From: an uncultured Kordiimonas sp.
GTDB taxonomy: Bacteria; Pseudomonadota; Alphaproteobacteria; Sphingomonadales; Kordiimonadaceae
Assembly: GCA_947492375.1 (NCBI GenBank)
Contig: CANLMI010000003.1
Coordinates: forward strand, 186,001 to 250,000
Direction: 5' to 3'
DNA length: 64,000 bases
Part shown: positions 1 to 64,000 of the stretch, piece by piece
Position numbering within the stretch: the stretch's first letter is position 1
Layout: each line of letters starts with the position of its first letter
The notes under the pieces: model-generated
What the model was told of the DNA's origin: nothing
The model's input: only the letters and a program-made list of their open reading frames with translations
The model's database searches: none
Made by a program: the position numbers and the translations under genes

Positions 1-399
1 CAGTTGTTCAGGAATTTGTTCCCGGACGTCGAGAATTTGCTCATAGTAGCGGATAGCTTCTCTTGGCTGCTCTTCTTCAAAGGCGATATTTGCTAGGTAT
101 TGAAACGCAACTGCTTTTTCGTAGTTGTTAACACCTTTGCGTTCCAAAGCGCCATTGATGATTGTTTTTGCTTCGGCAAAGTTCTTCACATCCATAGCTT
201 CCTGGCCTTTAGTGATTTTCTTGTGAAAATCGAGCGAAAGGGCAGGGACCTTACGAGTGCTTTTCTTCTTTTTGGGCTTTTCTTGTGCCTGGGCAACGTC
301 GGGGCCGAAAATTGGTGTACCAACAGGTGCAATTACTGCAATTGTCGCAGCCGTTGCAATCGCCACAGGTAAGGATTTAAGTGCTTTCATTATGCTCAT
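1..399 (-). CDS. TPR-like periplasmic protein, 3' end outside window
   Basis: Open frame on the minus strand from an ATG at 399 to the window edge (133 residues seen, no stop). The start has GGAG seven bases upstream; a second ATG lies three codons later. An N-terminal signal peptide (hydrophobic stretch, then a Gln-Ala-Gln-type cleavage region near residue 38) is followed by a Lys-rich linker and helical repeats with TPR character (alternating Ala, Tyr and Phe; a motif ending REAIRYYEQIL). It is the last visible gene of the TonB/ExbBD operon, 25 nt after tonB. TPR proteins are common in TtpC-type TonB modules, so a periplasmic scaffold or envelope role is inferred. The exact family cannot be settled from the fragment. 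Confidence 0.75.
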   Translation of the reverse strand, partial: MSIMKALKSLPVAIATAATIAVIAPVGTPIFGPDVAQAQEKPKKKKSTRKVPALSLDFHKKITKGQEAMDVKNFAEAKTIINGALERKGVNNYEKAVAFQYLANIAFEEEQPREAIRYYEQILDVREQIPEQL

Positions 400-424
400 A
401 ACAAGTCTCCTTCTATGCCCCGTA

Positions 425-1045
425 TTAACTGTCTGCCAGGTTAAAGCTGAACCGGTATTTAACACCAGTTACTTCTTGACCTACGCCGTTTACGACCTTT
501 GGCTTGTATTTAAACTTTGCAGCTGCTTTACGTGCTGCGCGTTCAAAATAGCCTTTTGGGTCTGCTTCAATGATAACAATCGAATCTGTCGGAACTGTGC
601 CATCAGCGGCAACAGTTAATTCTACAACTACATACCCTTCAATACCGCGCTCTGCTGCACGACGAGGAAACTGTGGTTGTACCCGCACAAGCGGTAAGTA
701 ATCACCATCTTGGCTTGGTCCTAGGTCGATTGAATCAAGGTTTACACCAGCACCAGAGTTAGCACGACCAATAGACAGATTCAGTTGGTTCGGGCCGTCC
801 ACTTGTACGTCAGGCGTATCAATCTCTGGGGGAGGTGCTTCTACCTCTGGAGGCTTCTCTACCTGGCGCTCTAAGCGTTGAGGTGGCTGATCTTCAATAT
901 CTTCCACAACGTCAACAAATCGAATTTGCGCTGCTTCATCCAGTACAATCTCATCGTCTTGAGCAACGAGTGCCTGCATAATATAAAAAAGAGCAAATGT
1001 AACAACACCGGCTAAGCCAAGTGCTGGCGCGATCCGTACATTCAT
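425..1045 (-). CDS. tonB: TonB family energy transducer
   Basis: 206 residues. A single N-terminal membrane helix (about residues 8-28) anchors the protein. A Pro/Glu-rich spacer (about 45-85) spans the periplasm, and a TonB C-terminal domain (about 115-203) carries the typical pattern of PQFPRRAAERGIEGYVVVE followed by a Lys-rich strand. The N-terminus is short, as in TonB2-type proteins that work with TtpC and two ExbB/ExbD pairs. It transmits proton-motive force from ExbB-ExbD to outer-membrane receptors. Its ATG overlaps the stop of the upstream exbD by 4 nt, so translation is probably coupled. Which receptor it serves cannot be told; the BtuB-like receptor at 39144 is one candidate. Confidence 0.93.
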   Translation of the reverse strand: MNVRIAPALGLAGVVTFALFYIMQALVAQDDEIVLDEAAQIRFVDVVEDIEDQPPQRLERQVEKPPEVEAPPPEIDTPDVQVDGPNQLNLSIGRANSGAGVNLDSIDLGPSQDGDYLPLVRVQPQFPRRAAERGIEGYVVVELTVAADGTVPTDSIVIIEADPKGYFERAARKAAAKFKYKPKVVNGVGQEVTGVKYRFSFNLADS

Positions 1046-1443
1046 GATTTCACCTCCGTTGCAAATGCAATTTTACCTACACCTGCCTCTTTAATCGCCT
1101 TGTAGGTATCAAGAACTAGTCCGGCTTTTGCTTTGTCATCTGCCTGAATTGCAATTGTACCTTTTGGATTTTCCGAGTGTAACTTCTCGATAATTGTACG
1201 AATAGCATCAACATCAACAGCCTCGCGGTTAATATGCACTTCGTCATTATCGGTTACCGCAACTAGAACACTGATTTGTTTTTGCGGTATTGCCATAATT
1301 GCTTCGGGCTTCTCGACTTCTACACCGGAGTCCTTAACAAATACGGCGGTAACGATGAAGAAAATCAACATAATGAATACGATGTCGAGCATCGGTGTCA
1401 TATTGATTTCAGTATCGTCATCTTGCTGCGAATGATCACGCAT
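1042..1443 (-). CDS. exbD: ExbD/TolR biopolymer transport protein
   Basis: 133 residues: a short acidic cytoplasmic N-terminus, one membrane helix (about 17-36) with the family's essential aspartate at D20 in the NMTPMLDIVF motif, and a periplasmic TolR-like domain. It forms the proton channel with ExbB. This is the second of two exbD genes in tandem; the helix is almost identical to that of its neighbour at 1508, while the periplasmic domains diverge. Two ExbDs in one operon fit the TtpC-type TonB system. Confidence 0.95.
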   Translation of the reverse strand: MRDHSQQDDDTEINMTPMLDIVFIMLIFFIVTAVFVKDSGVEVEKPEAIMAIPQKQISVLVAVTDNDEVHINREAVDVDAIRTIIEKLHSENPKGTIAIQADDKAKAGLVLDTYKAIKEAGVGKIAFATEVKS

Positions 1444-1507
1444 TTACTTGTCTCCACTTCACCCTGTATGGGTGCCCAATTTGGGATGGGGGCATTGCCC
1501 CCAACAT

Positions 1508-1924
1508 TTATTTTTTACGTGTCCACACAATCTTTCCAGCAGGTATGCCAATTTCTAACGCTGCATCGTAGATACGAATTGCATTGCCAGAAAAGCCACT
1601 TTCTGCTGATTGGATCACAACAGGTGCTTCAGGGCGTTCGACGCTTTCGCGTTTAATGATTGATGTCACTGACGAAATATCAATTGTACGGAAATCGTGA
1701 GAAATCCGGTTATTTCCGTCAATCACAAAGGCAATCGCCCGTTTTTCTTCATCCGGCGGAGGAGGGTTTGAATTATTATTATCCTCCGGGATGTTGATTT
1801 CAATACCTGATTCGTTGACAAACGTTGCTGTAACGATGAAGAAAATCAACATAATGAATACGATGTCGAGCATCGGTGTCATGTTTACTTCTGCTTCATC
1901 ATCACCTTTCGCAAATTTACGCAT
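1508..1924 (-). CDS. exbD: ExbD/TolR biopolymer transport protein (first copy)
   Basis: 138 residues with the same build as the following exbD: charged N-terminus, helix containing D20 in NMTPMLDIVF, then a periplasmic domain. It differs from its paralogue by an Asn/Pro/acidic insert after the helix (about 46-62). It lies 22 nt after the short exbB. The 64 nt between the two exbD genes are the widest internal gap in this operon. The nucleotide stretch coding the helix is nearly the same in both copies (1826-1885 and 1343-1400), which points to tandem duplication. Confidence 0.95.
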   Translation of the reverse strand: MRKFAKGDDEAEVNMTPMLDIVFIMLIFFIVTATFVNESGIEINIPEDNNNSNPPPPDEEKRAIAFVIDGNNRISHDFRTIDISSVTSIIKRESVERPEAPVVIQSAESGFSGNAIRIYDAALEIGIPAGKIVWTRKK

Positions 1925-1946
1925 GTACTTATCTCCAGGCTACTTT

Positions 1947-2468
1947 CTAGTGATCCATTGTGAGGCTATCTTCAAGTCTTTCAGACTCGCGTTTAGCGCG
2001 GCGTTCAATATAAGTGCTTAAGAACAGACCTGATAGGGCAGCTACCATCCCTGACATAGTTGGGATTGTGGCTTTTGATACACCATCAGCCATTGCTCGT
2101 GCACTTGATGATCCTGTATTACCAAGTACGGCAAATACTTCAATCATCCCTGTAACCGTCCCCAAGAGGCCGATTAACGGGCATAGTGCAACAAGCGTTT
2201 TGATCAAATTCACACTTTTACTGAGGTCGTGGTTCACTTCTGAAATCATGGCAGTACGGATTTTATGGGCATACCATGATCTCCGTTCCTTGCGAGATTC
2301 CCACGCTTCCACAACCCGGCTTTTCTGCTTTCTATATTCAAGCGAGAAATACCAAAGACGCTCAACGATTAGCACCCACATAATGAACGTGACGCCGAGT
2401 AGTAGGAACAGGATAGAACCACCCTGTTCCATAAAAGCCCGGATCGCGTTAAGGGCTTCGCTAAGCAT
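1947..2468 (-). CDS. exbB: Short ExbB/MotA/TolQ-family proton channel protein
   Basis: 173 residues from the ATG at 2468. I chose this start because GGAGG sits 7 nt upstream and it overlaps the preceding stop by 8 nt; the longer frame to 2558 would run into the upstream gene. It shows an N-terminal membrane helix (about 20-38), a cytoplasmic loop, and the two C-terminal helices of the MotA/ExbB family with motifs CPLIGLLGTVTGMI and ATIPTMSGMVAALSGLFL. It is expected to pair with one of the downstream ExbD proteins. It lacks the large N-terminal periplasmic domain of the preceding ExbB. Confidence 0.93.
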   Translation of the reverse strand: MLSEALNAIRAFMEQGGSILFLLLGVTFIMWVLIVERLWYFSLEYRKQKSRVVEAWESRKERRSWYAHKIRTAMISEVNHDLSKSVNLIKTLVALCPLIGLLGTVTGMIEVFAVLGNTGSSSARAMADGVSKATIPTMSGMVAALSGLFLSTYIERRAKRESERLEDSLTMDH

Positions 2469-3822
2469 TCGCGCCCTCCTTCTCGGCGTGGACAGCAATA
2501 ATACCAGCGGACTGTTCTTCCAACACATGAATGATGGATTTTGAAGAGCCTGATACAAAGCTGTGCAAGAGAAGTGTTGGGATCGCTACAACGAGACCTT
2601 CCACTGTTGTGATAAGAGCGGCAGAAATACCACCCGCCATCGCTTGTGGGTCACCAGCACCGAAGAGTGTGATCGCCTGGAAAGTTTCGATCATACCTGT
2701 AACTGTACCGAGAAGACCAAACAATGGTGCAACAGCTGAAATCAATTTTACGATCGTTAGGAAACGCTCTAATGCTGGTGTTTCTTTCAGAATTGCTTCG
2801 TCAAGTTTCAGCTCGAGAGTTTCAACGTCTACGCTTTTGTTGCTTTCGTATACGGCAAGTACACGGCCAAGCGGGTTATTCGTATTTGCAGTATCCTTGC
2901 GGATTTGACTGCGAACTTTACCGCCGACAACAAACAGATAGAGCCACTGAATAACAGCAAGCAATACACCGATAGCACCAAGGCCCAGCGTGATCCAACC
3001 GATCGGTCCACCGTTATCTAAGTGATCTTCTAATGTTGCTTTTTCAACTTCGATGTTAAGAAGCTGACCGCGAGTTGGGTCCATACCCAATCCTACGATT
3101 TCACCAGCATTAGCGTTTTGGAAAGCTTCAATTGTACTTGTAAAGCGACCAGATGGTTGACGTGCTAGTTCTTCAACGGCGCCGTCGTTCGTTAGCGTGT
3201 AGTATCTGCCATTACCAACAAGAGCAAAGTCACCAACCCGCGTAAGGTCTACAACTTCTTTGTTACCGTCATTACGGCCAACTTCGTGTTGGAAAGTTTT
3301 GATTTGACCAGAACCGATCATTTCAAGCAGCATTTGCGCTGGCCATGCTTCGATATCTTCAATGGTAGGAAGTTGAGCATCATCAGCGGCTTTGGCAACA
3401 AGGTTATTAATCGGCTCCATGCGGCCAGGATTGTCGATAGTGACATGTGAACCAGAGATAACAGCACGTGCATCACCAGCAGCCTGCTGGAGAACACCGA
3501 AGAGTTCCTGTAGCTGACCAAGGCGGTTACGGCGAACTTCGAGTTGTTCCGTAATGTCTTGCTCGTTCACACGGCGTTGCTCTTCGAGGCGTGCACTTTC
3601 ACGCTCTAGCTGTGTAGTTGTACGACGTTCAGCATTCAGCTTGTTCTGCTGGCTTGCCTGATCTGCACGAAATTCAGCTTCACGTGCTTTGTGTGCAGCT
3701 TCTTCGTTGATCGTACCGTCTTGTACTTTTTTCAGAAGAGCATCAAGGTCAGATTGCTGAGCCTGTGCGGACACTGAAAAACCTGCAAGGGCGATTGCGG
3801 CGGTTGCGATAATATGTTTCAT
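2461..3822 (-). CDS. TtpC-like long ExbB with periplasmic N-terminal domain
   Basis: 453 residues. A signal peptide (cleavage near AQA-QQ, residue 21) is followed by a coiled-coil-rich periplasmic part (about 22-120) and a globular part to about 270. The ExbB domain follows with helices near 275-300, 360-385 and 400-425 (motif PLFGLLGTVTGMIETF). This architecture matches TtpC, the extra inner-membrane component of TonB2 systems described in Vibrio. It starts 1 nt after the DUF3450 stop, so the two are translated together. The periplasmic coiled coil probably pairs with the DUF3450 protein, which is also coiled-coil. Confidence 0.9.
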   Translation of the reverse strand: MKHIIATAAIALAGFSVSAQAQQSDLDALLKKVQDGTINEEAAHKAREAEFRADQASQQNKLNAERRTTTQLERESARLEEQRRVNEQDITEQLEVRRNRLGQLQELFGVLQQAAGDARAVISGSHVTIDNPGRMEPINNLVAKAADDAQLPTIEDIEAWPAQMLLEMIGSGQIKTFQHEVGRNDGNKEVVDLTRVGDFALVGNGRYYTLTNDGAVEELARQPSGRFTSTIEAFQNANAGEIVGLGMDPTRGQLLNIEVEKATLEDHLDNGGPIGWITLGLGAIGVLLAVIQWLYLFVVGGKVRSQIRKDTANTNNPLGRVLAVYESNKSVDVETLELKLDEAILKETPALERFLTIVKLISAVAPLFGLLGTVTGMIETFQAITLFGAGDPQAMAGGISAALITTVEGLVVAIPTLLLHSFVSGSSKSIIHVLEEQSAGIIAVHAEKEGANA

Positions 3823-3823
3823 C

Positions 3824-4600
3824 TTAATTCCCCCGTGTCGGCGCTGCTACAGGCAGTACGAGAATATCTTTTTGTACAGTATTACCTGCCATACGGCGAA
3901 GCTGGCGAACTGCTCTTTTATAGTCGTTGTTAATGACCCATGTTCCATTGGTTTTGTCCCAAACGGCTGTTTCAGAACCGTCTTTGGTTTGATAATAGAA
4001 ACCAACACGGCCAAGGCGTACAAAGTTTACGCTACGGTCGTCTGTAAGTGAGCCTTCGTAAGCATTAATTGTACGGCCATACTGAACTTCACGCTTATAT
4101 TCTTCGAGAACAAGACGGAAGCGTTCTGGATCACTGATGTTTGGATCATCCATGTAATCACGCAGTTTCATGATGCGTTCTTTACGATCATCAACCTGGA
4201 AAGGTGTATCGATTGCAACGAAATCTTCCAGTTGATCAATCATGCGAAGCATCAACGGCGTAACCTGACGCTTAATTTCGTCGATCTGACCGATTGAGGT
4301 TTTGATATTTTCGATTTCAGCTAGCTGACGATCAATAACACGTTGTTGCTGAGCATTATAAGCCCGCAATCCAGCATTTTCTTTAAGTGCAGCTTTAAAA
4401 TCACCGAAGATTTTCGACGTTGCATCAGAGATACCATCAATAGTTTGCTGTGATGCTTGAGCGATTTTGTTGCTTTCGTCTACTTCATCAATAACGGACT
4501 TGATACGCGGGTCTTGTGCATTTGCAAGACCAGCGCCAAGAACGACAGAAGCGACAGCAATTGTTGAGACAGCTATACGTTTCACTTTAGCTTTATCCAT
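3824..4600 (-). CDS. DUF3450 periplasmic coiled-coil protein
   Basis: 258 residues with a signal peptide (AGLANA-QD, cut near residue 29), a long coiled coil (about 35-115) and a C-terminal domain with the DUF3450 pattern of RYGRT-like and GxxxFYYQTKDG segments. DUF3450 proteins are found next to TtpC-type ExbB genes, exactly as here, and are thought to be periplasmic accessory factors of the TonB complex. First gene of the operon running to the left edge; its promoter must lie in the 640-bp AT-rich region 4601-5243. Confidence 0.88.
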   Translation of the reverse strand: MDKAKVKRIAVSTIAVASVVLGAGLANAQDPRIKSVIDEVDESNKIAQASQQTIDGISDATSKIFGDFKAALKENAGLRAYNAQQQRVIDRQLAEIENIKTSIGQIDEIKRQVTPLMLRMIDQLEDFVAIDTPFQVDDRKERIMKLRDYMDDPNISDPERFRLVLEEYKREVQYGRTINAYEGSLTDDRSVNFVRLGRVGFYYQTKDGSETAVWDKTNGTWVINNDYKRAVRQLRRMAGNTVQKDILVLPVAAPTRGN

Positions 4601-5243
4601 TTTCTGCCCACATGGGTTTTATTTATGCCCTGTGCAGCTAATCCAAGCCACATAAGGCGGTTAAACCATGCAAAGACCTGATCTGTAACCAATAACGGCG
4701 TATATCAGTAGGCCCTTACCCTAAAAATCAGGAAATGATCCAAGCACATAATACTCATACCGTGAAAGGTGCTGAGTAGATTGTATGCGCTTTTAAACCT
4801 AATTCTCCCAATTTGTTGACTACCCTGAGTAGCGAATCAAACATAGATTCGTTTACTCACGTACAAATTATATGGATTTGCTCGAAATAACATTTCTTGC
4901 AAACCGTTGTTTTTATTATATCTCCCACGATTTTATCACATATAATAAAATCATAAGTCCGTAACGAGCAGCCAAGCTCGCTGCCTATCATCCAAGAATC
5001 TTTCACAAAGCCAAGTGAAAATTTTATTTTTCTAATAATTAGCCTGAAAAACACCATATTTATATAGCGGTATAGTCGGCTTAATTCATTATGTAATAAT
5101 ATATCATTATAGTATTGAGGTCAATGATATAAAAGAAAAAATCAAAGCTCTGTAAATATATCTGGTCTAGATTATATTATGTTTAGCGATGTATGCCGTA
5201 ACGGTAGTCACGGCATTGTGTGTATTGAGTTAGATGGGACTGT
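4601..5243. other. AT-rich intergenic region upstream of the TonB operon
   Basis: No convincing gene. It should hold the promoter of the minus-strand DUF3450/ttpC/exbB/exbD/tonB operon. An imperfect inverted repeat lies at 4827-4858 and a 7-bp stem hairpin (ATGCCGT/ACGGCAT) at 5193-5216, just past the 3' end of the small minus-strand gene at 5244. The 66-codon frame at 4857-5057 has no ribosome binding site or recognisable composition and I do not accept it. Confidence 0.6.
4827..4858. repeat. Imperfect inverted repeat
   Basis: GAGTAGCGAATC (4827-4838) and GATTCGTTTACTC (4846-4858) pair over 11 bp around a 7-nt loop with small bulges. It lies about 230 bp upstream of the DUF3450 start. It could be an operator or a cruciform; there is no T-run, so a terminator is unlikely. 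Confidence 0.45.
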
Positions 5244-5438
5244 TTACCCTCTTTGTGTCTTTATTTCTTTTAAGATGGATAAAACGCCATGCCACTGATT
5301 CTCTGCACTAACTTTCATTGCACCATCCAGACCCATGTGATCGCATAATTTACTAGCGAGGATTTTAGTGTGAGGGGATGCGTTGCAGTTATTGAATTCA
5401 GGTTGAATTCTTGCCGGTTTATTTGTCCGCTTATGCAT
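5244..5438 (-). CDS. Small protein of unknown function
   Basis: 64 residues, basic N-terminus, then a segment containing ENQWHGVLSIL near the C-terminus that looks like an amphipathic helix. No signal peptide or membrane segment. Only a weak GGAA precedes the ATG at 5438. I do not recognise a family with certainty. The even amino-acid composition and ordered helix argue for a real gene. It is 115 nt from the FAH gene, on the same strand, and could be transcribed from it. Confidence 0.5.
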   Translation of the reverse strand: MHKRTNKPARIQPEFNNCNASPHTKILASKLCDHMGLDGAMKVSAENQWHGVLSILKEIKTQRG

Positions 5439-5553
5439 GTAAGTTCCATCGTATTATTTACTAACTTTCGCTTGGTTGCGATAGAATAGATTTTATCGAG
5501 GAAACTCTAAAAACATGTTAAAATATAGGTGGGATTTTTATCTACTTTATGAA

Positions 5554-6423
5554 TCAGGATGCTTTAACTGATAGCGACAACATCCCAAGGTTTGAAATTT
5601 CAATTGTGACTTGATCACCGTCTTGTAAAAACTCTGGCGGTATGCGCCCAGCACCCACGCCAGCAGGTGTTCCTGTTAATATAATATCACCAGCACGTAA
5701 TTTCGTAACCGCACTAATTGCGGTTATTATCTCGGTCACAGAAAAGATCATTTCGGTAATAATGCCATTCTGTTTTTCAATATGATTGACTTTGGTAATA
5801 ATTGAATGAGGTATGGATAAATCGAATGCTGATTTATGAGTTATCATTGGCCCTAGTGCGCCAGACTGGTCGAAGTTTTTGCCGAGGGTAAACTGGCTGG
5901 TTTGCTTTTGTACGCGTCGAACTGTGCCGTCGTTTGCGATTGAGTAGCCAAATATATGATCTTCAGCATTGTCGGGGGTGATATTTTTCCCCTCTTTGCC
6001 AATGATTACCGCTAGTTCCCCTTCATAATCAAATGTTCCTTCTGCTTTGGGGTAGTAAACAACCGAATCATGAGAAGAAAAACTTGATGGAAATCGAATA
6101 AAAATATCTGGGTTAGGGGAGCGGCTTTGTTCTAGTATTTTTTCACTTACCCCCATCTCCTTGGCATGATCTCGGTAATTCTTGCCAACACAGAATATGC
6201 GGCTTTGTAAGCTTAGTGGTGGCAGCCATTGACGAGGTGGAACTGGTCGCCAGTTTCGGTTGTTATGAGCCGCCTGTGTAAGAACTTTCCAATCCACTTT
6301 TTCCAAGAACGAGCATATATCATCACTAAGACTTGGATCAGCTTGAGATACAGTAATATATGCTTCTTCGCGCAGAAGGCATAATCTTGGCTTGCTATCG
6401 ATCATGAGGTTGGCAAGTTTCAT
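5554..6423 (-). CDS. Fumarylacetoacetate hydrolase family protein
   Basis: 289 residues. The C-terminal two thirds show the FAH fold hallmarks: CVGKNYRDHAKEMG, FDYEGELAVIIG (metal-binding glutamates), a following IANDGTVR (metal-binding aspartate), and LTGTPAGVGAGR. Members hydrolyse or decarboxylate 2-oxo acids such as acylpyruvates and 2-hydroxyhepta-dienedioates; the substrate cannot be told here. The gene starts 10 nt after the stop of pabBC, with AGAGGAA before the ATG, so the two are probably one operon, though no shared pathway is obvious. Confidence 0.9.
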   Translation of the reverse strand: MKLANLMIDSKPRLCLLREEAYITVSQADPSLSDDICSFLEKVDWKVLTQAAHNNRNWRPVPPRQWLPPLSLQSRIFCVGKNYRDHAKEMGVSEKILEQSRSPNPDIFIRFPSSFSSHDSVVYYPKAEGTFDYEGELAVIIGKEGKNITPDNAEDHIFGYSIANDGTVRRVQKQTSQFTLGKNFDQSGALGPMITHKSAFDLSIPHSIITKVNHIEKQNGIITEMIFSVTEIITAISAVTKLRAGDIILTGTPAGVGAGRIPPEFLQDGDQVTIEISNLGMLSLSVKAS

Positions 6424-6433
6424 GTCGTTCCTC

Positions 6434-8368
6434 TTAAATCTTAATGCTATGACCGAGTGTCACCAATGATAACCCCCTCACACTGTTTCCAAGGGCGACT
6501 TGGTCGGCGGCTAAAACATCATCTAGATATATTGTTTTTTCTGTTATTTGGTTAGTATCTAATAAATGCCGTCTGAGGACACCGTCCAACAGTCCGCTTG
6601 ATTGTGTTGGTGTTATCCATTCTCCATTAAGGTGCAAGAATATATTATGAATAGCACCTTCGGTTATGTGCCCAAATTCATTGGCGTATATCGCATCAAT
6701 ATGCCCCTTGCCGAGAGCATTTCGGTAGTCATCATTATATAAGGCCCGATTGGTTGTTTTATGAAAGAGATATGTATCTTTCGAATGCACAGTGTTTTTG
6801 GCAAATATAGCACTAGACAGGGGTTTGGTTCGCGGCGTGGCTGCGAGCGCGCTGATCGATGTGATGATAGGTTGGCGATTTATAATAGTGCTAGTGATTG
6901 ATGCAGAACCATGCTTATCAAGTAAAAGCCTGACGCGGTAATCATTTTTACTGCATTCTAACGACAGGCAATGATCGTTAAGTTGTTGATTAAGTAGAGT
7001 GTGATCATAAGCATAGCCGAAATAGGCGGCGCTTTCGGCCATCCTGTCCAGGTGGGCCGATTTAAATAAATATTCTCCGTTATGAAGCCTGAAGGTTTCA
7101 ATCAGAGAATGAGCCGAGTGTGGGCAGGTGATGAAATTTGCCTTTAAAAGGCATTCTGCATATTCGTCAGTGCTATTGCTGTCGGCAATGATGCCGCTTC
7201 CGATATGAAAGCGCCCTTTATAATTGGGGATGTCATTATATTCGCGTACATTGCTATTCTCAATCACAAGTGTCCTTATGGGGACATTGAAGGCCCAATC
7301 AAGTTCCTTCAGTTGCTTTTTCGCTTGAAGGCTATTGTGTGAAGGTGAAATGTAACCAATTGCACCGCAGTAAACCCCGCGAGCCTCTTTTTCTATTTCT
7401 GCAATGATTTCCATTGCGCGGATTTTTGGTGCTCCGGTTATGGAACCACAGGGAAAGATCGCTCTTAGCATATCTGACACTTTTAGGTCGCTGTGTGAGC
7501 TTGCGCTGATTGTGGATGTCATTTGGTGCAGGGTTGGATAGGTTTCGATATCGAAAAGTTTTTCCACTTTTACAGAACCAGCATCTGCTATTCTGGATAG
7601 ATCATTTCGCAATAAATCGACGATCATCAGGTTTTCAGCTCTGGATTTTGTATCCGTATGTAAGGTTTGTGCACGGGATATATCATCAGCATAAGCTAGC
7701 CCTCTCTGTGCTGTTCCTTTCATAGGTTTTGCAGTTAGGGTCTTTTTGTTTTTTTCGATAAACAGTTCAGGAGAACGCGATAATATCTGATGTGAACCAG
7801 TGTTGATATATGCACCATAAGCTACCGGCTGCGAATTCCGTAGATTTTGATATAATGATAGTGGGTCACCAGATAAGGTAAAAGAAACAGGCATTGTATA
7901 ATTAACCTGATATACATCACCTGATAATATGTAATTTTTGATCTGATTGATTGCCGCTGCGTATTCGGTTTTCGTTACCTTAAGTTCAGGCTTTGATATC
8001 TGTGCTTGCCGAATATTGCCGCGTTCCGAGGCATGTAAAAATGCTTCAACTTCGCCAGGGGATAGAATTTGGCGATTTTTTGTTGCCATCATCCAAATGA
8101 GAGGTTCGTTTGTTTTGCTGGAACAAGGAGGTGGTGATAGCTTTTCTTCTAGGGCATATGCACATTCATAGGCGACCCAGCCAGCTAGATAATACCCTTC
8201 CGCAGTGAGTTGATCCAGTTTAGCAAGCGTTTCGTTAACTTCTGAAATGCTATTCGCTTCTATAATATGCTCAGCGTCATAAAAAAGCATGGACCGGTTG
8301 GGTTCGCAGAGCGGCCGATTATCATCTAAAAGAACAAAAGGGCTATGTCTGAGATCAGCAAAGGGCAT
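6434..8368 (-). CDS. pabBC: Aminodeoxychorismate synthase component I fused to aminodeoxychorismate lyase
   Basis: 644 residues. Residues about 1-415 are the chorismate-binding PabB domain, with KPMKGTAQRG, LLRNDLSRIA, GSITGAPKIRAMEII and the GSGI-D-EY-E signature. Residues about 420-644 are a class IV aminotransferase domain; the PLP lysine is probably in HKTTNRALYND, as in other fused PabBC proteins. Together they convert chorismate and glutamine-derived ammonia to aminodeoxychorismate and then to p-aminobenzoate and pyruvate for folate. A PabA glutaminase must be supplied from elsewhere. First gene of the pabBC-FAH pair. Confidence 0.93.
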   Translation of the reverse strand: MPFADLRHSPFVLLDDNRPLCEPNRSMLFYDAEHIIEANSISEVNETLAKLDQLTAEGYYLAGWVAYECAYALEEKLSPPPCSSKTNEPLIWMMATKNRQILSPGEVEAFLHASERGNIRQAQISKPELKVTKTEYAAAINQIKNYILSGDVYQVNYTMPVSFTLSGDPLSLYQNLRNSQPVAYGAYINTGSHQILSRSPELFIEKNKKTLTAKPMKGTAQRGLAYADDISRAQTLHTDTKSRAENLMIVDLLRNDLSRIADAGSVKVEKLFDIETYPTLHQMTSTISASSHSDLKVSDMLRAIFPCGSITGAPKIRAMEIIAEIEKEARGVYCGAIGYISPSHNSLQAKKQLKELDWAFNVPIRTLVIENSNVREYNDIPNYKGRFHIGSGIIADSNSTDEYAECLLKANFITCPHSAHSLIETFRLHNGEYLFKSAHLDRMAESAAYFGYAYDHTLLNQQLNDHCLSLECSKNDYRVRLLLDKHGSASITSTIINRQPIITSISALAATPRTKPLSSAIFAKNTVHSKDTYLFHKTTNRALYNDDYRNALGKGHIDAIYANEFGHITEGAIHNIFLHLNGEWITPTQSSGLLDGVLRRHLLDTNQITEKTIYLDDVLAADQVALGNSVRGLSLVTLGHSIKI

Positions 8369-8620
8369 GTGATGGCCAGCCTGTTAAATGTTGATGTTTG
8401 GCGTTGTTATTAAGCAAAGATGGGGGCAGGTCAATTAAGTTTTGGCCTGATGTAAGACAGTAATTTTCTGGGCTTAAATATTTTACACGATTAATATTGT
8501 AGTGTGGATTTTTATTGATGGTGATACTGAATTGTATGGACTTTGCTTAAAGTACCCCAGTGTTTATGTGCGATTTTCTACTTTTTTCAATTGATATGCA
8601 GCAACTGGCTTGTAATTTTT

Positions 8621-8658
8621 CGAATAGTTTCAATTCACATTTACGAATAGGTTCAATT
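8621..8658 (+). repeat. Tandem direct repeat, 15 bp twice at 23-bp spacing
   Basis: CGAATAGTTTCAATT (8621-8635) and CGAATAGGTTCAATT (8644-8658) differ at one base. Start-to-start spacing is 23 bp, about two helical turns, as expected for two regulator molecules binding one face of the helix. About 230 bp before the YHS gene and 255 bp before pabBC. Confidence 0.55.
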
Positions 8659-8767
8659 TTTTACCATACAAGTATATCCCTTCGCATTATTCCCTCACTC
8701 TGAAAGTGTTTACAGTGATTTGTGGAATATAATCATACTAAGCATTGTGGTAAAAAATGGTCATTCT

Positions 8768-8781
8768 GGACGAATGAGCAA
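8768..8781 (+). promoter_or_regulatory. Candidate AraC-type operator, copy 1
   Basis: GGACGAATGAGCAA, identical to 11640-11653 upstream of the AraC-family gene. It lies 105 bp before the YHS start codon. A shared exact 14-mer in two promoter regions beside an AraC regulator suggests a binding site; this is inference. Confidence 0.45.
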
Positions 8782-8885
8782 TTTTCCCGGAGTTGTAAGC
8801 ATTGAAAGAATGAACTTGAGGTGTCATATACCTGTTCATCAAACGGGCCTTCTATTATCGGTAAGGCTATAACTGGAGACTTGAA

Positions 8886-9329
8886 ATGAAAATTATTCGT
8901 AACTTTTTGGTACTTGCTACCGCTTTATTCGGTTTCGTATCAGCAGCATCTGCTGATGTGAACACAGTTGCTGTTGGCGGCTATGACGCTGTTTCTTACC
9001 ACTCTGGTTCACCAGTTCGTGGTTCTGGTAACTTTGCTTATAACTACAATGGTTCAACATACCTGTTTTCTACAGAAGCAAACATGAAGAAATTCAAAAA
9101 ATCACCAGCTAAATTCGTTCCTGCATACGGTGGATACTGTGCATATGGTGCGGCTGTTGGTAAAAAATTCGTAGGCGATCCAACTGTATGGAAAGTTGTT
9201 GACGGTACACTTTACCTGAACCTTAACGAAGATGTTTCTAAATTGTGGAACAAAGATATTCCAGGTAACATTTCTAAAGCTGATGCTAACTGGAAAACAA
9301 TCGCTGATGTTGCAGCGGAAGATCTATAA
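8886..9329 (+). CDS. Secreted YHS-domain protein
   Basis: 147 residues with a signal peptide (cleavage near SAASA-DV, residue 23). The mature part carries the YHS pattern: GGYDAVSYH, YLFSTEANMKKFKKSPAKF, YGGYCAYGAAVGK. YHS domains resemble the metal-binding domains of some dioxygenases and copper transporters. The periplasmic form is widespread in proteobacteria, often said to be involved in metal or stress response without proof. GGAGA stands 6 nt before the ATG. It is a single-gene unit, closed by a strong terminator at 9374-9409. Confidence 0.9.
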   Translation: MKIIRNFLVLATALFGFVSAASADVNTVAVGGYDAVSYHSGSPVRGSGNFAYNYNGSTYLFSTEANMKKFKKSPAKFVPAYGGYCAYGAAVGKKFVGDPTVWKVVDGTLYLNLNEDVSKLWNKDIPGNISKADANWKTIADVAAEDL

Positions 9330-9373
9330 GATTTAAAAGTACCCCTTTCAGTTAAAATTAACTGATCAACTAA

Positions 9374-9409
9374 AACACTCACATCAGATATTGGTGTGAG
9401 TGTTTTTTT
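9374..9409 (+). terminator. Intrinsic terminator of the YHS gene
   Basis: Stem AACACTCACATCA / TGGTGTGAGTGTT (one G-T pair) with a short loop, followed by seven T on the plus strand. Confidence 0.9.
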
Positions 9410-9516
9410 ATGTTCGGCGAACTGGCTTTATTATTTATCATTGCGGTATTGTGCCTTACATGATTACCTGACAATTAAGCGCTATAAAGTTGTTACGAAA
9501 TAAAGTTGGAAAAATA

Positions 9517-10554
9517 ATGGTTGGTTTTGGAATTCTGATTATCTTGATTGTTGTCATTGCTGTGTTTGTAATGCAGGCACCAACAACATGGAAGACAAGT
9601 GAGGTTGTTAGAACCCCGGACGAGAGCTTTGAAAATATCCCGGATTATCCGTTTGCACCTAATTATGTGACTGTACATGGATACCGTGTTCATTATGTTG
9701 ATGAAGGGCCTAAAAGCGGCAAGGCTATTCTGCTAATGCATGGCCAACCCTCCTGGAGTTATCTGTATCGCCATATGATTCCATTGCTGGCGAACTTGGG
9801 TTACCGGGTGATTGCCCCTGATTTGGTCGGATTCGGTAAATCTGATAAACCGCTCAACCGTGATGACCATAATTACCAAATGCATATTGATACTATGAAT
9901 GAGGTTATTAAGGAACTCGACCTGACTGATGTATCTCTTTTTGCTCAGGATTGGGGTGGTTTAATCGGGCTTCGTATGGTTGCGGCTTCGCCGCAGCGTT
10001 TCGGTCGTATTATGCTTTCCAATACGGGGTTACCTGCGATGGGTGGTCTTAAAGGTTTGTTATCGTATCCTTTGTTTAAATTGATGGTTATGCGTGAAGG
10101 TAAACCTGAGTCCATTGGTGATAACGGCGAATTTCGTTTTACACGGTGGGTTGCTTGGGCCAAACATACCCCTTCGTTTGATTTGGCGGACCTATTTCAA
10201 CAATCGACCACGCGTGAGCTGTCCGACACTGAATTAGCTGGTTATTCTGCCCCGTTTCCCGATGAAAAATATATGGCGGCAATTCGTAAGTTTCCTATGA
10301 TGGTGCCATCACAGCTGCGCCAGAATCAACGCGTAATGGATGAGGTTTTTGCGAAATGGGATAAGCCGTTTCTGACAGCTTTTGGTGATAGCGATCCGGT
10401 TACAAAAGGCCGTGATAAAATTTGGCATAAAGTTGTCCCTGGCGCTGCGGGGCAACCTCATACCACTGTAAAGGATGGAGCACATTTCATTCAGGAAGAT
10501 AAGCCAGAAGAATTAGTTGAAATCTTTGATGCCTTTATTAAGGCTGAGCAATAG
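9517..10554 (+). CDS. Haloalkane dehalogenase (HLD-I type) with N-terminal membrane anchor
   Basis: 345 residues from the ATG at 9517 (TGGA 6 nt upstream; a TTG at 9490 is possible but lacks a site). Alpha/beta hydrolase with HGQPSWSYLYRHMIP (oxyanion region), nucleophile D145 in AQDWGG with halide-binding W146, a cap domain, acid D293 in GDSDP and H323 in GAHF. The motifs resemble DhlA-like HLD-I enzymes, which cleave carbon-halogen bonds to alcohol and halide; some members are epoxide hydrolases or esterases. A hydrophobic helix at residues 2-20 suggests anchoring with the catalytic domain in the periplasm, unlike the cytoplasmic type enzymes. It converges with the AraC-type gene. Confidence 0.87.
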   Translation: MVGFGILIILIVVIAVFVMQAPTTWKTSEVVRTPDESFENIPDYPFAPNYVTVHGYRVHYVDEGPKSGKAILLMHGQPSWSYLYRHMIPLLANLGYRVIAPDLVGFGKSDKPLNRDDHNYQMHIDTMNEVIKELDLTDVSLFAQDWGGLIGLRMVAASPQRFGRIMLSNTGLPAMGGLKGLLSYPLFKLMVMREGKPESIGDNGEFRFTRWVAWAKHTPSFDLADLFQQSTTRELSDTELAGYSAPFPDEKYMAAIRKFPMMVPSQLRQNQRVMDEVFAKWDKPFLTAFGDSDPVTKGRDKIWHKVVPGAAGQPHTTVKDGAHFIQEDKPEELVEIFDAFIKAEQ

Positions 10555-10603
10555 ATATTGCGCGCCCTTTTGATCTCTGTCAGCTTTGCCAAAGTTGGTT
10601 GGT

Positions 10604-11551
10604 CTAATGAATGCTTTCCGAAGCTAGTTTGTTATTCCGCCTGAAGGCCCCAGGGCCTTCGCCTGATACTTTCTTAAATACACGGCTGAAAGCTGCAACA
10701 GACTCGTACCCAACTTGAGAGGCCACCCACTCCACAGACACATCATTCTCAATCAATAGGCGTTGTGCTTTTTGTACGCGCCAAATTGTTACATATTGCA
10801 TAGGGGTCATGCCTGTAAGTCTTGAGAACTGTTCAGCAAATGCTGTTCGTGACATTCCTGCCGATTTTGCAAGATCCTCTACTGTCCAGCGACAGTTGGG
10901 TTGAGCGTGTAATGCATTTAAGCTGCGCCCTATTTTAGGGTCGGTAACCGCTGCCAAGAAATTTGCTGTTTCAACTTCGCGCTCGCTCCATAGGCGCACC
11001 GTATGAATAAAAAGAATTTCTGACATTCTTTTAAGAATTTCATCATGACCTAACTTGTTATCACCAGCTTCGCTAGCCATTACAAGCAAGGCTTGATTGA
11101 ACCAGGAAATACGCTCAGACTCTTCTTTCTTGATTAAAATATATGATGGGAGCTGTTCTAAAAGAGGGTGTTGAAAGCCGTTATCAAATTCGAAATGACC
11201 ACATACCAAACGGGTTATTCGCTCTGATTCACTGTCGCCGAGTAAAAAATTTCCTTCGTCATCAAATGTTCCATCTGCTTGTGTGTCGAGTGGGGGGGCT
11301 TCATTTCCCAACTCGTCACGCATTTCATGCGCGGCACCATGAGGGATAATCAAAAAATCACCATTCCTGAGAAAGATGGATTCTGGGCAGTTATTCACTG
11401 TGATCCAGCATGAACCCTGAGTTACGAGATGAAATCGGGCAGTATTTTTATAATGGGGAACATTGACACCCCAAGGGCTACCGAAATTTGTAGTGAAATA
11501 TAAACATCCTTTGAATTTTAATACATCCAGAACATCGCTCAATACATCCAT
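10604..11551 (-). CDS. AraC-family transcriptional regulator with cupin sensor
   Basis: 315 residues from the ATG at 11551, picked because GGAGG lies 8 nt upstream. Residues about 10-200 form the cupin_6-type AraC-binding domain (PHYKNTARFHLVTQGSCW, GDFLIIPHGAAHEM). The C-terminus (about 215-310) is a double helix-turn-helix domain (WTVEDLAKSAGMSRTAFAEQF; VASQVGYESVAAFSRVFKK). The cupin_6 subfamily usually controls an adjacent oxidoreductase or hydrolase gene. Here candidates are the dehalogenase, the MAPEG gene and, by the shared motif, the YHS gene. Confidence 0.92.
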   Translation of the reverse strand: MDVLSDVLDVLKFKGCLYFTTNFGSPWGVNVPHYKNTARFHLVTQGSCWITVNNCPESIFLRNGDFLIIPHGAAHEMRDELGNEAPPLDTQADGTFDDEGNFLLGDSESERITRLVCGHFEFDNGFQHPLLEQLPSYILIKKEESERISWFNQALLVMASEAGDNKLGHDEILKRMSEILFIHTVRLWSEREVETANFLAAVTDPKIGRSLNALHAQPNCRWTVEDLAKSAGMSRTAFAEQFSRLTGMTPMQYVTIWRVQKAQRLLIENDVSVEWVASQVGYESVAAFSRVFKKVSGEGPGAFRRNNKLASESIH

Positions 11552-11639
11552 TTTCATAACCTCCAACTACGCCCCGAGATGATTAAAGGGTAGCGCCATT
11601 ATCTTATGGCCTAAAGTATAATGATATATCAAGTACATA

Positions 11640-11653
11640 GGACGAATGAGCAA
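11640..11653 (+). promoter_or_regulatory. Candidate AraC-type operator, copy 2
   Basis: GGACGAATGAGCAA, an exact match to 8768-8781. It lies in the divergent region between the AraC-type gene (89 bp from its start) and the MAPEG gene (130 bp from its start), a usual place for an autoregulatory site. Confidence 0.45.
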
Positions 11654-11782
11654 GTAATGTGGACTGGCTGACATTGAAGTAAAGGTGGGGTTCCATGTAA
11701 CTATTAATTCCACGCGAGGCGCTATAGCCATGGGATTAATAAGCTTGATTGCTCTCGCAATTAGAAATGGTGGAGAGAAATA

Positions 11783-12199
11783 ATGGAAATGATTTATACG
11801 TATTTGGGTCTAAGCGGAATTTTGACCCTACTTTTATGGACCCCTTATATTGTGGCGCGAATGTTCGCTTGGGGCATCCCTACTTTTTTAAACAACTATC
11901 CGAAGGGCTTTCCGGAGACAGCACCGGCTCAGCCTCTTTGGGCAGCACGGGCGCAGCGTGCGCACCTTAATATGGTGGAAACAATGCCTGCTTTTATCGC
12001 CGTAACACTGGCTGCAGCAAATCTATTGGTTGGTAACGCTGATGCAATTGCGGCTGTTGGTATGTGGACGCAGGTTTTCTTTGTGGCGCGTTTGGCACAT
12101 GCTGTTGTCTATATTACAGGTATCCCTTTTCTGAGAACGCCGGTTTACCTTGTATCTTGGTTCGCAATTCTGGCAATTGCGGCACAGTTTGCCCTTTAG
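11783..12199 (+). CDS. MAPEG family membrane protein
   Basis: 138 residues with four membrane helices (about 3-25, 63-82, 86-107, 115-137). The conserved pattern PLWAARAQRAHLNMVETMPAF between helices 1 and 2 is the MAPEG signature (RAxRAHxNxxE). The family includes glutathione transferases and peroxidases of the membrane; bacterial members have mostly unknown substrates. GTGGAGA stands 8 nt before the ATG. It diverges from the AraC gene and may be under its control. Confidence 0.92.
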   Translation: MEMIYTYLGLSGILTLLLWTPYIVARMFAWGIPTFLNNYPKGFPETAPAQPLWAARAQRAHLNMVETMPAFIAVTLAAANLLVGNADAIAAVGMWTQVFFVARLAHAVVYITGIPFLRTPVYLVSWFAILAIAAQFAL

Positions 12200-12351
12200 C
12201 TATTATTAAGTTTAAACCAGATGTGCTCTTTGTGTCTGGTTTAATGGCCCCGCCCTCTTTCCCGTGCCCTGCGGTGGGGCCTATATCTTTACAACTGATT
12301 GAATTCAGGCAAAATTGATACCTTATAATGAAATAGGTTAGGATGAGACAT

Positions 12352-12945
12352 ATGACAGATCAGTTGGATGATCTAAAAGCTGAGGCAAGAGGATGCGATC
12401 TGTGTTCTGAAAATTTACCAATGGGTCCAAGGCCAGTTTTCCAGATTCATCCTAAATCGAAAATACTGGTTGCAGGCCAAGCGCCTGGGGTACGGGTTCA
12501 TAATACAGGAATTCCGTTCAATGACCCTAGTGGAGATCGCCTGCGGCAGTGGATGGGAATTGACAAGGATGTGTTTTATGACGAGCAAAAAATAGCCATT
12601 CTCCCGATGGGGTTTTGTTATCCCGGAACGGGTAAAAGCGGTGATTTGCCGCCAAGGCCTGAATGTGCAGCGAAGTGGCGTCAACCAATGTTGGATTTTA
12701 TGCCGAATATCGAGCTTATATTGGTGATTGGGCAATATGCTTTGAAATGGCATATGGGCGATAGGCAAAAGAAAAACCTGACTGAAACGGTTAGAAATTG
12801 GACAGATTATTTTAGTGACGGATTACTGCCGTTACCGCATCCTAGTCCTCGCAATAATATCTGGTTAAAAAAGAATGACTGGTTTGAAAGCGATGTGTTG
12901 CCAACCATGCAAGTAAAAATCAAAGAGTTACTGACAGCGAGTTAG
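12352..12945 (+). CDS. Uracil-DNA glycosylase superfamily protein
   Basis: 197 residues from ATG 12352 (AGGA 8 nt upstream; an ATG at 12343 is in frame). Motif 1 is AGQAPGVRVHNTGIPFNDPSG and motif 2 is PLPHPSPRN, placing it in the UDG-like superfamily near family 4/5. Cys residues near the N-terminus (GCDLC, residues 15-18) are only two, so an iron-sulphur cluster like that of family 4 is doubtful. It may remove uracil from DNA or be a non-DNA member. It stands 4 nt from the convergent aminotransferase gene. Confidence 0.8.
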   Translation: MTDQLDDLKAEARGCDLCSENLPMGPRPVFQIHPKSKILVAGQAPGVRVHNTGIPFNDPSGDRLRQWMGIDKDVFYDEQKIAILPMGFCYPGTGKSGDLPPRPECAAKWRQPMLDFMPNIELILVIGQYALKWHMGDRQKKNLTETVRNWTDYFSDGLLPLPHPSPRNNIWLKKNDWFESDVLPTMQVKIKELLTAS

Positions 12946-12949
12946 CGGA

Positions 12950-14224
12950 TTAATGCAGTTTTAAAAAGTCTTCTAGGGCGTTCAAGAAAGTGTCAATTTC
13001 TTCAAGAGTATTATAGTGTGTCGGGCCAACTCTTATGACGCCGCCTTTGTCTGTTAATCCTAATCTTTTTACGGGTTCCAGGGCATAATTATGGCCGCTC
13101 CAAATTGAAATGCCGCGTTTCGCCATATATTTTGCAATTTCGTCCGGATGGTGGCCTTCTTGTATGAATGAAACAGTTGGAACTCTGCGATTAAAAGCTG
13201 TTTCGTTATCGATGCCAATAATTCGTGTGCCGGGTACAGATTTAATGCCTTTGATCAAGTGTTTGGCGAGTTCTATATCATATTGCGCCATCTCTCGCAC
13301 CCCGGCCTGAATGTTTGATTGTAATTCACTGCGCGCTGATAATGCGGCTTCCAGATCACCGCCGAACACACTGCCAACCCATTCAAAATGTTCAAGGGCG
13401 CCTATAATACCTGCCAGTGCTTCGCGGCTTTCGGTGCCCGTTGCAAACTTTCCCGGTAACGTGTCTGACGAGGCTCGAACTTTATAGGCCTTTAATTTCT
13501 CAAGTAGAGAGCGTTTTGCCCACATTATTCCGTGATGAGGGCCGTAAAATTTGTAGGACGAACAGACAAGCATATCGCAATCGATATCCTGTACATCAAT
13601 TACGCCGTGAGGGGCATATTGAACGGCATCAATATAGGTAAGGGCTCCTACAGTTTTGGCTGCTTTTATAATATGTTTTACATCAGTAATCGAGCCAGTG
13701 AGGTTGCTCGCATAGTTTACAGCAACAATTTTTGTTTTATCGTTGATCACTGTATCAAGGTTTTCGAGGTCAAGTTCACAAGTTTCAGGATTGAGGTCAA
13801 TCCATTTAACAGTAAGGCCTTTATCTTCTGCAAGTAATAACCAGGGTGCTACGTTTGCATCATGATCCATACGTGTCAAAACGATCTCGTCACCTTCTTG
13901 CACTTCATGTGCCAGTGAACGGGTCATCATGAAAGTTAAACTTGTCATGTTTTGCCCGAAAAATATTTCATGATAGTCTCGTGCATTCACAAATTCGGCG
14001 GCAATTTTGTGGGCATCGAACACAAGGGCTTCAGCGTCAATAGATGTTTTAAAAAAGCCGCCCAGATTGGCATTATAATCAACAAGCGCAGTTTGCATCA
14101 ATTTGATTACACGGTTTGGTACCTGTGTGCCTGCCGGATTATCAAGATAGATAATAGGGTTGCCATTGAATTTACGGTTTAATGCCGGAAATTCTTCGCG
14201 AACTTTGCTGACATCATATTTCAT
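12950..14224 (-). CDS. Cysteine desulfurase-like class V aminotransferase
   Basis: 424 residues, PLP fold type I. The internal aldimine lysine is in CSSYKFYGPHHGIMW, substrate and cofactor residues in LTRMDHDANVAPWL, and YIDAVQYAPHGVIDV carries the PLP-binding aspartate and histidine-equivalent region. Length and motifs match the 'cysteine desulfurase-like' family (TIGR01976) rather than IscS or SufS; the mobile catalytic Cys loop is not obvious, so desulfurase activity is uncertain. GGAG precedes the ATG. No isc or suf genes are near. Confidence 0.87.
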   Translation of the reverse strand: MKYDVSKVREEFPALNRKFNGNPIIYLDNPAGTQVPNRVIKLMQTALVDYNANLGGFFKTSIDAEALVFDAHKIAAEFVNARDYHEIFFGQNMTSLTFMMTRSLAHEVQEGDEIVLTRMDHDANVAPWLLLAEDKGLTVKWIDLNPETCELDLENLDTVINDKTKIVAVNYASNLTGSITDVKHIIKAAKTVGALTYIDAVQYAPHGVIDVQDIDCDMLVCSSYKFYGPHHGIMWAKRSLLEKLKAYKVRASSDTLPGKFATGTESREALAGIIGALEHFEWVGSVFGGDLEAALSARSELQSNIQAGVREMAQYDIELAKHLIKGIKSVPGTRIIGIDNETAFNRRVPTVSFIQEGHHPDEIAKYMAKRGISIWSGHNYALEPVKRLGLTDKGGVIRVGPTHYNTLEEIDTFLNALEDFLKLH

Positions 14225-14292
14225 GGTTATCTATCTCCGTGAATTGTAATGATAGGCAGGATTGTTAATCACTCAGGAAGTGATGTCCAATG

Positions 14293-14324
14293 AAAAAGCA
14301 ACCGACCATTGGGTCGATTGCTTT
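14293..14324 (-). terminator. Terminator of the chemoreceptor gene
   Basis: Hairpin AAAGCAA-C-CGACC / GGTCG-A-TTGCTTT with a run of T on the minus strand, 30 nt past the stop of the gene at 14355. Confidence 0.8.
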
Positions 14325-14354
14325 CTGCAAGGCTGTTATCAAGTTGGGTATAGA

Positions 14355-16280
14355 TTACGCAACTTTAATCGAGCGATATAGTTGACTGCCTTCTTCTGCG
14401 AAAGTGTTTGCGCTATCAATGGCTTCGGAAATAGATCCGAGGTTACTATTGATTTCATCCACAGCACTGGCCGCAGTTTGCATGCTGGATGTTATCTCTG
14501 AAGAAGTTGCTACTTGTTCTTCTACAGCACTCGCAACAGATGTAACGCTGGTTTCTACTGAAACAACAGCACCCTTGATACTTTCAAGGCGGTTAACCAC
14601 ATCACCACTAATACTTTGCATGCCTTGAATTTCCGTAGAAATTTGGGCTGTTGCATTTGCTACCTGATTGGCAAGTGATTTAACCTCTGATGCAACGACA
14701 GCAAATCCTTTACCTGCTTCGCCAGCTCTCGCAGATTCGATTGTAGCGTTTAGTGCCAAAAGGTTAATTTGCCCGGCGATATCCTGAATGACCTCAACAA
14801 TGTTATTCATAGCTCCGGCTGCTGAAGATAATTGTTGGGTTGAACCATCAGCATTAGCCGCCTCAGACATGGCTTTTTCAACTTCCATGCGCGATAGTTC
14901 CATACTGCGAGCGATTTCCTGTGCCGATGCCTGAAACTCTTCAGAAGCTGAAGCAACAGACTGCACTGTCAGCAATGTATTCGCTGAGGCATTTGTAGCT
15001 GATAATGTCTGGGCGTTGGCATCACCTACTGACGCTAAAATTTTGTCAAGATTTTGGTCAACAACTGTGCTTACGCGGGCTGCTTCGTCGCGTGCTAAAA
15101 CCTGGTCTGTGATATTTGTTGCGTATTTAACAACCTTGAACGGTTTCCCTTCCGGGTCAAAGATTGGGTTATATGAGGCTTGTATCCATATTTCCTGACC
15201 GCCTTTTACAATTCTTTTATATTCAGCAGCTTGGTATTGACCATTGGCCAATACTTCCCAGAACCTTTGATATTCGCTACTGGTGGCGTAGTCTTTTGCA
15301 ACAAACATCTTGTGGTGTTTGCCCTTGATCTCGTGAAGTTCGTAACCAACGGTTTGCAGGAAGTTTTCATTCGCTTTCCTGATGGTTCCATCAAGGTTGA
15401 ATTCTATTACAGCCTGTGCTTTGTGGATCGCGTCAAGTTGCCCGCTGAAATCAGCAGCCTGTATGGTCTGTTCGGTTATATCAGTCGCATATTTCACAAC
15501 TTTGAATGGCTTTCCATCCGGGTCAAGAATTGGGTTGTAAGATGCTTGTATCCAAATTTCTTTACCGCCTTTGCCATATCGTTTGTATTGGGCGGCATGA
15601 GAATTACCAGCAGCAAGGCTTTTCCAGAAACTCTGGTATTCTTCACTGGCGGCATACTCGTCGCCAACGAACATTCGGTGATGACGACCTTTAACCTCAT
15701 CAATTGAATAGCCAACTGTTGTCAGAAAGTTTTCATTAGCGTCTATGATAGTGCCGTCTAGGTCAAACTGTATGACAGCTTGCACTTTATTAATAGCATC
15801 GACCTGGCCACTGTAGTCAGCAGCCTGAAGAATTTGCTGTGTGATATCAGTTGCGTATTTAACAACTTTGATAACATTCCCATTCTTGTCAATAATTGGG
15901 TTATATGTTGCCTGTATCCAGACTTCACGGCCACCTTTTGCAAGGCGTTTATATTCGGCAGATTGAAATTCGCCTTTGGCTAATTTATTCCAGAATTCTT
16001 TATACTCTAGCGATTGTGCGTAGCTCGACATGACAAACATTTTATGATGTTGTCCTTGAATCTCTGCAAGCGAGTAACCCATTGCGCTGAGGAAGTTTTC
16101 ATTGGCAAAAAGAATAGTTCCATCCGGTTTAAAGTGAATCACTGCCTGAGAGCGGTCCAGTGCCTTTAAGATGGATGCTGTTTCGGCAGCATTTGTTCTT
16201 TTTGGTAGTGCAATTCCCTTGTTTTTTTGTCCCATATCAAGGGTTGCCGTATCTTTACGATTAAAGATAGCATCAAACAT
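14355..16280 (-). CDS. Soluble methyl-accepting chemotaxis protein with three PAS domains
   Basis: 641 residues, no membrane helix. Three PAS-PAC units follow each other at residues about 35-156, 157-278 and 279-400, each ending in a conserved [10 protein letters not shown]-type PAC strand. The chemoreceptor signalling domain (about 430-625) contains the hairpin tip [28 protein letters not shown]. It should feed a cytosolic signal (redox, oxygen or ligand) to CheA. The repeated PAS domains keep a His-His pair (GxHHKMFV) in each copy; heme or flavin binding cannot be told. AGGGA precedes the ATG. No che genes in the window. Confidence 0.93.
15081..16178 (-). repeat. Three in-gene tandem repeats of exactly 366 bp coding PAS domains
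   Basis: Matching points fall at 15112, 15478 and 15844, giving a period of exactly 366 bp (122 residues) twice. The units are diverged but clearly alignable at the DNA level, so the PAS array grew by in-frame duplication. Confidence 0.85.
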
Positions 16281-16697
16281 ATTTATTCCCTTACCGACCC
16301 CAGTTGATTTAGATAAAATAAATAATGATCTAAATCGATTTGCAATTCGTACACAAAAAGCATCTTTATAAATAACAGTAAGTCGTTAAAATTCTGTTAT
16401 CATTGAATAGTTTCATAAAATTAAGGGTAAACCATAGCTGCAAATATTTTCTACAGGCTTCTTTATAGGGCTATTTGCAATATTATTGGTTGCCTATGAA
16501 CACTCTGGTGCTCATTGTATTTTAAGCGATAGCCCGAAAATTAGAGAAGAGCATGTGATATATATGCTCGGTTGGCTGAGAATATAATATCGCTCAGATG
16601 CATTAGGGCCATAGGGGCGTGAAATATAACTGAATAAGGCCAGCCTTTTAGAGCTGGCCTTATTCAGAAGTTTTTCTATGGGTAGTTTTCTAAAAAA
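16281..16697. other. Intergenic region with hairpin
   Basis: 417 bp without a gene. The right part holds the promoter of the chemoreceptor gene (minus strand reads away from here); the left part holds the hairpin at 16631-16666 upstream of 16698. AT-rich, otherwise nothing recognised. Confidence 0.55.
16631..16666 (-). terminator. Strong hairpin past the MerA-like gene
   Basis: Perfect 14-bp stem TGAATAAGGCCAGC / GCTGGCCTTATTCA with an 8-nt loop, 32 nt past the stop of the flavoprotein gene on the minus strand. No long U-tract follows on that strand, so it could also act by stabilising the mRNA end. Confidence 0.65.
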
Positions 16698-18116
16698 TTA
16701 GAATTTTAGGAGGAACTTTACGATCTTGCGTGTGCGCTCGCTATAAAGGGCCGGGGTGAAAAATGATCCGGCGGCGCGTTTACCGATTTCTGCAAGTGTT
16801 GGGTACGCAGAGATCATTCCTGTCATGTCACGCATTTTGAAGCCTTTTGTAAGTGCAAGTTGCCACGTTTGAATGAGTTCTCCTGCGCTTGCTCCAACAA
16901 TACCGGCCCCTAGAATTTTGCCCTTTTTATCTACAACAACTTTAATCAGGCCTTTGGTTAAAAGCTCTGCCCGGGCTCGGTCATTTTCTGCATATTCCCA
17001 AGTAACTGCTTTAATGCTGTCACCAAATTTTTCTTTAGCTTGCGCTTCGGTTAAGCCAACTTGTGCCAGTTCAGGGTCTGTGTAGGTAACCCATGGAACG
17101 GCTGCATAATTCGCCTTTGCTGGTAATTTAAAGAGAATATTTTGGATAATAATACCCGCGTCGTATCCAGCAACGTGGGTGAACATCAAGCCGCCTTTTA
17201 CATCGCCGATCGCGAAAATACGCTTGTTCGATGTGCGCAGGCGTGCGTCAACCTCTATACCACGATTACTATATTTAATGCCGGCAACATCCAAGCCAAT
17301 GTTGTCAACATTTGGTGCGCGGCCCGCTGCAATTAAAAGGTGCGAACCTTTGATTTCTTCACCGCCTGCCAGTTTGATGGTGATGTCACCTGTTTTACCT
17401 GCAACGTTTTCAATATCAACACCTTCACGAATATCAATGCCTTCTTCCCGCAGGCTATCGAGAACGATTTTTGTAAGCTCAGGGTCATCTTTTGGCATGG
17501 CCTGAAACTTTTCGAGTACGGTCACTTTTGCGCCTAAGCGCTTATGGGCTTCGGCCATTTCAAGGCCAATGGGACCAGCACCGACAACGATTAAGTGTTC
17601 AGGGCAAACTGTATTATCAAAAATTTCTTCATTCGTAAGATAATCGGTTTCTTCAATGCCGGGGATTGGCGGTACTGCTGCCCGCGAACCGGTTGCGATA
17701 ACAAATTTTTTAGCTTGAATGCGTTTGCCGCCCGCTTCAACTTCATTAGGGCTTGTAAACTTGGCGGCTGCCTGAATAACGTTAACACCCAGTTCTTCAA
17801 ATCGCTCAACGCTATCATGCGGCTCGATACCTTTGATGACATTCTTGACGTGGGCGTTTGCCGCTGCAAAGTCTATTTCGGGCTCAACAGGTTTGATGCC
17901 GTAAGGGGCGCCGCTGCGCATCGCTTCTGCTCGTTTTCCTGCCGCCAGAAGTGCCTTGGAAGGGACGCAACCTGTATTTAGGCAATCGCCTCCCATTTTG
18001 TGTTTTTCAATAAGAACGACATCAGCGCCCATTTGAACAGCACCAGCAGCTACTGAGAGGCCGCCTGAACCTGCACCAATAATACAAATATCTGTTTTAA
18101 TGATTTCTTCAGTCAT
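16698..18116 (-). CDS. MerA-like FAD-dependent pyridine nucleotide-disulfide oxidoreductase
   Basis: 472 residues. FAD-binding GAGSGG (15-20), redox-active C45/C50 in GGDCLNTGCVPSK, NAD(P)-binding GAGPIGLEMA, a second FAD contact in FAIGDVKGG, and a C-terminal dimerisation domain. It lacks the N-terminal HMA domain and the C-terminal Cys pair of true mercuric reductases, so mercury reduction is unlikely. Homologues of this type often stand beside TVP38 and DUF547 genes in arsenosugar-type loci, as here. It follows the TVP38 gene by 2 nt. Confidence 0.9.
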   Translation of the reverse strand: MTEEIIKTDICIIGAGSGGLSVAAGAVQMGADVVLIEKHKMGGDCLNTGCVPSKALLAAGKRAEAMRSGAPYGIKPVEPEIDFAAANAHVKNVIKGIEPHDSVERFEELGVNVIQAAAKFTSPNEVEAGGKRIQAKKFVIATGSRAAVPPIPGIEETDYLTNEEIFDNTVCPEHLIVVGAGPIGLEMAEAHKRLGAKVTVLEKFQAMPKDDPELTKIVLDSLREEGIDIREGVDIENVAGKTGDITIKLAGGEEIKGSHLLIAAGRAPNVDNIGLDVAGIKYSNRGIEVDARLRTSNKRIFAIGDVKGGLMFTHVAGYDAGIIIQNILFKLPAKANYAAVPWVTYTDPELAQVGLTEAQAKEKFGDSIKAVTWEYAENDRARAELLTKGLIKVVVDKKGKILGAGIVGASAGELIQTWQLALTKGFKMRDMTGMISAYPTLAEIGKRAAGSFFTPALYSERTRKIVKFLLKF

Positions 18117-18118
18117 GA

Positions 18119-18877
18119 TTAAGCCTCACTTTTTGTTGTATCGTTAGAGTCTTCACCTTTGAACTTTTTGTATGCAATCGGTACAAGCGATAAAATTATA
18201 AGGCCAATAATAGGGCCAATAATCTCTGGCTGTAAAAGAACATTTAGACCGATATCTTCTGATTCTGTGATAGACGAAAAGCCTGCGCCAACACTTGCAA
18301 AAACAAAAGTACCCGGCATGATTCCAAAAAACGTTGCGATAATATAACTTCTTGTTGGTACTCGAAAAGCAGCGGCAGCTAAATTTACAACAAAAAATGG
18401 GAACAAAGGAACAAGTCTTAAAATGAACATATAGCTCATTGCGTCTTTTGCAAAGCCTTCTTCCAGGCTTTTCATTTTGTTTCCACCAAGTTTGGCAAGG
18501 GTATCACCAGCGGCTTCCCTGCCTGCAAAGAAGATAATCGTGGCACCTATTGTTGCTCCGACCACAACAGAGATACCACCGTAAAGCGTGCCAAGTATGA
18601 ACCCGGATAATAAAGTGAAAATAGAGCCAACTGGTGCAGAAATAGCCGTGGCAATCGCGTAAACTACAATTACTGCCAACATGGCTAATATTAAGTTTTC
18701 TTTTGCAAAATCTTTTAGCGCGCTTTGATTTTCTGCGATGGCGTCAACAGTGAAATATTCGTTCAACCCTGTGGCAAAGAAAGCAATAAGCGCAATTACG
18801 ATAACCCCGATAGGGAGAAAACGCTTCCATTTGGGTTTTGCAGTGTCAGTAGTTTCATTATCTGTCGGCGTTGTCAT
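18119..18877 (-). CDS. TVP38/TMEM64 (DedA-like) membrane protein
   Basis: 252 residues from the ATG at 18877 (AGGA 8 nt upstream; the upstream extension to 18970 has no site). About six hydrophobic segments (first at 17-37) and the SNARE-associated/VTT signature: GSIFTLLSGFILGTLYG, then FILRLVPLFPFFVVNL and a GIMPGTFVF segment. VTT proteins include lipid scramblases such as DedA homologues. In this locus a role in moving a lipid or sugar intermediate is possible but inferred. Lies between a DUF547 gene (68 nt) and the flavoprotein gene (2 nt), all on one strand. Confidence 0.9.
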   Translation of the reverse strand: MTTPTDNETTDTAKPKWKRFLPIGVIVIALIAFFATGLNEYFTVDAIAENQSALKDFAKENLILAMLAVIVVYAIATAISAPVGSIFTLLSGFILGTLYGGISVVVGATIGATIIFFAGREAAGDTLAKLGGNKMKSLEEGFAKDAMSYMFILRLVPLFPFFVVNLAAAAFRVPTRSYIIATFFGIMPGTFVFASVGAGFSSITESEDIGLNVLLQPEIIGPIIGLIILSLVPIAYKKFKGEDSNDTTKSEA

Positions 18878-18945
18878 AACGTTATTCCTGTTTTGAAGTC
18901 TTGATGCCCAATACTCGCCACATGATTTATTTTTGAGCGCTAAAA

Positions 18946-19767
18946 TTATTTTACAGTGTTCAAGTTCCAATCATAATCATGATCACTGATACGGTTTACT
19001 TTTTCTAATTGGGTTTTCTTTTCACCTTCAGCATATTTGCTAAGGTGTTGAATGACACCTTTGTCGCTATCGCCGAAGTCTACTTTGAACCAGCTATATA
19101 TAGAGGAAACTTCAATGCGATTTCCACTGATCTTTTGAATGCCACGATCACTATTGATAAAGGTTCGTGCGCCTTCCTCTAGCATTTCTTCCATGTTTTC
19201 CGCAGTCCATGCGCGGTTTGCGAGATTAGGGCATCCATATGACGCGCAGTTTACACTATAATGTGTGCGCGGATCATTCCAAATAGGGCGTAAGATACCA
19301 TGCTCGATGTTATCAAGTGTTATATCCTGGTCTTCAACAACAAAAATATCGTCTTTCCATGGACCAAGATTAAAGAGGCCACCGTTAATTTTTCGAATTG
19401 ATGATACAGGATATTCATCAATGATCAGATTGACCGTGATTGCATTGTAGGCATTTACCCAATATGCGCGCTGTTCGCCGCGATTAAGCGCGGTTACCTT
19501 AATCTCTGATAAGGTATCTAGATAATCCTCTAGGGCGCTTTTATCTTCAGGGCTTACCCCACCATAGTCGAATAAATTCAGCCCGCTATCGGTTGTTTTG
19601 ATGTATTTTTGAAGAATACGGTTCCATACGCTGTGGTCAATAACGTCGGTAGAGTTTGGATTATGGGCCGTCCAATATTCGATCGCTTTAGGGCCTGACT
19701 GCGCTGATGCTGCATCCCAAGTAAGGAATATCATACATGCTGCGTATGCAAATTGTTTGAATTTCAT
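18946..19767 (-). CDS. DUF547 secreted protein
   Basis: 273 residues from the ATG at 19767 with a signal peptide (SAQ cleavage near residue 23). DUF547 core: RAYWVNAYNAITVNLI, GPWKDD, and YSVNCASYGCPNLA with two conserved Cys. DUF547 is a widespread family of unknown biochemical function; its folds are thought to resemble papain-like or transglutaminase-like enzymes. It is the first gene of the minus arm of the arsenosugar-type locus, diverging from the TIGR04282 gene across 273 bp. Confidence 0.88.
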   Translation of the reverse strand: MKFKQFAYAACMIFLTWDAASAQSGPKAIEYWTAHNPNSTDVIDHSVWNRILQKYIKTTDSGLNLFDYGGVSPEDKSALEDYLDTLSEIKVTALNRGEQRAYWVNAYNAITVNLIIDEYPVSSIRKINGGLFNLGPWKDDIFVVEDQDITLDNIEHGILRPIWNDPRTHYSVNCASYGCPNLANRAWTAENMEEMLEEGARTFINSDRGIQKISGNRIEVSSIYSWFKVDFGDSDKGVIQHLSKYAEGEKKTQLEKVNRISDHDYDWNLNTVK

Positions 19768-20040
19768 GAGGGGGTTCCCTTTGTCTAGCCGATAATAATA
19801 TGCATACCTAGGTAGGCGAGAGGCTTCAATATATCCAGACACAGTTTTCTAACATTCAAGTGACCAGCTGGTTATTAGGTCGGTGAAACCCAAAAAATCT
19901 ATTAGTTATGAGCATATAAGGTGTCACTAAAAATGTTTATCGCTTGAGTTGGGTGCCGGAATGTTCTACCGAGCAGGTCAATGCTTTAGCTATTTGATAG
20001 CTTACGGTTGACGATATAATATTGATTGTGGTGATTGGGA

Positions 20041-20733
20041 ATGGAAGATTTGGAGTCAACGCTGGTATTGTTTTTCAAACGTCCTAAATTGGGTTTTGGA
20101 AAACAAAGGCTGGCAGCAGCAATCGGGCCTGAAAAAGCGCTCGAAATCGCTGAATGTCTGTTACGGTGCGCTATAGAGGATATGAAAGACTGGAATGGAC
20201 AACGCGTATTTGCTGTAGAGTCTGAACAAGACCTTGATTGGGCCAGAACTTTTATCATGCACGTTATGCCAAATACAGAATTTCACCTAATTCATCAAAG
20301 CGAAGGAAACCTGGGTGAACGTTTGAATTATACCGATTACCAATTACGAGATGCCGGTGCCTGTGATATTTATTTTATTGGTTCCGACGCGCCGATCCTG
20401 GATAAGAAATTTTATCGCAAAATTAAAACTCAATTAGATCGGCACCATATTATGCTGGCGTCTTCCAGTGACGGTGGGGTAACATTGATGGGGGGGCAGG
20501 CGCCTTGGCCTAATATGGCTGATTTGCCGTGGAGCACAAGTGACCTTGGGCGTGAGCTTGAGCGTGTTTGCCAAGACAATGGCCTTTCGGTAAATCTTGT
20601 GGATGGCTATTATGATGTTGATACCATTGATGATTTGCATAAGTGTATTGAAGACTTGCAAAATGATGAACGGCCTATGCGTAAAAAATTATGTGTGACT
20701 TATAATGCTTTGGGGTTGGAGGAGTTCAAGTAG
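20041..20733 (+). CDS. TIGR04282 family transferase (DUF2064), arsenosugar-locus type
   Basis: 230 residues from ATG 20041 (a TTG two codons upstream is possible). Nucleotidyl/glycosyltransferase-like fold: LVLFFKRPKLGFGKQRL, then IGSDAPIL (metal-binding SDxP) and a C-terminal DVDTIDDL. The family was first named rSAM/selenodomain-associated transferase 1 and is now linked to arsenosugar biosynthesis. A probable role is activation or transfer of the sugar moiety. The usual GGYxLLG loop here reads GGVTLMGG. Its stop abuts the start of the next gene. Confidence 0.88.
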   Translation: MEDLESTLVLFFKRPKLGFGKQRLAAAIGPEKALEIAECLLRCAIEDMKDWNGQRVFAVESEQDLDWARTFIMHVMPNTEFHLIHQSEGNLGERLNYTDYQLRDAGACDIYFIGSDAPILDKKFYRKIKTQLDRHHIMLASSSDGGVTLMGGQAPWPNMADLPWSTSDLGRELERVCQDNGLSVNLVDGYYDVDTIDDLHKCIEDLQNDERPMRKKLCVTYNALGLEEFK

Positions 20734-21453
20734 GTGAGGCTCAAGCTCAGTATCATAATACCTTGCTATAATGATGAAACCGCCTTGACCAACCTGTTAC
20801 CCAAACTGGTGGAAGCTGGTTCTGATTATGACACAGAAATTATTGTAGTGGACGGGGCAAAGTCAGATGTTTGTAAAAGAATTGTAGAAAATATTGATGG
20901 TCGTTATCTTCGGTCGGAGACTGGCCGGGGAAAGCAAATCATCAAGGGTACTGAGGTCGCTACAGGGCAATTATACTGGTTTCTACATGCTGATGCTATA
21001 GTGCCTTCTCTGAGTTTAAAGATTATTATGGATGCATGTTTAAGCGGAGCTAGTGCAGGTTATTTCCGGTTTGCATTTGCTGGCCCGTCAACATTGATAA
21101 CACGATTTCTGACATATTGGATTAATATACGACCACAGATTGGCGGAATTGCTTACGGTGATCAGGGATTGTTTATAAAAGCTGATTTATACAATGACCT
21201 CGGAGGGTATGACCCTCTACCTTTGTTTGAAGAAGTCGCTCTTATACGTAAGCTGAAAAAGTATAATCAACTTACTTCATTGGATGCTGAAATTCAGGTT
21301 GATCCAAGGCGGTGGCAACGCGATGGATTTTGGAAACGCACTATTATCAATAGGGTGTGTGCAATCGCCTACATGTTTGGTATATCCGCAGAGAAGGTTG
21401 CTGGATGGTATCGCGCTTCAATGACATCGCAGAACAGTGATTTGCGCAAATAA
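20734..21453 (+). CDS. TIGR04283 family arsenosugar-type glycosyltransferase (GT2)
   Basis: 239 residues, GTG start directly after the previous stop (TAG GTG), with GGAGGAG about 10 nt before. GT-A fold: LSIIIPCYNDE, IIVVDGAKSD, GRGKQIIKGTEVATG, the metal-binding FLHADA, YGDQGLFIKA and DPRRWQRDGF, all typical of TIGR04283. The family (rSAM/selenodomain-associated transferase 2) accompanies arsM and arsS in arsenosugar clusters. The C-terminus has one hydrophobic segment, suggesting a membrane-near site of action. Confidence 0.9.
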   Translation: MRLKLSIIIPCYNDETALTNLLPKLVEAGSDYDTEIIVVDGAKSDVCKRIVENIDGRYLRSETGRGKQIIKGTEVATGQLYWFLHADAIVPSLSLKIIMDACLSGASAGYFRFAFAGPSTLITRFLTYWINIRPQIGGIAYGDQGLFIKADLYNDLGGYDPLPLFEEVALIRKLKKYNQLTSLDAEIQVDPRRWQRDGFWKRTIINRVCAIAYMFGISAEKVAGWYRASMTSQNSDLRK

Positions 21454-21510
21454 AAGTAAGATACCATAAGGTCAGAATAAACTTACGACACGAAAAAGGT
21501 TTGTATTCTT

Positions 21511-22560
21511 ATGCATGATACGGTTCAGGAATATTATGGTAAGGTTTTGCGAAATTCTGATGATTTGCAGACAGACGCATGTTGTACTGAAGCTGGCTTG
21601 CCAGAATATTTAAAACCTGTTCTAGCGGATATTCATGACGAAGTGATGATGCGTTACTATGGGTGTGGTTTGATTGCACCCGAGGCCTTGGAAGGGCTTT
21701 CCATTCTTGATTTGGGGTCTGGATCTGGCCGTGATGCTTATGCGCTTGCGAAACTAGTTGGTGAAAAGGGCCGTGTAGTCGGCGTTGATATGACCGATGA
21801 GCAACTGGAAGTGGCTAACCGTCATATCGATTATCACCGCGACAAGTTTGGATACGAAAAATCAAATGTTACCTTCTTGAAAGGCTATCTTGAAAGCCTT
21901 GATGAGTTGGGTTTGGATGACAACAGTTTTGATGTGATCGTATCAAATTGTGTGATCAACCTGTGTGATGACAAAGAAGCTGTACTCAAGGAAGCCTATC
22001 GGTTGTTGAAACCGGGTGGTGAAATGTATTTCTCTGATGTATATTCTGATCGCCGTGTTCCACATGAACTCACGAAAGACCCGGTTCTTCATGGTGAATG
22101 TCTGAGTGGTGCGCTTTATTGGAATGATTTTCTTCGCATTGCCAAATCAAGTGGTTTTGTTGATCCGCGGTTGGTTACTGATCGTCCCCTTGGGATCAGT
22201 AATTCGGCGATAGCTTCCAAGCTTGGTGATATCAAGTTTTATTCGGCGACATACCGATTATTCAAATTGCCGGACCTTGAGCCGATGTGGGAAGACTATG
22301 GCCAGGCAGTGATATATAAAGGCACGATTGCGCATCAAGGTGATGCATTCTCGCTTGATGGGCGCCATTATATGGAAAAAGGTCAGGTGTTTCCTGTATG
22401 CGGTAATACATATCGGATGCTCGCTGAGACGCGTTTTAAAGAGCATTTTGAGTTTATTGGTGATCAGTCAACTCATTATGGTATTTTCTCTGGTTGCGGC
22501 ACTAATATTCCGTTTGGTGAGAGCAACCCGAGTGTTTCTTCGTCCGGTGGGTGTTGCTAA
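21511..22560 (+). CDS. arsM: Arsenite S-adenosylmethionine methyltransferase, arsenosugar type
   Basis: 349 residues. N-terminal signature VQEYYGKVL and C24-C25, then RYYGCG with C52, SAM-binding DLGSGSGRDAYAL (67-79), SNCVINLC with C147/C152, and HGEC with C197. These cysteines occupy the places that bind As(III) in characterised ArsM enzymes. The C-terminus ends in a Cys-Cys pair (SSSGGCC), as in many ArsM proteins. It methylates trivalent arsenic stepwise to di- or trimethyl forms. It ends 14 nt before the radical SAM start. Confidence 0.93.
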   Translation: MHDTVQEYYGKVLRNSDDLQTDACCTEAGLPEYLKPVLADIHDEVMMRYYGCGLIAPEALEGLSILDLGSGSGRDAYALAKLVGEKGRVVGVDMTDEQLEVANRHIDYHRDKFGYEKSNVTFLKGYLESLDELGLDDNSFDVIVSNCVINLCDDKEAVLKEAYRLLKPGGEMYFSDVYSDRRVPHELTKDPVLHGECLSGALYWNDFLRIAKSSGFVDPRLVTDRPLGISNSAIASKLGDIKFYSATYRLFKLPDLEPMWEDYGQAVIYKGTIAHQGDAFSLDGRHYMEKGQVFPVCGNTYRMLAETRFKEHFEFIGDQSTHYGIFSGCGTNIPFGESNPSVSSSGGCC

Positions 22561-22574
22561 GAAGGTTTGATTTG

Positions 22575-23504
22575 ATGGATGGTTCAGCCACAACAGTTCC
22601 AAGTGATCTGAAAAAATGGTTATACACACCAAAGGGTGAGAAGCGGGGCTATATTCAACCGCATGCCTTGAAAGAGCTTTGGTTCCATACCGGAACGGCG
22701 TGCAATTTGGCATGCCCTTTTTGTCTGGAAGGGTCAAAGCCCGGTGATACAAGGCTTGGCCTCGTTACACTGGATGATGCTAAACCTTTTATCGATGAAG
22801 CACTTGCTATGGGGGTGGAGCAGTTTTCCTTTACTGGGGGTGAGCCTTTCATAGCGAAAGATATTGTAAAAATCCTTCTATATGCTGCTGAGCATCGGCC
22901 CTGTATGGTGTTAACCAATGCGACTGCACCACTTCTATCGCGTCTTGCGCAAGTTGAGTTGTTGTTGAAGACAAAACACCCTGTTTCTTTCAGAGTTAGT
23001 CTTGATCATTTTGAGGCGGACAAACATGATGAGGGGCGCGGTAAAGGTAGCTTTGATGCTGCTGTTAAGGGCATTAAGGAGCTATTGAAACGTGGGTTTA
23101 ATGTATCAATAGCACGTCATATGATAGATGGTGAAGATAGCGCTGCTGTTGATGCTGTCTATCATAGTTTAGTTGATGGTATGGGCTTTGCCCAGCCGCC
23201 CAAAATTGTTGCTTTTCCAGAGTTCAGTACGCCTTTTAGTGAAGCTGATGTTCCGCAGATTACAGAAAATTGCATGACGGAATTTCACACTGAAGGCGGA
23301 CGCCGTGACTTTATGTGCGCCTTTTCAAAGATGGTCGTAAAGCAGGATGGTCATATGCGGGTGTATGCCTGCACACTTGTGGATGATAATAAGGATTATG
23401 ATCTTGGTGGCACGCTTGATGAGGCAATGAAGGCCCGGGTTATGCTGGGACATCATCGTTGTTATAGCTGTTTTGCTTACGGCGCGTCTTGCAGTGAAAC
23501 CTAG
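22575..23504 (+). CDS. Radical SAM protein with SPASM/twitch-like C-terminus, in arsenosugar locus
   Basis: 309 residues from the ATG at 22575 (AAGAAGG 9 nt upstream; a GTG at 22551 would overlap arsM). The iron-sulphur motif is C43-x3-C47-x2-C50 (ACNLACPFC), with SFTGGEPF for SAM binding. The C-terminal third has C248, C266, C296, C299 and C306, spaced like a SPASM/twitch domain that binds an auxiliary cluster. Canonical ArsS (TIGR04167) has a different start and a DUF3641-type Cys-rich tail, which I do not see. By position it may replace ArsS in transferring a SAM-derived adenosyl group to methylated arsenic; that is inference. Confidence 0.8.
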   Translation: MDGSATTVPSDLKKWLYTPKGEKRGYIQPHALKELWFHTGTACNLACPFCLEGSKPGDTRLGLVTLDDAKPFIDEALAMGVEQFSFTGGEPFIAKDIVKILLYAAEHRPCMVLTNATAPLLSRLAQVELLLKTKHPVSFRVSLDHFEADKHDEGRGKGSFDAAVKGIKELLKRGFNVSIARHMIDGEDSAAVDAVYHSLVDGMGFAQPPKIVAFPEFSTPFSEADVPQITENCMTEFHTEGGRRDFMCAFSKMVVKQDGHMRVYACTLVDDNKDYDLGGTLDEAMKARVMLGHHRCYSCFAYGASCSET

Positions 23505-23527
23505 AACATGAAGTAAATACCAGCTTG

Positions 23528-24265
23528 TTACTGATAAGGGTTAGGTTTGCTCGTTTTTGTGTCAGCAGCTTTTGGTTGACCTCTTAGAAGTTCTCGGCCG
23601 AGGACGTAGAGTATTTTACTGCCGGCATTAAAGACACCACTAATAGTTCCAGAAATTTTGGATTTGCCAAAAATTCTGTGCCGGTAAGGCACATCGATTT
23701 CGCCGACTTTAAGACCCAGTTTAGCGGCGCTGATTTGCATTTCAACGGTCCAACCAAAGTCTGCATCCCGCATGTTCAGTTTTTCAAGTGCTTTAGGCGT
23801 TATTGCTCTGAATGGGCCAAGGTCTGTATAATTGCTGCCCCAGAAAAAATTCATTAACAAGCAAGCAAATGCATTCCCAAATCTTTGCGGTGGGGTTAGG
23901 AATTGGCGAGCACCTTTATGCATTCTACTGCCGATCATCATATCCGCTTTTGCTTCGGTGATTGGTTTGCACAGGTCTTTTATTTTTGATGGATCTTCGC
24001 AGAAGTCAGCATCTAGAAATACGATTATGTCAGTTCGCGGTAATTCTTTTAGGCCGCTCAAACAGGCCTGACCATATCCCATAACGGGTTCGTAAATTAC
24101 CTGAGCGCCCGCTGTTTTAGCGATTTGTGCTGTGTTGTCAGTAGAACCATTATCAACGACAAGAATATGATCAACATAATTTGGAATAGCGTCCAGGAGC
24201 AAAGAGATAGTTTCGGCCTCATTAAGGGCAGGGATCAGGACCGAAATATGCATTTTCTCAATCAT
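23528..24265 (-). CDS. DPM/DPG-synthase-like family 2 glycosyltransferase
   Basis: 245 residues. GT2 motifs SVLIPALNEAETI, VVDNGSTDNT and FLDADFCEDP (metal-binding DAD), then TDLGPFRAI and the DPM-type VPYRHRIFGKSKISG. Proteins of this kind make polyprenyl-phosphate-linked hexoses. No membrane helix pair at the C-terminus. Its start overlaps the stop of the GT87 gene by 8 nt (ATGATTGA), so the two are translated together; a lipid-linked sugar made here could be used by the GT87 protein. Converges with the radical SAM gene. Confidence 0.88.
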   Translation of the reverse strand: MIEKMHISVLIPALNEAETISLLLDAIPNYVDHILVVDNGSTDNTAQIAKTAGAQVIYEPVMGYGQACLSGLKELPRTDIIVFLDADFCEDPSKIKDLCKPITEAKADMMIGSRMHKGARQFLTPPQRFGNAFACLLMNFFWGSNYTDLGPFRAITPKALEKLNMRDADFGWTVEMQISAAKLGLKVGEIDVPYRHRIFGKSKISGTISGVFNAGSKILYVLGRELLRGQPKAADTKTSKPNPYQ

Positions 24266-25721
24266 ATACTTGTCTTCTAGTAATTCGAGTTTTTATAAAA
24301 TCGATAACCAGCCATAAAAGGGTAGGTATAAATTCCAGTGGAACAATCATATGATCAAAAAAATCTGCCCCGCCCTCACTCAGAGACAAAGGATAGCGTA
24401 AATCATAAAGAGGCAAAGTAACGGTCAGTAACAATAAAGGGCGTACAGGGTGAACACACAACCACGGAATAAGCCAAATATAATACCAGGGATAGCCTGT
24501 TGGTGATAATAAGAATAAGCTAGCAGTTATGATCAAAATAGAGCGGGTTAGTATGTGGGGTGAGGTATAAAGCTCTTTAGATGTCATGCCTTTATAAGCC
24601 TGCCATGCAATAATGGCGATAATAATAAAGCCAACAATAGCCCGCGAGATATAAACTGGATCATCGATAAACTGTCCGGCAGCTGTGTCTAGCCAATTAA
24701 AAATGAAGGAATTAACCTGCCAGTTTTGTGAATAGGTTACTAACCCGGCGTCACTATCCAGCTTTGTCAGGGTTTGAGGTAATAAGAAGCCCAAGCTTAG
24801 AACAATAAACGGTAAGGCAGTGTAAAATAACTGTTTGGGTTTTTTGATATTTTTCACAAAAAATAAAGGCGTTAACAGAAGGGGCCATATTTTTACGCCA
24901 ACAGCGGCGGCTAAGAAACCACCAGCAAACGACAACCTTGCCTTACATAAAAAAAGTATAGCGCTTAACAGAAACGGCAATAGCAGAATGTCCATATGTC
25001 CGGCATTCATTGTTTCTGTGATGATGAGTGGGTTTAACCAGTATACGGCGGTATAGTGCTGAGGCTTGTTGATAGTTTTGAGTAGTTTGGAAATTAAAAA
25101 CAGGCTGGTGAAACTCATGAATAATAGAATCAAACGCCAGCTATCAATATTCCAAGGGGAAAGTGCCTGACTGAGGGCAAAAAACGCTTGTGCGACGGTT
25201 GGATAAATAGTTCGAACATAAGGGTATGCAACTCGGTTTACCGGGCCGTTTTGTGCTATCTCTTTTAGTCGTGGATTAATTGTATCATTGCTATGGCCAG
25301 ATGTAACATTGTCTGCGTCAATGGTGGCAGGTAAGATTGATGGAAGAGCATCAGCAGGTGAGTGTGCATAAGGATTGAGGCCGTGGGTGACCATTTGCCC
25401 GTCAAAAAAATAACGGTAATAGTCGTCTTCATAGATTGGGGTTGAGTTGATCCAGATAATATGAAGAAAGACACCGCAAAGAATGATGATTTTGCCAGAA
25501 TGCTTTATTGATGTTGCTTTTGATAATGCGGTAATAATGCATAGATAGCCTGCCCCGGCAAGTATCATAAGGCCAATGCCTATTAGATTTGGCCGATCAG
25601 ACCAGTGAATATTATAATCAAATGCATCAGATATGAGCCGTAAACCGATCATCGTTGTAATGAGCAGTAATATGCCAATTACAAAGGCTGGTTTTTGCGG
25701 TTTTAATCTAGTGCTAACCAT
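24258..25721 (-). CDS. Polytopic GT87/DUF2029-like mannosyltransferase
   Basis: 487 residues with about 11-13 membrane helices. The first periplasmic loop has YEDDYYRYFFDGQMVTHGLNPY, typical of GT-C enzymes where the acidic pair (EDD) binds the lipid-phosphate sugar donor. Likely moves a hexose from polyprenyl-phosphate to an acceptor on the outer face of the inner membrane. The partner donor synthase is probably the overlapping GT2. A hairpin terminator sits only 21 nt upstream of its start. Confidence 0.85.
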   Translation of the reverse strand: MVSTRLKPQKPAFVIGILLLITTMIGLRLISDAFDYNIHWSDRPNLIGIGLMILAGAGYLCIITALSKATSIKHSGKIIILCGVFLHIIWINSTPIYEDDYYRYFFDGQMVTHGLNPYAHSPADALPSILPATIDADNVTSGHSNDTINPRLKEIAQNGPVNRVAYPYVRTIYPTVAQAFFALSQALSPWNIDSWRLILLFMSFTSLFLISKLLKTINKPQHYTAVYWLNPLIITETMNAGHMDILLLPFLLSAILFLCKARLSFAGGFLAAAVGVKIWPLLLTPLFFVKNIKKPKQLFYTALPFIVLSLGFLLPQTLTKLDSDAGLVTYSQNWQVNSFIFNWLDTAAGQFIDDPVYISRAIVGFIIIAIIAWQAYKGMTSKELYTSPHILTRSILIITASLFLLSPTGYPWYYIWLIPWLCVHPVRPLLLLTVTLPLYDLRYPLSLSEGGADFFDHMIVPLEFIPTLLWLVIDFIKTRITRRQVYD

Positions 25722-25741
25722 TCATCTAAATCCCCTATGCG

Positions 25742-25771
25742 AAAAACCACAGATAACTATCTGTGGTTTTT
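25742..25771 (-). terminator. Hairpin terminator or attenuator between DUF547 copy 2 and GT87
   Basis: Stem AAAACCACAGATA / TATCTGTGGTTTT with T-rich flanks on both strands. It ends the DUF547 transcript but is 21 nt from the GT87 start, leaving no room for a promoter between. Confidence 0.85.
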
Positions 25772-25833
25772 AGATTATAGGCAGCTATTAGTCTCCTAAT
25801 ATATGCGATTGTATATGTTTTCTGGTTTGAGCG

Positions 25834-26775
25834 TTAGCTACCGCCGCCGTAACCGCCGCCGCCGCCACCGCCGCCGCCATAGCTACCAGTTGCAGGTGCT
25901 TGGGCACGGGGAACGAATGCATTGGATTTCCAGTTGAACTTGTCTCTGTGGATGCCGCTGGCAGAAGCTAACTTCTTTCCAAGGCGTGGTTTAGCATAGG
26001 ATTTCAAGTGCGCTAATACGAGCTGATCATCATCATTGAATAAACGGCTTTTATTCCATGTATATAAGCTGGATACTTGTGCGCCTTTTTTACTGACTTT
26101 AACGTTGTTGGTTGAGTTTATAAATTTAGCAGCATTTTCTTCGAGCTGTGATTTTACTGTTCGCCCCGTGAAGGCTGCCTTGCCAATTGAAGGGCTTCCT
26201 TTTGTACCGTAGCATAGGCCGTACAGAATGAGGGGGTCTTTCCAGTTTGCGAATAAAATATCCTGTTCGATATCTTCCAAAGAAAGCGCTATTCCTTCAA
26301 CCTGGAAAATCTTTTCAGCCCATTTTTTACCTGGCATGCCAGGAATTCCACGATATTTTTTAACCTTGCGCGGCGCTCTTTTCTCTTCTGATAAAAGTTT
26401 AATCACGCCCACATTATGTAAGTTCAACCAATAAGCAAGTTGCTCATTTCTATTTAGTTTTGAAACTTCGACCTTCTCAAGGTAACGTATGTAACTCTTG
26501 ATATATGAAAGAGTTTGTCCTTTAATAGATGAGTATGCGATTGCCTCTCTACCGCTATTTCTAACGGAAATTGCTTCCAAAACCGCAGTCATTGGACGAT
26601 GATCGATACTGGTAGATGATGAAGCGTCGTAAGCAGCCCAGTGAGTATTATCACTCTCACCTGATGGTGCCTCGGCATAGGTTGGTTGAGATGGTTGGAT
26701 ACCGATACCGGAAAGTATTGTAATAGCTGCTATCGCTGCTGTAACGCTCTTTCCTATTATGTTGACCTTAAACAT
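25834..26775 (-). CDS. DUF547-like secreted protein, divergent, with glycine-rich tail
   Basis: 313 residues, signal peptide of about 35 residues (TYAEA). DUF547 core visible as LAYWLNLHNVGVIKLL and GKKWAEKIF. The cysteine motif reads LCYGTKGSPSIG, so the second of the two family cysteines is replaced. It ends in a Gly/Tyr-rich tail after about residue 296, coded by a GCC-rich repeat at 25838-25881. A paralogue of the protein at 18946, placed at the other edge of the same gene group. Function unknown; loss of the Cys may mean a non-catalytic role. Confidence 0.82.
   Translation of the reverse strand: MFKVNIIGKSVTAAIAAITILSGIGIQPSQPTYAEAPSGESDNTHWAAYDASSSTSIDHRPMTAVLEAISVRNSGREAIAYSSIKGQTLSYIKSYIRYLEKVEVSKLNRNEQLAYWLNLHNVGVIKLLSEEKRAPRKVKKYRGIPGMPGKKWAEKIFQVEGIALSLEDIEQDILFANWKDPLILYGLCYGTKGSPSIGKAAFTGRTVKSQLEENAAKFINSTNNVKVSKKGAQVSSLYTWNKSRLFNDDDQLVLAHLKSYAKPRLGKKLASASGIHRDKFNWKSNAFVPRAQAPATGSYGGGGGGGGGYGGGS
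25838..25881 (-). repeat. GCC/ACC triplet-rich stretch coding the glycine tail
   Basis: Near-perfect run of glycine codons (on the minus strand GGC and GGT) broken by Tyr codons, encoding GGGGGGGGG with flanking Tyr. Prone to slippage. Confidence 0.8.
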
Positions 26776-27044
26776 GACAGTTTTTCTTTCCCGACAAAAT
26801 TGAAACTACTGATTTAACAGTATATCGAAGGTCAAAAATGAACATTAAACTCTAACTCAAATTGCAGTGAAGTTACTGTGAGGTTGTCTTTCCTCATGGA
26901 CTGACCAGGGTGATTTGGGGGACGGTTTAGGCATTGAGAGAGAAATTTCTTTCTATGCTAGTGAATTGTCTGCAATAGTATGCTTTTATTAACTTAGTTG
27001 CAGTTATCCTGAGATTAAATAATCTGACTGTATTGGAATAATCA

Positions 27045-28562
27045 ATGCATATAAAAGCGCCTCACTTTTTAACGCTAAAGATACTATTCAGTATATTGCT
27101 TGTGCTGGTTTTTGGTCAGGCCCTAAAAGCCCAACAAGTGATCAAAATTATTTATTTTTCAAATATGCCTGAAGTCTCAGCGTCAAATGGTAGGCCAGGG
27201 CTTGCTCGTGTGTCTGCTTATATCAACGAGTCTCGTGATAAGGGCGATAATCAGTTTGTGATCCACGGCGGCGATTCTTTATCACCCGCCATTCTATCTT
27301 CGCTGGATCGTGGTGCACATATGATTGATATTTTAAATACAGTTGAGCCTGATGTTTTTTCCATAGCAAAACGGGAATTTGCCTACGGTGAAGATATGCT
27401 CATCCAGCGAGCCGAAGAGGCACTGTTTCCCTTTGTGTCATCGAATACAGCGGATAAACGAACCGGAGAGCCATTTGAATCTATTTCACAAGGTGAAATA
27501 TTTTTTGTGAATGGTTTATCAATAGGCGTGATCGCTTTGACGTCTCCTGCCGTAATAAAAGATTATGCAATTCATCGAACAGTCATGTTGGATGCGGTTG
27601 ACTCTGCCCGAAAGCAGGCAACTATATTACGAAATCAAGGCGCAAATATTATTATATTAACAACTGACTTTGATGTGAAAGGCTATGCGGAGCTATTTTC
27701 TGAGCATGTTATTGATCTTGTGATTGAAGCGAGCTTCGAGGGATTTGTCTCAGAAAAAGTTGGTGATACCTACTATGTGCGATCAGTAGAAGATGGGCGG
27801 AATATATCTGATATCACTCTTTCGCTGGGTCAAGGGACGTCTGATCAAGAGGGTGATCAGATCAGAATTACTGACGTTGAAATTATCAATCCGGATTTGG
27901 CGCAATATGCTCCAGACGAGGCTGTTAAGTCGGCGATATCATTGCATTTGACGCCGTTAGAAGAGCTTTTAAATACGCCCATTGGTACAGTTAAAGGTGA
28001 GGTAAGCACGAGCCGCAATAGCTTGCGGAGCGGTGAAAACGCGTTTGCCAATATGTTAGCAGATAGTCTTCGGCAGAAGGTTGATGCTGATGTTGCACTT
28101 ATAAATGGAGGAAGTATTCGCGGAGACAGAGATTATCCAGACGGGTACAGTTTGACGCGCCGTGATATGCAGGCTGAACTACCTTTCCGCAATACAATTG
28201 CGCTTTTGGAGGTGTCGGGCCAGCAAATTTGGGATGCAATTGAATACGCGATACCATGCCGCATAGATTATGATGGTTGTTTTCCGCAGGTATCAAATAT
28301 TGAAGCAAGATATTCTGCGTCAGAGAATAAATTAATTTCCCTTTTGATTGGCGATACGCCGATTGATAAAGGCAAACTATATACGCTAGCGACAACAGAT
28401 TATCTCTCGGGAGGCGGGGATGGTTATGTCATGTTAGCGGCTGCTAAGAAACTTGATATCCCCGAAAGAGGGCAGTTAACGCGTGAAGTTTTATCGCAGT
28501 ATATTATTGACAGTAAGATAATAGAACCTCAGCTTCAAAACAGGATTATTATAGAACCGTAA
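27045..28562 (+). CDS. UshA/5'-nucleotidase-like periplasmic protein with lost metal site
   Basis: 505 residues with a signal peptide (about 1-30, LKA-QQ). The N-terminal domain follows the metallophosphatase layout, but the metal motifs are gone: NDxH reads SNMPE, GNHEFD reads AKREFAYG, the single His loop reads LTTDF, and GHxH reads EASFE; only the GGDS aspartate remains. The C-terminal 5'-nucleotidase domain is intact (NGGSIR, LPFRNT, TTDYLSGGGDGY), so nucleotide binding may persist. It lies 22 nt before a hybrid histidine kinase. I infer a ligand-binding pseudoenzyme; an unusual catalytic variant is the alternative. Confidence 0.82.
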   Translation: MHIKAPHFLTLKILFSILLVLVFGQALKAQQVIKIIYFSNMPEVSASNGRPGLARVSAYINESRDKGDNQFVIHGGDSLSPAILSSLDRGAHMIDILNTVEPDVFSIAKREFAYGEDMLIQRAEEALFPFVSSNTADKRTGEPFESISQGEIFFVNGLSIGVIALTSPAVIKDYAIHRTVMLDAVDSARKQATILRNQGANIIILTTDFDVKGYAELFSEHVIDLVIEASFEGFVSEKVGDTYYVRSVEDGRNISDITLSLGQGTSDQEGDQIRITDVEIINPDLAQYAPDEAVKSAISLHLTPLEELLNTPIGTVKGEVSTSRNSLRSGENAFANMLADSLRQKVDADVALINGGSIRGDRDYPDGYSLTRRDMQAELPFRNTIALLEVSGQQIWDAIEYAIPCRIDYDGCFPQVSNIEARYSASENKLISLLIGDTPIDKGKLYTLATTDYLSGGGDGYVMLAAAKKLDIPERGQLTREVLSQYIIDSKIIEPQLQNRIIIEP

Positions 28563-28584
28563 TTTAGAATTTTGTGCCTGAACA

Positions 28585-31341
28585 ATGAGCCAGCGTTTGA
28601 TGAAGCATCAACAAAAACAGAATAGAATATCGCAGAATATCATTAAGTTCTCCTCAAGTATTGTTGGGAAGTTTTCCTTTGGGATGTTGTTGTGGTTTCT
28701 TGTGATTGGGGCTCTTGGGTCATACGGTCTTTTCAACTTGCAAAAATTTCAGTTGTCGTTGGAAGAACTGACCGCAGAGACCTTACCTCAAGCTGGTAAT
28801 GTTTCGAGGTTATCTACCGCAACATCCTCACTTACCGGAACTGTAAGGCGGTTGGCGCTTGTGGATACTCAAACTCAGCGTAGGCTTGTTTATGAAGAGA
28901 TAGCGCGTGAATTTGCGGCGGTAGATACTTTGGCAGCAGGCCTAAGTGATGAAACAAATACGGTGGCATTCGATGGTATTTTACGGGCGATTAAACAGCT
29001 TGTTGATCAATTGAACGTCCATATCGAAAACCGTATAATAGTCGAAGCCGCCAATCAGAAAATTTCCATCCAGCTAACTTCGATACTTAATGAGCCTTTA
29101 TCGAAGCTCTCTGGTACATCTGACCGTCAAAAGGCTCAACTTCTTATCTGGGAAAATAAAATAACCAGTATTGTTGCGCTTGCTATTCAAAACATCAATA
29201 TTGACCGTTTGCGTGGCATGCGGTTGCTTCGCAGAAATCTGACACGTCAATTGCGGGAATTAAAAGAACTGGAGGCGGACTTGCCGCCAATTGTTTCCGA
29301 TTACCTGCAAGAGAAAGAACGTAATCTTGAAGGCCTTTTAGTTGGTGATAATGGGTATTTTGATAGTCTCGTTGAGGGGTTGAAGTTGACAGCGAGGGTG
29401 CGGGGCCTAGAAAATCAAATCCTGACCCTTAATGAAGAAGTGATAAAGTTATCGAATGATGTTTTTCGCGGTGCCGGTAAAGAGGTCGAAGATAGTGTTC
29501 GGACTGTAAATCAGGGTTTTAAAGCGCAGTTTAATTATACTCTGATGGCTGGTGGTATTACTATTCTGTCGATTATTGGCATAGCCATAATTATCAACAA
29601 AGTATTCGTGACACGGTTGAATAGATTGAACCGTGAAGTTCAGGAATATAGTGAAAATGATAAAAGCCTCATCACGGTTTCAGGTAATGATGAAATCACA
29701 GGAATTGCGAATTCGATCAGTTCATTTATTGGCGAGATAGAAGCACAACAAACCGAACTGCGCAGTGCAAAGGCAAACGCTGAGGACGCAACAAGAATTA
29801 AGTCAGAGTTTTTGGCAACAATGAGCCATGAAATTCGTACACCGATGAACGGCGTTGTATCTATGACGCAAATGCTTGCCAAAACACAGCTTGATCATCG
29901 TCAAAAAGAACTCATCGCGATAGTGGAGCAGTCTGCCGGATCTCTTTTAACAATCATTAATGACATATTGGATTTTTCCCGTATTGAGGCAGGGAAACTT
30001 GAAATTGAAGAGGTTGAGTTTGACCTGCACGAGCTGGTCGCAAGTGTATCTGCCCTTTGTGGTTCCGATGCATATGATAAGGGGTTGGAGCTGTTCTTCG
30101 ATATTGACTCTGCTGTTAGCTCTAACCTTGTCGGAGATTCGACCCGTATCAGGCAGATACTGCTTAATTTGGCCTCGAATGCGGTTAAATTTACAGAGTC
30201 TGGTTATGTGAAAATTGGAGTGGCACTAAGTGAAGGCGCTAAGGAAAAAGCGCTTATGTTTAAGGTTGAGGATACCGGTATTGGTATAAGCGATGAGGCT
30301 ATTAAGCGCCTTTTCGTTGCGTTTGAGCAAGCTGATGGATCAACTGTACGCCGTTTTGGTGGGTCTGGTCTGGGGTTGAGTATTTGTAAGCGCCTTGTTG
30401 ATTTGATGGGCGGCGAAATTGGGGTGAAAAGCATACCAGACACCGGCTCGGTATTTTATTTTACGGTGCCTTTTAATCCTGTTGCGCTCGAGGAGAAAAC
30501 GCATGTTACAGATTTGCCTGCATCGAATGTGTATGTCGCTGTGCAGCATGAGAAAACGCTGGAATTAATTGCATCTGTATTTCCCGGTGATCATTATAAT
30601 CTAATAGCACTTGACGCCTCTGCACCACAGTCATGGGCCGGGATGATTAGAAAGGCAGGAGGCAGTGAAAGTGCTGATCTTTTCCTCTTTGATGTGGATG
30701 TAGCACCAAAATCAGAAAATTTACCTTATATACAGGCAATGCATAAAGACTATCATATGGATGTCTTTGCTATTGCGCCGCGCAGCCAGATGGCTGATTT
30801 AGAAATATTTACCGACACTTGGTTGATTGGTGTTCTACCAAAGCCGCTTAATCGGTTCGCGCTGGTGGATCAAATTATTACCTGTAAGGACCTGTCTGAT
30901 TTGGGCGCAAATACCAGGCACTCTTCAAAGCTTGTCCAAGACGATAATCAGGAGACAGCTAATGTATCTACAGCTTCTATTTTAATTGCTGAAGACAATC
31001 CAATTAATCAAAAAGTTATTGCCACTACACTGGATCATCTGGGCTATTCGTATTCGATTGTTTCTGATGGTGAAGAGGCTTATGAGGCGATTGAGCGTGA
31101 GCTTTTCAGTATAGTTCTAACGGATTTTCACATGCCACGAATGGACGGCGTTATGCTGACCAAAATGCTTAAGGCGCATGATGATGAGAAGATAAATAAA
31201 GTCCCTGTTATCATTTTAACAGCAGACGCACAAATGGATGCCCAAAATATTTGTATTGAAGCAGGTGCAGACGGCTTTTTGACAAAGCCGATTAATCTTA
31301 AAGCTCTTAGTGACGAACTCAGTAAATGGCTGCCTGTATAG
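28585..31341 (+). CDS. Hybrid sensor histidine kinase, TorS/BarA-like layout
   Basis: 918 residues. Membrane helices at about 31-50 and 318-338 enclose a helical periplasmic sensor of some 265 residues. A HAMP-like linker and coiled coil lead to the HisKA domain with H415 in MSHEIRTPMNG. The ATPase domain has the N box near 530, DTGIGIS near 563 and GSGLGLSI near 593. A degenerate receiver (about 655-770) lacks the acidic pair but keeps LPKP. A complete receiver has D847 in TDFHMPRMDG. No Hpt domain and no response regulator follow, so the phosphorelay partner is elsewhere. The nucleotidase-like protein just upstream may be its periplasmic partner. Confidence 0.9.
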   Translation: MSQRLMKHQQKQNRISQNIIKFSSSIVGKFSFGMLLWFLVIGALGSYGLFNLQKFQLSLEELTAETLPQAGNVSRLSTATSSLTGTVRRLALVDTQTQRRLVYEEIAREFAAVDTLAAGLSDETNTVAFDGILRAIKQLVDQLNVHIENRIIVEAANQKISIQLTSILNEPLSKLSGTSDRQKAQLLIWENKITSIVALAIQNINIDRLRGMRLLRRNLTRQLRELKELEADLPPIVSDYLQEKERNLEGLLVGDNGYFDSLVEGLKLTARVRGLENQILTLNEEVIKLSNDVFRGAGKEVEDSVRTVNQGFKAQFNYTLMAGGITILSIIGIAIIINKVFVTRLNRLNREVQEYSENDKSLITVSGNDEITGIANSISSFIGEIEAQQTELRSAKANAEDATRIKSEFLATMSHEIRTPMNGVVSMTQMLAKTQLDHRQKELIAIVEQSAGSLLTIINDILDFSRIEAGKLEIEEVEFDLHELVASVSALCGSDAYDKGLELFFDIDSAVSSNLVGDSTRIRQILLNLASNAVKFTESGYVKIGVALSEGAKEKALMFKVEDTGIGISDEAIKRLFVAFEQADGSTVRRFGGSGLGLSICKRLVDLMGGEIGVKSIPDTGSVFYFTVPFNPVALEEKTHVTDLPASNVYVAVQHEKTLELIASVFPGDHYNLIALDASAPQSWAGMIRKAGGSESADLFLFDVDVAPKSENLPYIQAMHKDYHMDVFAIAPRSQMADLEIFTDTWLIGVLPKPLNRFALVDQIITCKDLSDLGANTRHSSKLVQDDNQETANVSTASILIAEDNPINQKVIATTLDHLGYSYSIVSDGEEAYEAIERELFSIVLTDFHMPRMDGVMLTKMLKAHDDEKINKVPVIILTADAQMDAQNICIEAGADGFLTKPINLKALSDELSKWLPV

Positions 31342-31442
31342 TTATTGTAGTTTAATCGATTATGTTCAACATGGTTGATTTTTGTACAATTTGAACGTTG
31401 TTGTTTGCCGTGCTATTAATCATAGTTGATTTTAACGGTATG

Positions 31443-31468
31443 CCCGATAATAGATATACCCGATAATA
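31443..31468 (+). repeat. Direct repeat CCCGATAATA twice
   Basis: CCCGATAATA at 31443-31452 and 31459-31468, 16 bp apart, in the leader 20-45 bp before the DUF4197 start codon. Could be a small operator or chance in AT-rich DNA. Confidence 0.35.
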
Positions 31469-31487
31469 ATATACTAGGGGAAAACTA

Positions 31488-32249
31488 ATGCGCTATCTGA
31501 ATTTTTTAATATTGATTGTTGCCTTATCAGCGGCGCACCAAATTCCTTCTGCTTCTTTTATAGGGGGAAGTGTTGAGGCCCAAGGGTTTTTAGATAAGGT
31601 CAAGAAGACTTTAAAAAAGTCAAACGCGGCTGAGAATATTACCGGCTTAAGCGAGGAAGAGATCGCTGCTGGCCTTCGTGATGCCTTAAAAGTCGGGACA
31701 GAAACAGTGGTCAATAATCTTGGGACTGTTGATGGTTTTAATCTCGATGAAGCTATCCATATTCCGCTCCCTAAACAACTGAAGCGCGCTAAGTCTGCGC
31801 TTGATAAAATTGGGATGTCCAAGCTGGGCGATGATTTGGAATTGAAGTTAAACCGTGCGGCTGAGGTTGCTACCCCCAAGGCAAAAGCCCTTTTTCAGAA
31901 CGCGGTTGAAACAATGACCCTTGATGATGTGCTCTCTATCTATAATGGCCCAACGGATGCGGCAACGCAGTATTTCAGGGAAAAGATGACGCCGTCACTG
32001 ATTGAGGCAATGAAACCCGTTATTGATGATAGTCTTGCAGAAGTGGGGGCTGTTCAATCCTATGATGCCTTTATTGGTCGATATAAGGATATTCCTTTTG
32101 TACCTAACCTGAAAGCTGACTTGAGCGAGCATGTTATGGAACGTGCGCTCGATGGTGTTTTTCATTATGTTGCTATCGAAGAAGCCGCCATTCGCAGTAA
32201 TCCGGTCAAAAGGACAACAGATATTCTCAAGAAGGTTTTTACAAAATAG
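31488..32249 (+). CDS. DUF4197 secreted protein
   Basis: 253 residues, signal peptide with cleavage near VEA-QG (residue 32). The DUF4197 pattern is clear: GLRDALKVGTETVVNNLG, IHIPLPKQLKRAKSAL, LNRAAEVATPKAKALF, MTLDDVLSIYNGPTDAATQYF. Family function unknown; periplasmic location expected. AGGGGAAA stands before the ATG. Alone on its strand, convergent with the DUF6702 gene. Confidence 0.93.
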   Translation: MRYLNFLILIVALSAAHQIPSASFIGGSVEAQGFLDKVKKTLKKSNAAENITGLSEEEIAAGLRDALKVGTETVVNNLGTVDGFNLDEAIHIPLPKQLKRAKSALDKIGMSKLGDDLELKLNRAAEVATPKAKALFQNAVETMTLDDVLSIYNGPTDAATQYFREKMTPSLIEAMKPVIDDSLAEVGAVQSYDAFIGRYKDIPFVPNLKADLSEHVMERALDGVFHYVAIEEAAIRSNPVKRTTDILKKVFTK

Positions 32250-32293
32250 CTATGTTTTGAGGTATATGCCTCAAAAGCCCATAATATATGCTG

Positions 32294-32821
32294 TTATGGT
32301 TTTTTTGTTAGTTTAACGACTTTGGCTGTATTTTCTGATGCGTTGAAAACCACGGATGTAACTTGGTTTTTATATTCCAGATTAACCTGATTTTCTTGCT
32401 CGCTGTAAATGTCATGAAACGTGAGATCGGTGATTGATACGGCGGTGGGCAACGCTTTCAGCCTTGCCTCCTGATATACATAGACATAATCACCTTCAAC
32501 CTCTGCGCCGATAGGGTCAAGTATGATGGGCCCTTGCGGGCTTTCAGCCATAAAGGTGCCCGCCATATAGAGTATTAGCTCTGCCTGGCCTTTAATATCA
32601 AAAACGGTCGTACTTGGGTCTGCAATTACGTTTCTGAGCGCTTGTTGTACATCATGCAGATGTAGGCGGTGGGTGATTTCAAAGCTTTGATCTGCTTCAA
32701 CCCATATCATTGTCGTCAGGCTGGAACTGGTGCGATGCGCGTCAGCGGTTTGGCTCTGGAACGCAAATGTGGCCCCAAGAGTGCTTAGGGCCACAATCGA
32801 TAATATTTTGCCAAAACGCAT
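32294..32821 (-). CDS. DUF6702 family periplasmic protein
   Basis: 175 residues with a signal peptide ending near TADA-HR. The mature N-terminus AHRTSSSLTTMIW followed by ITHRLHLHDVQQAL fits the DUF6702 family, which has a beta-rich domain and usually accompanies an M1-type metallopeptidase gene. Here it starts 25 nt after the stop of the M1 peptidase on the same strand, so a shared envelope function is likely. Biochemical role unknown. Confidence 0.82.
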   Translation of the reverse strand: MRFGKILSIVALSTLGATFAFQSQTADAHRTSSSLTTMIWVEADQSFEITHRLHLHDVQQALRNVIADPSTTVFDIKGQAELILYMAGTFMAESPQGPIILDPIGAEVEGDYVYVYQEARLKALPTAVSITDLTFHDIYSEQENQVNLEYKNQVTSVVFNASENTAKVVKLTKKP

Positions 32822-32846
32822 AAAATTTACCTATGAACGCGTTGGT

Positions 32847-35333
32847 TTACTGGGTAGACGCGAGGGGAACATTTTCTTCACCCTCACTTGCTTTCTCGGC
32901 TTCTTTTTTCGTTTTTAATTTCACGAGTAAGTCTGCCATCAAATCCCGTGAATTTCTGTCTGACTTAAAGAGTTTAAGGCGTGATGACGAAACTTTTTGT
33001 GGGAACGTGTTGTTCCTGTGGTCGGCATCAGCAATTTGATGTGCGCGGTCTAGTTCAACAGATGTTACCTGCTTGTCACGGATATACATTTGCGTCACAA
33101 ATTCAGCGTCACGGCGCCAAATTTCAGCCGGCACCATCATATCTTCGGTTGAACCATCAGCAAAAGTAAGTGTGACAGGTAGAGGGGTCACAAGGCCGCC
33201 TTTGTTCTCGTAATCAACAAAGTAAATGAATTGATCTTCCTCAATTGCACGCTCAAGTGCGCGCTTTTGCCAAGGGCTAAGGCCCTCAAGGTAACTTTGG
33301 TAGGAATTGCGATCCTTGTTCGATGTGGTGAAACGATCATTTTCGTTATAGACATCCTTTAGATCATCCCCAAAACCATCGATATATGGCTCGATACCTT
33401 CAGCGCGGTTTCTGATCTGCTGAATAGCTTCTGGTTCGTTCGCAGCACTTTCAGCCCGTTTGATCGGGTTGTCGATGTCAGGGTCGCCTGTAAATACTTT
33501 GTATTCGCGAACGCTGGCAACGCCCACATCTACATGGTCAGTTGTATAGAACCAACCACGCCAGAACCAATCAAGATCAACACCTGATGCGTCTTCCATT
33601 GTACGGAAGAAATCAGAGGGTGTCGGACGTTTAAATTTCCAGCGACGTGAATATTCACGGAATGCATGGTCAAATAGCTCGCGGCCCATCACTGTTTCAC
33701 GTAGCACTGTAAGGGCAGCTGCTGGTTTTGAGTATGCGTTCGGGCCAAATTGAATGATCGAATCAGACTGAGTCATAATTGGCACCTGATTCGAACTGCG
33801 CATATAGGTGGTGATCGTGTCGAGCAAGTTGGTTTTGCCGGTGAATGCGGGATAGTTCTCTTCCCATTCCAGTTCTGCGACATATTCCAGGAAGGTATTC
33901 AGGCCTTCGTCCATCCATGTCCATTGGCGCTCGTCGGAATTGACCGTCATTGGAAAATAGATATGTCCAACTTCGTGGATAATCACGCCGATGAGGCCGT
34001 ATTTGATGTTACGCGTGTAGGTGCGCTCGTCAACATTGTCCTGTTTTGTTGGGCGGTATCCGTTGAATGTAATCATCGGATATTCCATGCCGCCGCGCTC
34101 CCACGTGTTAACAGACTGTGCTGTTGGATACGGGTAGGCGAAAGACATTTTTGAATACACATTCATGGTATGCGCAACCGAATGCGTGGAATATTTAGAC
34201 CAGATAGGCTCTGCTTCATTTGGATAGAATGACATTGCCATTACAAGCGGAACTTTCTTATCATCTTGCTTGTGGCCCATCGCATCCCAGATAAATTTAC
34301 GTGATGATGACCAGGCAAAATCACGCACGTTTTCTGCAAGGAAACGCCATGTTTTTTTGCCGGTTGATTTCTCTGCCTCGTTTGCAGCAGCTTCCTCTGG
34401 TGTCACGATAAATACAGGTGTTTTTGAGTTCTCTGCCTTATCAAGGCGGCTGCGTTGCTCAGCCGTTAGCACGTCACGCGGGTTTTGTAGTACACCTGTT
34501 CCGGAAACGATATGATCCTCTGGTACTGTGATAGACACATCATAGTCACCAAACTCGAGCGTAAATTCACCGCGACCAAGGAAAGATTTGTGCTGCCAGC
34601 CAGTGTAATCGGTAAAGGCTGCCATACGCGGGAACCACTGCGCAAGGAAATAGATATAGGTTTCATCATCTTCAAAACGCTCGTAACCACCGCGCCCGCC
34701 AAGGGCTGCCTCTTCGATGATGTTATATTCCCAGTCGATGGAGAAATTAGTTGTAGCACCACTTGCAAGTGGCGCAGGCAGATCAATCCGCATCATCGTA
34801 TCGACGATTTTATGTGTAAGGGCACCGCCATTTGAGCGTTTGACAGCGGTTATCTGATAGCCATGTTCGGTATCTGAACGCGATTGGTGCGCACGTAACT
34901 GATTATAGCTAAATCTATCATTATCGCCAGCCGTGCGCGGGCGGCTGTTGGCACGCGACACGGTGGCAGAGCGTCGTTCGATCGAGCTTTGATTAAAACG
35001 GTTTTGATCTAATTGCACCCAAAGGTAACGAAGCGTAGACGGAGAATTATTGGTATATGTAATCGTCTCGGAGCCAGTGATACGCTTGTTTTCTTCGTCA
35101 AGAGTTACATTGATTTTATAATCAGCCGATTGCTGCCAGTAATTTGGGCCAGGTGCACCCGTCGCATCGCGGTAAACATTCGGCGTTGGTAGTTCAGTGC
35201 CTAATTGTTTGAATTTTTTGGCACCGCTGCCAACTTCGCCAGCTTGTACGCTAACCCCTATAAGAGTAACCGCGATTGCCGTAACTACATTACGTGTTAT
35301 GGCCCTAGTTCTGTTTGTGAACTGAAAAATCAT
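32847..35333 (-). CDS. M1 family metallopeptidase, exported
   Basis: 828 residues with an N-terminal signal peptide (about 1-31). An N-terminal beta domain (about 60-330) precedes the thermolysin-like catalytic domain with zinc ligands H453, H457 and E476 and catalytic E454 (HEVGH, then WMDEGLN). The GxMEN exopeptidase motif appears as ERGGMEYPMITF, so the usual Asn is replaced by Tyr, and strict aminopeptidase specificity is uncertain. Followed by the DUF6702 gene in one operon. Expected to act on peptides in the periplasm or at the surface. Confidence 0.92.
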   Translation of the reverse strand: MIFQFTNRTRAITRNVVTAIAVTLIGVSVQAGEVGSGAKKFKQLGTELPTPNVYRDATGAPGPNYWQQSADYKINVTLDEENKRITGSETITYTNNSPSTLRYLWVQLDQNRFNQSSIERRSATVSRANSRPRTAGDNDRFSYNQLRAHQSRSDTEHGYQITAVKRSNGGALTHKIVDTMMRIDLPAPLASGATTNFSIDWEYNIIEEAALGGRGGYERFEDDETYIYFLAQWFPRMAAFTDYTGWQHKSFLGRGEFTLEFGDYDVSITVPEDHIVSGTGVLQNPRDVLTAEQRSRLDKAENSKTPVFIVTPEEAAANEAEKSTGKKTWRFLAENVRDFAWSSSRKFIWDAMGHKQDDKKVPLVMAMSFYPNEAEPIWSKYSTHSVAHTMNVYSKMSFAYPYPTAQSVNTWERGGMEYPMITFNGYRPTKQDNVDERTYTRNIKYGLIGVIIHEVGHIYFPMTVNSDERQWTWMDEGLNTFLEYVAELEWEENYPAFTGKTNLLDTITTYMRSSNQVPIMTQSDSIIQFGPNAYSKPAAALTVLRETVMGRELFDHAFREYSRRWKFKRPTPSDFFRTMEDASGVDLDWFWRGWFYTTDHVDVGVASVREYKVFTGDPDIDNPIKRAESAANEPEAIQQIRNRAEGIEPYIDGFGDDLKDVYNENDRFTTSNKDRNSYQSYLEGLSPWQKRALERAIEEDQFIYFVDYENKGGLVTPLPVTLTFADGSTEDMMVPAEIWRRDAEFVTQMYIRDKQVTSVELDRAHQIADADHRNNTFPQKVSSSRLKLFKSDRNSRDLMADLLVKLKTKKEAEKASEGEENVPLASTQ

Positions 35334-35456
35334 TCGATTTTATCCCTTAGATACACTTTCCCAAAATCTAACTTGCTTTGTTGCACGCCTTTCGATTGAA
35401 TTCAATCAAGGATACGATAAACTGGGGCGTATATACGATGTCCTGCATGTTTTATT

Positions 35457-36818
35457 ATGAATTTGAGAAATAATATGGTTCGATTTTTCACATTAACCTT
35501 GATGATACTGTTGGCGGATCTCGTTAGTGGTGTATATGCAGTTCAGGATATCACAGCGATCATTGGTGGCCGTATTATCGATGGTAATGGTGGGGTGCCT
35601 ATCCATGACGGTGTTATCTTGATCGAAGGCGGTCAGATTAAAGCTATCGGCCCTGAGGCTAGTGTTAGTATCCCAGATGGTGCGGTGATACTTGATGCTG
35701 ATGGCATGACCGTGATGCCGGGCCTTATTGATGTGCATGTCCATTTCGATATTTTGGGCCATGCTGATTATAATCATTGGTTCGCAACCTATGAAAACCG
35801 TATGCGCAGTGATGTTCTGCCGTCAGCTGCCAAGGCAATGATAAACGCGGGAGTTACGAGTGTTCGTGACTTGGGCGCTGATGTCAGTAATATTTTCTGG
35901 ATACGGGATCAAATCAATAGTGGTCAAATGGTTGGGCCGCGAACATTTATTGCAGGGCCATTTCTCCGCAAAACAGTGACGGCGTTTGTTTCTGATACTT
36001 ATAAAGATACATGGCCGATTGAAAGCCCGGAAGACGCGCGGGAAAAGGTGCGTAAGCTCAAGGGCATGGGTGTTGATGTAATTAAAACGCAGGACGAAGC
36101 CTTATCTGGTGCTGAATTAGCTGCCATTTATGACGAGGCGCACAAACAGGGCTTGCGTGTTGCGTCACACATATATTCTGCGGAAGGGATTAAAACAGCG
36201 CTGAAGGCTGGAATGGGCCCATACGATACGATCGAGCATATTGGTGACGGGGAAGCCTCTATTTACGATAATGAAATTCTTGAGTTGATTACGAAGAATA
36301 AAGTTGCCATGGCACCAACAATTATTGCGCTTGATGGTCTTGCGCAAATCATTGAAAACCCTGAGTTAACTGATGATCCACGTTGGAAGCAGAGCTTGCC
36401 CAAGGATATTTATGAGGATGTCCGTCGCTCTTACCGTGATGCGGACTTAAGCGAACACCCTCTCTATAAACGTGCAACAACTGATCGGCCGGGCCGGATG
36501 GCAAAATTGCGTCAGCTTTCTGATGCGGGAGCCATTTACGCGGTATCAAGCGACAGCGGCACACGCGGTAATCCCCATCATGATGCGCTCTGGAAGGAAA
36601 TGGTGCTGCTACAGGAAGCAACAGGCAAAACCAATATGGAAATTCTGATGGCCGCAACAAAGACAAACGCGATTATTCTTAATCAGCTTGAAAACCTTGG
36701 TACGCTTGAGGTTGGTAAATACGCTGATATTATCATGATTGACGGTGATCCGCTCACGTATCTGTCTGATATGCGCCGTGTAAAGCACGTTATCAAAGGT
36801 GGGGCGCTCGTTCGTTAA
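35457..36818 (+). CDS. Exported amidohydrolase family protein
   Basis: 453 residues (an ATG at 35475 is an alternative start). Signal peptide to about residue 28. TIM-barrel amidohydrolase of the imidazolonepropionase/Xaa-Pro dipeptidase-like group: metal ligands in DVHVHFD (first His pair), VIKTQDEA (possible bridging position), VASHIYS and IEHIGD (later His), and SDSGT (catalytic Asp). It probably cleaves a C-N bond of a cyclic amide or dipeptide in the periplasm; the substrate is unknown. The next gene starts 2 nt after its stop. Confidence 0.88.
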   Translation: MNLRNNMVRFFTLTLMILLADLVSGVYAVQDITAIIGGRIIDGNGGVPIHDGVILIEGGQIKAIGPEASVSIPDGAVILDADGMTVMPGLIDVHVHFDILGHADYNHWFATYENRMRSDVLPSAAKAMINAGVTSVRDLGADVSNIFWIRDQINSGQMVGPRTFIAGPFLRKTVTAFVSDTYKDTWPIESPEDAREKVRKLKGMGVDVIKTQDEALSGAELAAIYDEAHKQGLRVASHIYSAEGIKTALKAGMGPYDTIEHIGDGEASIYDNEILELITKNKVAMAPTIIALDGLAQIIENPELTDDPRWKQSLPKDIYEDVRRSYRDADLSEHPLYKRATTDRPGRMAKLRQLSDAGAIYAVSSDSGTRGNPHHDALWKEMVLLQEATGKTNMEILMAATKTNAIILNQLENLGTLEVGKYADIIMIDGDPLTYLSDMRRVKHVIKGGALVR

Positions 36819-36819
36819 T

Positions 36820-37767
36820 ATGGTCTTATCTGATATACGTCTGATTGATGCCGATGACATTGCCCGGTTAAGCCCATACCCGCAATTGATCGATGCTATT
36901 GCGGATGCCTTCCTAAGTGGTCCTGTAACGCCTGAGCGCAATCATTATCAGGTTGATGCAAAAACGGGCGCGACTTTGCTTTCGATGCCGGCGTGGAATG
37001 CATCAGAGTATATCGGACAAAAGCTGGTCACTGTAATGCCAGATAATGCGAAGCAAGGGCTGGAGACAATACAAGGTATGTATGTCTTGATGTCAGCGAA
37101 AACGGGTGTGCCGCTTGCGATTATGGATGCACCTGAGTTAACGGCCAGGCGAACAGCGGCGGCATCAGCGCTTGCCGCTAAATATCTGGCCCGTAGTGAC
37201 GCTGAAACGCTTTTAATGGTGGGTACTGGCAAGCTTGCGCCTTACTTGATTGAGGCGCATATGGCTGTTCGTAGCTATAAAGAGATTATAGTATGGGGCC
37301 GGGATTTAGAAAAAGCGCATAATCTGTGCAAAAGAATAGGGCTTAATAGTATTGCTGTTCGGGTGGCAGAGGATATCGAAAGAGCTTGCCGTCAGGCTGA
37401 TGTTATATCCTGTGCAACCACCTCTACTGAACCACTTGTTTTTGGTGAGTGGTTGAAAGAGGGTGCCCATCTTGACCTCGTGGGTGCGTTTAAGCCAACA
37501 ATGCGTGAATGCGATAATAATGCGGTCGTAAAGTCCTCCATATTTGTTGATACATATCGGGGCGTATTGGCTGAAGGCGGTGATATTGTGCAAGCAATTG
37601 GCGCCAATGCTATCGAAGAAGCCGATATTTGTACTGACTTGAAAACACTTGCCTGTGGTGGGCATTCAGGGCGTAGATCAATAAAAGAAAATACGCTTTT
37701 CAAATCTGTGGGCACAGCTATTGAAGATTATGCAATTGCATGCCTTGTTTATCAAAACCTGGCTTAA
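36820..37767 (+). CDS. Ornithine cyclodeaminase/mu-crystallin family protein
   Basis: 315 residues from the ATG directly after the amidohydrolase stop (a GTG at 36799 overlapping it is possible). Rossmann motif GTGKLAPYLIEAH binds NAD(P), and the substrate region QKLVTVMPDNAKQGLETIQG and GMYVLMSAKTGVPLAIMDAPELTARRT match the family. Members deaminate ornithine to proline or reduce cyclic imines such as 1-pyrroline-2-carboxylate. Coupling to an amidohydrolase suggests catabolism of a cyclic amino-acid derivative, an inference. Confidence 0.9.
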   Translation: MVLSDIRLIDADDIARLSPYPQLIDAIADAFLSGPVTPERNHYQVDAKTGATLLSMPAWNASEYIGQKLVTVMPDNAKQGLETIQGMYVLMSAKTGVPLAIMDAPELTARRTAAASALAAKYLARSDAETLLMVGTGKLAPYLIEAHMAVRSYKEIIVWGRDLEKAHNLCKRIGLNSIAVRVAEDIERACRQADVISCATTSTEPLVFGEWLKEGAHLDLVGAFKPTMRECDNNAVVKSSIFVDTYRGVLAEGGDIVQAIGANAIEEADICTDLKTLACGGHSGRRSIKENTLFKSVGTAIEDYAIACLVYQNLA

Positions 37768-37783
37768 TTGGGGGGGGGAATGA

Positions 37784-37811
37784 GAAAACCCGACGGGATC
37801 AAGCGCCGGGT
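37784..37811 (-). terminator. Terminator of the ACT-domain gene
   Basis: Stem ACCCGACG / CGCCGGGT (one mismatch), followed by four T on the minus strand, 28 nt past the stop of the gene at 37840. A run of nine G lies next to it at 37770-37778. Confidence 0.7.
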
Positions 37812-37839
37812 GTAAGTTCTTTGTATCTCAAGAGTAAGA

Positions 37840-38127
37840 TTATGCTGCCTGTTGTAGGACGGGCACTTTGGATGATACTAGTGTTTCCGACTTGACCGAT
37901 TGCACAGTTATGATCTGGCGCATCTTGTTTTCCATGACGAGAATATCGTGATCATTGAGGTCAACCATGTCAATTTCAACAACTTGAAATGCATCTTGGC
38001 GTCGAAGCGAAATCATTTCAGGGGCAATGTCACGAATGGTTAGAATCTCAAGAATCCTTGGGAGTGTATTCACGTCATGTGCTGTATTAAGTGAAAAACG
38101 AGTTCTTTTGCTTCCTTGTAAAACCAT
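37840..38127 (-). CDS. Small ACT-domain protein (IlvM/IlvN-like)
   Basis: 95 residues. The centre follows an ACT fold pattern (beta-alpha-beta-beta-alpha-beta): FSLNTAHDVNTLPRILEIL, then MISLRRQDAFQVVEIDM and LENKMRQIITVQSVK-like segments, much like the small regulatory subunit of acetolactate synthase. No ilvB or ilvG is adjacent, so the partner is elsewhere or it is a free amino-acid sensor. It diverges from an Lrp-family gene over 144 bp, which fits control by branched-chain amino acids. Confidence 0.68.
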   Translation of the reverse strand: MVLQGSKRTRFSLNTAHDVNTLPRILEILTIRDIAPEMISLRRQDAFQVVEIDMVDLNDHDILVMENKMRQIITVQSVKSETLVSSKVPVLQQAA

Positions 38128-38271
38128 TGTGTGTGCCTTTTTCCTGTATTTGGCTGTTGATATGAGAAGTATTCAATAAATTATGCAGGAAAGGCTTCCT
38201 AAATTAGCAAGAATTTGATAAATAATGAGAAAAAGTATCATTATATAAGTATAATATGAAATATTTGATCA

Positions 38272-38745
38272 ATGATTGATGATTTAGATGCGAAAATTTT
38301 AAATAGCTTGCAAGCTGATGCAACAATTTCCCTTCAGGACTTGGGGGATGAACTTGCATCCTCGCGTTCTGCGGTATGGCGGCGTATTCAACGTATGGAA
38401 GAGGCTGGAATTATCAAGCAGCACACTGTTCTTCTTGATCCTGAAAAGGTTGGTTTGGGGGTTATGGTGTTCGCTCAGGTGAAAATGCAGGCGCACGGCC
38501 AAAGTGACTTACCCAATTTTATCGAGCAAGTCAGACGTTTCCCTGAGGTGATTGAGTGTCATACCTTAATGGGGGATGTCGATTTTCTTCTCAAAATCAG
38601 AGTCCGTGATATCCAGAGTTATGAAAAACTGTTTTGGGATCATTTGTCGCGAATTGAAGGTGTGCGAGAAATTAATTCATCGATTGCCCTTACGTCTGTC
38701 AAGGCTACAACCCAGTTGAATATTAAGCCAAGCGTTTCAACTTAA
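38272..38745 (+). CDS. Lrp/AsnC family transcriptional regulator
   Basis: 157 residues. N-terminal winged helix-turn-helix (LDAKILNSLQADATISLQDL, SRSAVWRRIQRMEEAGII) and C-terminal RAM/ACT-like sensor domain (VIECHTLMGDVDFLLKIRVRD). It senses amino acids and controls neighbouring metabolic genes. Its divergent neighbour is the ACT-domain gene; the OCD and amidohydrolase genes lie beyond. The cobalamin riboswitch begins about 30 nt after its stop. Confidence 0.95.
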   Translation: MIDDLDAKILNSLQADATISLQDLGDELASSRSAVWRRIQRMEEAGIIKQHTVLLDPEKVGLGVMVFAQVKMQAHGQSDLPNFIEQVRRFPEVIECHTLMGDVDFLLKIRVRDIQSYEKLFWDHLSRIEGVREINSSIALTSVKATTQLNIKPSVST

Positions 38746-38775
38746 ATCTTTCCTTCTTATAAAGCCTGCTGTATA

Positions 38776-38993
38776 GCGATGCCTCAGATGGTTCTTCCGG
38801 GCATGCTCGGAAGCTAAGAGGGAACACGGTGCGGCTAATTGATGAAAGCCTAATCCGTGACTGTACCCGCAACTGTAAGTGAGGAGTGCTACTTACATAT
38901 ATCCACTGGAAAATCTTGACCTAATTTTTAGGCAGGTTTTTTTGGGAAGGATTAAGTAGCACAATGATCCACGAAGTCAGGAGACCTGCCATC
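38776..38993 (+). ncRNA. Adenosylcobalamin riboswitch
   Basis: All core elements are in order: AGAGGGAACACGGTG (38817-38831), CTGTACCCGCAACTGTAAG (38861-38879), CCACTGG (38903-38909), GGGAAGG (38944-38950), and the B12 box AGTCAGGAGACCTGCC (38975-38990). It lies upstream of the BtuB-like receptor gene, a classic target. No intrinsic terminator follows, so control is probably at translation, through the leader described at 39024-39144. Confidence 0.95.
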
Positions 38994-39023
38994 ATGTCGC
39001 CCATCTGATGGTCGGGTTCAACC

Positions 39024-39086
39024 ATGCAGAGCGGAATTCCGTGCCGGCGATATTTCGGATTGTGCACGGAGGGCGACGTTTCATGA
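39024..39086 (+). CDS. Putative leader peptide 1 (20 codons)
   Basis: ATG 39024 to TGA 39084, 20 residues (MQSGIPCRRYFGLCTEGDVS). Too short for usual gene calling and without a good ribosome binding site. Its stop overlaps the start of leader 2 as ATGA (39083-39086), the arrangement used for coupled translation. It may be chance; conservation would decide. Confidence 0.35.
   Translation: MQSGIPCRRYFGLCTEGDVS
39038..39070 (+). promoter_or_regulatory. Hairpin A, covers the leader-2 ribosome binding site
   Basis: TCCGTGC (39038-39044) pairs perfectly with GCACGGA (39064-39070), whose end overlaps GGAGGG (39068-39073), the Shine-Dalgarno of leader 2. The loop is 19 nt. The riboswitch core ends 45 nt upstream and may control this stem. 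Confidence 0.5.
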
Positions 39087-39109
39087 CGCAAACTCCACAC
39101 AAAAATTAA
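39083..39109 (+). CDS. Putative leader peptide 2 (8 codons)
   Basis: ATG 39083, TAA 39107, 8 residues (MTQTPHKN). A strong GGAGGG lies 9 nt upstream. The ORF covers AAACTCCAC (39090-39098), the strand that pairs with the ribosome binding site of the receptor gene. A ribosome on this ORF would open that hairpin. Confidence 0.5.
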   Translation: MTQTPHKN

Positions 39110-39139
39110 TAAATACCCCAAATGGGTTCAGTGGAGTTT
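39090..39139 (+). promoter_or_regulatory. Hairpin B, covers the receptor ribosome binding site
   Basis: AAACTCCAC (39090-39098) and GTGGAGTTT (39131-39139) are a perfect 9-bp inverted repeat. The right arm contains GTGGAG, 7 nt before the receptor ATG at 39144. A smaller ACCC/GGGT stem (39115-39127) sits in the loop. Confidence 0.65.
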
Positions 39140-39143
39140 TATA

Positions 39144-41048
39144 ATGTCTAAACTGACAAATAGTTTCAAAATTGCCTTGCTATCCAGTGCTGTTTTTTCG
39201 CCTGTGTCTTTTAATGCCGTGGTGTTTGCAGAAGATGATGTTGAAGAAATTATCGTTTCTGCCAATCGCCGTGAACAGCTAATATCAGAAGTCGGCAAGA
39301 GTATTTCGGTGCTTACTGAAGAAGCGCTCAAACTTCAGCAATTTAACTTTGTTGTTGATGCCCTTCAAACCGTGCCGGGTGTATCTATTAACCAAAACGG
39401 TAGTTTCGGTGGATTGGCGAGCGTTTCTATTCGCGGTAACTCGTCTGACCAAACAGTTATTCTGATTGACGGCGTTCAGGTAAATGATGCCTCAACACCG
39501 GGCGGTGGGTTCAACTTCAGCACAATTGATCCGGTATCAATTAAACGGGTCGAGGTTGTGCGCGGCCCACAGTCAGTACTTTATGGGTCTGATGCCATTG
39601 GCGGTGTTGTAAATATTATAACCAAGTCTGGTGGTGATGGATTTGGCGGAAGTGTTCTTGGTGAATATGGATCGTTTTCAAGCTTTAGAACTGCGGCGAA
39701 TGTTTACGGCGGTGATGATCGGTTTGGCTTTAACCTCGCCGGGAGTTATCTGGATACTGATGGTATTTCAGCGGCTGATAGTGCAGACGGCAATAATGAA
39801 GATGACGGGTTTGAAAACCTAACACTGCGGGCGCGTGTAACGGCACAGTTTAACGATATTTTTGGGGCAGAAATATCATCAAGCTATGTTGATAGCGAAA
39901 ATGAATTTGATAGTTTTGGCCTTCAGAGTAACGGTGATTTCGGCGTTGTTGACGGCGATGAAGTTGGAAATTCAGAAGAGTTCTTAATTGCTGGCCGTGC
40001 GTTTGTTGATTTGCTTGATGGCAGGTTTACAAATACATTTTCGATAGAATATTCCCACATCGACCGTCAAAACCTAACGAATGGTGTTGAAAGTTTTGCG
40101 GCTGACGGTGAAAGATTTAACCTTGATTACTTGGGTGTATTTGAGATCGATGATGCCTGGACCATCTCGGGCGGTGCACAGCGCGAAGTGATTGAAACCA
40201 GCGTAGATGTTGAAGATCTGTCAATCGATAGCGTTTTTGGCCTTTTGTCTTTTGATGGCATTGAAGGCCTTAATCTCTCGGCTGGCATACGTGTTGATGA
40301 TCATGAAACATTTGGTAGCACAACCAACGGGCAGGTTAGTGGTAGTTATACATTTGAGGATACAGGAACACGAATTCTGGCAAGTTGGGGTGAAGGTTTC
40401 AAGGCACCAACAATTTTCCAACTTACTTTCGTTCTAAATGATTTTACAACTGGCGAACCGATTGCTGGTCCAAACCTTGGGCTTAACCCTGAGCGATCTG
40501 ACGCCTTTGAAGTTGGTATTGAACAGGAATTTCTGGACGGGCAATTCCGTGCTGGTGTTACCTATTTTGATCAAGACGTACAGGATTTGATCGAGTTTTC
40601 TTTTGTTGAAGCGTTTGCCAATACAAGTGAAGCACGTTTGCGCGGCCTTGAGTTTACGGTAGAGGGTAGCCTTAGTGAAACACTCAGCTTTACCGGTAAT
40701 TACACTTACACATCAGCACGCGATCTAACGAATGATCGACGCCTTATTCGCAGGCCACGTCATCAGGCCTTTGGCAATATTCAGTGGCAGGTGACTGATA
40801 AACTACAAACAAATGTCTCGCTTACATACAATGGTAATGAAATAGACAATTTCGAATTCGGCACCAATACACCATCTGGTATTGCGGATGATTGGTTCAG
40901 GGTTGATTTGCGTGCTAGTTATCAACTCAATGAGACGATTGAAATTTTTGGCCGTATTGATAACTTGTTCGATGAAGAATATCAGCAGATTTTAGATTTT
41001 GGTACACCGGGCGCGTCGGTATTTGGCGGGGTTCGTGCAACGTTTTAA
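39144..41048 (+). CDS. btuB: TonB-dependent receptor, BtuB-like (cobalamin uptake)
   Basis: 634 residues with a signal peptide (about 1-29). A TonB box (EEIIVSANR, near 34-42) is followed by the plug domain (VDALQTVPGVSINQNG, SIRGNSSDQTVILIDGVQV, VEVVRGPQSVLYGSDAIGG) and a 22-strand-type barrel ending in VRATF with a terminal Phe. Acidic Asp-rich loops in the first barrel part fit calcium binding as in BtuB. The riboswitch upstream and the BtuF/C/D genes 26 nt downstream support cobalamin or corrinoid import. Ribosome binding site GTGGAG, apparently hidden in hairpin B. Confidence 0.93.
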   Translation: MSKLTNSFKIALLSSAVFSPVSFNAVVFAEDDVEEIIVSANRREQLISEVGKSISVLTEEALKLQQFNFVVDALQTVPGVSINQNGSFGGLASVSIRGNSSDQTVILIDGVQVNDASTPGGGFNFSTIDPVSIKRVEVVRGPQSVLYGSDAIGGVVNIITKSGGDGFGGSVLGEYGSFSSFRTAANVYGGDDRFGFNLAGSYLDTDGISAADSADGNNEDDGFENLTLRARVTAQFNDIFGAEISSSYVDSENEFDSFGLQSNGDFGVVDGDEVGNSEEFLIAGRAFVDLLDGRFTNTFSIEYSHIDRQNLTNGVESFAADGERFNLDYLGVFEIDDAWTISGGAQREVIETSVDVEDLSIDSVFGLLSFDGIEGLNLSAGIRVDDHETFGSTTNGQVSGSYTFEDTGTRILASWGEGFKAPTIFQLTFVLNDFTTGEPIAGPNLGLNPERSDAFEVGIEQEFLDGQFRAGVTYFDQDVQDLIEFSFVEAFANTSEARLRGLEFTVEGSLSETLSFTGNYTYTSARDLTNDRRLIRRPRHQAFGNIQWQVTDKLQTNVSLTYNGNEIDNFEFGTNTPSGIADDWFRVDLRASYQLNETIEIFGRIDNLFDEEYQQILDFGTPGASVFGGVRATF

Positions 41049-41074
41049 TCGGCAGCAACCGAGAGAGGTCAAGC

Positions 41075-41992
41075 ATGCAACATGACTTGACAATACGAAA
41101 AATATTAAGGGTATCAGCGCATATGGCTGCTGGTGCCTTTGTGGCTGCGGCGGTAACCGCTTCCCTTAAAAGCGATCCTCAGCTAGATAGCTTGAAGACC
41201 GTGGTTTCAACTGATTACTGCGCTGACCAGTATGTTCTGGCACTTGCAAATAACGAGCAGATTAAGGCCGTGTCGTTTGAGGCGTTGGACGTACATTCCT
41301 TCCACCGGGAGCGGGCAAAAACGGTTCCCGCTTTCAGTGGCAGCGCAGAGGAAATATTAGTAAATAATCCTGATGTTGTTGTCTGGTCGTGGCGTGGCAG
41401 TGCGTCCACAAATAAACTTTTTGAGCGATTAGGCAGCGATGTGGCGCGGGTTGATTTTGCGCTTAGCCCCGATGATGTATTCAGAAATGTCAGTAAAATT
41501 GCTGATGCGCTTGGTAGGGCGCGTGAAGGCGAAACCATGATTGCTGAGTACCGTGCGCGTTTGGCAGCGCTTGAGAACTCTAGCAAATCCAATTTGAAAG
41601 CGGCGTATGTAACACCGGGTGGGTTCACTGCAGGGCTTGGTACCTTTGTTGATAATGTCATTAAATTATCGGGGCTTGATACGGTTGCATCCGATATGAA
41701 AATCAATAGCTGGCAAGCTGTGCCTCTTGAGGCGCTGGTTTTAAATCCGCCTGACGTGATTATTGGTAGCTTTTTTGACCTTACATCAGCGCATCGTTCC
41801 AAGTGGGGAATAACGCGGCATCCGCTCTTGAATAAAATGATGCGGGATATTCCAACCATTTTGGTGCCCAGCAAATATCTTTCCTGTAATGGATTCTTTT
41901 TTATCGACGGCGCTGAATATATTCGCCGTGAAGCGCAAAAGCTGAACTTAATTCCGGATGACACATATCCGGTTGTGGAGACAGCAGAATGA
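41075..41992 (+). CDS. btuF: Periplasmic corrinoid-binding protein of ABC transporter (BtuF-like)
   Basis: 305 residues. N-terminal hydrophobic segment (about 14-27) as signal or anchor. Class III periplasmic binding protein: KTVVSTDYCADQYVLAL, then ILVNNPDVVVWSWRG and the rigid connecting helix, LEALVLNPPDVIIGSF in the second lobe. Preceded by GAGAGG. Hands cobalamin or cobinamide to BtuCD. Its stop overlaps the btuC start by 4 nt (ATGA). Confidence 0.9.
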   Translation: MQHDLTIRKILRVSAHMAAGAFVAAAVTASLKSDPQLDSLKTVVSTDYCADQYVLALANNEQIKAVSFEALDVHSFHRERAKTVPAFSGSAEEILVNNPDVVVWSWRGSASTNKLFERLGSDVARVDFALSPDDVFRNVSKIADALGRAREGETMIAEYRARLAALENSSKSNLKAAYVTPGGFTAGLGTFVDNVIKLSGLDTVASDMKINSWQAVPLEALVLNPPDVIIGSFFDLTSAHRSKWGITRHPLLNKMMRDIPTILVPSKYLSCNGFFFIDGAEYIRREAQKLNLIPDDTYPVVETAE

Positions 41993-42996
41993 TAAAGGGC
42001 TTACATCTTACTCAAGTCTATTTGGTTATTGCACTACTTCTCATTTTGATTGGTGTCGGATTAGTTTCGGCAACTTTCGGGCAGGCACCGCTTTCGATTG
42101 CACAAGTGCTTGAGGGGTTATCAGGGCCCGAAGATAGTGGCCTCTCGATCATTATTCGTGAATTGCGCCTCCCGAGGATTATTCTAGGTATGTTTGTGGG
42201 TGCTGCACTTGGTTTTTCAGGCGCCGCGCTTCAAGGGTTACTTAGAAACCCACTTGCGGAGCCCGGCGTTATTGGGGTGACTGCCAGCGCAAGCCTAGGG
42301 GCAGTTGTTGCCATATATTTTGGCCTTACCGCATTCAGTACATATGCTGTTCCGGTTTTCTCTATGTTTGGCGCTTTATTAGCCACAATGGTGGTACTGG
42401 CCGTTGCGGCCCGCGATGCGAGCGTTTTGACGCTTATTCTAACGGGTATCGGGCTTTCAAGTCTTGCGACAGCTCTTATTTCGCTTGTGATGAATTTTGC
42501 ACCAAATCCGATGTCTCTAAGGGATATGGTGCTTTGGATGCTGGGGTCACTTGAAAACCGTACAACAGATGACCTCTCGCTCGCTGTGCCCTTTATTATT
42601 CTTGGGTGGCTTCTGATGATTGGTGTCGGGCAGGGTCTGAACGCGCTTGCTCTTGGTGAGGATGCGGCCACCACTTTGGGGGTTAACCTCAAGCGGCTTC
42701 GTTGGCGCATTATTGCAGGCACAGCGCTTAGTGTCGGGGCGGCGGTTTCAGTGTGTGGCGGTATTGGATTTGTCGGCCTTGTCGTTCCGCATATTGTCCG
42801 CTTTTTTGTTGGTAGCGAACCTCGGCATATTCTTTTGCCAAGTGCAATAGCTGGCGCAATCCTCTTGACGCTTGCAGACATTATAACCCGCTTACCGTTT
42901 GGTAATGGCCAGCTTCAGCTCGGTGTTGTGACAGCATTTATTGGTGCGCCCGTGTTTCTGGTGATTGTGTATAAAACACGGGAGGCCATGCGATGA
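41989..42996 (+). CDS. btuC: ABC transporter permease for corrinoid (BtuC/FecCD family)
   Basis: 335 residues, about ten membrane helices. FecCD family motifs: LRLPRIILGMFVGAALGFSGAALQGLLRNPLAEPGVIG, a mid-protein GIGLSSLATALISL, and the C-terminal GGIGFVGLVVPHIVRF. Overlaps btuF and btuD each by 4 nt, so the three transport genes are coupled. Confidence 0.94.
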   Translation: MIKGLHLTQVYLVIALLLILIGVGLVSATFGQAPLSIAQVLEGLSGPEDSGLSIIIRELRLPRIILGMFVGAALGFSGAALQGLLRNPLAEPGVIGVTASASLGAVVAIYFGLTAFSTYAVPVFSMFGALLATMVVLAVAARDASVLTLILTGIGLSSLATALISLVMNFAPNPMSLRDMVLWMLGSLENRTTDDLSLAVPFIILGWLLMIGVGQGLNALALGEDAATTLGVNLKRLRWRIIAGTALSVGAAVSVCGGIGFVGLVVPHIVRFFVGSEPRHILLPSAIAGAILLTLADIITRLPFGNGQLQLGVVTAFIGAPVFLVIVYKTREAMR

Positions 42997-43805
42997 GCAG
43001 TAAAATTGAGACTGCGGGTCTTGCGCTCCACGGTGTTGGGGTCGCCCTCGGCGGACAACAAATTATTGAAGATATTTCCTTTGATGTGAAGCCGGGTGAA
43101 GTGGTGGGATTAATCGGTGCAAACGGCGCTGGTAAAAGTACAGCGGTGCGAGCTGCCCTTAATCTTGTTAAATTGGCGGCTGGTCATATAGCGGTGGACG
43201 GTGTCGATACTGCATCGCTAAATTTGAAAGAGCGTGCGAAATTGATGTCGTATGTGCCGCAAGGTACGCCTGTGCACTGGCCATTGGTTGCAGAGCGCCT
43301 CGTTGCCCTGGGCCGCACGCCGCATTTAGGCCCGTGGGATAAAATATCGAATGCCGAACAAGAAATTATTAAAGCGGCGATGGTTGAAACTGATACCTGG
43401 CACCTGCGGGAGCGGATTGCGACCACATTGTCAGGCGGCGAAACCGCAAGACTTATGCTTGCACGCACAATCGCTGTTGGTGCGCCCTATATGCTTGCTG
43501 ACGAGCCTACAGCAGCGCTTGATCCGTATCACCGATTGCAGGTGATGGATATTATGCGCGCTCAGGCCAAAGCAGGTACTGGTATTTTAATTGTTCTGCA
43601 TGATCTTAGTTTTGCCCAAAATTACTGCGATAAACTGGTTTTATTGCATAAGGGTAAAATCCTCGATCAAGGAGATACAAGGCAGGTGCTAAGCGATAAG
43701 AACTTGATGGAAGCATTCCAAATCAGTGTCAGCAGGTGGAGTGACGGTAATACAGATTATTTGATGCCAAGCACTGGTGTCACGCCCGCATCTGAGGCGT
43801 CATAA
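42993..43805 (+). CDS. btuD: ABC transporter ATP-binding protein for corrinoid
   Basis: 270 residues. Walker A GANGAGKST, Q loop in YVPQG, signature LSGGE, Walker B YMLADEPTAALD and switch His in LHDLSF. Powers BtuC. The next gene, cobQ, starts 1 nt after its stop, joining uptake and cofactor assembly in one unit. Confidence 0.94.
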   Translation: MSSKIETAGLALHGVGVALGGQQIIEDISFDVKPGEVVGLIGANGAGKSTAVRAALNLVKLAAGHIAVDGVDTASLNLKERAKLMSYVPQGTPVHWPLVAERLVALGRTPHLGPWDKISNAEQEIIKAAMVETDTWHLRERIATTLSGGETARLMLARTIAVGAPYMLADEPTAALDPYHRLQVMDIMRAQAKAGTGILIVLHDLSFAQNYCDKLVLLHKGKILDQGDTRQVLSDKNLMEAFQISVSRWSDGNTDYLMPSTGVTPASEAS

Positions 43806-43806
43806 C

Positions 43807-45285
43807 ATGGCGCCTCGTACCTTGATGTTACAAGGGACAGGTTCTGATGTTGGAAAATCTGTTCTAACAGCTGGGCTATGCCGCGCCTATAAAAAACGCG
43901 GTGTCAATGTGATGCCGTTTAAGCCGCAAAATATGTCGAATAATGCAGCCGTCACACCTGAGGGTGGTGAGATTGGCCGGGCGCAGTGGCTACAGGCCAA
44001 GGCTGCATGTGTTAATCCCAATGTTCATATGAACCCTGTTTTGCTGAAACCTCAAAGTGATACGGGGGCGCAGGTTATTGTGCAAGGTAAGCTGCATTCA
44101 ACTTCCGAAGCTGTGAAATATCAGGAAAAGAAGAAATTTCTGATGTTCAAGGTGATGCAAAGCTTTGAATACTTATCCGGGCGTGCTGATTTGATTTTGG
44201 TTGAGGGCGCAGGAAGCCCTGCTGAGGTGAACCTGAGAAAAGGCGATATTGCCAATATGGGTTTTGCACTTGAAGCGGGTGTTCCTGTTGCTTTGATCGG
44301 GGATATCAATAGAGGCGGGGTTATCGCTTCGATTGTCGGTACATGGCACCTGTTGCCGTCTGCTGAAAAGGAATTGATTAAGGGTTTTATCGTCAATCAA
44401 TTCAGGGGTGATATCAGCCTCTTTGACGGTGGTATTGAGGTTATCAAGAAGGAAACCGGATGGCACCATTTCGGTACTGTTCCGTTTTTACGCTCTATTC
44501 GTGATCTGCCAGCGGAAGACGCTGTTGTTCTTGAGAATGGTAATACCAAAGACGACAATCAGATTAAAATTGCTGTGCCACTCTTGCCCCGTATTGCCAA
44601 TTTTGACGATCTTGATCCGTTAATCGCAGAGCCTGATGTATCAGTAGCGGTTGTGAAACCCGGTACGCCGATACCATTTGGTCAAGATCTGATCATTATT
44701 CCGGGTAGTAAGGCAACGATTGCTGATCTTGATTTCATGCGAAAAGAAGGTTGGGATATTGATATTATCGCACATGTTCGTCACGGCGGTAGTGTGCTTG
44801 GTATATGCGGTGGGTACCAAATGCTCGGTAATATGATCTTTGACCCTAGCGGTATCGAAGGCAGCCAGCGCGAGGGCAAGGGCCTTGGCCTTTTGGATGT
44901 GGTCAGCACGATTACAAACCGGAAGGCGCTTAAGGAAACCAAAGTTATGATTTCCAAAGAGAGTGTGACCGCAACAGGGTATGAAATTCATTCCGGCGTT
45001 ACCACGGCAGGTGATAATGTTCGGCCTTATATGAAATCGCTTTTGGATATCACCAACGGAGACGTGATTGGTGTTGAAAGCCATGACGGGCGTATTATTG
45101 GCACGTATTTACACGGCCTTTTTGAAAGCGGTGAATACAGAAGAGAGTTTCTGAAACGTTTCAGCAGCGCAAACAGAGAAGCCGTTAATTTTGATTTGAA
45201 GGTTGAAGGGGCGCTTGATGCGCTTGCAAACTCGCTTGAAGAGTATCTTGACCTTGATCAACTATGGGATATCGCCAGTTTATGA
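43807..45285 (+). CDS. cobQ: Cobyric acid synthase
   Basis: 492 residues from the ATG just after btuD (the upstream extension to 43777 is in another gene). N-terminal dethiobiotin synthetase-like ATPase domain (QGTGSDVGKSVLTAGL, KPQNMSNNA, EGAGSPAEVNL, GDINRGGVIAS). C-terminal class I glutamine amidotransferase (GICGGYQMLG with the nucleophile Cys; ESHDGRIIGTYLHGLFE with the His). It amidates adenosylcobyrinic a,c-diamide four times to cobyric acid. Its presence beside no ring genes is notable. The stop overlaps the next start by 4 nt. Confidence 0.95.
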   Translation: MAPRTLMLQGTGSDVGKSVLTAGLCRAYKKRGVNVMPFKPQNMSNNAAVTPEGGEIGRAQWLQAKAACVNPNVHMNPVLLKPQSDTGAQVIVQGKLHSTSEAVKYQEKKKFLMFKVMQSFEYLSGRADLILVEGAGSPAEVNLRKGDIANMGFALEAGVPVALIGDINRGGVIASIVGTWHLLPSAEKELIKGFIVNQFRGDISLFDGGIEVIKKETGWHHFGTVPFLRSIRDLPAEDAVVLENGNTKDDNQIKIAVPLLPRIANFDDLDPLIAEPDVSVAVVKPGTPIPFGQDLIIIPGSKATIADLDFMRKEGWDIDIIAHVRHGGSVLGICGGYQMLGNMIFDPSGIEGSQREGKGLGLLDVVSTITNRKALKETKVMISKESVTATGYEIHSGVTTAGDNVRPYMKSLLDITNGDVIGVESHDGRIIGTYLHGLFESGEYRREFLKRFSSANREAVNFDLKVEGALDALANSLEEYLDLDQLWDIASL

Positions 45286-46277
45286 CATCACCTGTTTTAG
45301 TTTTATTGGCGATTGCGATTGATCGTATCGTTGGTGATCCTACGTGGCTATATGCGCGTATTCCCCACCCGGTGAGCTTAATGGCCAAGTTTTTAATGGC
45401 AGGCGAAAGGGGGTTTAACAGGCCAGCGCTTACACCCAAGCAGCGTAAGCAATTTGGGGGTGTCGTTTTTGGCCTTTATGTTATCAGTTTTGTCGCTATT
45501 GCGCTTTTGATTGAGCATCTGGTTTTGCATTTTTTACCCGGTTTTATGGGCACAATACTTATGGCTTTGCTTGCGAGTAGTTTACTTGCAGTCACAAGCC
45601 TGATGGAGCACGTGCAACGGGTCCAAATGCCTGTCATGATGGGTGATGTTGAAACTGCAAGGCTTGAAGTATCAAAAATTGTTGGCCGTGATACCAGTGA
45701 GTTGGGTCAAGACGGTATCATCCGCGCGGCGCTTGAGAGCTTGGCCGAAAATTTCTCAGACGGTGTTGTTGCACCTATCTTCTGGTTTATCATTTTCGGT
45801 TTCCCGGGCATTGTGTTCTATAAGGCGGTTAATACCGCAGATAGCCTGATCGGGCACAAGAATGAGCGCTATATCGATTTTGGATATTTTGCCGCTAAAG
45901 GCGATGATGTTGTTAATTTTATTCCGGCGCGCCTGACGGGATTATTATTGTCATTTGCAGCAGTACCGGACGGGGTAGCGAAGGCGCGTAACGGGATGCA
46001 TGTAATGCTACGGGACGCGGGTAAGCACATATCCCCCAATGCGGGTTGGCCGGAGGCGATGATGGCTGGTATTTTAGGCGTTAAGCTTGGCGGTCCGCGC
46101 ACCTATAAGGGGCAACAGCACGATGGTGTTTGGCTCGGCGATGGCCGCGAGGCACTGGTCGCCGATGATATAACCAAGGGACTGAGCCTTATAGAGCGGG
46201 CATGGTCGATTATTCTATGTATTGTCATTGTTATCATATTTATCTCAAACCTGTTGTTTGAAGGTGTCTTCGTTTAA
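45282..46277 (+). CDS. cbiB: Adenosylcobinamide-phosphate synthase (CbiB/CobD)
   Basis: 331 residues from the ATG overlapping cobQ (ATGA). Several membrane helices, LAIAIDRIVGDPTWLYARIPHPV at the start, and EDLSENFSDG-like ALESLAENFSDGVVAPIFW, typical of CbiB. It joins aminopropanol or its phosphate to cobyric acid in the membrane. Named cobD in Pseudomonas nomenclature. Confidence 0.94.
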   Translation: MTSPVLVLLAIAIDRIVGDPTWLYARIPHPVSLMAKFLMAGERGFNRPALTPKQRKQFGGVVFGLYVISFVAIALLIEHLVLHFLPGFMGTILMALLASSLLAVTSLMEHVQRVQMPVMMGDVETARLEVSKIVGRDTSELGQDGIIRAALESLAENFSDGVVAPIFWFIIFGFPGIVFYKAVNTADSLIGHKNERYIDFGYFAAKGDDVVNFIPARLTGLLLSFAAVPDGVAKARNGMHVMLRDAGKHISPNAGWPEAMMAGILGVKLGGPRTYKGQQHDGVWLGDGREALVADDITKGLSLIERAWSIILCIVIVIIFISNLLFEGVFV

Positions 46278-46286
46278 GGAATATTT

Positions 46287-47315
46287 ATGAAGGATGGGGG
46301 GCTGAAAAGGCTACACGGCGGTGACACGTCTGATCTTGGTAGGAATGCAGCTTCAATCATTGACCTTTCGACGGGTATTAATCCGAATGCCTATCCATGG
46401 TGGCACTATATCGACCAGCATGAAATTAAAGCCTTATCCCATGATTTGCCGCAAACTAGGGTGACAAATGCCTGCATGAATGCATTTTATGGATATGCAA
46501 AGATACATGACAGAAACGATTGGTACATGGGGCCAGGCACGCAGGCACTGATTGAATGGATTCCAACCTTATTTGAACCAATGCGTGTGAGGATTGCATC
46601 ACCAACATATTCTGAGCATGAGGTATCATGGCGAAATGCTGGCCATAATGTTACATCTGTAAAACTGGAGCAGTTCGACCCTGAGGACATAGAGGATGCA
46701 AGCGCCCTTGTAATAACGAACCCAAACAACCCAGATGGTAAACTGATTAAGCCTGATGTGCTGTTGAAGTGGGCTGCATCTATGCAGAAGAAGGGTGGTG
46801 TTCTTGTCGTTGATGAAGCTTTTATCGATTTAACACCTGATCAGTCGCTTTGCGGGTATGACCTACCAGAAAATATTATTATCTTTCGTTCATTCGGGAA
46901 GTTTTTCGGCCTTGCCGGTATGCGGCTTGGTTTTGTCAGGGTTTCTGATGGTTGCCCACACATCAAGCCGTTTGAAGGAACCTTGTGGCCCGTGAGTGGG
47001 TTGACGATGCGGGCGGCGGCCCTTGCCATGGGTGATAGGGTTTGGATCAATGATACTCTTCGTGATCTCAAGCAACAAACAACGCGTATGAAATCCATAC
47101 TTTCGCACTCTGAATTTTCCTTGGTTGGTGGTACTGATTTATATCAGCTTGTCAGTGTGTCAGGTTCGACAAGTGCGGCAGAGTGGTATCAACGCTTGCT
47201 TGATGGCGGGATATATGTTCGAAGGTTTGATTATGCGCCAACATGGCTCCGGTTTGGCGTGCCCTTGGGGGAAACTGAATGGCAGTATGTCGAGCAGGCA
47301 TTATTAGGAACGTGA
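46287..47315 (+). CDS. cobC: Threonine-phosphate decarboxylase-like aminotransferase (CobC/CobD)
   Basis: 342 residues, class I/II PLP fold. HGGDTSDLG at the N-terminus and IDLSTGINPNAYPW are hallmarks of the corrinoid family. NPNNPDGKL, VVDEAFIDL and the PLP lysine in FRSFGKFFGLAGMRLGF follow. It makes (R)-1-amino-2-propanol phosphate for the nucleotide loop. 9 nt after cbiB. Confidence 0.92.
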   Translation: MKDGGLKRLHGGDTSDLGRNAASIIDLSTGINPNAYPWWHYIDQHEIKALSHDLPQTRVTNACMNAFYGYAKIHDRNDWYMGPGTQALIEWIPTLFEPMRVRIASPTYSEHEVSWRNAGHNVTSVKLEQFDPEDIEDASALVITNPNNPDGKLIKPDVLLKWAASMQKKGGVLVVDEAFIDLTPDQSLCGYDLPENIIIFRSFGKFFGLAGMRLGFVRVSDGCPHIKPFEGTLWPVSGLTMRAAALAMGDRVWINDTLRDLKQQTTRMKSILSHSEFSLVGGTDLYQLVSVSGSTSAAEWYQRLLDGGIYVRRFDYAPTWLRFGVPLGETEWQYVEQALLGT

Positions 47316-47316
47316 T

Positions 47317-47949
47317 ATGACGGATAAAAATAAAACGGCGATCAGTGCAGAAGACGCCGAAGCCCATAAGGAAAAAATGAAAGCCCAGCAAGGCGAACAC
47401 CGCGCCAAAATGCGTGAGAAAGAAAAGGCCGAACGTGGCCTTCTTTTGGTGCATACTGGGGACGGCAAGGGTAAATCAACCGCTGCATTTGGCACAATTA
47501 TCAGGGCGCTTGGCTGGGGTTGGAATGTGGGTATTGTTCAGTATATCAAAGGCACGTGGAAAACGGGCGAGAAAGAGTTTTTCAAGCGTTTTGATGACCT
47601 CGTCACCATGAAAACTATGGGTGATGGTTTTACATGGGACACACAGGATAAAGAACAGGATATTGCCTCTGCCCGCAAGGCGTGGATTGAGAGCAAAGCA
47701 ATGATGTCAAGCGGGGATTATGATCTTGTGGTTCTCGATGAGCTTAATATCGTTTTACGGAATAATTATCTGAGCGTGGAAGAAGTGCTGGATGGTTTGG
47801 CCGACAGGCATGTTGATACAGATGTTATCGTGACGGGCCGCACGGCACCGCAGGCCCTAATGGATGCAGCTGATTTGGTGACTGAAATGACGATGATCAA
47901 ACATCCGTTCGAGGCTGGTATCAAAGCCAAGCAGGGTATCGATTACTGA
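47317..47949 (+). CDS. cobO: Corrinoid adenosyltransferase (CobO/BtuR)
   Basis: 210 residues. Charged N-terminal helix (Lys/Glu-rich, about 1-40), P-loop HTGDGKGKSTAAFG, FIKGTWKTGEKEFF-type segment and VVLDELNIVL. Adds the 5'-deoxyadenosyl group to cob(I)yrinate or other corrinoids. Last gene of the riboswitch-headed operon; its 3' end overlaps the convergent unknown gene by 7 nt. Confidence 0.95.
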   Translation: MTDKNKTAISAEDAEAHKEKMKAQQGEHRAKMREKEKAERGLLLVHTGDGKGKSTAAFGTIIRALGWGWNVGIVQYIKGTWKTGEKEFFKRFDDLVTMKTMGDGFTWDTQDKEQDIASARKAWIESKAMMSSGDYDLVVLDELNIVLRNNYLSVEEVLDGLADRHVDTDVIVTGRTAPQALMDAADLVTEMTMIKHPFEAGIKAKQGIDY

Positions 47950-48524
47950 TTTTCAGTAGTTTTATGTCGGTATATTTTTATTATTTTTGGATTCTGTGCA
48001 TCCATAAACATGAAAGTCCGTCCATACAGGGCTTTCATACTAAAGGGGTTAGACTTATTTTTCCCTAGTGGAGTTATCAACACTTCACTTGTGGTTAGCG
48101 CGTCTAAGTGTTTTTTCTCAATAATATCAAAGTGCTTCTCAGCGAATGAATTAATCACTACATTGTATGCAGGGTAATTGTACGAAATAACAATATTACC
48201 ATCATCCATAGTGGAAGGTTTAAAGTCTGGATGCGCACTATAAATATTTGACAATGTTTGATATGCGTATTTTTGCGCTTCTGGAAGTGCAAGACCATCA
48301 GGTAAAATAACTACTGTGCCGTTTTCGAAAACTGCGATGTCTACTTTATCATCTAAATAATACACCATACGCTCTAGCACTTGTTCAGGTGAAATTGAAA
48401 AAGATGGTTGCCAAGGTGGGCGAGGTGGAAATTGTTTTTGGGTTGTGTTAGCCGCTAAAATATTCCCTGATAGTATTAGGAACATAATCGTTGCGGTTAT
48501 ATATTTCATGATATTTCTCGACAC
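47943..48524 (-). CDS. Secreted protein of unknown function at the end of the cobalamin operon
   Basis: 193 residues, signal peptide (ILA-AN cleavage near residue 24). The mature part starts with a Pro/Trp-rich stretch (FPPRPPWQPSF), then a mixed alpha/beta domain with no motif I recognise; one Tyr-rich stretch (YNYPAYNVVINSF). It is 16 nt after the bluB stop on the same strand and is more AT-rich than the cob genes. Could be a late insertion or an envelope factor linked to corrinoid use; no function is assigned. Confidence 0.75.
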   Translation of the reverse strand: MSRNIMKYITATIMFLILSGNILAANTTQKQFPPRPPWQPSFSISPEQVLERMVYYLDDKVDIAVFENGTVVILPDGLALPEAQKYAYQTLSNIYSAHPDFKPSTMDDGNIVISYNYPAYNVVINSFAEKHFDIIEKKHLDALTTSEVLITPLGKNKSNPFSMKALYGRTFMFMDAQNPKIIKIYRHKTTENQ

Positions 48525-48540
48525 ATGTTATATGTTTTGA

Positions 48541-49179
48541 TTATCGCTCGATAATGAAATCTTTGAAAGGCAGGCGGTCTTGCCAACCGGATTTAACAAG
48601 TTCGGGCGTGAGTGTTTGTTCTTGTGGATAACCAACACATAAATGACCAATGAATTTATAAGCGGGATTAACATCCATCAAACTGGTCATGGCGTCTGGT
48701 GGCAGGATACTAACCCATCCCATCCCGATACCATGGGCGCGCAAGAGTATCCAAAGCGTATGGATGGCACCGACAACTGAATAAGCTTTGGTCTCGGGCA
48801 TTGTGCGGCTACCGAGGCCGCGCCCAACAGTGGTTTCTATATCGGCGAATACACTTATCTGCACTGGCGCTTCTTTTAACCCAGCGAGCTTGAGTGTTGC
48901 ATATAATTGTGCACTCTCCCCTGCAAACGCGCTGAGTGCCTCGTTATTTGTTTCTTCAAAGAGGGTGGTTAACTGCGTGCGGCGTGTATCATCATCCACC
49001 ATCACAAATCGCCACGGCTGTGAATTACCAACCGATGGTCCTATACAAACAGTTTTCAGGCACTCGAGCACAATCTCGCGGTCAATTGGGTCAGTTTTGA
49101 AATGCCGAACGTCGCGCCGCCATGCAAGCAGGTCATCAAGCGTATTGCGGAAGTCGGCATTAAAGTCAGGTGTAGACAT
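48541..49179 (-). CDS. bluB: 5,6-dimethylbenzimidazole synthase
   Basis: 212 residues from the ATG at 49179 (a start at 49266 would overlap the upstream gene). Flavin-destructase BluB features: DVRHFKTDPID, SVGNSQPWRFVMV, the GRGLGSRTMPET region and GWVSILPPD. It cleaves reduced FMN with oxygen to make the lower ligand dimethylbenzimidazole. Stands between cobC phosphatase and the unknown gene, in the cobP-cobT-cobS operon. Confidence 0.93.
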   Translation of the reverse strand: MSTPDFNADFRNTLDDLLAWRRDVRHFKTDPIDREIVLECLKTVCIGPSVGNSQPWRFVMVDDDTRRTQLTTLFEETNNEALSAFAGESAQLYATLKLAGLKEAPVQISVFADIETTVGRGLGSRTMPETKAYSVVGAIHTLWILLRAHGIGMGWVSILPPDAMTSLMDVNPAYKFIGHLCVGYPQEQTLTPELVKSGWQDRLPFKDFIIER

Positions 49180-49238
49180 TTCGGGGCCTGTATCGGTTTG
49201 TTGACAATAAATTGGTGTAAGTGAACGATAATGTGGAA

Positions 49239-49877
49239 CTATGTGTTTTGGCAAACAAGCCGCCATGCACCACCGTTTCGCATTCCAGTTGTATGTTGCA
49301 TATGACTAAGCGACAAGGTATTTATGCCGAGTGCAAGCGCGGTATCCGGTTCAAGACCAAGCGCGTGCCCGATAAAGGCGCGGATTACCCCTGCGTGGCT
49401 AATAATTATTTTGGATTGGCCGTTTGGTGAGTCACTTTTGGTGGGGGAACTGATCATTTCGTCCATAAAATTTTTTGTCCGTGTCCAAACGTCCATAAAG
49501 CTTTCGCCGTTTTCTGGTTCTGTGCCTGCATCCAGCCACGCCCAGTTATGGCCTTTCATATGGCTGATTTTTTGCCATAGTGCATCGCTTGATAAGCCAA
49601 ACCAATCACCGAAATCTTGTTCAACAAGCCGGGGGTCTTGGGTGATATTGCTTTGGCCGAATTTGTATTCATAAAGCGCATTCGCTGTCATAACTGTGCG
49701 CGTGAGCGGGCTAGTGTACCAATTGGCTTCACTTGGTAAGTGGTTGGCGAGCGATTTTATGCGTTCGCTATCACTTAGGTCTGCCGGCTCATCAGCAGAT
49801 TGATAAAGGCCTGATTTACCACCTACGACGGGTGCATGCCGTATCAAATACCAATCTGTTATGATGGGATCATTCAT
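49239..49877 (-). CDS. Histidine phosphatase family protein, probable alpha-ribazole phosphatase
   Basis: 212 residues, phosphoglycerate mutase fold: catalytic His in YLIRHAPV, SPLTRTVMTA, acidic Glu in VEQDFGDWFG and second His in IISHAGVIRAFIG. Between cobS and bluB, so it probably removes the phosphate of alpha-ribazole phosphate (CobC of enteric bacteria) or of adenosylcobalamin phosphate. Its ATG overlaps the cobS stop by 4 nt. Confidence 0.88.
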   Translation of the reverse strand: MNDPIITDWYLIRHAPVVGGKSGLYQSADEPADLSDSERIKSLANHLPSEANWYTSPLTRTVMTANALYEYKFGQSNITQDPRLVEQDFGDWFGLSSDALWQKISHMKGHNWAWLDAGTEPENGESFMDVWTRTKNFMDEMISSPTKSDSPNGQSKIIISHAGVIRAFIGHALGLEPDTALALGINTLSLSHMQHTTGMRNGGAWRLVCQNT

Positions 49878-51178
49878 AAAATGTTTTTATATGCGATTAA
49901 GAGGGCAATCATAATGGCGGCCTCGCTGACTTGTTGGATAGCGCCTAAAATATCACCTGTGTAGCCATCAACTGATTTCATGGCAATGCGTGAGACAAGG
50001 ATGAGGGCAAGGATAGATGCAATAATAGCGAGTAAAATACTGAGGGGGGACCATAGCAAAGCGAGCGGAATGATACCAAAAAAAAGCGCGGTAATCATAG
50101 CGGCCTGTGGTGGTTCGCCGGCAACTGTACCAAGCCCTTTTTCACGAGCCGGTGGTAATAAATAAAGGGCGAGCACAATCATCGCGCGGCTTAAGGGGCC
50201 TGCTGCAACGATAGCAAGGATTGCTGCCATGTATGAAAATGTATCCAAGGTTTCAACGCGGATCATTATTGAGAGAATTAGGGCAACAGCACCGTATGTA
50301 CCAACGCGGCTATCGCGCATGATCTCGAGTTTTTTATCCTTGGTCATCCCGCCGCCGATACCGTCGGCCATATCGGCTAGGCCATCCTCATGAAAGGCAC
50401 CTGTCGTTAGAACCATTGCCAATACTGCGAGCAAGGCAGCCAACATTGGTGATAGATTTAGATACGCAACAACCGCATAAGCAAACGCACCGATAAACGA
50501 GATAATTAACCCCACAAGTGGATAGGCCCATGCGCTGCGGCTAAGATTAGGGGGCTTGTTGGATATCTTACGCCACGGCACAGGAATACGGGTGAGAAGC
50601 ATCATAGCCGCCGCAATATCCTCAACAATTATGAAGGGATTGAAGCTATTTGTCTGGCCTGAGTTTTCTTGCGATTGCTCGGTTGTTTCTTCTTTTTCAA
50701 TCAGTGCATTTTCTTCGGGCATTGTCAGGCGACCTTCAGGTGAAGGTGGAGATGCTCGATCTGAATTGTCGTTTGTATCGGTTAGTGATTGCGGCGTAGG
50801 CGAAGAGGGCGCTTTCCCAAAGCTTCCTGCTTTCAGCGCTGTTGCTTTCGTTTCAACATGTTTAGGTGCGTTGGTAACACTTGAAGATGTGCCGGACTTT
50901 GGTGTTTCGTTTTGGTTTGTTTGCTTGATTGCAGTATTTTTTACTCTGGTTCTGGCTGGCGCTTTTTTGGCAGTTTTTGTACTTGCTTTAGCAGTTGTTT
51001 TTTTCGGTGTAGCAGGTTTCTTGGCTGCTGCTTTGTTTTTTGCCGCAGTTTCCTTTGCTGTAGTCGAACGCGCAGGCTTTTTAGGCGCTGTTTTCTTTGG
51101 CGCCGCTTTTTTGCGTGCAGCCGGTTTTTTATCCGCTTTTTCAGGAGTGGCTTGATCCGTTTTTTTATCTTCGGCCAT
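49874..51178 (-). CDS. cobS: Cobalamin synthase (CobS/CobV) with histone-H1-like N-terminal extension
   Basis: 434 residues. Residues about 181-434 form the usual CobS membrane enzyme (AAAMMLLTRIPVPWRKI, FHEDGLADMADGIGGGMTKDKKLEIMRDSRVGTYG, several helices), which joins adenosylcobinamide-GDP and alpha-ribazole. Residues 1-90 are Lys/Ala/Pro-rich repeats of the KKPA/KKTA type, 91-150 are Ser/Thr/Pro-rich and 151-175 acidic. GGAGG lies 8 nt before the ATG at 51178, so the long form is translated. The family is normally about 250 residues. The extension would be cytoplasmic and disordered. Confidence 0.92.
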   Translation of the reverse strand: MAEDKKTDQATPEKADKKPAARKKAAPKKTAPKKPARSTTAKETAAKNKAAAKKPATPKKTTAKASTKTAKKAPARTRVKNTAIKQTNQNETPKSGTSSSVTNAPKHVETKATALKAGSFGKAPSSPTPQSLTDTNDNSDRASPPSPEGRLTMPEENALIEKEETTEQSQENSGQTNSFNPFIIVEDIAAAMMLLTRIPVPWRKISNKPPNLSRSAWAYPLVGLIISFIGAFAYAVVAYLNLSPMLAALLAVLAMVLTTGAFHEDGLADMADGIGGGMTKDKKLEIMRDSRVGTYGAVALILSIMIRVETLDTFSYMAAILAIVAAGPLSRAMIVLALYLLPPAREKGLGTVAGEPPQAAMITALFFGIIPLALLWSPLSILLAIIASILALILVSRIAMKSVDGYTGDILGAIQQVSEAAIMIALLIAYKNIL

Positions 51179-51201
51179 GTTGTTACCTCCGTCTTTAAGG
51201 T

Positions 51202-52221
51202 TTAAATTTCAGTGCTTACACCAGCGGCTTCAAAACTCGCCATACCGTTATATGCCGCTAGTGCGGCTTTGATGATTGGAAACGCTGTTGCTGCGCCGCT
51301 TGCCTCACCGAGGCGCATATCCAGATTAAGTAGGGGCTGCATATTAAGGGTATCGCACAGTTTTCTGTGCCCGTGTTCCGCAGATAAATGCGAAATTATA
51401 CAGTGCTGTAATGCCGATTGATTGGATTTTATAAGGGTGCTGGCAGCACTTGTTGCAATAAAACCATCCAGAATAATTGGGACGCTGATTGTGCGTGCCT
51501 TAAGAACTGCCCCTGCAATTGCTGCAAGCTCCCGCCCGCCAAGGAAGCGCAGCAGATCAAAGCTATCGGCGATATTGTCTCGGTGCAGATTGGCAGCATG
51601 TTGCACTAGATTGATTTTATGCTTTAAGGTTTGATTGCTAACGCCTGTACCAGTGCCTACCCAATCAACGGTATTTCCCCCAAAGTTTGCGAGGCAAAGC
51701 GCAGCCGCAACACTGGTATTACCGATACCCATTTCACCGAGTAGAATTATATCACTAGTGTCATCAACTGCGTTGAAGCCAATGTTGATCGCGTCAAGGC
51801 ATTCGGCCTCGCTCATGGCAGGGCCATAGGTGATATCGTTGGTTGGGCTATCGAGGTCAATCGGGATGATATCAAGTGCGATATCTGACATGTTGCATAG
51901 TTGATTGATGGCGGCGCCACCCGCTTCAAAGTTCGCAACCATTTGATTTGTTACATCAGGTGGATAAGCTGAAATACCTTGTGTGGTGATCCCGTGATTG
52001 CCTGCGAAAACGATACATTTAGGGCTGTTGAGTGTTGGTGCGCGCCTCTGCCAGCCCGCTAACCATTCCACCAAATCTTCAAGGCGGCCTAATGAACCTT
52101 GCGGCTTTGTTAGAACGTTTTGACGGGCACGAACAGTTGCAATTGCATCCAAATCTGCGGATGGTAAATCATTAAGCGCATCGATAAACGCTGCTTTGCT
52201 TTGAAATGTCGAGCTGGTCAT
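51202..52221 (-). CDS. cobT: Nicotinate-nucleotide--dimethylbenzimidazole phosphoribosyltransferase
   Basis: 339 residues. KPQGSLGRLEDLVEWLAGW, FAGNHGITTQGISAYPP, GEMGIGNTSVAAAL and the C-terminal LDMRLGEASGAATAFPI with the catalytic Glu. It makes alpha-ribazole phosphate from nicotinate mononucleotide and dimethylbenzimidazole. Overlaps the cobP stop by 4 nt and is followed by cobS after 23 nt. Confidence 0.95.
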   Translation of the reverse strand: MTSSTFQSKAAFIDALNDLPSADLDAIATVRARQNVLTKPQGSLGRLEDLVEWLAGWQRRAPTLNSPKCIVFAGNHGITTQGISAYPPDVTNQMVANFEAGGAAINQLCNMSDIALDIIPIDLDSPTNDITYGPAMSEAECLDAINIGFNAVDDTSDIILLGEMGIGNTSVAAALCLANFGGNTVDWVGTGTGVSNQTLKHKINLVQHAANLHRDNIADSFDLLRFLGGRELAAIAGAVLKARTISVPIILDGFIATSAASTLIKSNQSALQHCIISHLSAEHGHRKLCDTLNMQPLLNLDMRLGEASGAATAFPIIKAALAAYNGMASFEAAGVSTEI

Positions 52222-52784
52222 GATGCTTGCTCAGCGCTCAACAAGTCACTTAAAGCACCGCCTGTTGCTATACCGTTTTTCTTTAATGTGAGCGGTAGGC
52301 CTGCAATGCAGAAATGCACAGTATCAACTGTGGCAGCGACAGCTTGGTTGATGCGTCCGGCATGGTCACGGAAATCGCGCGCCATTTTATTCATCGGCAC
52401 TATGCCAAGCCCAACCTCATTGGCGACAAAAATAAGATCACCCTGTGCCGCATTAATCGCTTGTTCGAGTGCAAGAATGGCATCAGGAATATTATGATCT
52501 TGTTCCATCAAATTTGATGTCCAGAGGGTCAAACAATCGATAAGCATGACTGTATCAGTCTGGCTGTGCTGCTTAATAACATTGGCTATATCAGTGGTTT
52601 CTTCCAGCAGTTTCCAGTTCGCGCCGCGTCGGTCTTGGTGGTGGGTAATCCGTTCAATCATTTCTGCATCGCGTGCTTCCGCTGTTGCGAGATAAATACA
52701 CTTCAGGCCGCTCGTAAGCGCGAGGTTTTCACCAAGGGCGCTTTTGCCTGATCGTGCGCCGCCAAGAATAAGAGTGCTTGCCAT
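52218..52784 (-). CDS. cobP: Adenosylcobinamide kinase/guanylyltransferase
   Basis: 188 residues. P-loop GGARSGKSALGE at residues 8-19, YLATAEARDAEMIERITHHQDRRG (guanylylated His), LIDCLTLWTSNLM and VANEVGLGIVP. Two-step activation of adenosylcobinamide to its GDP derivative. First gene of the minus-strand cobalamin operon. No riboswitch is visible in the 110 bp upstream. Confidence 0.95.
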   Translation of the reverse strand: MASTLILGGARSGKSALGENLALTSGLKCIYLATAEARDAEMIERITHHQDRRGANWKLLEETTDIANVIKQHSQTDTVMLIDCLTLWTSNLMEQDHNIPDAILALEQAINAAQGDLIFVANEVGLGIVPMNKMARDFRDHAGRINQAVAATVDTVHFCIAGLPLTLKKNGIATGGALSDLLSAEQAS

Positions 52785-52898
52785 ATACCTGTATTATGCC
52801 TTTGGTTCGCTTTCTGTTTGTGTGGATCATACGGGACTGCTAGATTTGCCGCAACTATAGTTAAACTTTTACTTTTTTCTGATGAAACGGATCGTTAT

Positions 52899-53510
52899 GT
52901 GTTCAGCCTTCTTGAAGTTTTAGACCTTGCTGGTGTGTTCGTTTTTGCCGTATCTGGTGCGCTTGCTGGCGTGCGTAAAGGTATGGACATTTTCGGTGTT
53001 TCCGTACTTGCCCTTATGCCTGCTGTGGGCGGGGGAACGCTGCGTGACCTTATCCTCGATCAGCCGGTTTTCTGGGTCGAAGGTACAAGTGCAATATGGA
53101 TGGCGCTTTTGGCAGCGGTGGTAACTTTCTTTTTCTCAAGGCATTTGGAAAGCAGACTGAAATGGCTTGGCTGGGCTGATGCTGTTGGGCTTGCGCTTTT
53201 CTGTGTGGTGGGGGCTGAAAAGGCCTTTATGGTCACAGGTAGTCCGCTCGTTGCGATCATGATGGGCGTGGCAACAGCGGTTGCAGGCGGTATTGTTCGT
53301 GACGTGATTTGTAATGAAATTCCTTTTGTCTTTAATAGCGAGATATATGCGACGGCTGCGTTTGCGGGTGCAGGTCTTTATGTCTTGATGATTTCAAACG
53401 GCTTTGATGCTGTGCTCACGCTATGGTCTTGTGTAATCGTGGCGTTTGCCATACGGGCGCTTGCTATTGTCACCGGGCTTTCACTGCCGCAGGCAAGGCC
53501 AAATAGGTAA
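52899..53510 (+). CDS. TRIC cation channel family protein (YadS-like)
   Basis: 203 residues from a GTG at 52899; the frame is open to 52818, so the start is uncertain. Seven-helix layout made of two repeats, each with a GGGTLRD- or GGIVRDV-type motif (PAVGGGTLRDLIL, AVAGGIVRDVICNE), the TRIC signature. Bacterial members conduct potassium or glycine-like solutes; role here unknown. Divergent from cobP. Confidence 0.9.
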   Translation: MFSLLEVLDLAGVFVFAVSGALAGVRKGMDIFGVSVLALMPAVGGGTLRDLILDQPVFWVEGTSAIWMALLAAVVTFFFSRHLESRLKWLGWADAVGLALFCVVGAEKAFMVTGSPLVAIMMGVATAVAGGIVRDVICNEIPFVFNSEIYATAAFAGAGLYVLMISNGFDAVLTLWSCVIVAFAIRALAIVTGLSLPQARPNR

Positions 53511-53513
53511 CAA

Positions 53514-53545
53514 AAAAAGCCCGAATGATTATACTCGGGCTTTTT
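53514..53545. terminator. Bidirectional terminator
   Basis: Stem AAAAAGCCCGA / TCGGGCTTTTT with 10-nt loop between the convergent TRIC and DUF2855 genes; A- and T-runs allow use on both strands. Confidence 0.93.
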
Positions 53546-53567
53546 GACGCTAGATTAATACGATATC

Positions 53568-54653
53568 CTAAAATTTCAGAATATGCCCGTCTTTCGGGTT
53601 TACCTTACCGGATAGAATAGTGCGGTAAATCTCATCCATCGCGTCTAACCCGTTATGTTCGATAATGTTTGTCCATCCGCTTGCACGGTTAATGAAACGC
53701 AGCCACGCACAGCCAACACGTTCATTGAGGCCATCCGGGCCCCATTCTTTGGTGCGCTTCTGGCCTTGTGCTGGCGCAAAGAAAAGCGTTGGTTTGGCGC
53801 CAGGCAGCTCACCAGCACCTGCTTGTGCATCCCAGTGTGAAGCACCAACAGAACAGCTATATTTCAGATTGTCATTGATATGATGGTGAAGTTTCTCACG
53901 TAGTTCGCCGTTACCTGCCATATCGACGAAAACAGCCGGTGATGATGCATCAATTGTCGTGAGGTCATCATAAGTAACTACAGAATGATAACAATTAAGA
54001 CTTTTGGTAAAATCCACGTTGCCGGGCGATGTAAGGCCAATAACTTCAATACCTTCGCGCTCGTGTAATAAGAAAGCAAGGCCGTATGCTGTTTTACTCG
54101 ACGCGCTCGAGAGGATGATGCGTTTCGCGCCGAAAAATTCGTTATCAGCCATAAAATCATCAATCAAAAATGATGTCATGAATAAAGGCCGGAATAGCAT
54201 CTGTAGCTCTTCACCATCCGGGTTATAACCCGGGTCATTTGTTGTGCGGACATAGTGGTTATAAATCGGGCTGAGGTGCGAGCGATGCTTAGCCACATCC
54301 ATAAAGCCAGCAGATGAGCATTTACCAGCAGTAACCTTCAGGTGTGAAGACATAGGATAATAGCCGTAAAAGCGTTCTCCTACTTTCACGTCATTTGAGT
54401 TTGATGCGATTACATTTGCAAAACCCCAAACAGGTACGCTGCCATAGCCATCATGTACGGGAAAGAAATCCCAATATTGCATACGGTCGCCAAAGGCTGC
54501 GTAGGTGATATTGTTGGCTGTTAAAGCGAAGTGATCAACCGCCATAATGACTTCGTCTGCGTTAAGGCCGGTGTCGATACTGGTTTTTTTCTGTTCAGTT
54601 CTAAAAAGATCGGTTCGATCAATATATAGACCATCTACAGCGTGGCTTGTCAT
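53568..54653 (-). CDS. DUF2855 family protein
   Basis: 361 residues without signal peptide. MDR-like build: an N-terminal GroES-like part (VIMAVDHFALTANNITYAAFGDRM, PVWGFANVIAS, VGERFYGYYP), then a Rossmann-type part (ILSSASSKTAYGLAFLL, GLTSPGNV). DUF2855 is uncharacterised; a quinone-oxidoreductase-like NADPH role is inferred from the fold. Monocistronic. Confidence 0.87.
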   Translation of the reverse strand: MTSHAVDGLYIDRTDLFRTEQKKTSIDTGLNADEVIMAVDHFALTANNITYAAFGDRMQYWDFFPVHDGYGSVPVWGFANVIASNSNDVKVGERFYGYYPMSSHLKVTAGKCSSAGFMDVAKHRSHLSPIYNHYVRTTNDPGYNPDGEELQMLFRPLFMTSFLIDDFMADNEFFGAKRIILSSASSKTAYGLAFLLHEREGIEVIGLTSPGNVDFTKSLNCYHSVVTYDDLTTIDASSPAVFVDMAGNGELREKLHHHINDNLKYSCSVGASHWDAQAGAGELPGAKPTLFFAPAQGQKRTKEWGPDGLNERVGCAWLRFINRASGWTNIIEHNGLDAMDEIYRTILSGKVNPKDGHILKF

Positions 54654-55053
54654 GGCTTGTTTTCCTCTCGTATAAATCTGGCGGTGGTGGTGTTGCCGTC
54701 TGAGCTCTTATATAAAGTATTAAGCCACTGCTGTTGCCATTAATCAAGAACATTAATTCAGCTTGGCGCTAAATTGAAGCGAATCACAAATAATGTTTAA
54801 TCGTTTGGTTATGCTGATAAAAATCGTAGCTTGGGGCCTGTTTTTCTAAACTAAAGATCATCTCACCGTACTTTCAGAACATACTATCTATTATTACTGT
54901 TAATATGGCTGTTTCCTTTACTTGCGCTTTGATTTTTGCACCTTAAAGCGTTAGGTATATAGCCGCGTTGATAATGATGCTTACTGGGGTTGGTAGTTAT
55001 CGAAAGCGCAAAAGTAGAACATAGTTTAGTCACAGTTACCCTAGGGGGATGAA
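54654..55053. other. Divergent intergenic region
   Basis: 400 bp between the DUF2855 and M13 peptidase genes. AT-rich, holds both promoters. Ends in AGGGGG 5 nt before the peptidase ATG. No repeat or structure noticed. Confidence 0.55.
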
Positions 55054-57156
55054 ATGACAAGAAAATCACTTTTAAAATTATCAGCAGCGGCGTCTGTTCT
55101 GATGATTGCAGCATGCGGGAATGCTGGTACAACAAACAATAATGAAGCGAGTGAAGCATCAGCGGTTGTTGCAGAAAAAGCAAAGCCAGAACTTGGTGCA
55201 TTTGGTATTGACCTTACAGCTCAAGATACAAAAATTAAGCCTGGTGATGATTTCAACATGTTTGCAAACGGCACATGGGATGCAAATTTTGAAATTCCTA
55301 AGCAGTTTACAAGCTATGGTGCATTCACTGTACTCTTTGAGCGCTCAGAAGAGCGTATCAAAAATATTATTGATGAACTTGCAGCAACAGAATCTGCAAA
55401 TGGTTCATTAGAGCAAAAAGTTGGCGATTATTACAATAGTTATATGGATACTGCCAAAGCGAACGAGTTAGGTATTGATCCAATCCGCGGTGATATTGCT
55501 GCCATTGATGGTATAAGCAATATTGCTGACCTTACAGTAATGCTTGGCCGGGCTGGTGAATTAGCATTAAATTCACCGATTTTTGGTGGTATTGGTAATG
55601 ACCGTCAGAACCCTGACCGCTTTCAGATAAATGTTGGTTATGGTGGCCTTGGCCTTCCTGACCGCGATTATTATCTCGAAGACAACGAGCGCTTCAATAA
55701 TATCCGTGCAGCTTACAAAGCGCATATTGCTGAGATGCTTGGGTTTGCCGATATTGCTGATGCAGAAGCAAAAGCAGATGCTATTATTGCTCTAGAGACA
55801 AAATTAGCTGAAAATCAGTGGAAGCGCGCAGACCGCCGTGACCGCGATAAAACGTATAACCCGACATCATATGATGATTTCAAAGCAAAATTCACGGGCT
55901 TTGACTGGGATGCCTTTATGACAGCAAACGGTATTGAGTCAGTTTCTGACCTCAATGTTGTTCACCCAGAGCCTATAATGGCTGCAATTGGCATTGTTAA
56001 TGATACACCACTTGATACATGGAAAGCGTATCTGACATATCATCTGATTTCAAATCGTGCTGGCCTTCTCTCTGAAGAGATCGACAATGCAAACTTTGAA
56101 TTCTTCAATAAAACTTTACGCGGACAACCAGAGCAGCGGGAACGCTGGAAACGCGGTGTAGCGCGTGTTGGTGGTACAAACAGCCTTGGCTTTGCCCTTG
56201 CAAAGATTTATGTAGATCGCCATTTCCCAGCTGCAGCGAAAGCAGAAATGACGGATTTGGTTGAAAATCTACGTACAGCACTGGGCCAACGTATTGACGG
56301 CCTTGATTGGATGGGGGCTGACACCAAGGTGGAGGCACGTAAGAAGCTTGCTTCATTCTTCCCTAAAATTGGCTATCCAGACGTATGGCGTGACCTCTCA
56401 GGTATTGAGATCGTGGCAGGTGATTTGGTTGGTAACGCCAAACGCGTTGCAAAATTCTTCCGTGATGACCAACTGGCTAAATATAACGCTGGCGAGAAAA
56501 CTGACCGTAATCGTTGGGGCATGACACCACAAACTGTGAATGCCTATTATAATCCATCTTTCAATGAGATTGTATTCCCGGCAGCAATCCTGCAAGCACC
56601 GTTCTTTGATCTGGCGGCTGACCCTGCGGTTAACTACGGCGGTATTGGTGCAGTAATCGGTCATGAAATGGGCCACGGGTTTGATGATCAGGGTTCCAAG
56701 TCTGATTATGCTGGTATCCAGCGTAACTGGTGGACTGATGAAGACCGCGCTAACTTTGATGCGAAAACAAAAGCACTTGCTGCTCAGTATAATAAATACG
56801 AGCCAGTAGAAGGTACATTTGTTGACGGTACATTTACACTTGGTGAGAATATTGGTGACCTTGGTGGCCTTTCAATGGCGTATCATGCTTATAAATTGTC
56901 GCTTGGTGGTAAAGAAGCCCCTGTGATTGATGGCCTTACTGGTGATCAGCGTTTCTTCCTTGCATGGGCACAGGTATGGAAATCGAAAACACGCGATGAA
57001 GCGCTTGTCGCACGCATGAAATCTGATCCGCATGCGCCGAACCAATACCGTATTAACGGTGTCGTTCGTAATATGCAGGAATGGTATGATGCCTTTGGTA
57101 TCACTGAAGGTGATGCGCTTTATCTGGCACCTGAAGAGCGTGTATCAATCTGGTAA
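55054..57156 (+). CDS. M13 family metallopeptidase (neprilysin-like) lipoprotein
   Basis: 700 residues. Lipobox IAAC with lipidated C21, then a Ser/Ala-rich linker. The M13 N-terminal domain (DDFNMFANGTW, DRDYYLEDN) encloses the catalytic domain with zinc site H537, E538, H541 (HEMGHGFDDQG) and E598 (ENIGDLGG). A C-terminal ATPEERVSIW-like end (LAPEERVSIW) replaces the usual CxVW. It degrades small peptides at the periplasmic membrane face. Confidence 0.95.
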   Translation: MTRKSLLKLSAAASVLMIAACGNAGTTNNNEASEASAVVAEKAKPELGAFGIDLTAQDTKIKPGDDFNMFANGTWDANFEIPKQFTSYGAFTVLFERSEERIKNIIDELAATESANGSLEQKVGDYYNSYMDTAKANELGIDPIRGDIAAIDGISNIADLTVMLGRAGELALNSPIFGGIGNDRQNPDRFQINVGYGGLGLPDRDYYLEDNERFNNIRAAYKAHIAEMLGFADIADAEAKADAIIALETKLAENQWKRADRRDRDKTYNPTSYDDFKAKFTGFDWDAFMTANGIESVSDLNVVHPEPIMAAIGIVNDTPLDTWKAYLTYHLISNRAGLLSEEIDNANFEFFNKTLRGQPEQRERWKRGVARVGGTNSLGFALAKIYVDRHFPAAAKAEMTDLVENLRTALGQRIDGLDWMGADTKVEARKKLASFFPKIGYPDVWRDLSGIEIVAGDLVGNAKRVAKFFRDDQLAKYNAGEKTDRNRWGMTPQTVNAYYNPSFNEIVFPAAILQAPFFDLAADPAVNYGGIGAVIGHEMGHGFDDQGSKSDYAGIQRNWWTDEDRANFDAKTKALAAQYNKYEPVEGTFVDGTFTLGENIGDLGGLSMAYHAYKLSLGGKEAPVIDGLTGDQRFFLAWAQVWKSKTRDEALVARMKSDPHAPNQYRINGVVRNMQEWYDAFGITEGDALYLAPEERVSIW

Positions 57157-57184
57157 TTTTGATTATCAGTGTATGAAGAATGTG

Positions 57185-57210
57185 GAAAGGCACCCTTGTG
57201 GTGCCTTTTC
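57185..57210. terminator. Terminator between the peptidase and HDAC-family genes
   Basis: Stem GAAAGGCACC / GGTGCCTTTTC with loop CTTGT, serving the convergent M13 and deacetylase genes. Confidence 0.88.
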
Positions 57211-57233
57211 TATTTCGTGCACTTAAATTGAGG

Positions 57234-58265
57234 TTAAGCGTTTTTCAGCCCCGTCAACATTGCCACAACGTTTTCCCCAAGATCATTGATTGCATAGCCG
57301 CCTTCTAAAATCGTGGCGGTAGGTAGCTGAAGGCCTGTGATCATTTTGCCGATTTTTGTAAAGTCCCCGCGTTCCAGCTTAAAGTGCCCCAAGGGGTCGT
57401 CTTTATACGTGTCTGCACCGAAGGAAACAATGAGTGCATCAGCTTTAAAGTCTTCTATGCGATTAAGGGCGCTTTGCAAGGTTGGCTCATAAGCTTGCCA
57501 ATCTGTTCCTTTGGCGAGAGGAAGGTTTAAAGTATATCCTTCGCCGTTTTTTGAACCAGTTTCGTCAGCATGGCCCATAAAATACGGATACTCATCAACT
57601 GGGTCGCTGTGGATGTTGATAACAAGCACATCTGATCGATCATAAAATATGGCTTGGGTGCCGTTACCGTGGTGGTAATCAACATCTAGAATAGCGATGC
57701 GTTCTTTGCCGTGTGTACGCAAATGCTGGGCGGCGATCGCAGCATTGTTCATGAAACAATAGCCACCATATTGACCGGGCATAGCATGGTGCCCCGGTGG
57801 TCGGGAAAAGGCAAAAGACCTGTTATGGCCATCGAGTAAAGCCTGTGCAGCATTAAGCGCACACTGGGCGCCCTGATAGGCGACAGTATATGTACCTTCG
57901 CAGATTGGTGTGCCGCTATCAAAGGCATAGAGGCCGATTTTACCATCAATATTTCTGGGGCTTACGTCTCGCCGCATATTCGCCCCCGGCCAGCACAGAG
58001 GAAAAATATCACCGCTACGCCCAATAGATTGCCATTCGTTCCATGCCGATTTTAAAAAGTTAATATAGTCAGCTTCGTGAACAGCCAGAATAGGGGATGT
58101 GCCAAAATCATGTACAGGCGGTTGCCAATTGTATCCAGCCTGCTTCAGGGATGTCTCAATAGAAGTTGCACGAGTTGGGTTTTCAAAACATGGCTTGAGT
58201 TCACCGTCTTTGATTTCGCCTGAGCAATTGTGTTTGGCGTGGTGATCGGCGTAATAAATTATCAT
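57234..58265 (-). CDS. Histone deacetylase family protein (acetylpolyamine amidohydrolase-like)
   Basis: 343 residues. Class II HDAC motifs: FSRPPGHHAMPGQYGGYCFMNN, ILDVDYHHGNGTQAIFY (zinc ligands Asp/His), SFGADTYKDDPLG (third zinc ligand) and ILEGGYAIND (catalytic Tyr). Bacterial members deacetylate acetylpolyamines or other acetyl amines, not histones. Monocistronic. Confidence 0.94.
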   Translation of the reverse strand: MIIYYADHHAKHNCSGEIKDGELKPCFENPTRATSIETSLKQAGYNWQPPVHDFGTSPILAVHEADYINFLKSAWNEWQSIGRSGDIFPLCWPGANMRRDVSPRNIDGKIGLYAFDSGTPICEGTYTVAYQGAQCALNAAQALLDGHNRSFAFSRPPGHHAMPGQYGGYCFMNNAAIAAQHLRTHGKERIAILDVDYHHGNGTQAIFYDRSDVLVINIHSDPVDEYPYFMGHADETGSKNGEGYTLNLPLAKGTDWQAYEPTLQSALNRIEDFKADALIVSFGADTYKDDPLGHFKLERGDFTKIGKMITGLQLPTATILEGGYAINDLGENVVAMLTGLKNA

Positions 58266-58522
58266 TGGTAATGTTCCTCAAAATATTGAGGGAAACTTAA
58301 TTGGCAAATCGGGCTGTGACAATCCGTTATTGTATGCTGGTGTGTTAATACTAAATTCAATGATGTAATAGAAAAAAATTCTACAGGAATCATAAAGACT
58401 GTAAAAATTTATTATTGTCTGATATCGTCGCAAGCGGGCTAAATGTTCCCGAAACGGAATCAGGTAACTGGTATGAACCAAATGGTTTGAAACTCGGGGG
58501 TTGAAGATCAGGGAGAACACAA

Positions 58523-59425
58523 ATGCGTTTAATTCAAACGGCTGAAGAACAAGCCGCAGAAGCAACACAGGCAGTTCAGGCTGCCCAACAAGCAGCTGAG
58601 CAAGCTGGCTTTAGTATGGAAAATAGCCAACAATATCTTGAAATGGCGAAAGAATATGGCATGGCAGTTGCCGGCGCTCTTGTCATTCTTATTATTGGTT
58701 TTTGGTTTGCCGGTTTCGTCCGGGGCCGTTTAATGAAATTATTCGCGAGAAGCGATCGGATGGATGAAACAGTATCCAGCTTCCTCGCAAGCCTCGCAAA
58801 ATATGCGATTATGATCGTAACGATCATCGCGGTTCTGGGGCAGTTCGGTGTTGAAGCAACAAGTCTTGTTGCCATTGTTGGTGCTGCTGGCCTTGCTATT
58901 GGCCTTGCCCTTCAAGGAACGCTATCGAATGTTGCTGCTGGCGTGATGCTTCTTATTTTTCGCCCGTTTAAAGTTGGCCAATTTGTCGATGTTGCTGGCC
59001 ATGCAGGGGTTGTAAAAGGGGTAACTCTTTTCGTTACCGAAATGGATACAGGCGATAACAAGCGGATCATTATCCCGAACAGTGCTGTTTGGGGCAGTTC
59101 GATTGTGAATGTTAGTTTCCATGATACGCGCCGTGTCGATTTGGTGTTTGGTATTGGTTATGCTGACGATATCGATAAAGCAATGGACGTGATCAAGAAA
59201 ACTATAGCTGCTGATGATCGCTCTTTTTCTGACCCGGAACCAGTGATTGCAGTGACAAGCCTTGGTGAAAGCTCGGTTGATATTCTTGTTCGCGTTTGGT
59301 GTAAGTCTGGCGATTATTGGGGCCTTAACTGGTCACTTCTTAAAAGCACGAAAGAAGCATTTGATAAGGAAGGCATCAGCATTCCGTATCCTTGCCGCTC
59401 TATTTACATGGAGAAAGGTGAGTAA
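58523..59425 (+). CDS. Small-conductance mechanosensitive channel (MscS family)
   Basis: 300 residues. An Ala/Gln-rich helix (about 5-32) precedes three membrane helices (45-66, 84-103, 112-135); helix 3 carries the Gly/Ala-packed pore pattern AGLAIGLALQGTLSNVAAGVML, as in MscS. The cytoplasmic beta and alpha/beta domains follow. GGGAGA precedes the ATG. Releases solutes upon hypo-osmotic shock. Confidence 0.94.
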   Translation: MRLIQTAEEQAAEATQAVQAAQQAAEQAGFSMENSQQYLEMAKEYGMAVAGALVILIIGFWFAGFVRGRLMKLFARSDRMDETVSSFLASLAKYAIMIVTIIAVLGQFGVEATSLVAIVGAAGLAIGLALQGTLSNVAAGVMLLIFRPFKVGQFVDVAGHAGVVKGVTLFVTEMDTGDNKRIIIPNSAVWGSSIVNVSFHDTRRVDLVFGIGYADDIDKAMDVIKKTIAADDRSFSDPEPVIAVTSLGESSVDILVRVWCKSGDYWGLNWSLLKSTKEAFDKEGISIPYPCRSIYMEKGE

Positions 59426-59456
59426 GTTTAATATGCTTACTGTTTGCAGAATATTT

Positions 59457-59488
59457 AAAGCCCAGCTATTTGGCTGGGCTTTTTTTTA
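59457..59488. terminator. Terminator of mscS, overlapping the convergent stop
   Basis: Stem AAAGCCCAGC / GGCTGGGCTTT with eight T after. The stop codon of the convergent serine hydrolase lies inside it. Confidence 0.93.
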
Positions 59489-60649
59489 TTCGACAAATAT
59501 TTCAAGGAATTTTTTCACAACAGGTGAGTTGTGAACACCCCCTGCATTCAAGGGGGTTGATGACCATAACCCATCGGTATTGGCAAAAACCGCGAGGGTG
59601 GTCTTTTTATCAGGTGCCTTTACCAGATAGCCGGCATAGGCACCGGGCCACCAACCAGAATGCCAAGCGAGGCGATTGCCTTTCCAGTTTTCTACATACC
59701 AACCATAGGCGTAAGGTGCAGGTTTTCCTGTTGCTTCATCGATGGGGGAGGTCCACATTTTTTCACGCAAGTCTGGTGTCAGGATGTCTCCTTGATCGAG
59801 TGCTATCGAATAACGCACAAGGCTCTCTGTACTGGCAATAATGCCAGAACTTGCATTCATTTCCGGGTTTGGGGAGACCGATAAAACCGGCCGTCCGCCT
59901 CGGTCTTTATCAAAGCGGAAGGCCGGGGCAAGGTGGGTTAATACATGGGATTTGTCTGTGTCACGCCAACCAGCAGCAATATTATTCAACTGGCCGGGTT
60001 TCAAGACATAGGTATCAATCCAGTAATCAAAGGGTTTTCCGGTTTTTTCTTCTACCCAATTTGATAGCCTGCCAAATACGACGGGATTATAGAAAAATGA
60101 TGTGCCCGGTTTTCCTTGCACGCGGTGTTGTAATACCTGACGCAGCGTGATGGGCATATCGCATTGTGGTGCTTCGACAAGTGTCCCGTCATCTAGTGTG
60201 CCACCGCCAAATATACTGCCTGAACTTTTTAGCCCTTCACAGCGCTCATCCCAATCACTGAGCTCGGTAAAGTCATCATCCAGACTGATCAATCCGTCAG
60301 CTTCCATATTCAAGAGGGTAGCCGCGGAAAATGTTTTGCTAATTGATGCTACTAGATAGCTTGTATCGGTCGTGGTTGGTTCTTCGGCGTCGTGATCTTG
60401 CCAACCAAGCCCTTCGGAATAAATTATTTTTCCGTCAACAGCGATGGTTGCTGACAGGCTGACAATGCGTTTTTCTTTCCTGTAGGCTTGAATAAATTCC
60501 CTGAATGTAGCGATATTCTGCTGTTGGGATTGTTCAGCATATGCATTAGCAGGTTCTTCCGTTGTAATAGCTGCGACAGGCAAGTTTAGGAAGCTTGTCA
60601 GCAAGAATAAAGCCCCTGAATGGATTACACGGTTGAGTGCCTGATGCAT
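59486..60649 (-). CDS. Serine hydrolase of the beta-lactamase/penicillin-binding family, exported
   Basis: 387 residues with a signal peptide (about 1-28). SxxK motif VASISKTFSA with the catalytic Ser and Lys, a YxN-like FYNPVVFG, and the HSGWWPG (HxG) motif near the C-terminus, typical of class C-like esterases and D-aminopeptidases (family S12). Not enough to infer antibiotic resistance. Converges with mscS. Confidence 0.9.
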   Translation of the reverse strand: MHQALNRVIHSGALFLLTSFLNLPVAAITTEEPANAYAEQSQQQNIATFREFIQAYRKEKRIVSLSATIAVDGKIIYSEGLGWQDHDAEEPTTTDTSYLVASISKTFSAATLLNMEADGLISLDDDFTELSDWDERCEGLKSSGSIFGGGTLDDGTLVEAPQCDMPITLRQVLQHRVQGKPGTSFFYNPVVFGRLSNWVEEKTGKPFDYWIDTYVLKPGQLNNIAAGWRDTDKSHVLTHLAPAFRFDKDRGGRPVLSVSPNPEMNASSGIIASTESLVRYSIALDQGDILTPDLREKMWTSPIDEATGKPAPYAYGWYVENWKGNRLAWHSGWWPGAYAGYLVKAPDKKTTLAVFANTDGLWSSTPLNAGGVHNSPVVKKFLEIFVE

Positions 60650-60734
60650 GATATTACCTCACTGAATTTATATTGTTATTCAGTAGAGGTGAGCATTTGT
60701 GCGCTTAATTTCAAGTTTATGAGCATGATAAACG

Positions 60735-60765
60735 AAAAGGCGACTCTGATACAGAGTCGCCTTTT
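60735..60765 (-). terminator. Terminator of the nitrilase gene
   Basis: Perfect 14-bp stem AAAAGGCGACTCTG / CAGAGTCGCCTTTT with a 3-nt loop, 22 nt past the nitrilase stop on the minus strand. Confidence 0.93.
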
Positions 60766-60786
60766 GATTCTATACTTTACTAAAGG

Positions 60787-61764
60787 CTATTTGAATTTAA
60801 CGCCTGGTTGCGGGGATGTGTTCACATGTAATTCAAACACATCCGGGCGGCTATAGTGGCCATTGGTGTCAAGCGTTTGGCGATGTTCCTTGATCATATT
60901 CATGTCAGCCGTTCCCATGATGATCCCCGTTTGGTCAAATACAGGTTCTGTGATGTATGATCCGTCGGGAGCAATAATGGCACTACCACCATTGTGGATG
61001 AAATCGTTGCTTTCACCCGGCATGGACGCCAGCATATCTTTTGCTGCCGGCTCGTTCACATTTAGTGAAATAAAGCCTTCCATAACTTCGCCTTTGGTTT
61101 TGATTGATCCGGCGGCTGCCACAACGCAGCGCCCTTCAAATGCATAATGACGGCTTGCGACCTGATGCATATCTTTTGCAACAGGCCACTGTGCAATATG
61201 TACGGTTTCAGTTTGGGCATGCATGGTGGCGCGCGCAAGTGGCATCCAGTGCTCCCAGCAAATCAGGCTGCCAAGCACACCCCACGGTGTATCAACAGTC
61301 TCTAATGTTGATCCGTCTCCGCGGCCCCAAACGAGGCGCTCTGTGTAAGTTGGTACAAGTTTGCGGTGTGGAATAGGTTCGTACTCGCCGGGGGTAAAGG
61401 TGAATGTTGTATTATAGACAGTGTTGCCGTCACGTTCGTGTGTACCCAGCACGATAAAGACGCCTGTGCGGTTGGCACAGTCCTGAATACGTTTTAAATG
61501 CTCGTCACCCTGTTGCACGGAATTATCGGCAAGAAGTCTATAAAGTGCCTTAGCGCCCGGATGATCCCAAATGGCAGCATTTGGTGCAAAATCCAGCCAA
61601 ACCGGATAACCCGGCAACCAACATTCTGCGAAGGAAACAATGTTGGCGCCTTTTGACGCTGCTTCTTCGATATGGATGATTGCTTTCTCAACGCTCGCTC
61701 TGAGGTTAAGGAAAACGGGGGCTTCTTGAACAACTGCGACGGTTGGGTTTTCTGTAATCTGCAT
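60787..61764 (-). CDS. Nitrilase (carbon-nitrogen hydrolase family)
   Basis: 325 residues. Catalytic triad E47 (FAECWLPGYP), K135 (HRKLVPTYTERLVWGRGDG) and C169 (LICWEHWMPLAR). The CWEHWMP and HRKLVPTYTER motifs are those of true nitrilases (branch 1), which convert nitriles to acids and ammonia. GAGGAAA precedes the ATG. No signal peptide; cytosolic. Same strand as the serine hydrolase but ended by its own terminator. Confidence 0.94.
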   Translation of the reverse strand: MQITENPTVAVVQEAPVFLNLRASVEKAIIHIEEAASKGANIVSFAECWLPGYPVWLDFAPNAAIWDHPGAKALYRLLADNSVQQGDEHLKRIQDCANRTGVFIVLGTHERDGNTVYNTTFTFTPGEYEPIPHRKLVPTYTERLVWGRGDGSTLETVDTPWGVLGSLICWEHWMPLARATMHAQTETVHIAQWPVAKDMHQVASRHYAFEGRCVVAAAGSIKTKGEVMEGFISLNVNEPAAKDMLASMPGESNDFIHNGGSAIIAPDGSYITEPVFDQTGIIMGTADMNMIKEHRQTLDTNGHYSRPDVFELHVNTSPQPGVKFK

Positions 61765-61871
61765 CGGGTTTCCTCGTTAAACGGGTCACTATTGTTGGTG
61801 GTGTACGCCGATACGAGGAAGAGGTCCATAGTTCATGAACCTCTTTCACCAGTTTGTTATATTTCGCGATC

Positions 61872-64000
61872 TCAAAATGGGCGATAAAGCCCAAAGAATA
61901 AAAGCGCGTCCTGTTGGCCTTTAACGTGGTTAGCATCCATTCTAAAGGCCACGTTTGCTTCCATTGTCCAATCACCGAACTTGGATCTGTAGGCGCTTTC
62001 AAAGGCAAGTTCACGGCCTGATGGTGTCAGACTGAAGCGGTTAGTATCAAACAGCAACACTGTGGTTTCAAGATCACGCCCGGCGCCTGTGGTTATCCCA
62101 ACGCTGCCGTGCTCAAGCCGCAAGGGTTGGTTTACACTGAAGGCAATTTGATCATTATTGGTGAATGTGCTCGACTTTATCAGGCTTGCTGAAAAGCTAC
62201 TTGTGAACAAACGATCGACATCAGCAAAAATACTGTTTGATGTATTGCCTGCATTTGTCTGGCCGCCTGTAACTGTTGCATGAAGTGCAAGTGTATTTGC
62301 AAGTGGGATTGATGCTTCCGCGTTTATCCAGATAGTCTGCGAGCGATCAGTGATAGCGAAGGCATCTGTTGCTCTCGTCCCTAAAATAGCCCCGTCTTCC
62401 TGCATGAAGCCTGCTTCGAAACTAAGCGTGCCCCATTTTTCATAATGATTGACCCGAGCGGCTGTTGAAGTAACTGGCGCATCGCGGTCTAGCCCGATGA
62501 GGAAGTTACTATTTTGCAGGCCAGTATGTTCACCGAAGCTTGCCCCAACCCATAGGTCAGTTTTCGCTGAGAGGGTAATGCCAGCGCCGGCATAGTGCCC
62601 TTGTGTACGGTTAAGGCCATTATTAAACGCGCCAGTTAAAGAGAAAGTGTTTGGCCTTATTCCATCGCTTTGATTTTGAAGTGCGGTATCAATATTTTGT
62701 CCGTTACCAACAATCCAGTTTACACCTTCAAATGTACCTGCAACCTCGAAGGTTGCTTCCGGGCTATCCAAAAGGTCAAGGGCAGCGCGCCCCTGTGTAA
62801 ATTCGATAAATTCACGTTCTGGATCGATATTAACCGCATAGCGGATGCTTTGGCTCGCACCAAAACGAGCCTGTGAACTCTGCCAGTTTCTGCGCTGTTC
62901 AATCAGATTGTTTAAGGGAATATTGTTTGTGTTTGTTATGGCAGAGCCTGCGAAGTTGGCCTGAAAATCACGATTGAAGCTGTCAAGAATGGTTAAAGAG
63001 GATAAGCCTGTCTTAAGGTTTGCAGCGTCACCAAATGCACCACTTAAAACAATACCGTTTGTTGTAACACTGGTATTGGTATCTGATGTGCCCTCATTTG
63101 CTCGGCCGCTTGCGGCAACGGCAATACTGCTTTCACCAATCGGTTGTAGCGCCGCTTCTAGGTTTAAAAGGCCATTCCCGTATATGCTGTCAATGCCAGG
63201 GGAGCCTAAATCTGTAGCGGTTTCAAACAGAATGTTTGTAACTTCGTTGGCTGATAGATTTGGCCACGCCTGAAAAAGAATAGCTGCTGCCCCAGTTATG
63301 TGCGGGGCGGAAAAACTGGTGCCGCTCCCTACGCCTAATTGTCCATTCCAGGGAAGTGTAAGATCGACCCCGGGGGCGACAAGAAAGAAGTTTTGCTCTA
63401 TACCGTTTCCTGCCCTGTCAGAGAAGGAAGCTATTTGACCGTTTGAATCAACGGCCCCTGCGATGATAAAGCCTCCGTCTCCTGTCAGTGTTGTTCGGCC
63501 ATCTGCTGTTTGGCCTACGAGGCCGAGGTCTTGTAGTCGCTCTAATGTGCGGATATTTGATAATGATGGTTCGGGGCCTGCGTTATTACCAGCCGAGGAT
63601 ACCAAAAGTGCGCCTGCTGTTATCGCAGTAGTATCAAATTCAAGAACATAAAATTCACTTACAGGCGGGGGATTTTCAAGTACATCTCCTTCGTCAAAAC
63701 CGAAAGACTTGTTAATGACGCGGGCCCCGTTTTGCACCAGATATGTCCAAGGGTCTGAAACGTTGAAAAGGTCACCGTCTTGACGCACTTGCCGGCTATT
63801 AACATTAGAGAAAAAATCAACCCCTATAACGTTTGCATCGAATGCAACGCCATGCGTGTTGCTATCATCGCGGACGCCTGCCGCAACAGCGGCAACGGCC
63901 TGACCATGTTCATCTGTTGAGGCTGTATCACCTATTTGGGCTTCATAAATCGCCAATGCATCAGCATTTGGCCCTCTGCTAGCATTAGAAAAGTTGACAT
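61872..64000 (-). CDS. S8 (subtilisin-like) serine peptidase with C-terminal beta barrel, 5' end outside window
   Basis: Frame open to the right edge (about 708 residues seen; the TTG at 63956 is not the real start). Catalytic His is in TDEHGQAVAAVAAG, oxyanion Asn in SSAGNNAGPEP and nucleophile Ser in GTSFSAPHITG; the catalytic Asp must lie further upstream. After the peptidase part (to about residue 290) come beta-strand-rich repeats ending in Phe (FFGLYRPF), as in autotransporter or other outer-membrane barrels. Probably surface-displayed. Seen in an S8 autotransporter-like context, but exact class undetermined. Confidence 0.87.
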   Translation of the reverse strand, partial: VNFSNASRGPNADALAIYEAQIGDTASTDEHGQAVAAVAAGVRDDSNTHGVAFDANVIGVDFFSNVNSRQVRQDGDLFNVSDPWTYLVQNGARVINKSFGFDEGDVLENPPPVSEFYVLEFDTTAITAGALLVSSAGNNAGPEPSLSNIRTLERLQDLGLVGQTADGRTTLTGDGGFIIAGAVDSNGQIASFSDRAGNGIEQNFFLVAPGVDLTLPWNGQLGVGSGTSFSAPHITGAAAILFQAWPNLSANEVTNILFETATDLGSPGIDSIYGNGLLNLEAALQPIGESSIAVAASGRANEGTSDTNTSVTTNGIVLSGAFGDAANLKTGLSSLTILDSFNRDFQANFAGSAITNTNNIPLNNLIEQRRNWQSSQARFGASQSIRYAVNIDPEREFIEFTQGRAALDLLDSPEATFEVAGTFEGVNWIVGNGQNIDTALQNQSDGIRPNTFSLTGAFNNGLNRTQGHYAGAGITLSAKTDLWVGASFGEHTGLQNSNFLIGLDRDAPVTSTAARVNHYEKWGTLSFEAGFMQEDGAILGTRATDAFAITDRSQTIWINAEASIPLANTLALHATVTGGQTNAGNTSNSIFADVDRLFTSSFSASLIKSSTFTNNDQIAFSVNQPLRLEHGSVGITTGAGRDLETTVLLFDTNRFSLTPSGRELAFESAYRSKFGDWTMEANVAFRMDANHVKGQQDALLFFGLYRPF

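Follow-up and report, generated by a model that had tools for sequence, protein, structure and literature searches.

A cobalamin riboswitch leader predicted to control btuB through a chain of five RNA segments in Kordiimonadaceae

How the binding of cobalamin (B12) to an aptamer is conveyed to the Shine-Dalgarno sequence (SD) of btuB is the question raised by a leader of an uncultured Kordiimonas sp., found within the window, i.e., the whole stretch of 64,000 nucleotides that was analysed. The original prediction, made from this single sequence, was that the signal travels through the translation of two tiny coupled ORFs. The comparative data point instead to a translational cobalamin riboswitch operating through an RNA-only relay of five segments, in which B12 would turn btuB off and no small ORF would take part, a reading to which we assign a probability of roughly 0.77. 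The aptamer and the genes behind it are the following:

38772-39008, + strand: cobalamin riboswitch aptamer (RF00174), 99.8 bits, E 9.7e-24
39144-41048, + strand: btuB, TonB-dependent receptor, the regulated gene (Pfam PF00593, PF07715)
41075-43805, + strand: remainder of the uptake operon, with btuF-like (41075), btuC-like (41989) and btuD-like (42993) genes (PF01497, PF01032, PF00005)

The aptamer score compares with an Rfam gathering score of 31.5, and this single RF00174 match in the window is also the only one in the whole genome. As expected for a kissing loop, L5 (ACCCG, 38865-38869) is complementary to L13 (CGGGU, 39013-39017); an alternative form of these partners, GCCCG with CGGAGC or CGGUGC, was found in relatives G004, G009, G011 and L099. 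The leader is followed by btuB, which opens an operon for B12 uptake that also carries cob genes; these, a cobQ-like one among them, were assigned by eye from the translations and lie downstream of the btuD-like gene. The leader is a predicted cobalamin riboswitch in the context of uptake and cob genes. Beside the operon, on the - strand at 47943-52221, genes resembling bluB, a cobC-type phosphatase, cobS and cobT (also by eye) were observed, without a cobalamin riboswitch of their own.

Downstream of the aptamer core, five segments were identified, each complementary to its neighbours, together with two hairpins located between segments 1 and 2:

38996-39001, + strand: segment 1, GUCGCC, between P1 and P13, partner of segment 2
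39005-39029, + strand: P13 hairpin, CUGAUGGU-CGGGUUCA-ACCAU(g)CAG, with two-sided changes at all 7 pairs
39031-39042, + strand: hairpin b, GCGG-AAUU-CCGU, its 3' arm common to hairpin A (31-leader comparison and folding)
39046-39051, + strand: segment 2, GGCGAU, with segment 1 (predicted ON) or in the 5' side of hairpin A (predicted OFF)
39038-39070, + strand: hairpin A, pairing 2·3
39060-39075, + strand: segment 3, UUGUGCACGGAGGGCG, right arm of hairpin A and putative anti-anti-SD
39087-39102, + strand: segment 4, putative anti-SD, CGCAAACUCCACACAA, with segment 3 (predicted ON) or segment 5 (predicted OFF)
39131-39139, + strand: segment 5, the btuB SD arm, GUGGAGUUU

Both hairpins of the original prediction were located where it had placed them, UCCGUGC (39038-39044) pairing with GCACGGA (39064-39070) in hairpin A, and AAACUCCAC (39090-39098) with segment 5 in hairpin B, which is pairing 4·5. 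To these, a third pairing can be added that the prediction lacked: in the window, UUGUG-CAC-GGAG-G-GCG (39060-39075) pairs with CGC-AAA-CUCC-A-CACAA (39087-39102), and this pairing 3·4 excludes both 2·3 and 4·5. Further upstream, segment 1 is complementary to segment 2, which lies within hairpin A, and 1·2 and 2·3 are likewise mutually exclusive; helix 1·2, P13 and hairpin b together form a predicted three-way junction. From these pairwise exclusions it follows that 1·2 together with 3·4 keeps the SD accessible (ON), whereas 2·3 with 4·5 hides it (OFF).

Some other pairings were seen in the same region. In the minimum free energy (MFE) folds of the window and of its same-genus sister, GGGCGACGU (39071-39079), a second copy of segment 2 confined to this genus, forms a helix of 9 bp with AUGUCGCCC (38994-39002) that encloses P13 and hairpin A. 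This use of segment 1 is compatible with hairpin A and is left unexplained by the relay model. An extension of P1 that would sequester segment 1 when ligand is bound was discarded as a general feature, being seen only in isolated species. The B12-box end GACCUGCC can also form an anti-P13 pairing with GGUCGGGUU; this was set aside too, for several MFE folds include it but it looks weak on inspection in L093-L097, and the invariance of the B12 box puts it beyond covariation testing.

The comparison set comprised 31 btuB leaders, mostly from Kordiimonadaceae, plus close relatives (the window is G000). After the B12 box, all 31 leaders carry segment 1, P13 with L13 complementary to L5, hairpin b and segments 2 to 5, with family variants such as CGG...CCG for hairpin b, GGCGAC/U or a variant for segment 2, and segment 4 placed in the linker. 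As for P13 and 1·2, two-sided changes were found in the columns of hairpin A. Relatives G005, G014, G020, G021, G022 and G024 possess more than one cobalamin riboswitch; the second ones (L026, L011, L005, L047, L049 and L051), some of which precede metE-like genes, have a short platform, and neither segment 1 nor segment 2 was recognised in it.

Conservation of the downstream pairings was assessed by partner swap, in which the duplex energy of arms taken from one genome was compared with that of arms exchanged between genomes, over 5000 permutations. Own partners surpassed swapped ones in 2·3 (-19.4 vs -16.3 kcal/mol, z -7.2), 3·4 (-15.3 vs -11.8 kcal/mol, z -7.2) and 4·5 (-12.4 vs -8.7 kcal/mol, z -7.6), with 0/5000 permutations in each case, although these z values, obtained by taking leaders as independent, are overstated among close relatives and stand at about -6 after dereplication. 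The results persist when near-duplicates or hand-placed anti-SDs are left out, or when the whole linker is used; indeed, with the whole linker replacing the hand-placed anti-SD windows, 3·4 still reached z -5.8. Among the controls, 1·3, 2·4, 3·5 and 2·5 gave no signal in the 31 leaders, and 1·4 and 1·5 gave a weak one (z -2.6 and -2.7; -1.9 and -1.4 dereplicated), which means that weak swap signals are not specific.

Individual leaders illustrate these results. In G008, segment 3, anti-SD and SD have changed together with the pairings kept, and in G005, G007 and L097 segments 3, 4 and 5 have changed and still pair, their 3·4 duplexes being long and unusual in sequence; pairing 4·5 is weak in L093, G020 and G003b/G010b. 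Thus, the paired substitutions sought in both stems were found, hairpins A and B being conserved with compensatory changes. At the level of sequence, the leader has the two elements of an anti-SD/anti-anti-SD platform, namely an SD matched by an anti-SD (4·5) and an anti-SD matched by an upstream anti-anti-SD (3·4). A reading in which P13 and hairpin B alone matter and hairpin A, 1·2 and 3·4 are by-products has in its favour the strongest covariation, that of hairpin B, and the use of P13, P14 and an anti-SD by Escherichia coli btuB (PMC11162775), yet it is very unlikely: the covariation of 2·3 and 3·4 is about as strong as that of 4·5 and is missing from most non-neighbour controls, and the reading offers no path by which P13 could act on hairpin B, which lies 60 nt further downstream.

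Helix 1·2 required a wider sample. In the 31 leaders, 96% of its cells are paired, with two-sided changes at 3/6 pairs, and it shows little variation within the family (swap z -2.0, 139/5000). When leaders of the class were chosen by hairpin b alone, compensated forms of 1·2 were found (GUUGCC/GGUAAC, GUCACC/GGUGAC and GUCGUU/AACGAC; swap z -2.6, 57/10000, p 0.006). The signal belongs to this hairpin-b subset: a blind test of 1·2 over all cobalamin riboswitches of the class gave none, because many of them carry a different short platform.

The MFE fold of 39005-39160 contains both hairpins A and B with z = -1.9 against dinucleotide shuffles, and single-sequence folding is therefore only weakly above chance. 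When a growing chain was folded, 1·2 with P13 and b was the MFE structure until segment 3 emerged, after which hairpin A took over. By calculation, OFF is more stable than ON in 28/31 leaders, and by 12 kcal/mol in the window, so that ON must be held kinetically.

A mechanism can be proposed from these alternatives. Without B12, segments 1 and 2 would pair once transcribed, closing the three-way junction with P13 and hairpin b; segment 2 would thereby be kept from hairpin A, 3·4 would form and take up the anti-SD, and the btuB SD would be free. With B12 bound, P13 would dock on L5 as a kissing loop and segment 1, as the linker between P1 and P13, would be stretched by docking and unable to close on segment 2. 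Docking would thus probably break 1·2, allowing 2·3 (hairpin A) to form, segment 4 to be released and 4·5 (hairpin B) to hide the SD, with btuB off.

The sign of the response is suggested by relatives with fewer segments. Shorter, three-segment platforms occur in other Alphaproteobacteria, Caulobacter btuB included. In other families of the order (L009, L028, L031 and L068), the GGCGAC partner shares bases with the SD and the start codon of the next gene (GGAGUCGCCAAUG being the segment 3 of L009 that overlaps the ribosome binding site, RBS); as segment 3 is the RBS itself in L009, L028 and L031, 2·3 must be OFF there. In Caulobacter, a reporter carrying the btuB 5'UTR is shut off by B12 at translation (PMC6538847), and the sequence given there contains GUCGUU, AACGAC and GUCGUU as segments 1, 2 and 3. 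In its MFE fold, 2·3 is formed and the SD is paired with the arm of hairpin b. A nine-base sequence, GUCGUUCAU, is present in two copies in this 5'UTR, one being segment 1 and the other segment 3, which immediately precedes the SD; this would suit an origin of segment 3 by copying of segment 1. If segments 4 and 5 were added to such a platform, the signal would be inverted twice and so keep its sign; by analogy with the three-segment relatives and Caulobacter btuB, B12 would therefore be the OFF signal in the window leader as well.

The same five segments could also work with the opposite sign, the kissing loop stabilising the 1·2 three-way junction and B12 turning btuB on. The joint conservation of P13, b and 1·2, which might act as a single docked unit, and the fact that OFF is the calculated ground state without ligand would both suit this possibility. 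Nevertheless, B12-uptake genes are normally repressed by B12. An activating corrinoid riboswitch is known, in a transcriptional system (PMC10653944), whereas the btuB leader of Caulobacter, which shares segments 1-3, is repressed by B12 (PMC6538847); activation by B12 is accordingly considered improbable.

The relay with B12 as OFF signal leaves no role for the two small ORFs on which the original prediction relied:

39024-39086, + strand: ORF1, 20 codons, MQSGIPCRRYFGLCTEGDVS, ATG 39024 to TGA 39086, judged accidental
39083-39109, + strand: ORF2, 8 codons, MTQTPHKN, ATG 39083 to TAA 39109, judged accidental

Both ORFs, with their ATGA overlap, are present in the window as described, and their arrangement invites the reading in which P13 governs their translation and the ribosomes open up hairpin B, making the btuB SD accessible. 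ORF2 has a GGAGG 10 nt upstream of its start and spans the left arm of hairpin B, and the ORF1 AUG (39024-39026) lies inside the P13 kissing-loop stem (39005-39029), where it consists of the last bases of the right arm ACCAU, A and U being paired, plus the bulged G39026. The idea also has precedent in the riboswitch-controlled uORF of Mycobacterium tuberculosis ppe2, which overlaps the next start as AUGA, a logic of AUGA reinitiation proven there, the uORF having been tested by start and stop mutants (PMC11260477), and in synthetic ribo-attenuators, including a btuB version, in which a ribosome that has translated an ORF under riboswitch control unfolds the hairpin covering the following RBS (PMC5496857).

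In contrast to ppe2, the uORFs of the window are not conserved and an RNA-only link exists; the ribo-attenuators are engineered, and such a way of working is unsupported for this leader. In the same-genus sister (G001, L032; one genome compared), the leader is nearly identical, with P13, hairpin A and hairpin B kept, and yet both starts read ATA; the A stands at the unpaired base 39026 and thus the ORF1 start is lost with the P13 stem intact. None of the other 29 leaders has an ATG at either start, and a GGRG of hairpin A followed by an ATG at SD distance is found in 1/31 leaders, that of the window. A ribosome is also unnecessary to link hairpin A to hairpin B, as 3·4 already joins them. Of the indirect control originally proposed, the hairpin over the SD, with its compensatory changes, has survived, and the relay through small ORFs, whose starts are absent in relatives, has not; a leader-peptide mechanism is now very unlikely.

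In dinucleotide shuffles of the leader, at least one ATG uORF of at least 5 codons appeared in 63% and two in 27%, and an ATGA-coupled pair in 1.7%, a figure uncorrected for after-the-fact choice; the layout is therefore unusual without being strong evidence, having been picked after the fact. ORF2 is moreover the tail of a 33-codon frame opening at ATG 39008 in the P13 left arm (39008-39109). This longer uORF was considered and rejected, being found in the window, the sister and G020 only; the similar frame of G020 has 39 codons and a start that is not conserved in other leaders. A conserved N-terminal extension of BtuB was discarded as well, on a rough estimate, the btuB frame being open far upstream in about 10 leaders, the window not among them. 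Both small ORFs are almost certainly accidental, and a species-specific role for ORF2 in the window, where its SD is fair, is unlikely. The case serves as a caution that, in a structured leader, a tidy uORF layout can arise as a by-product of the stems.

Taken more broadly, the data incline us, with some reserve, towards a platform shared by alphaproteobacterial btuB leaders and not described in the literature searched, in which 1·2, enclosing P13, competes with 2·3, and which in Kordiimonadaceae and near relatives would have grown into a five-segment, twice-inverting and sign-keeping relay. If so, segment 3 became an anti-anti-SD in the latter group and two segments were gained. Comparative sequence alone provides here the full set of alternative pairings from the P13-adjacent strand down to the SD, and it predicts compensatory mutants step by step.

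In the open-access literature searched, no five-segment relay was found. How ligand binding reaches the expression platform of corrinoid riboswitches is stated as unknown in PMC10653944. The Priestia megaterium metE riboswitch of that report resembles the window leader in its kissing loop and mutually exclusive platform hairpins, and differs from it in using a terminator/antiterminator, with P13 itself engaged in the alternative pairing. The Caulobacter crescentus btuB 5'UTR (PMC6538847) shares segments 1-3, P13 and hairpin b in the same order, as well as repression of reporter translation by B12, and no structure is proposed for it in the available portion of that report; unlike in the window, its predicted OFF hairpin 2·3 would take the SD through the b arm, and segments 4 and 5 are lacking. 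This short, experimentally active form makes the platform testable. In E. coli btuB (PMC11162775), a translational OFF switch with a P13 kissing loop also precedes btuB, an anti-SD hides the SD and an anti-anti-SD pairing frees it. The window leader departs from it in its five chained segments and in having the P13-enclosing 1·2, hairpin b and hairpin A before the SD hairpin. Anti-SD/anti-anti-SD switching is already known from E. coli, and the predicted five-segment chain is a variation on it.
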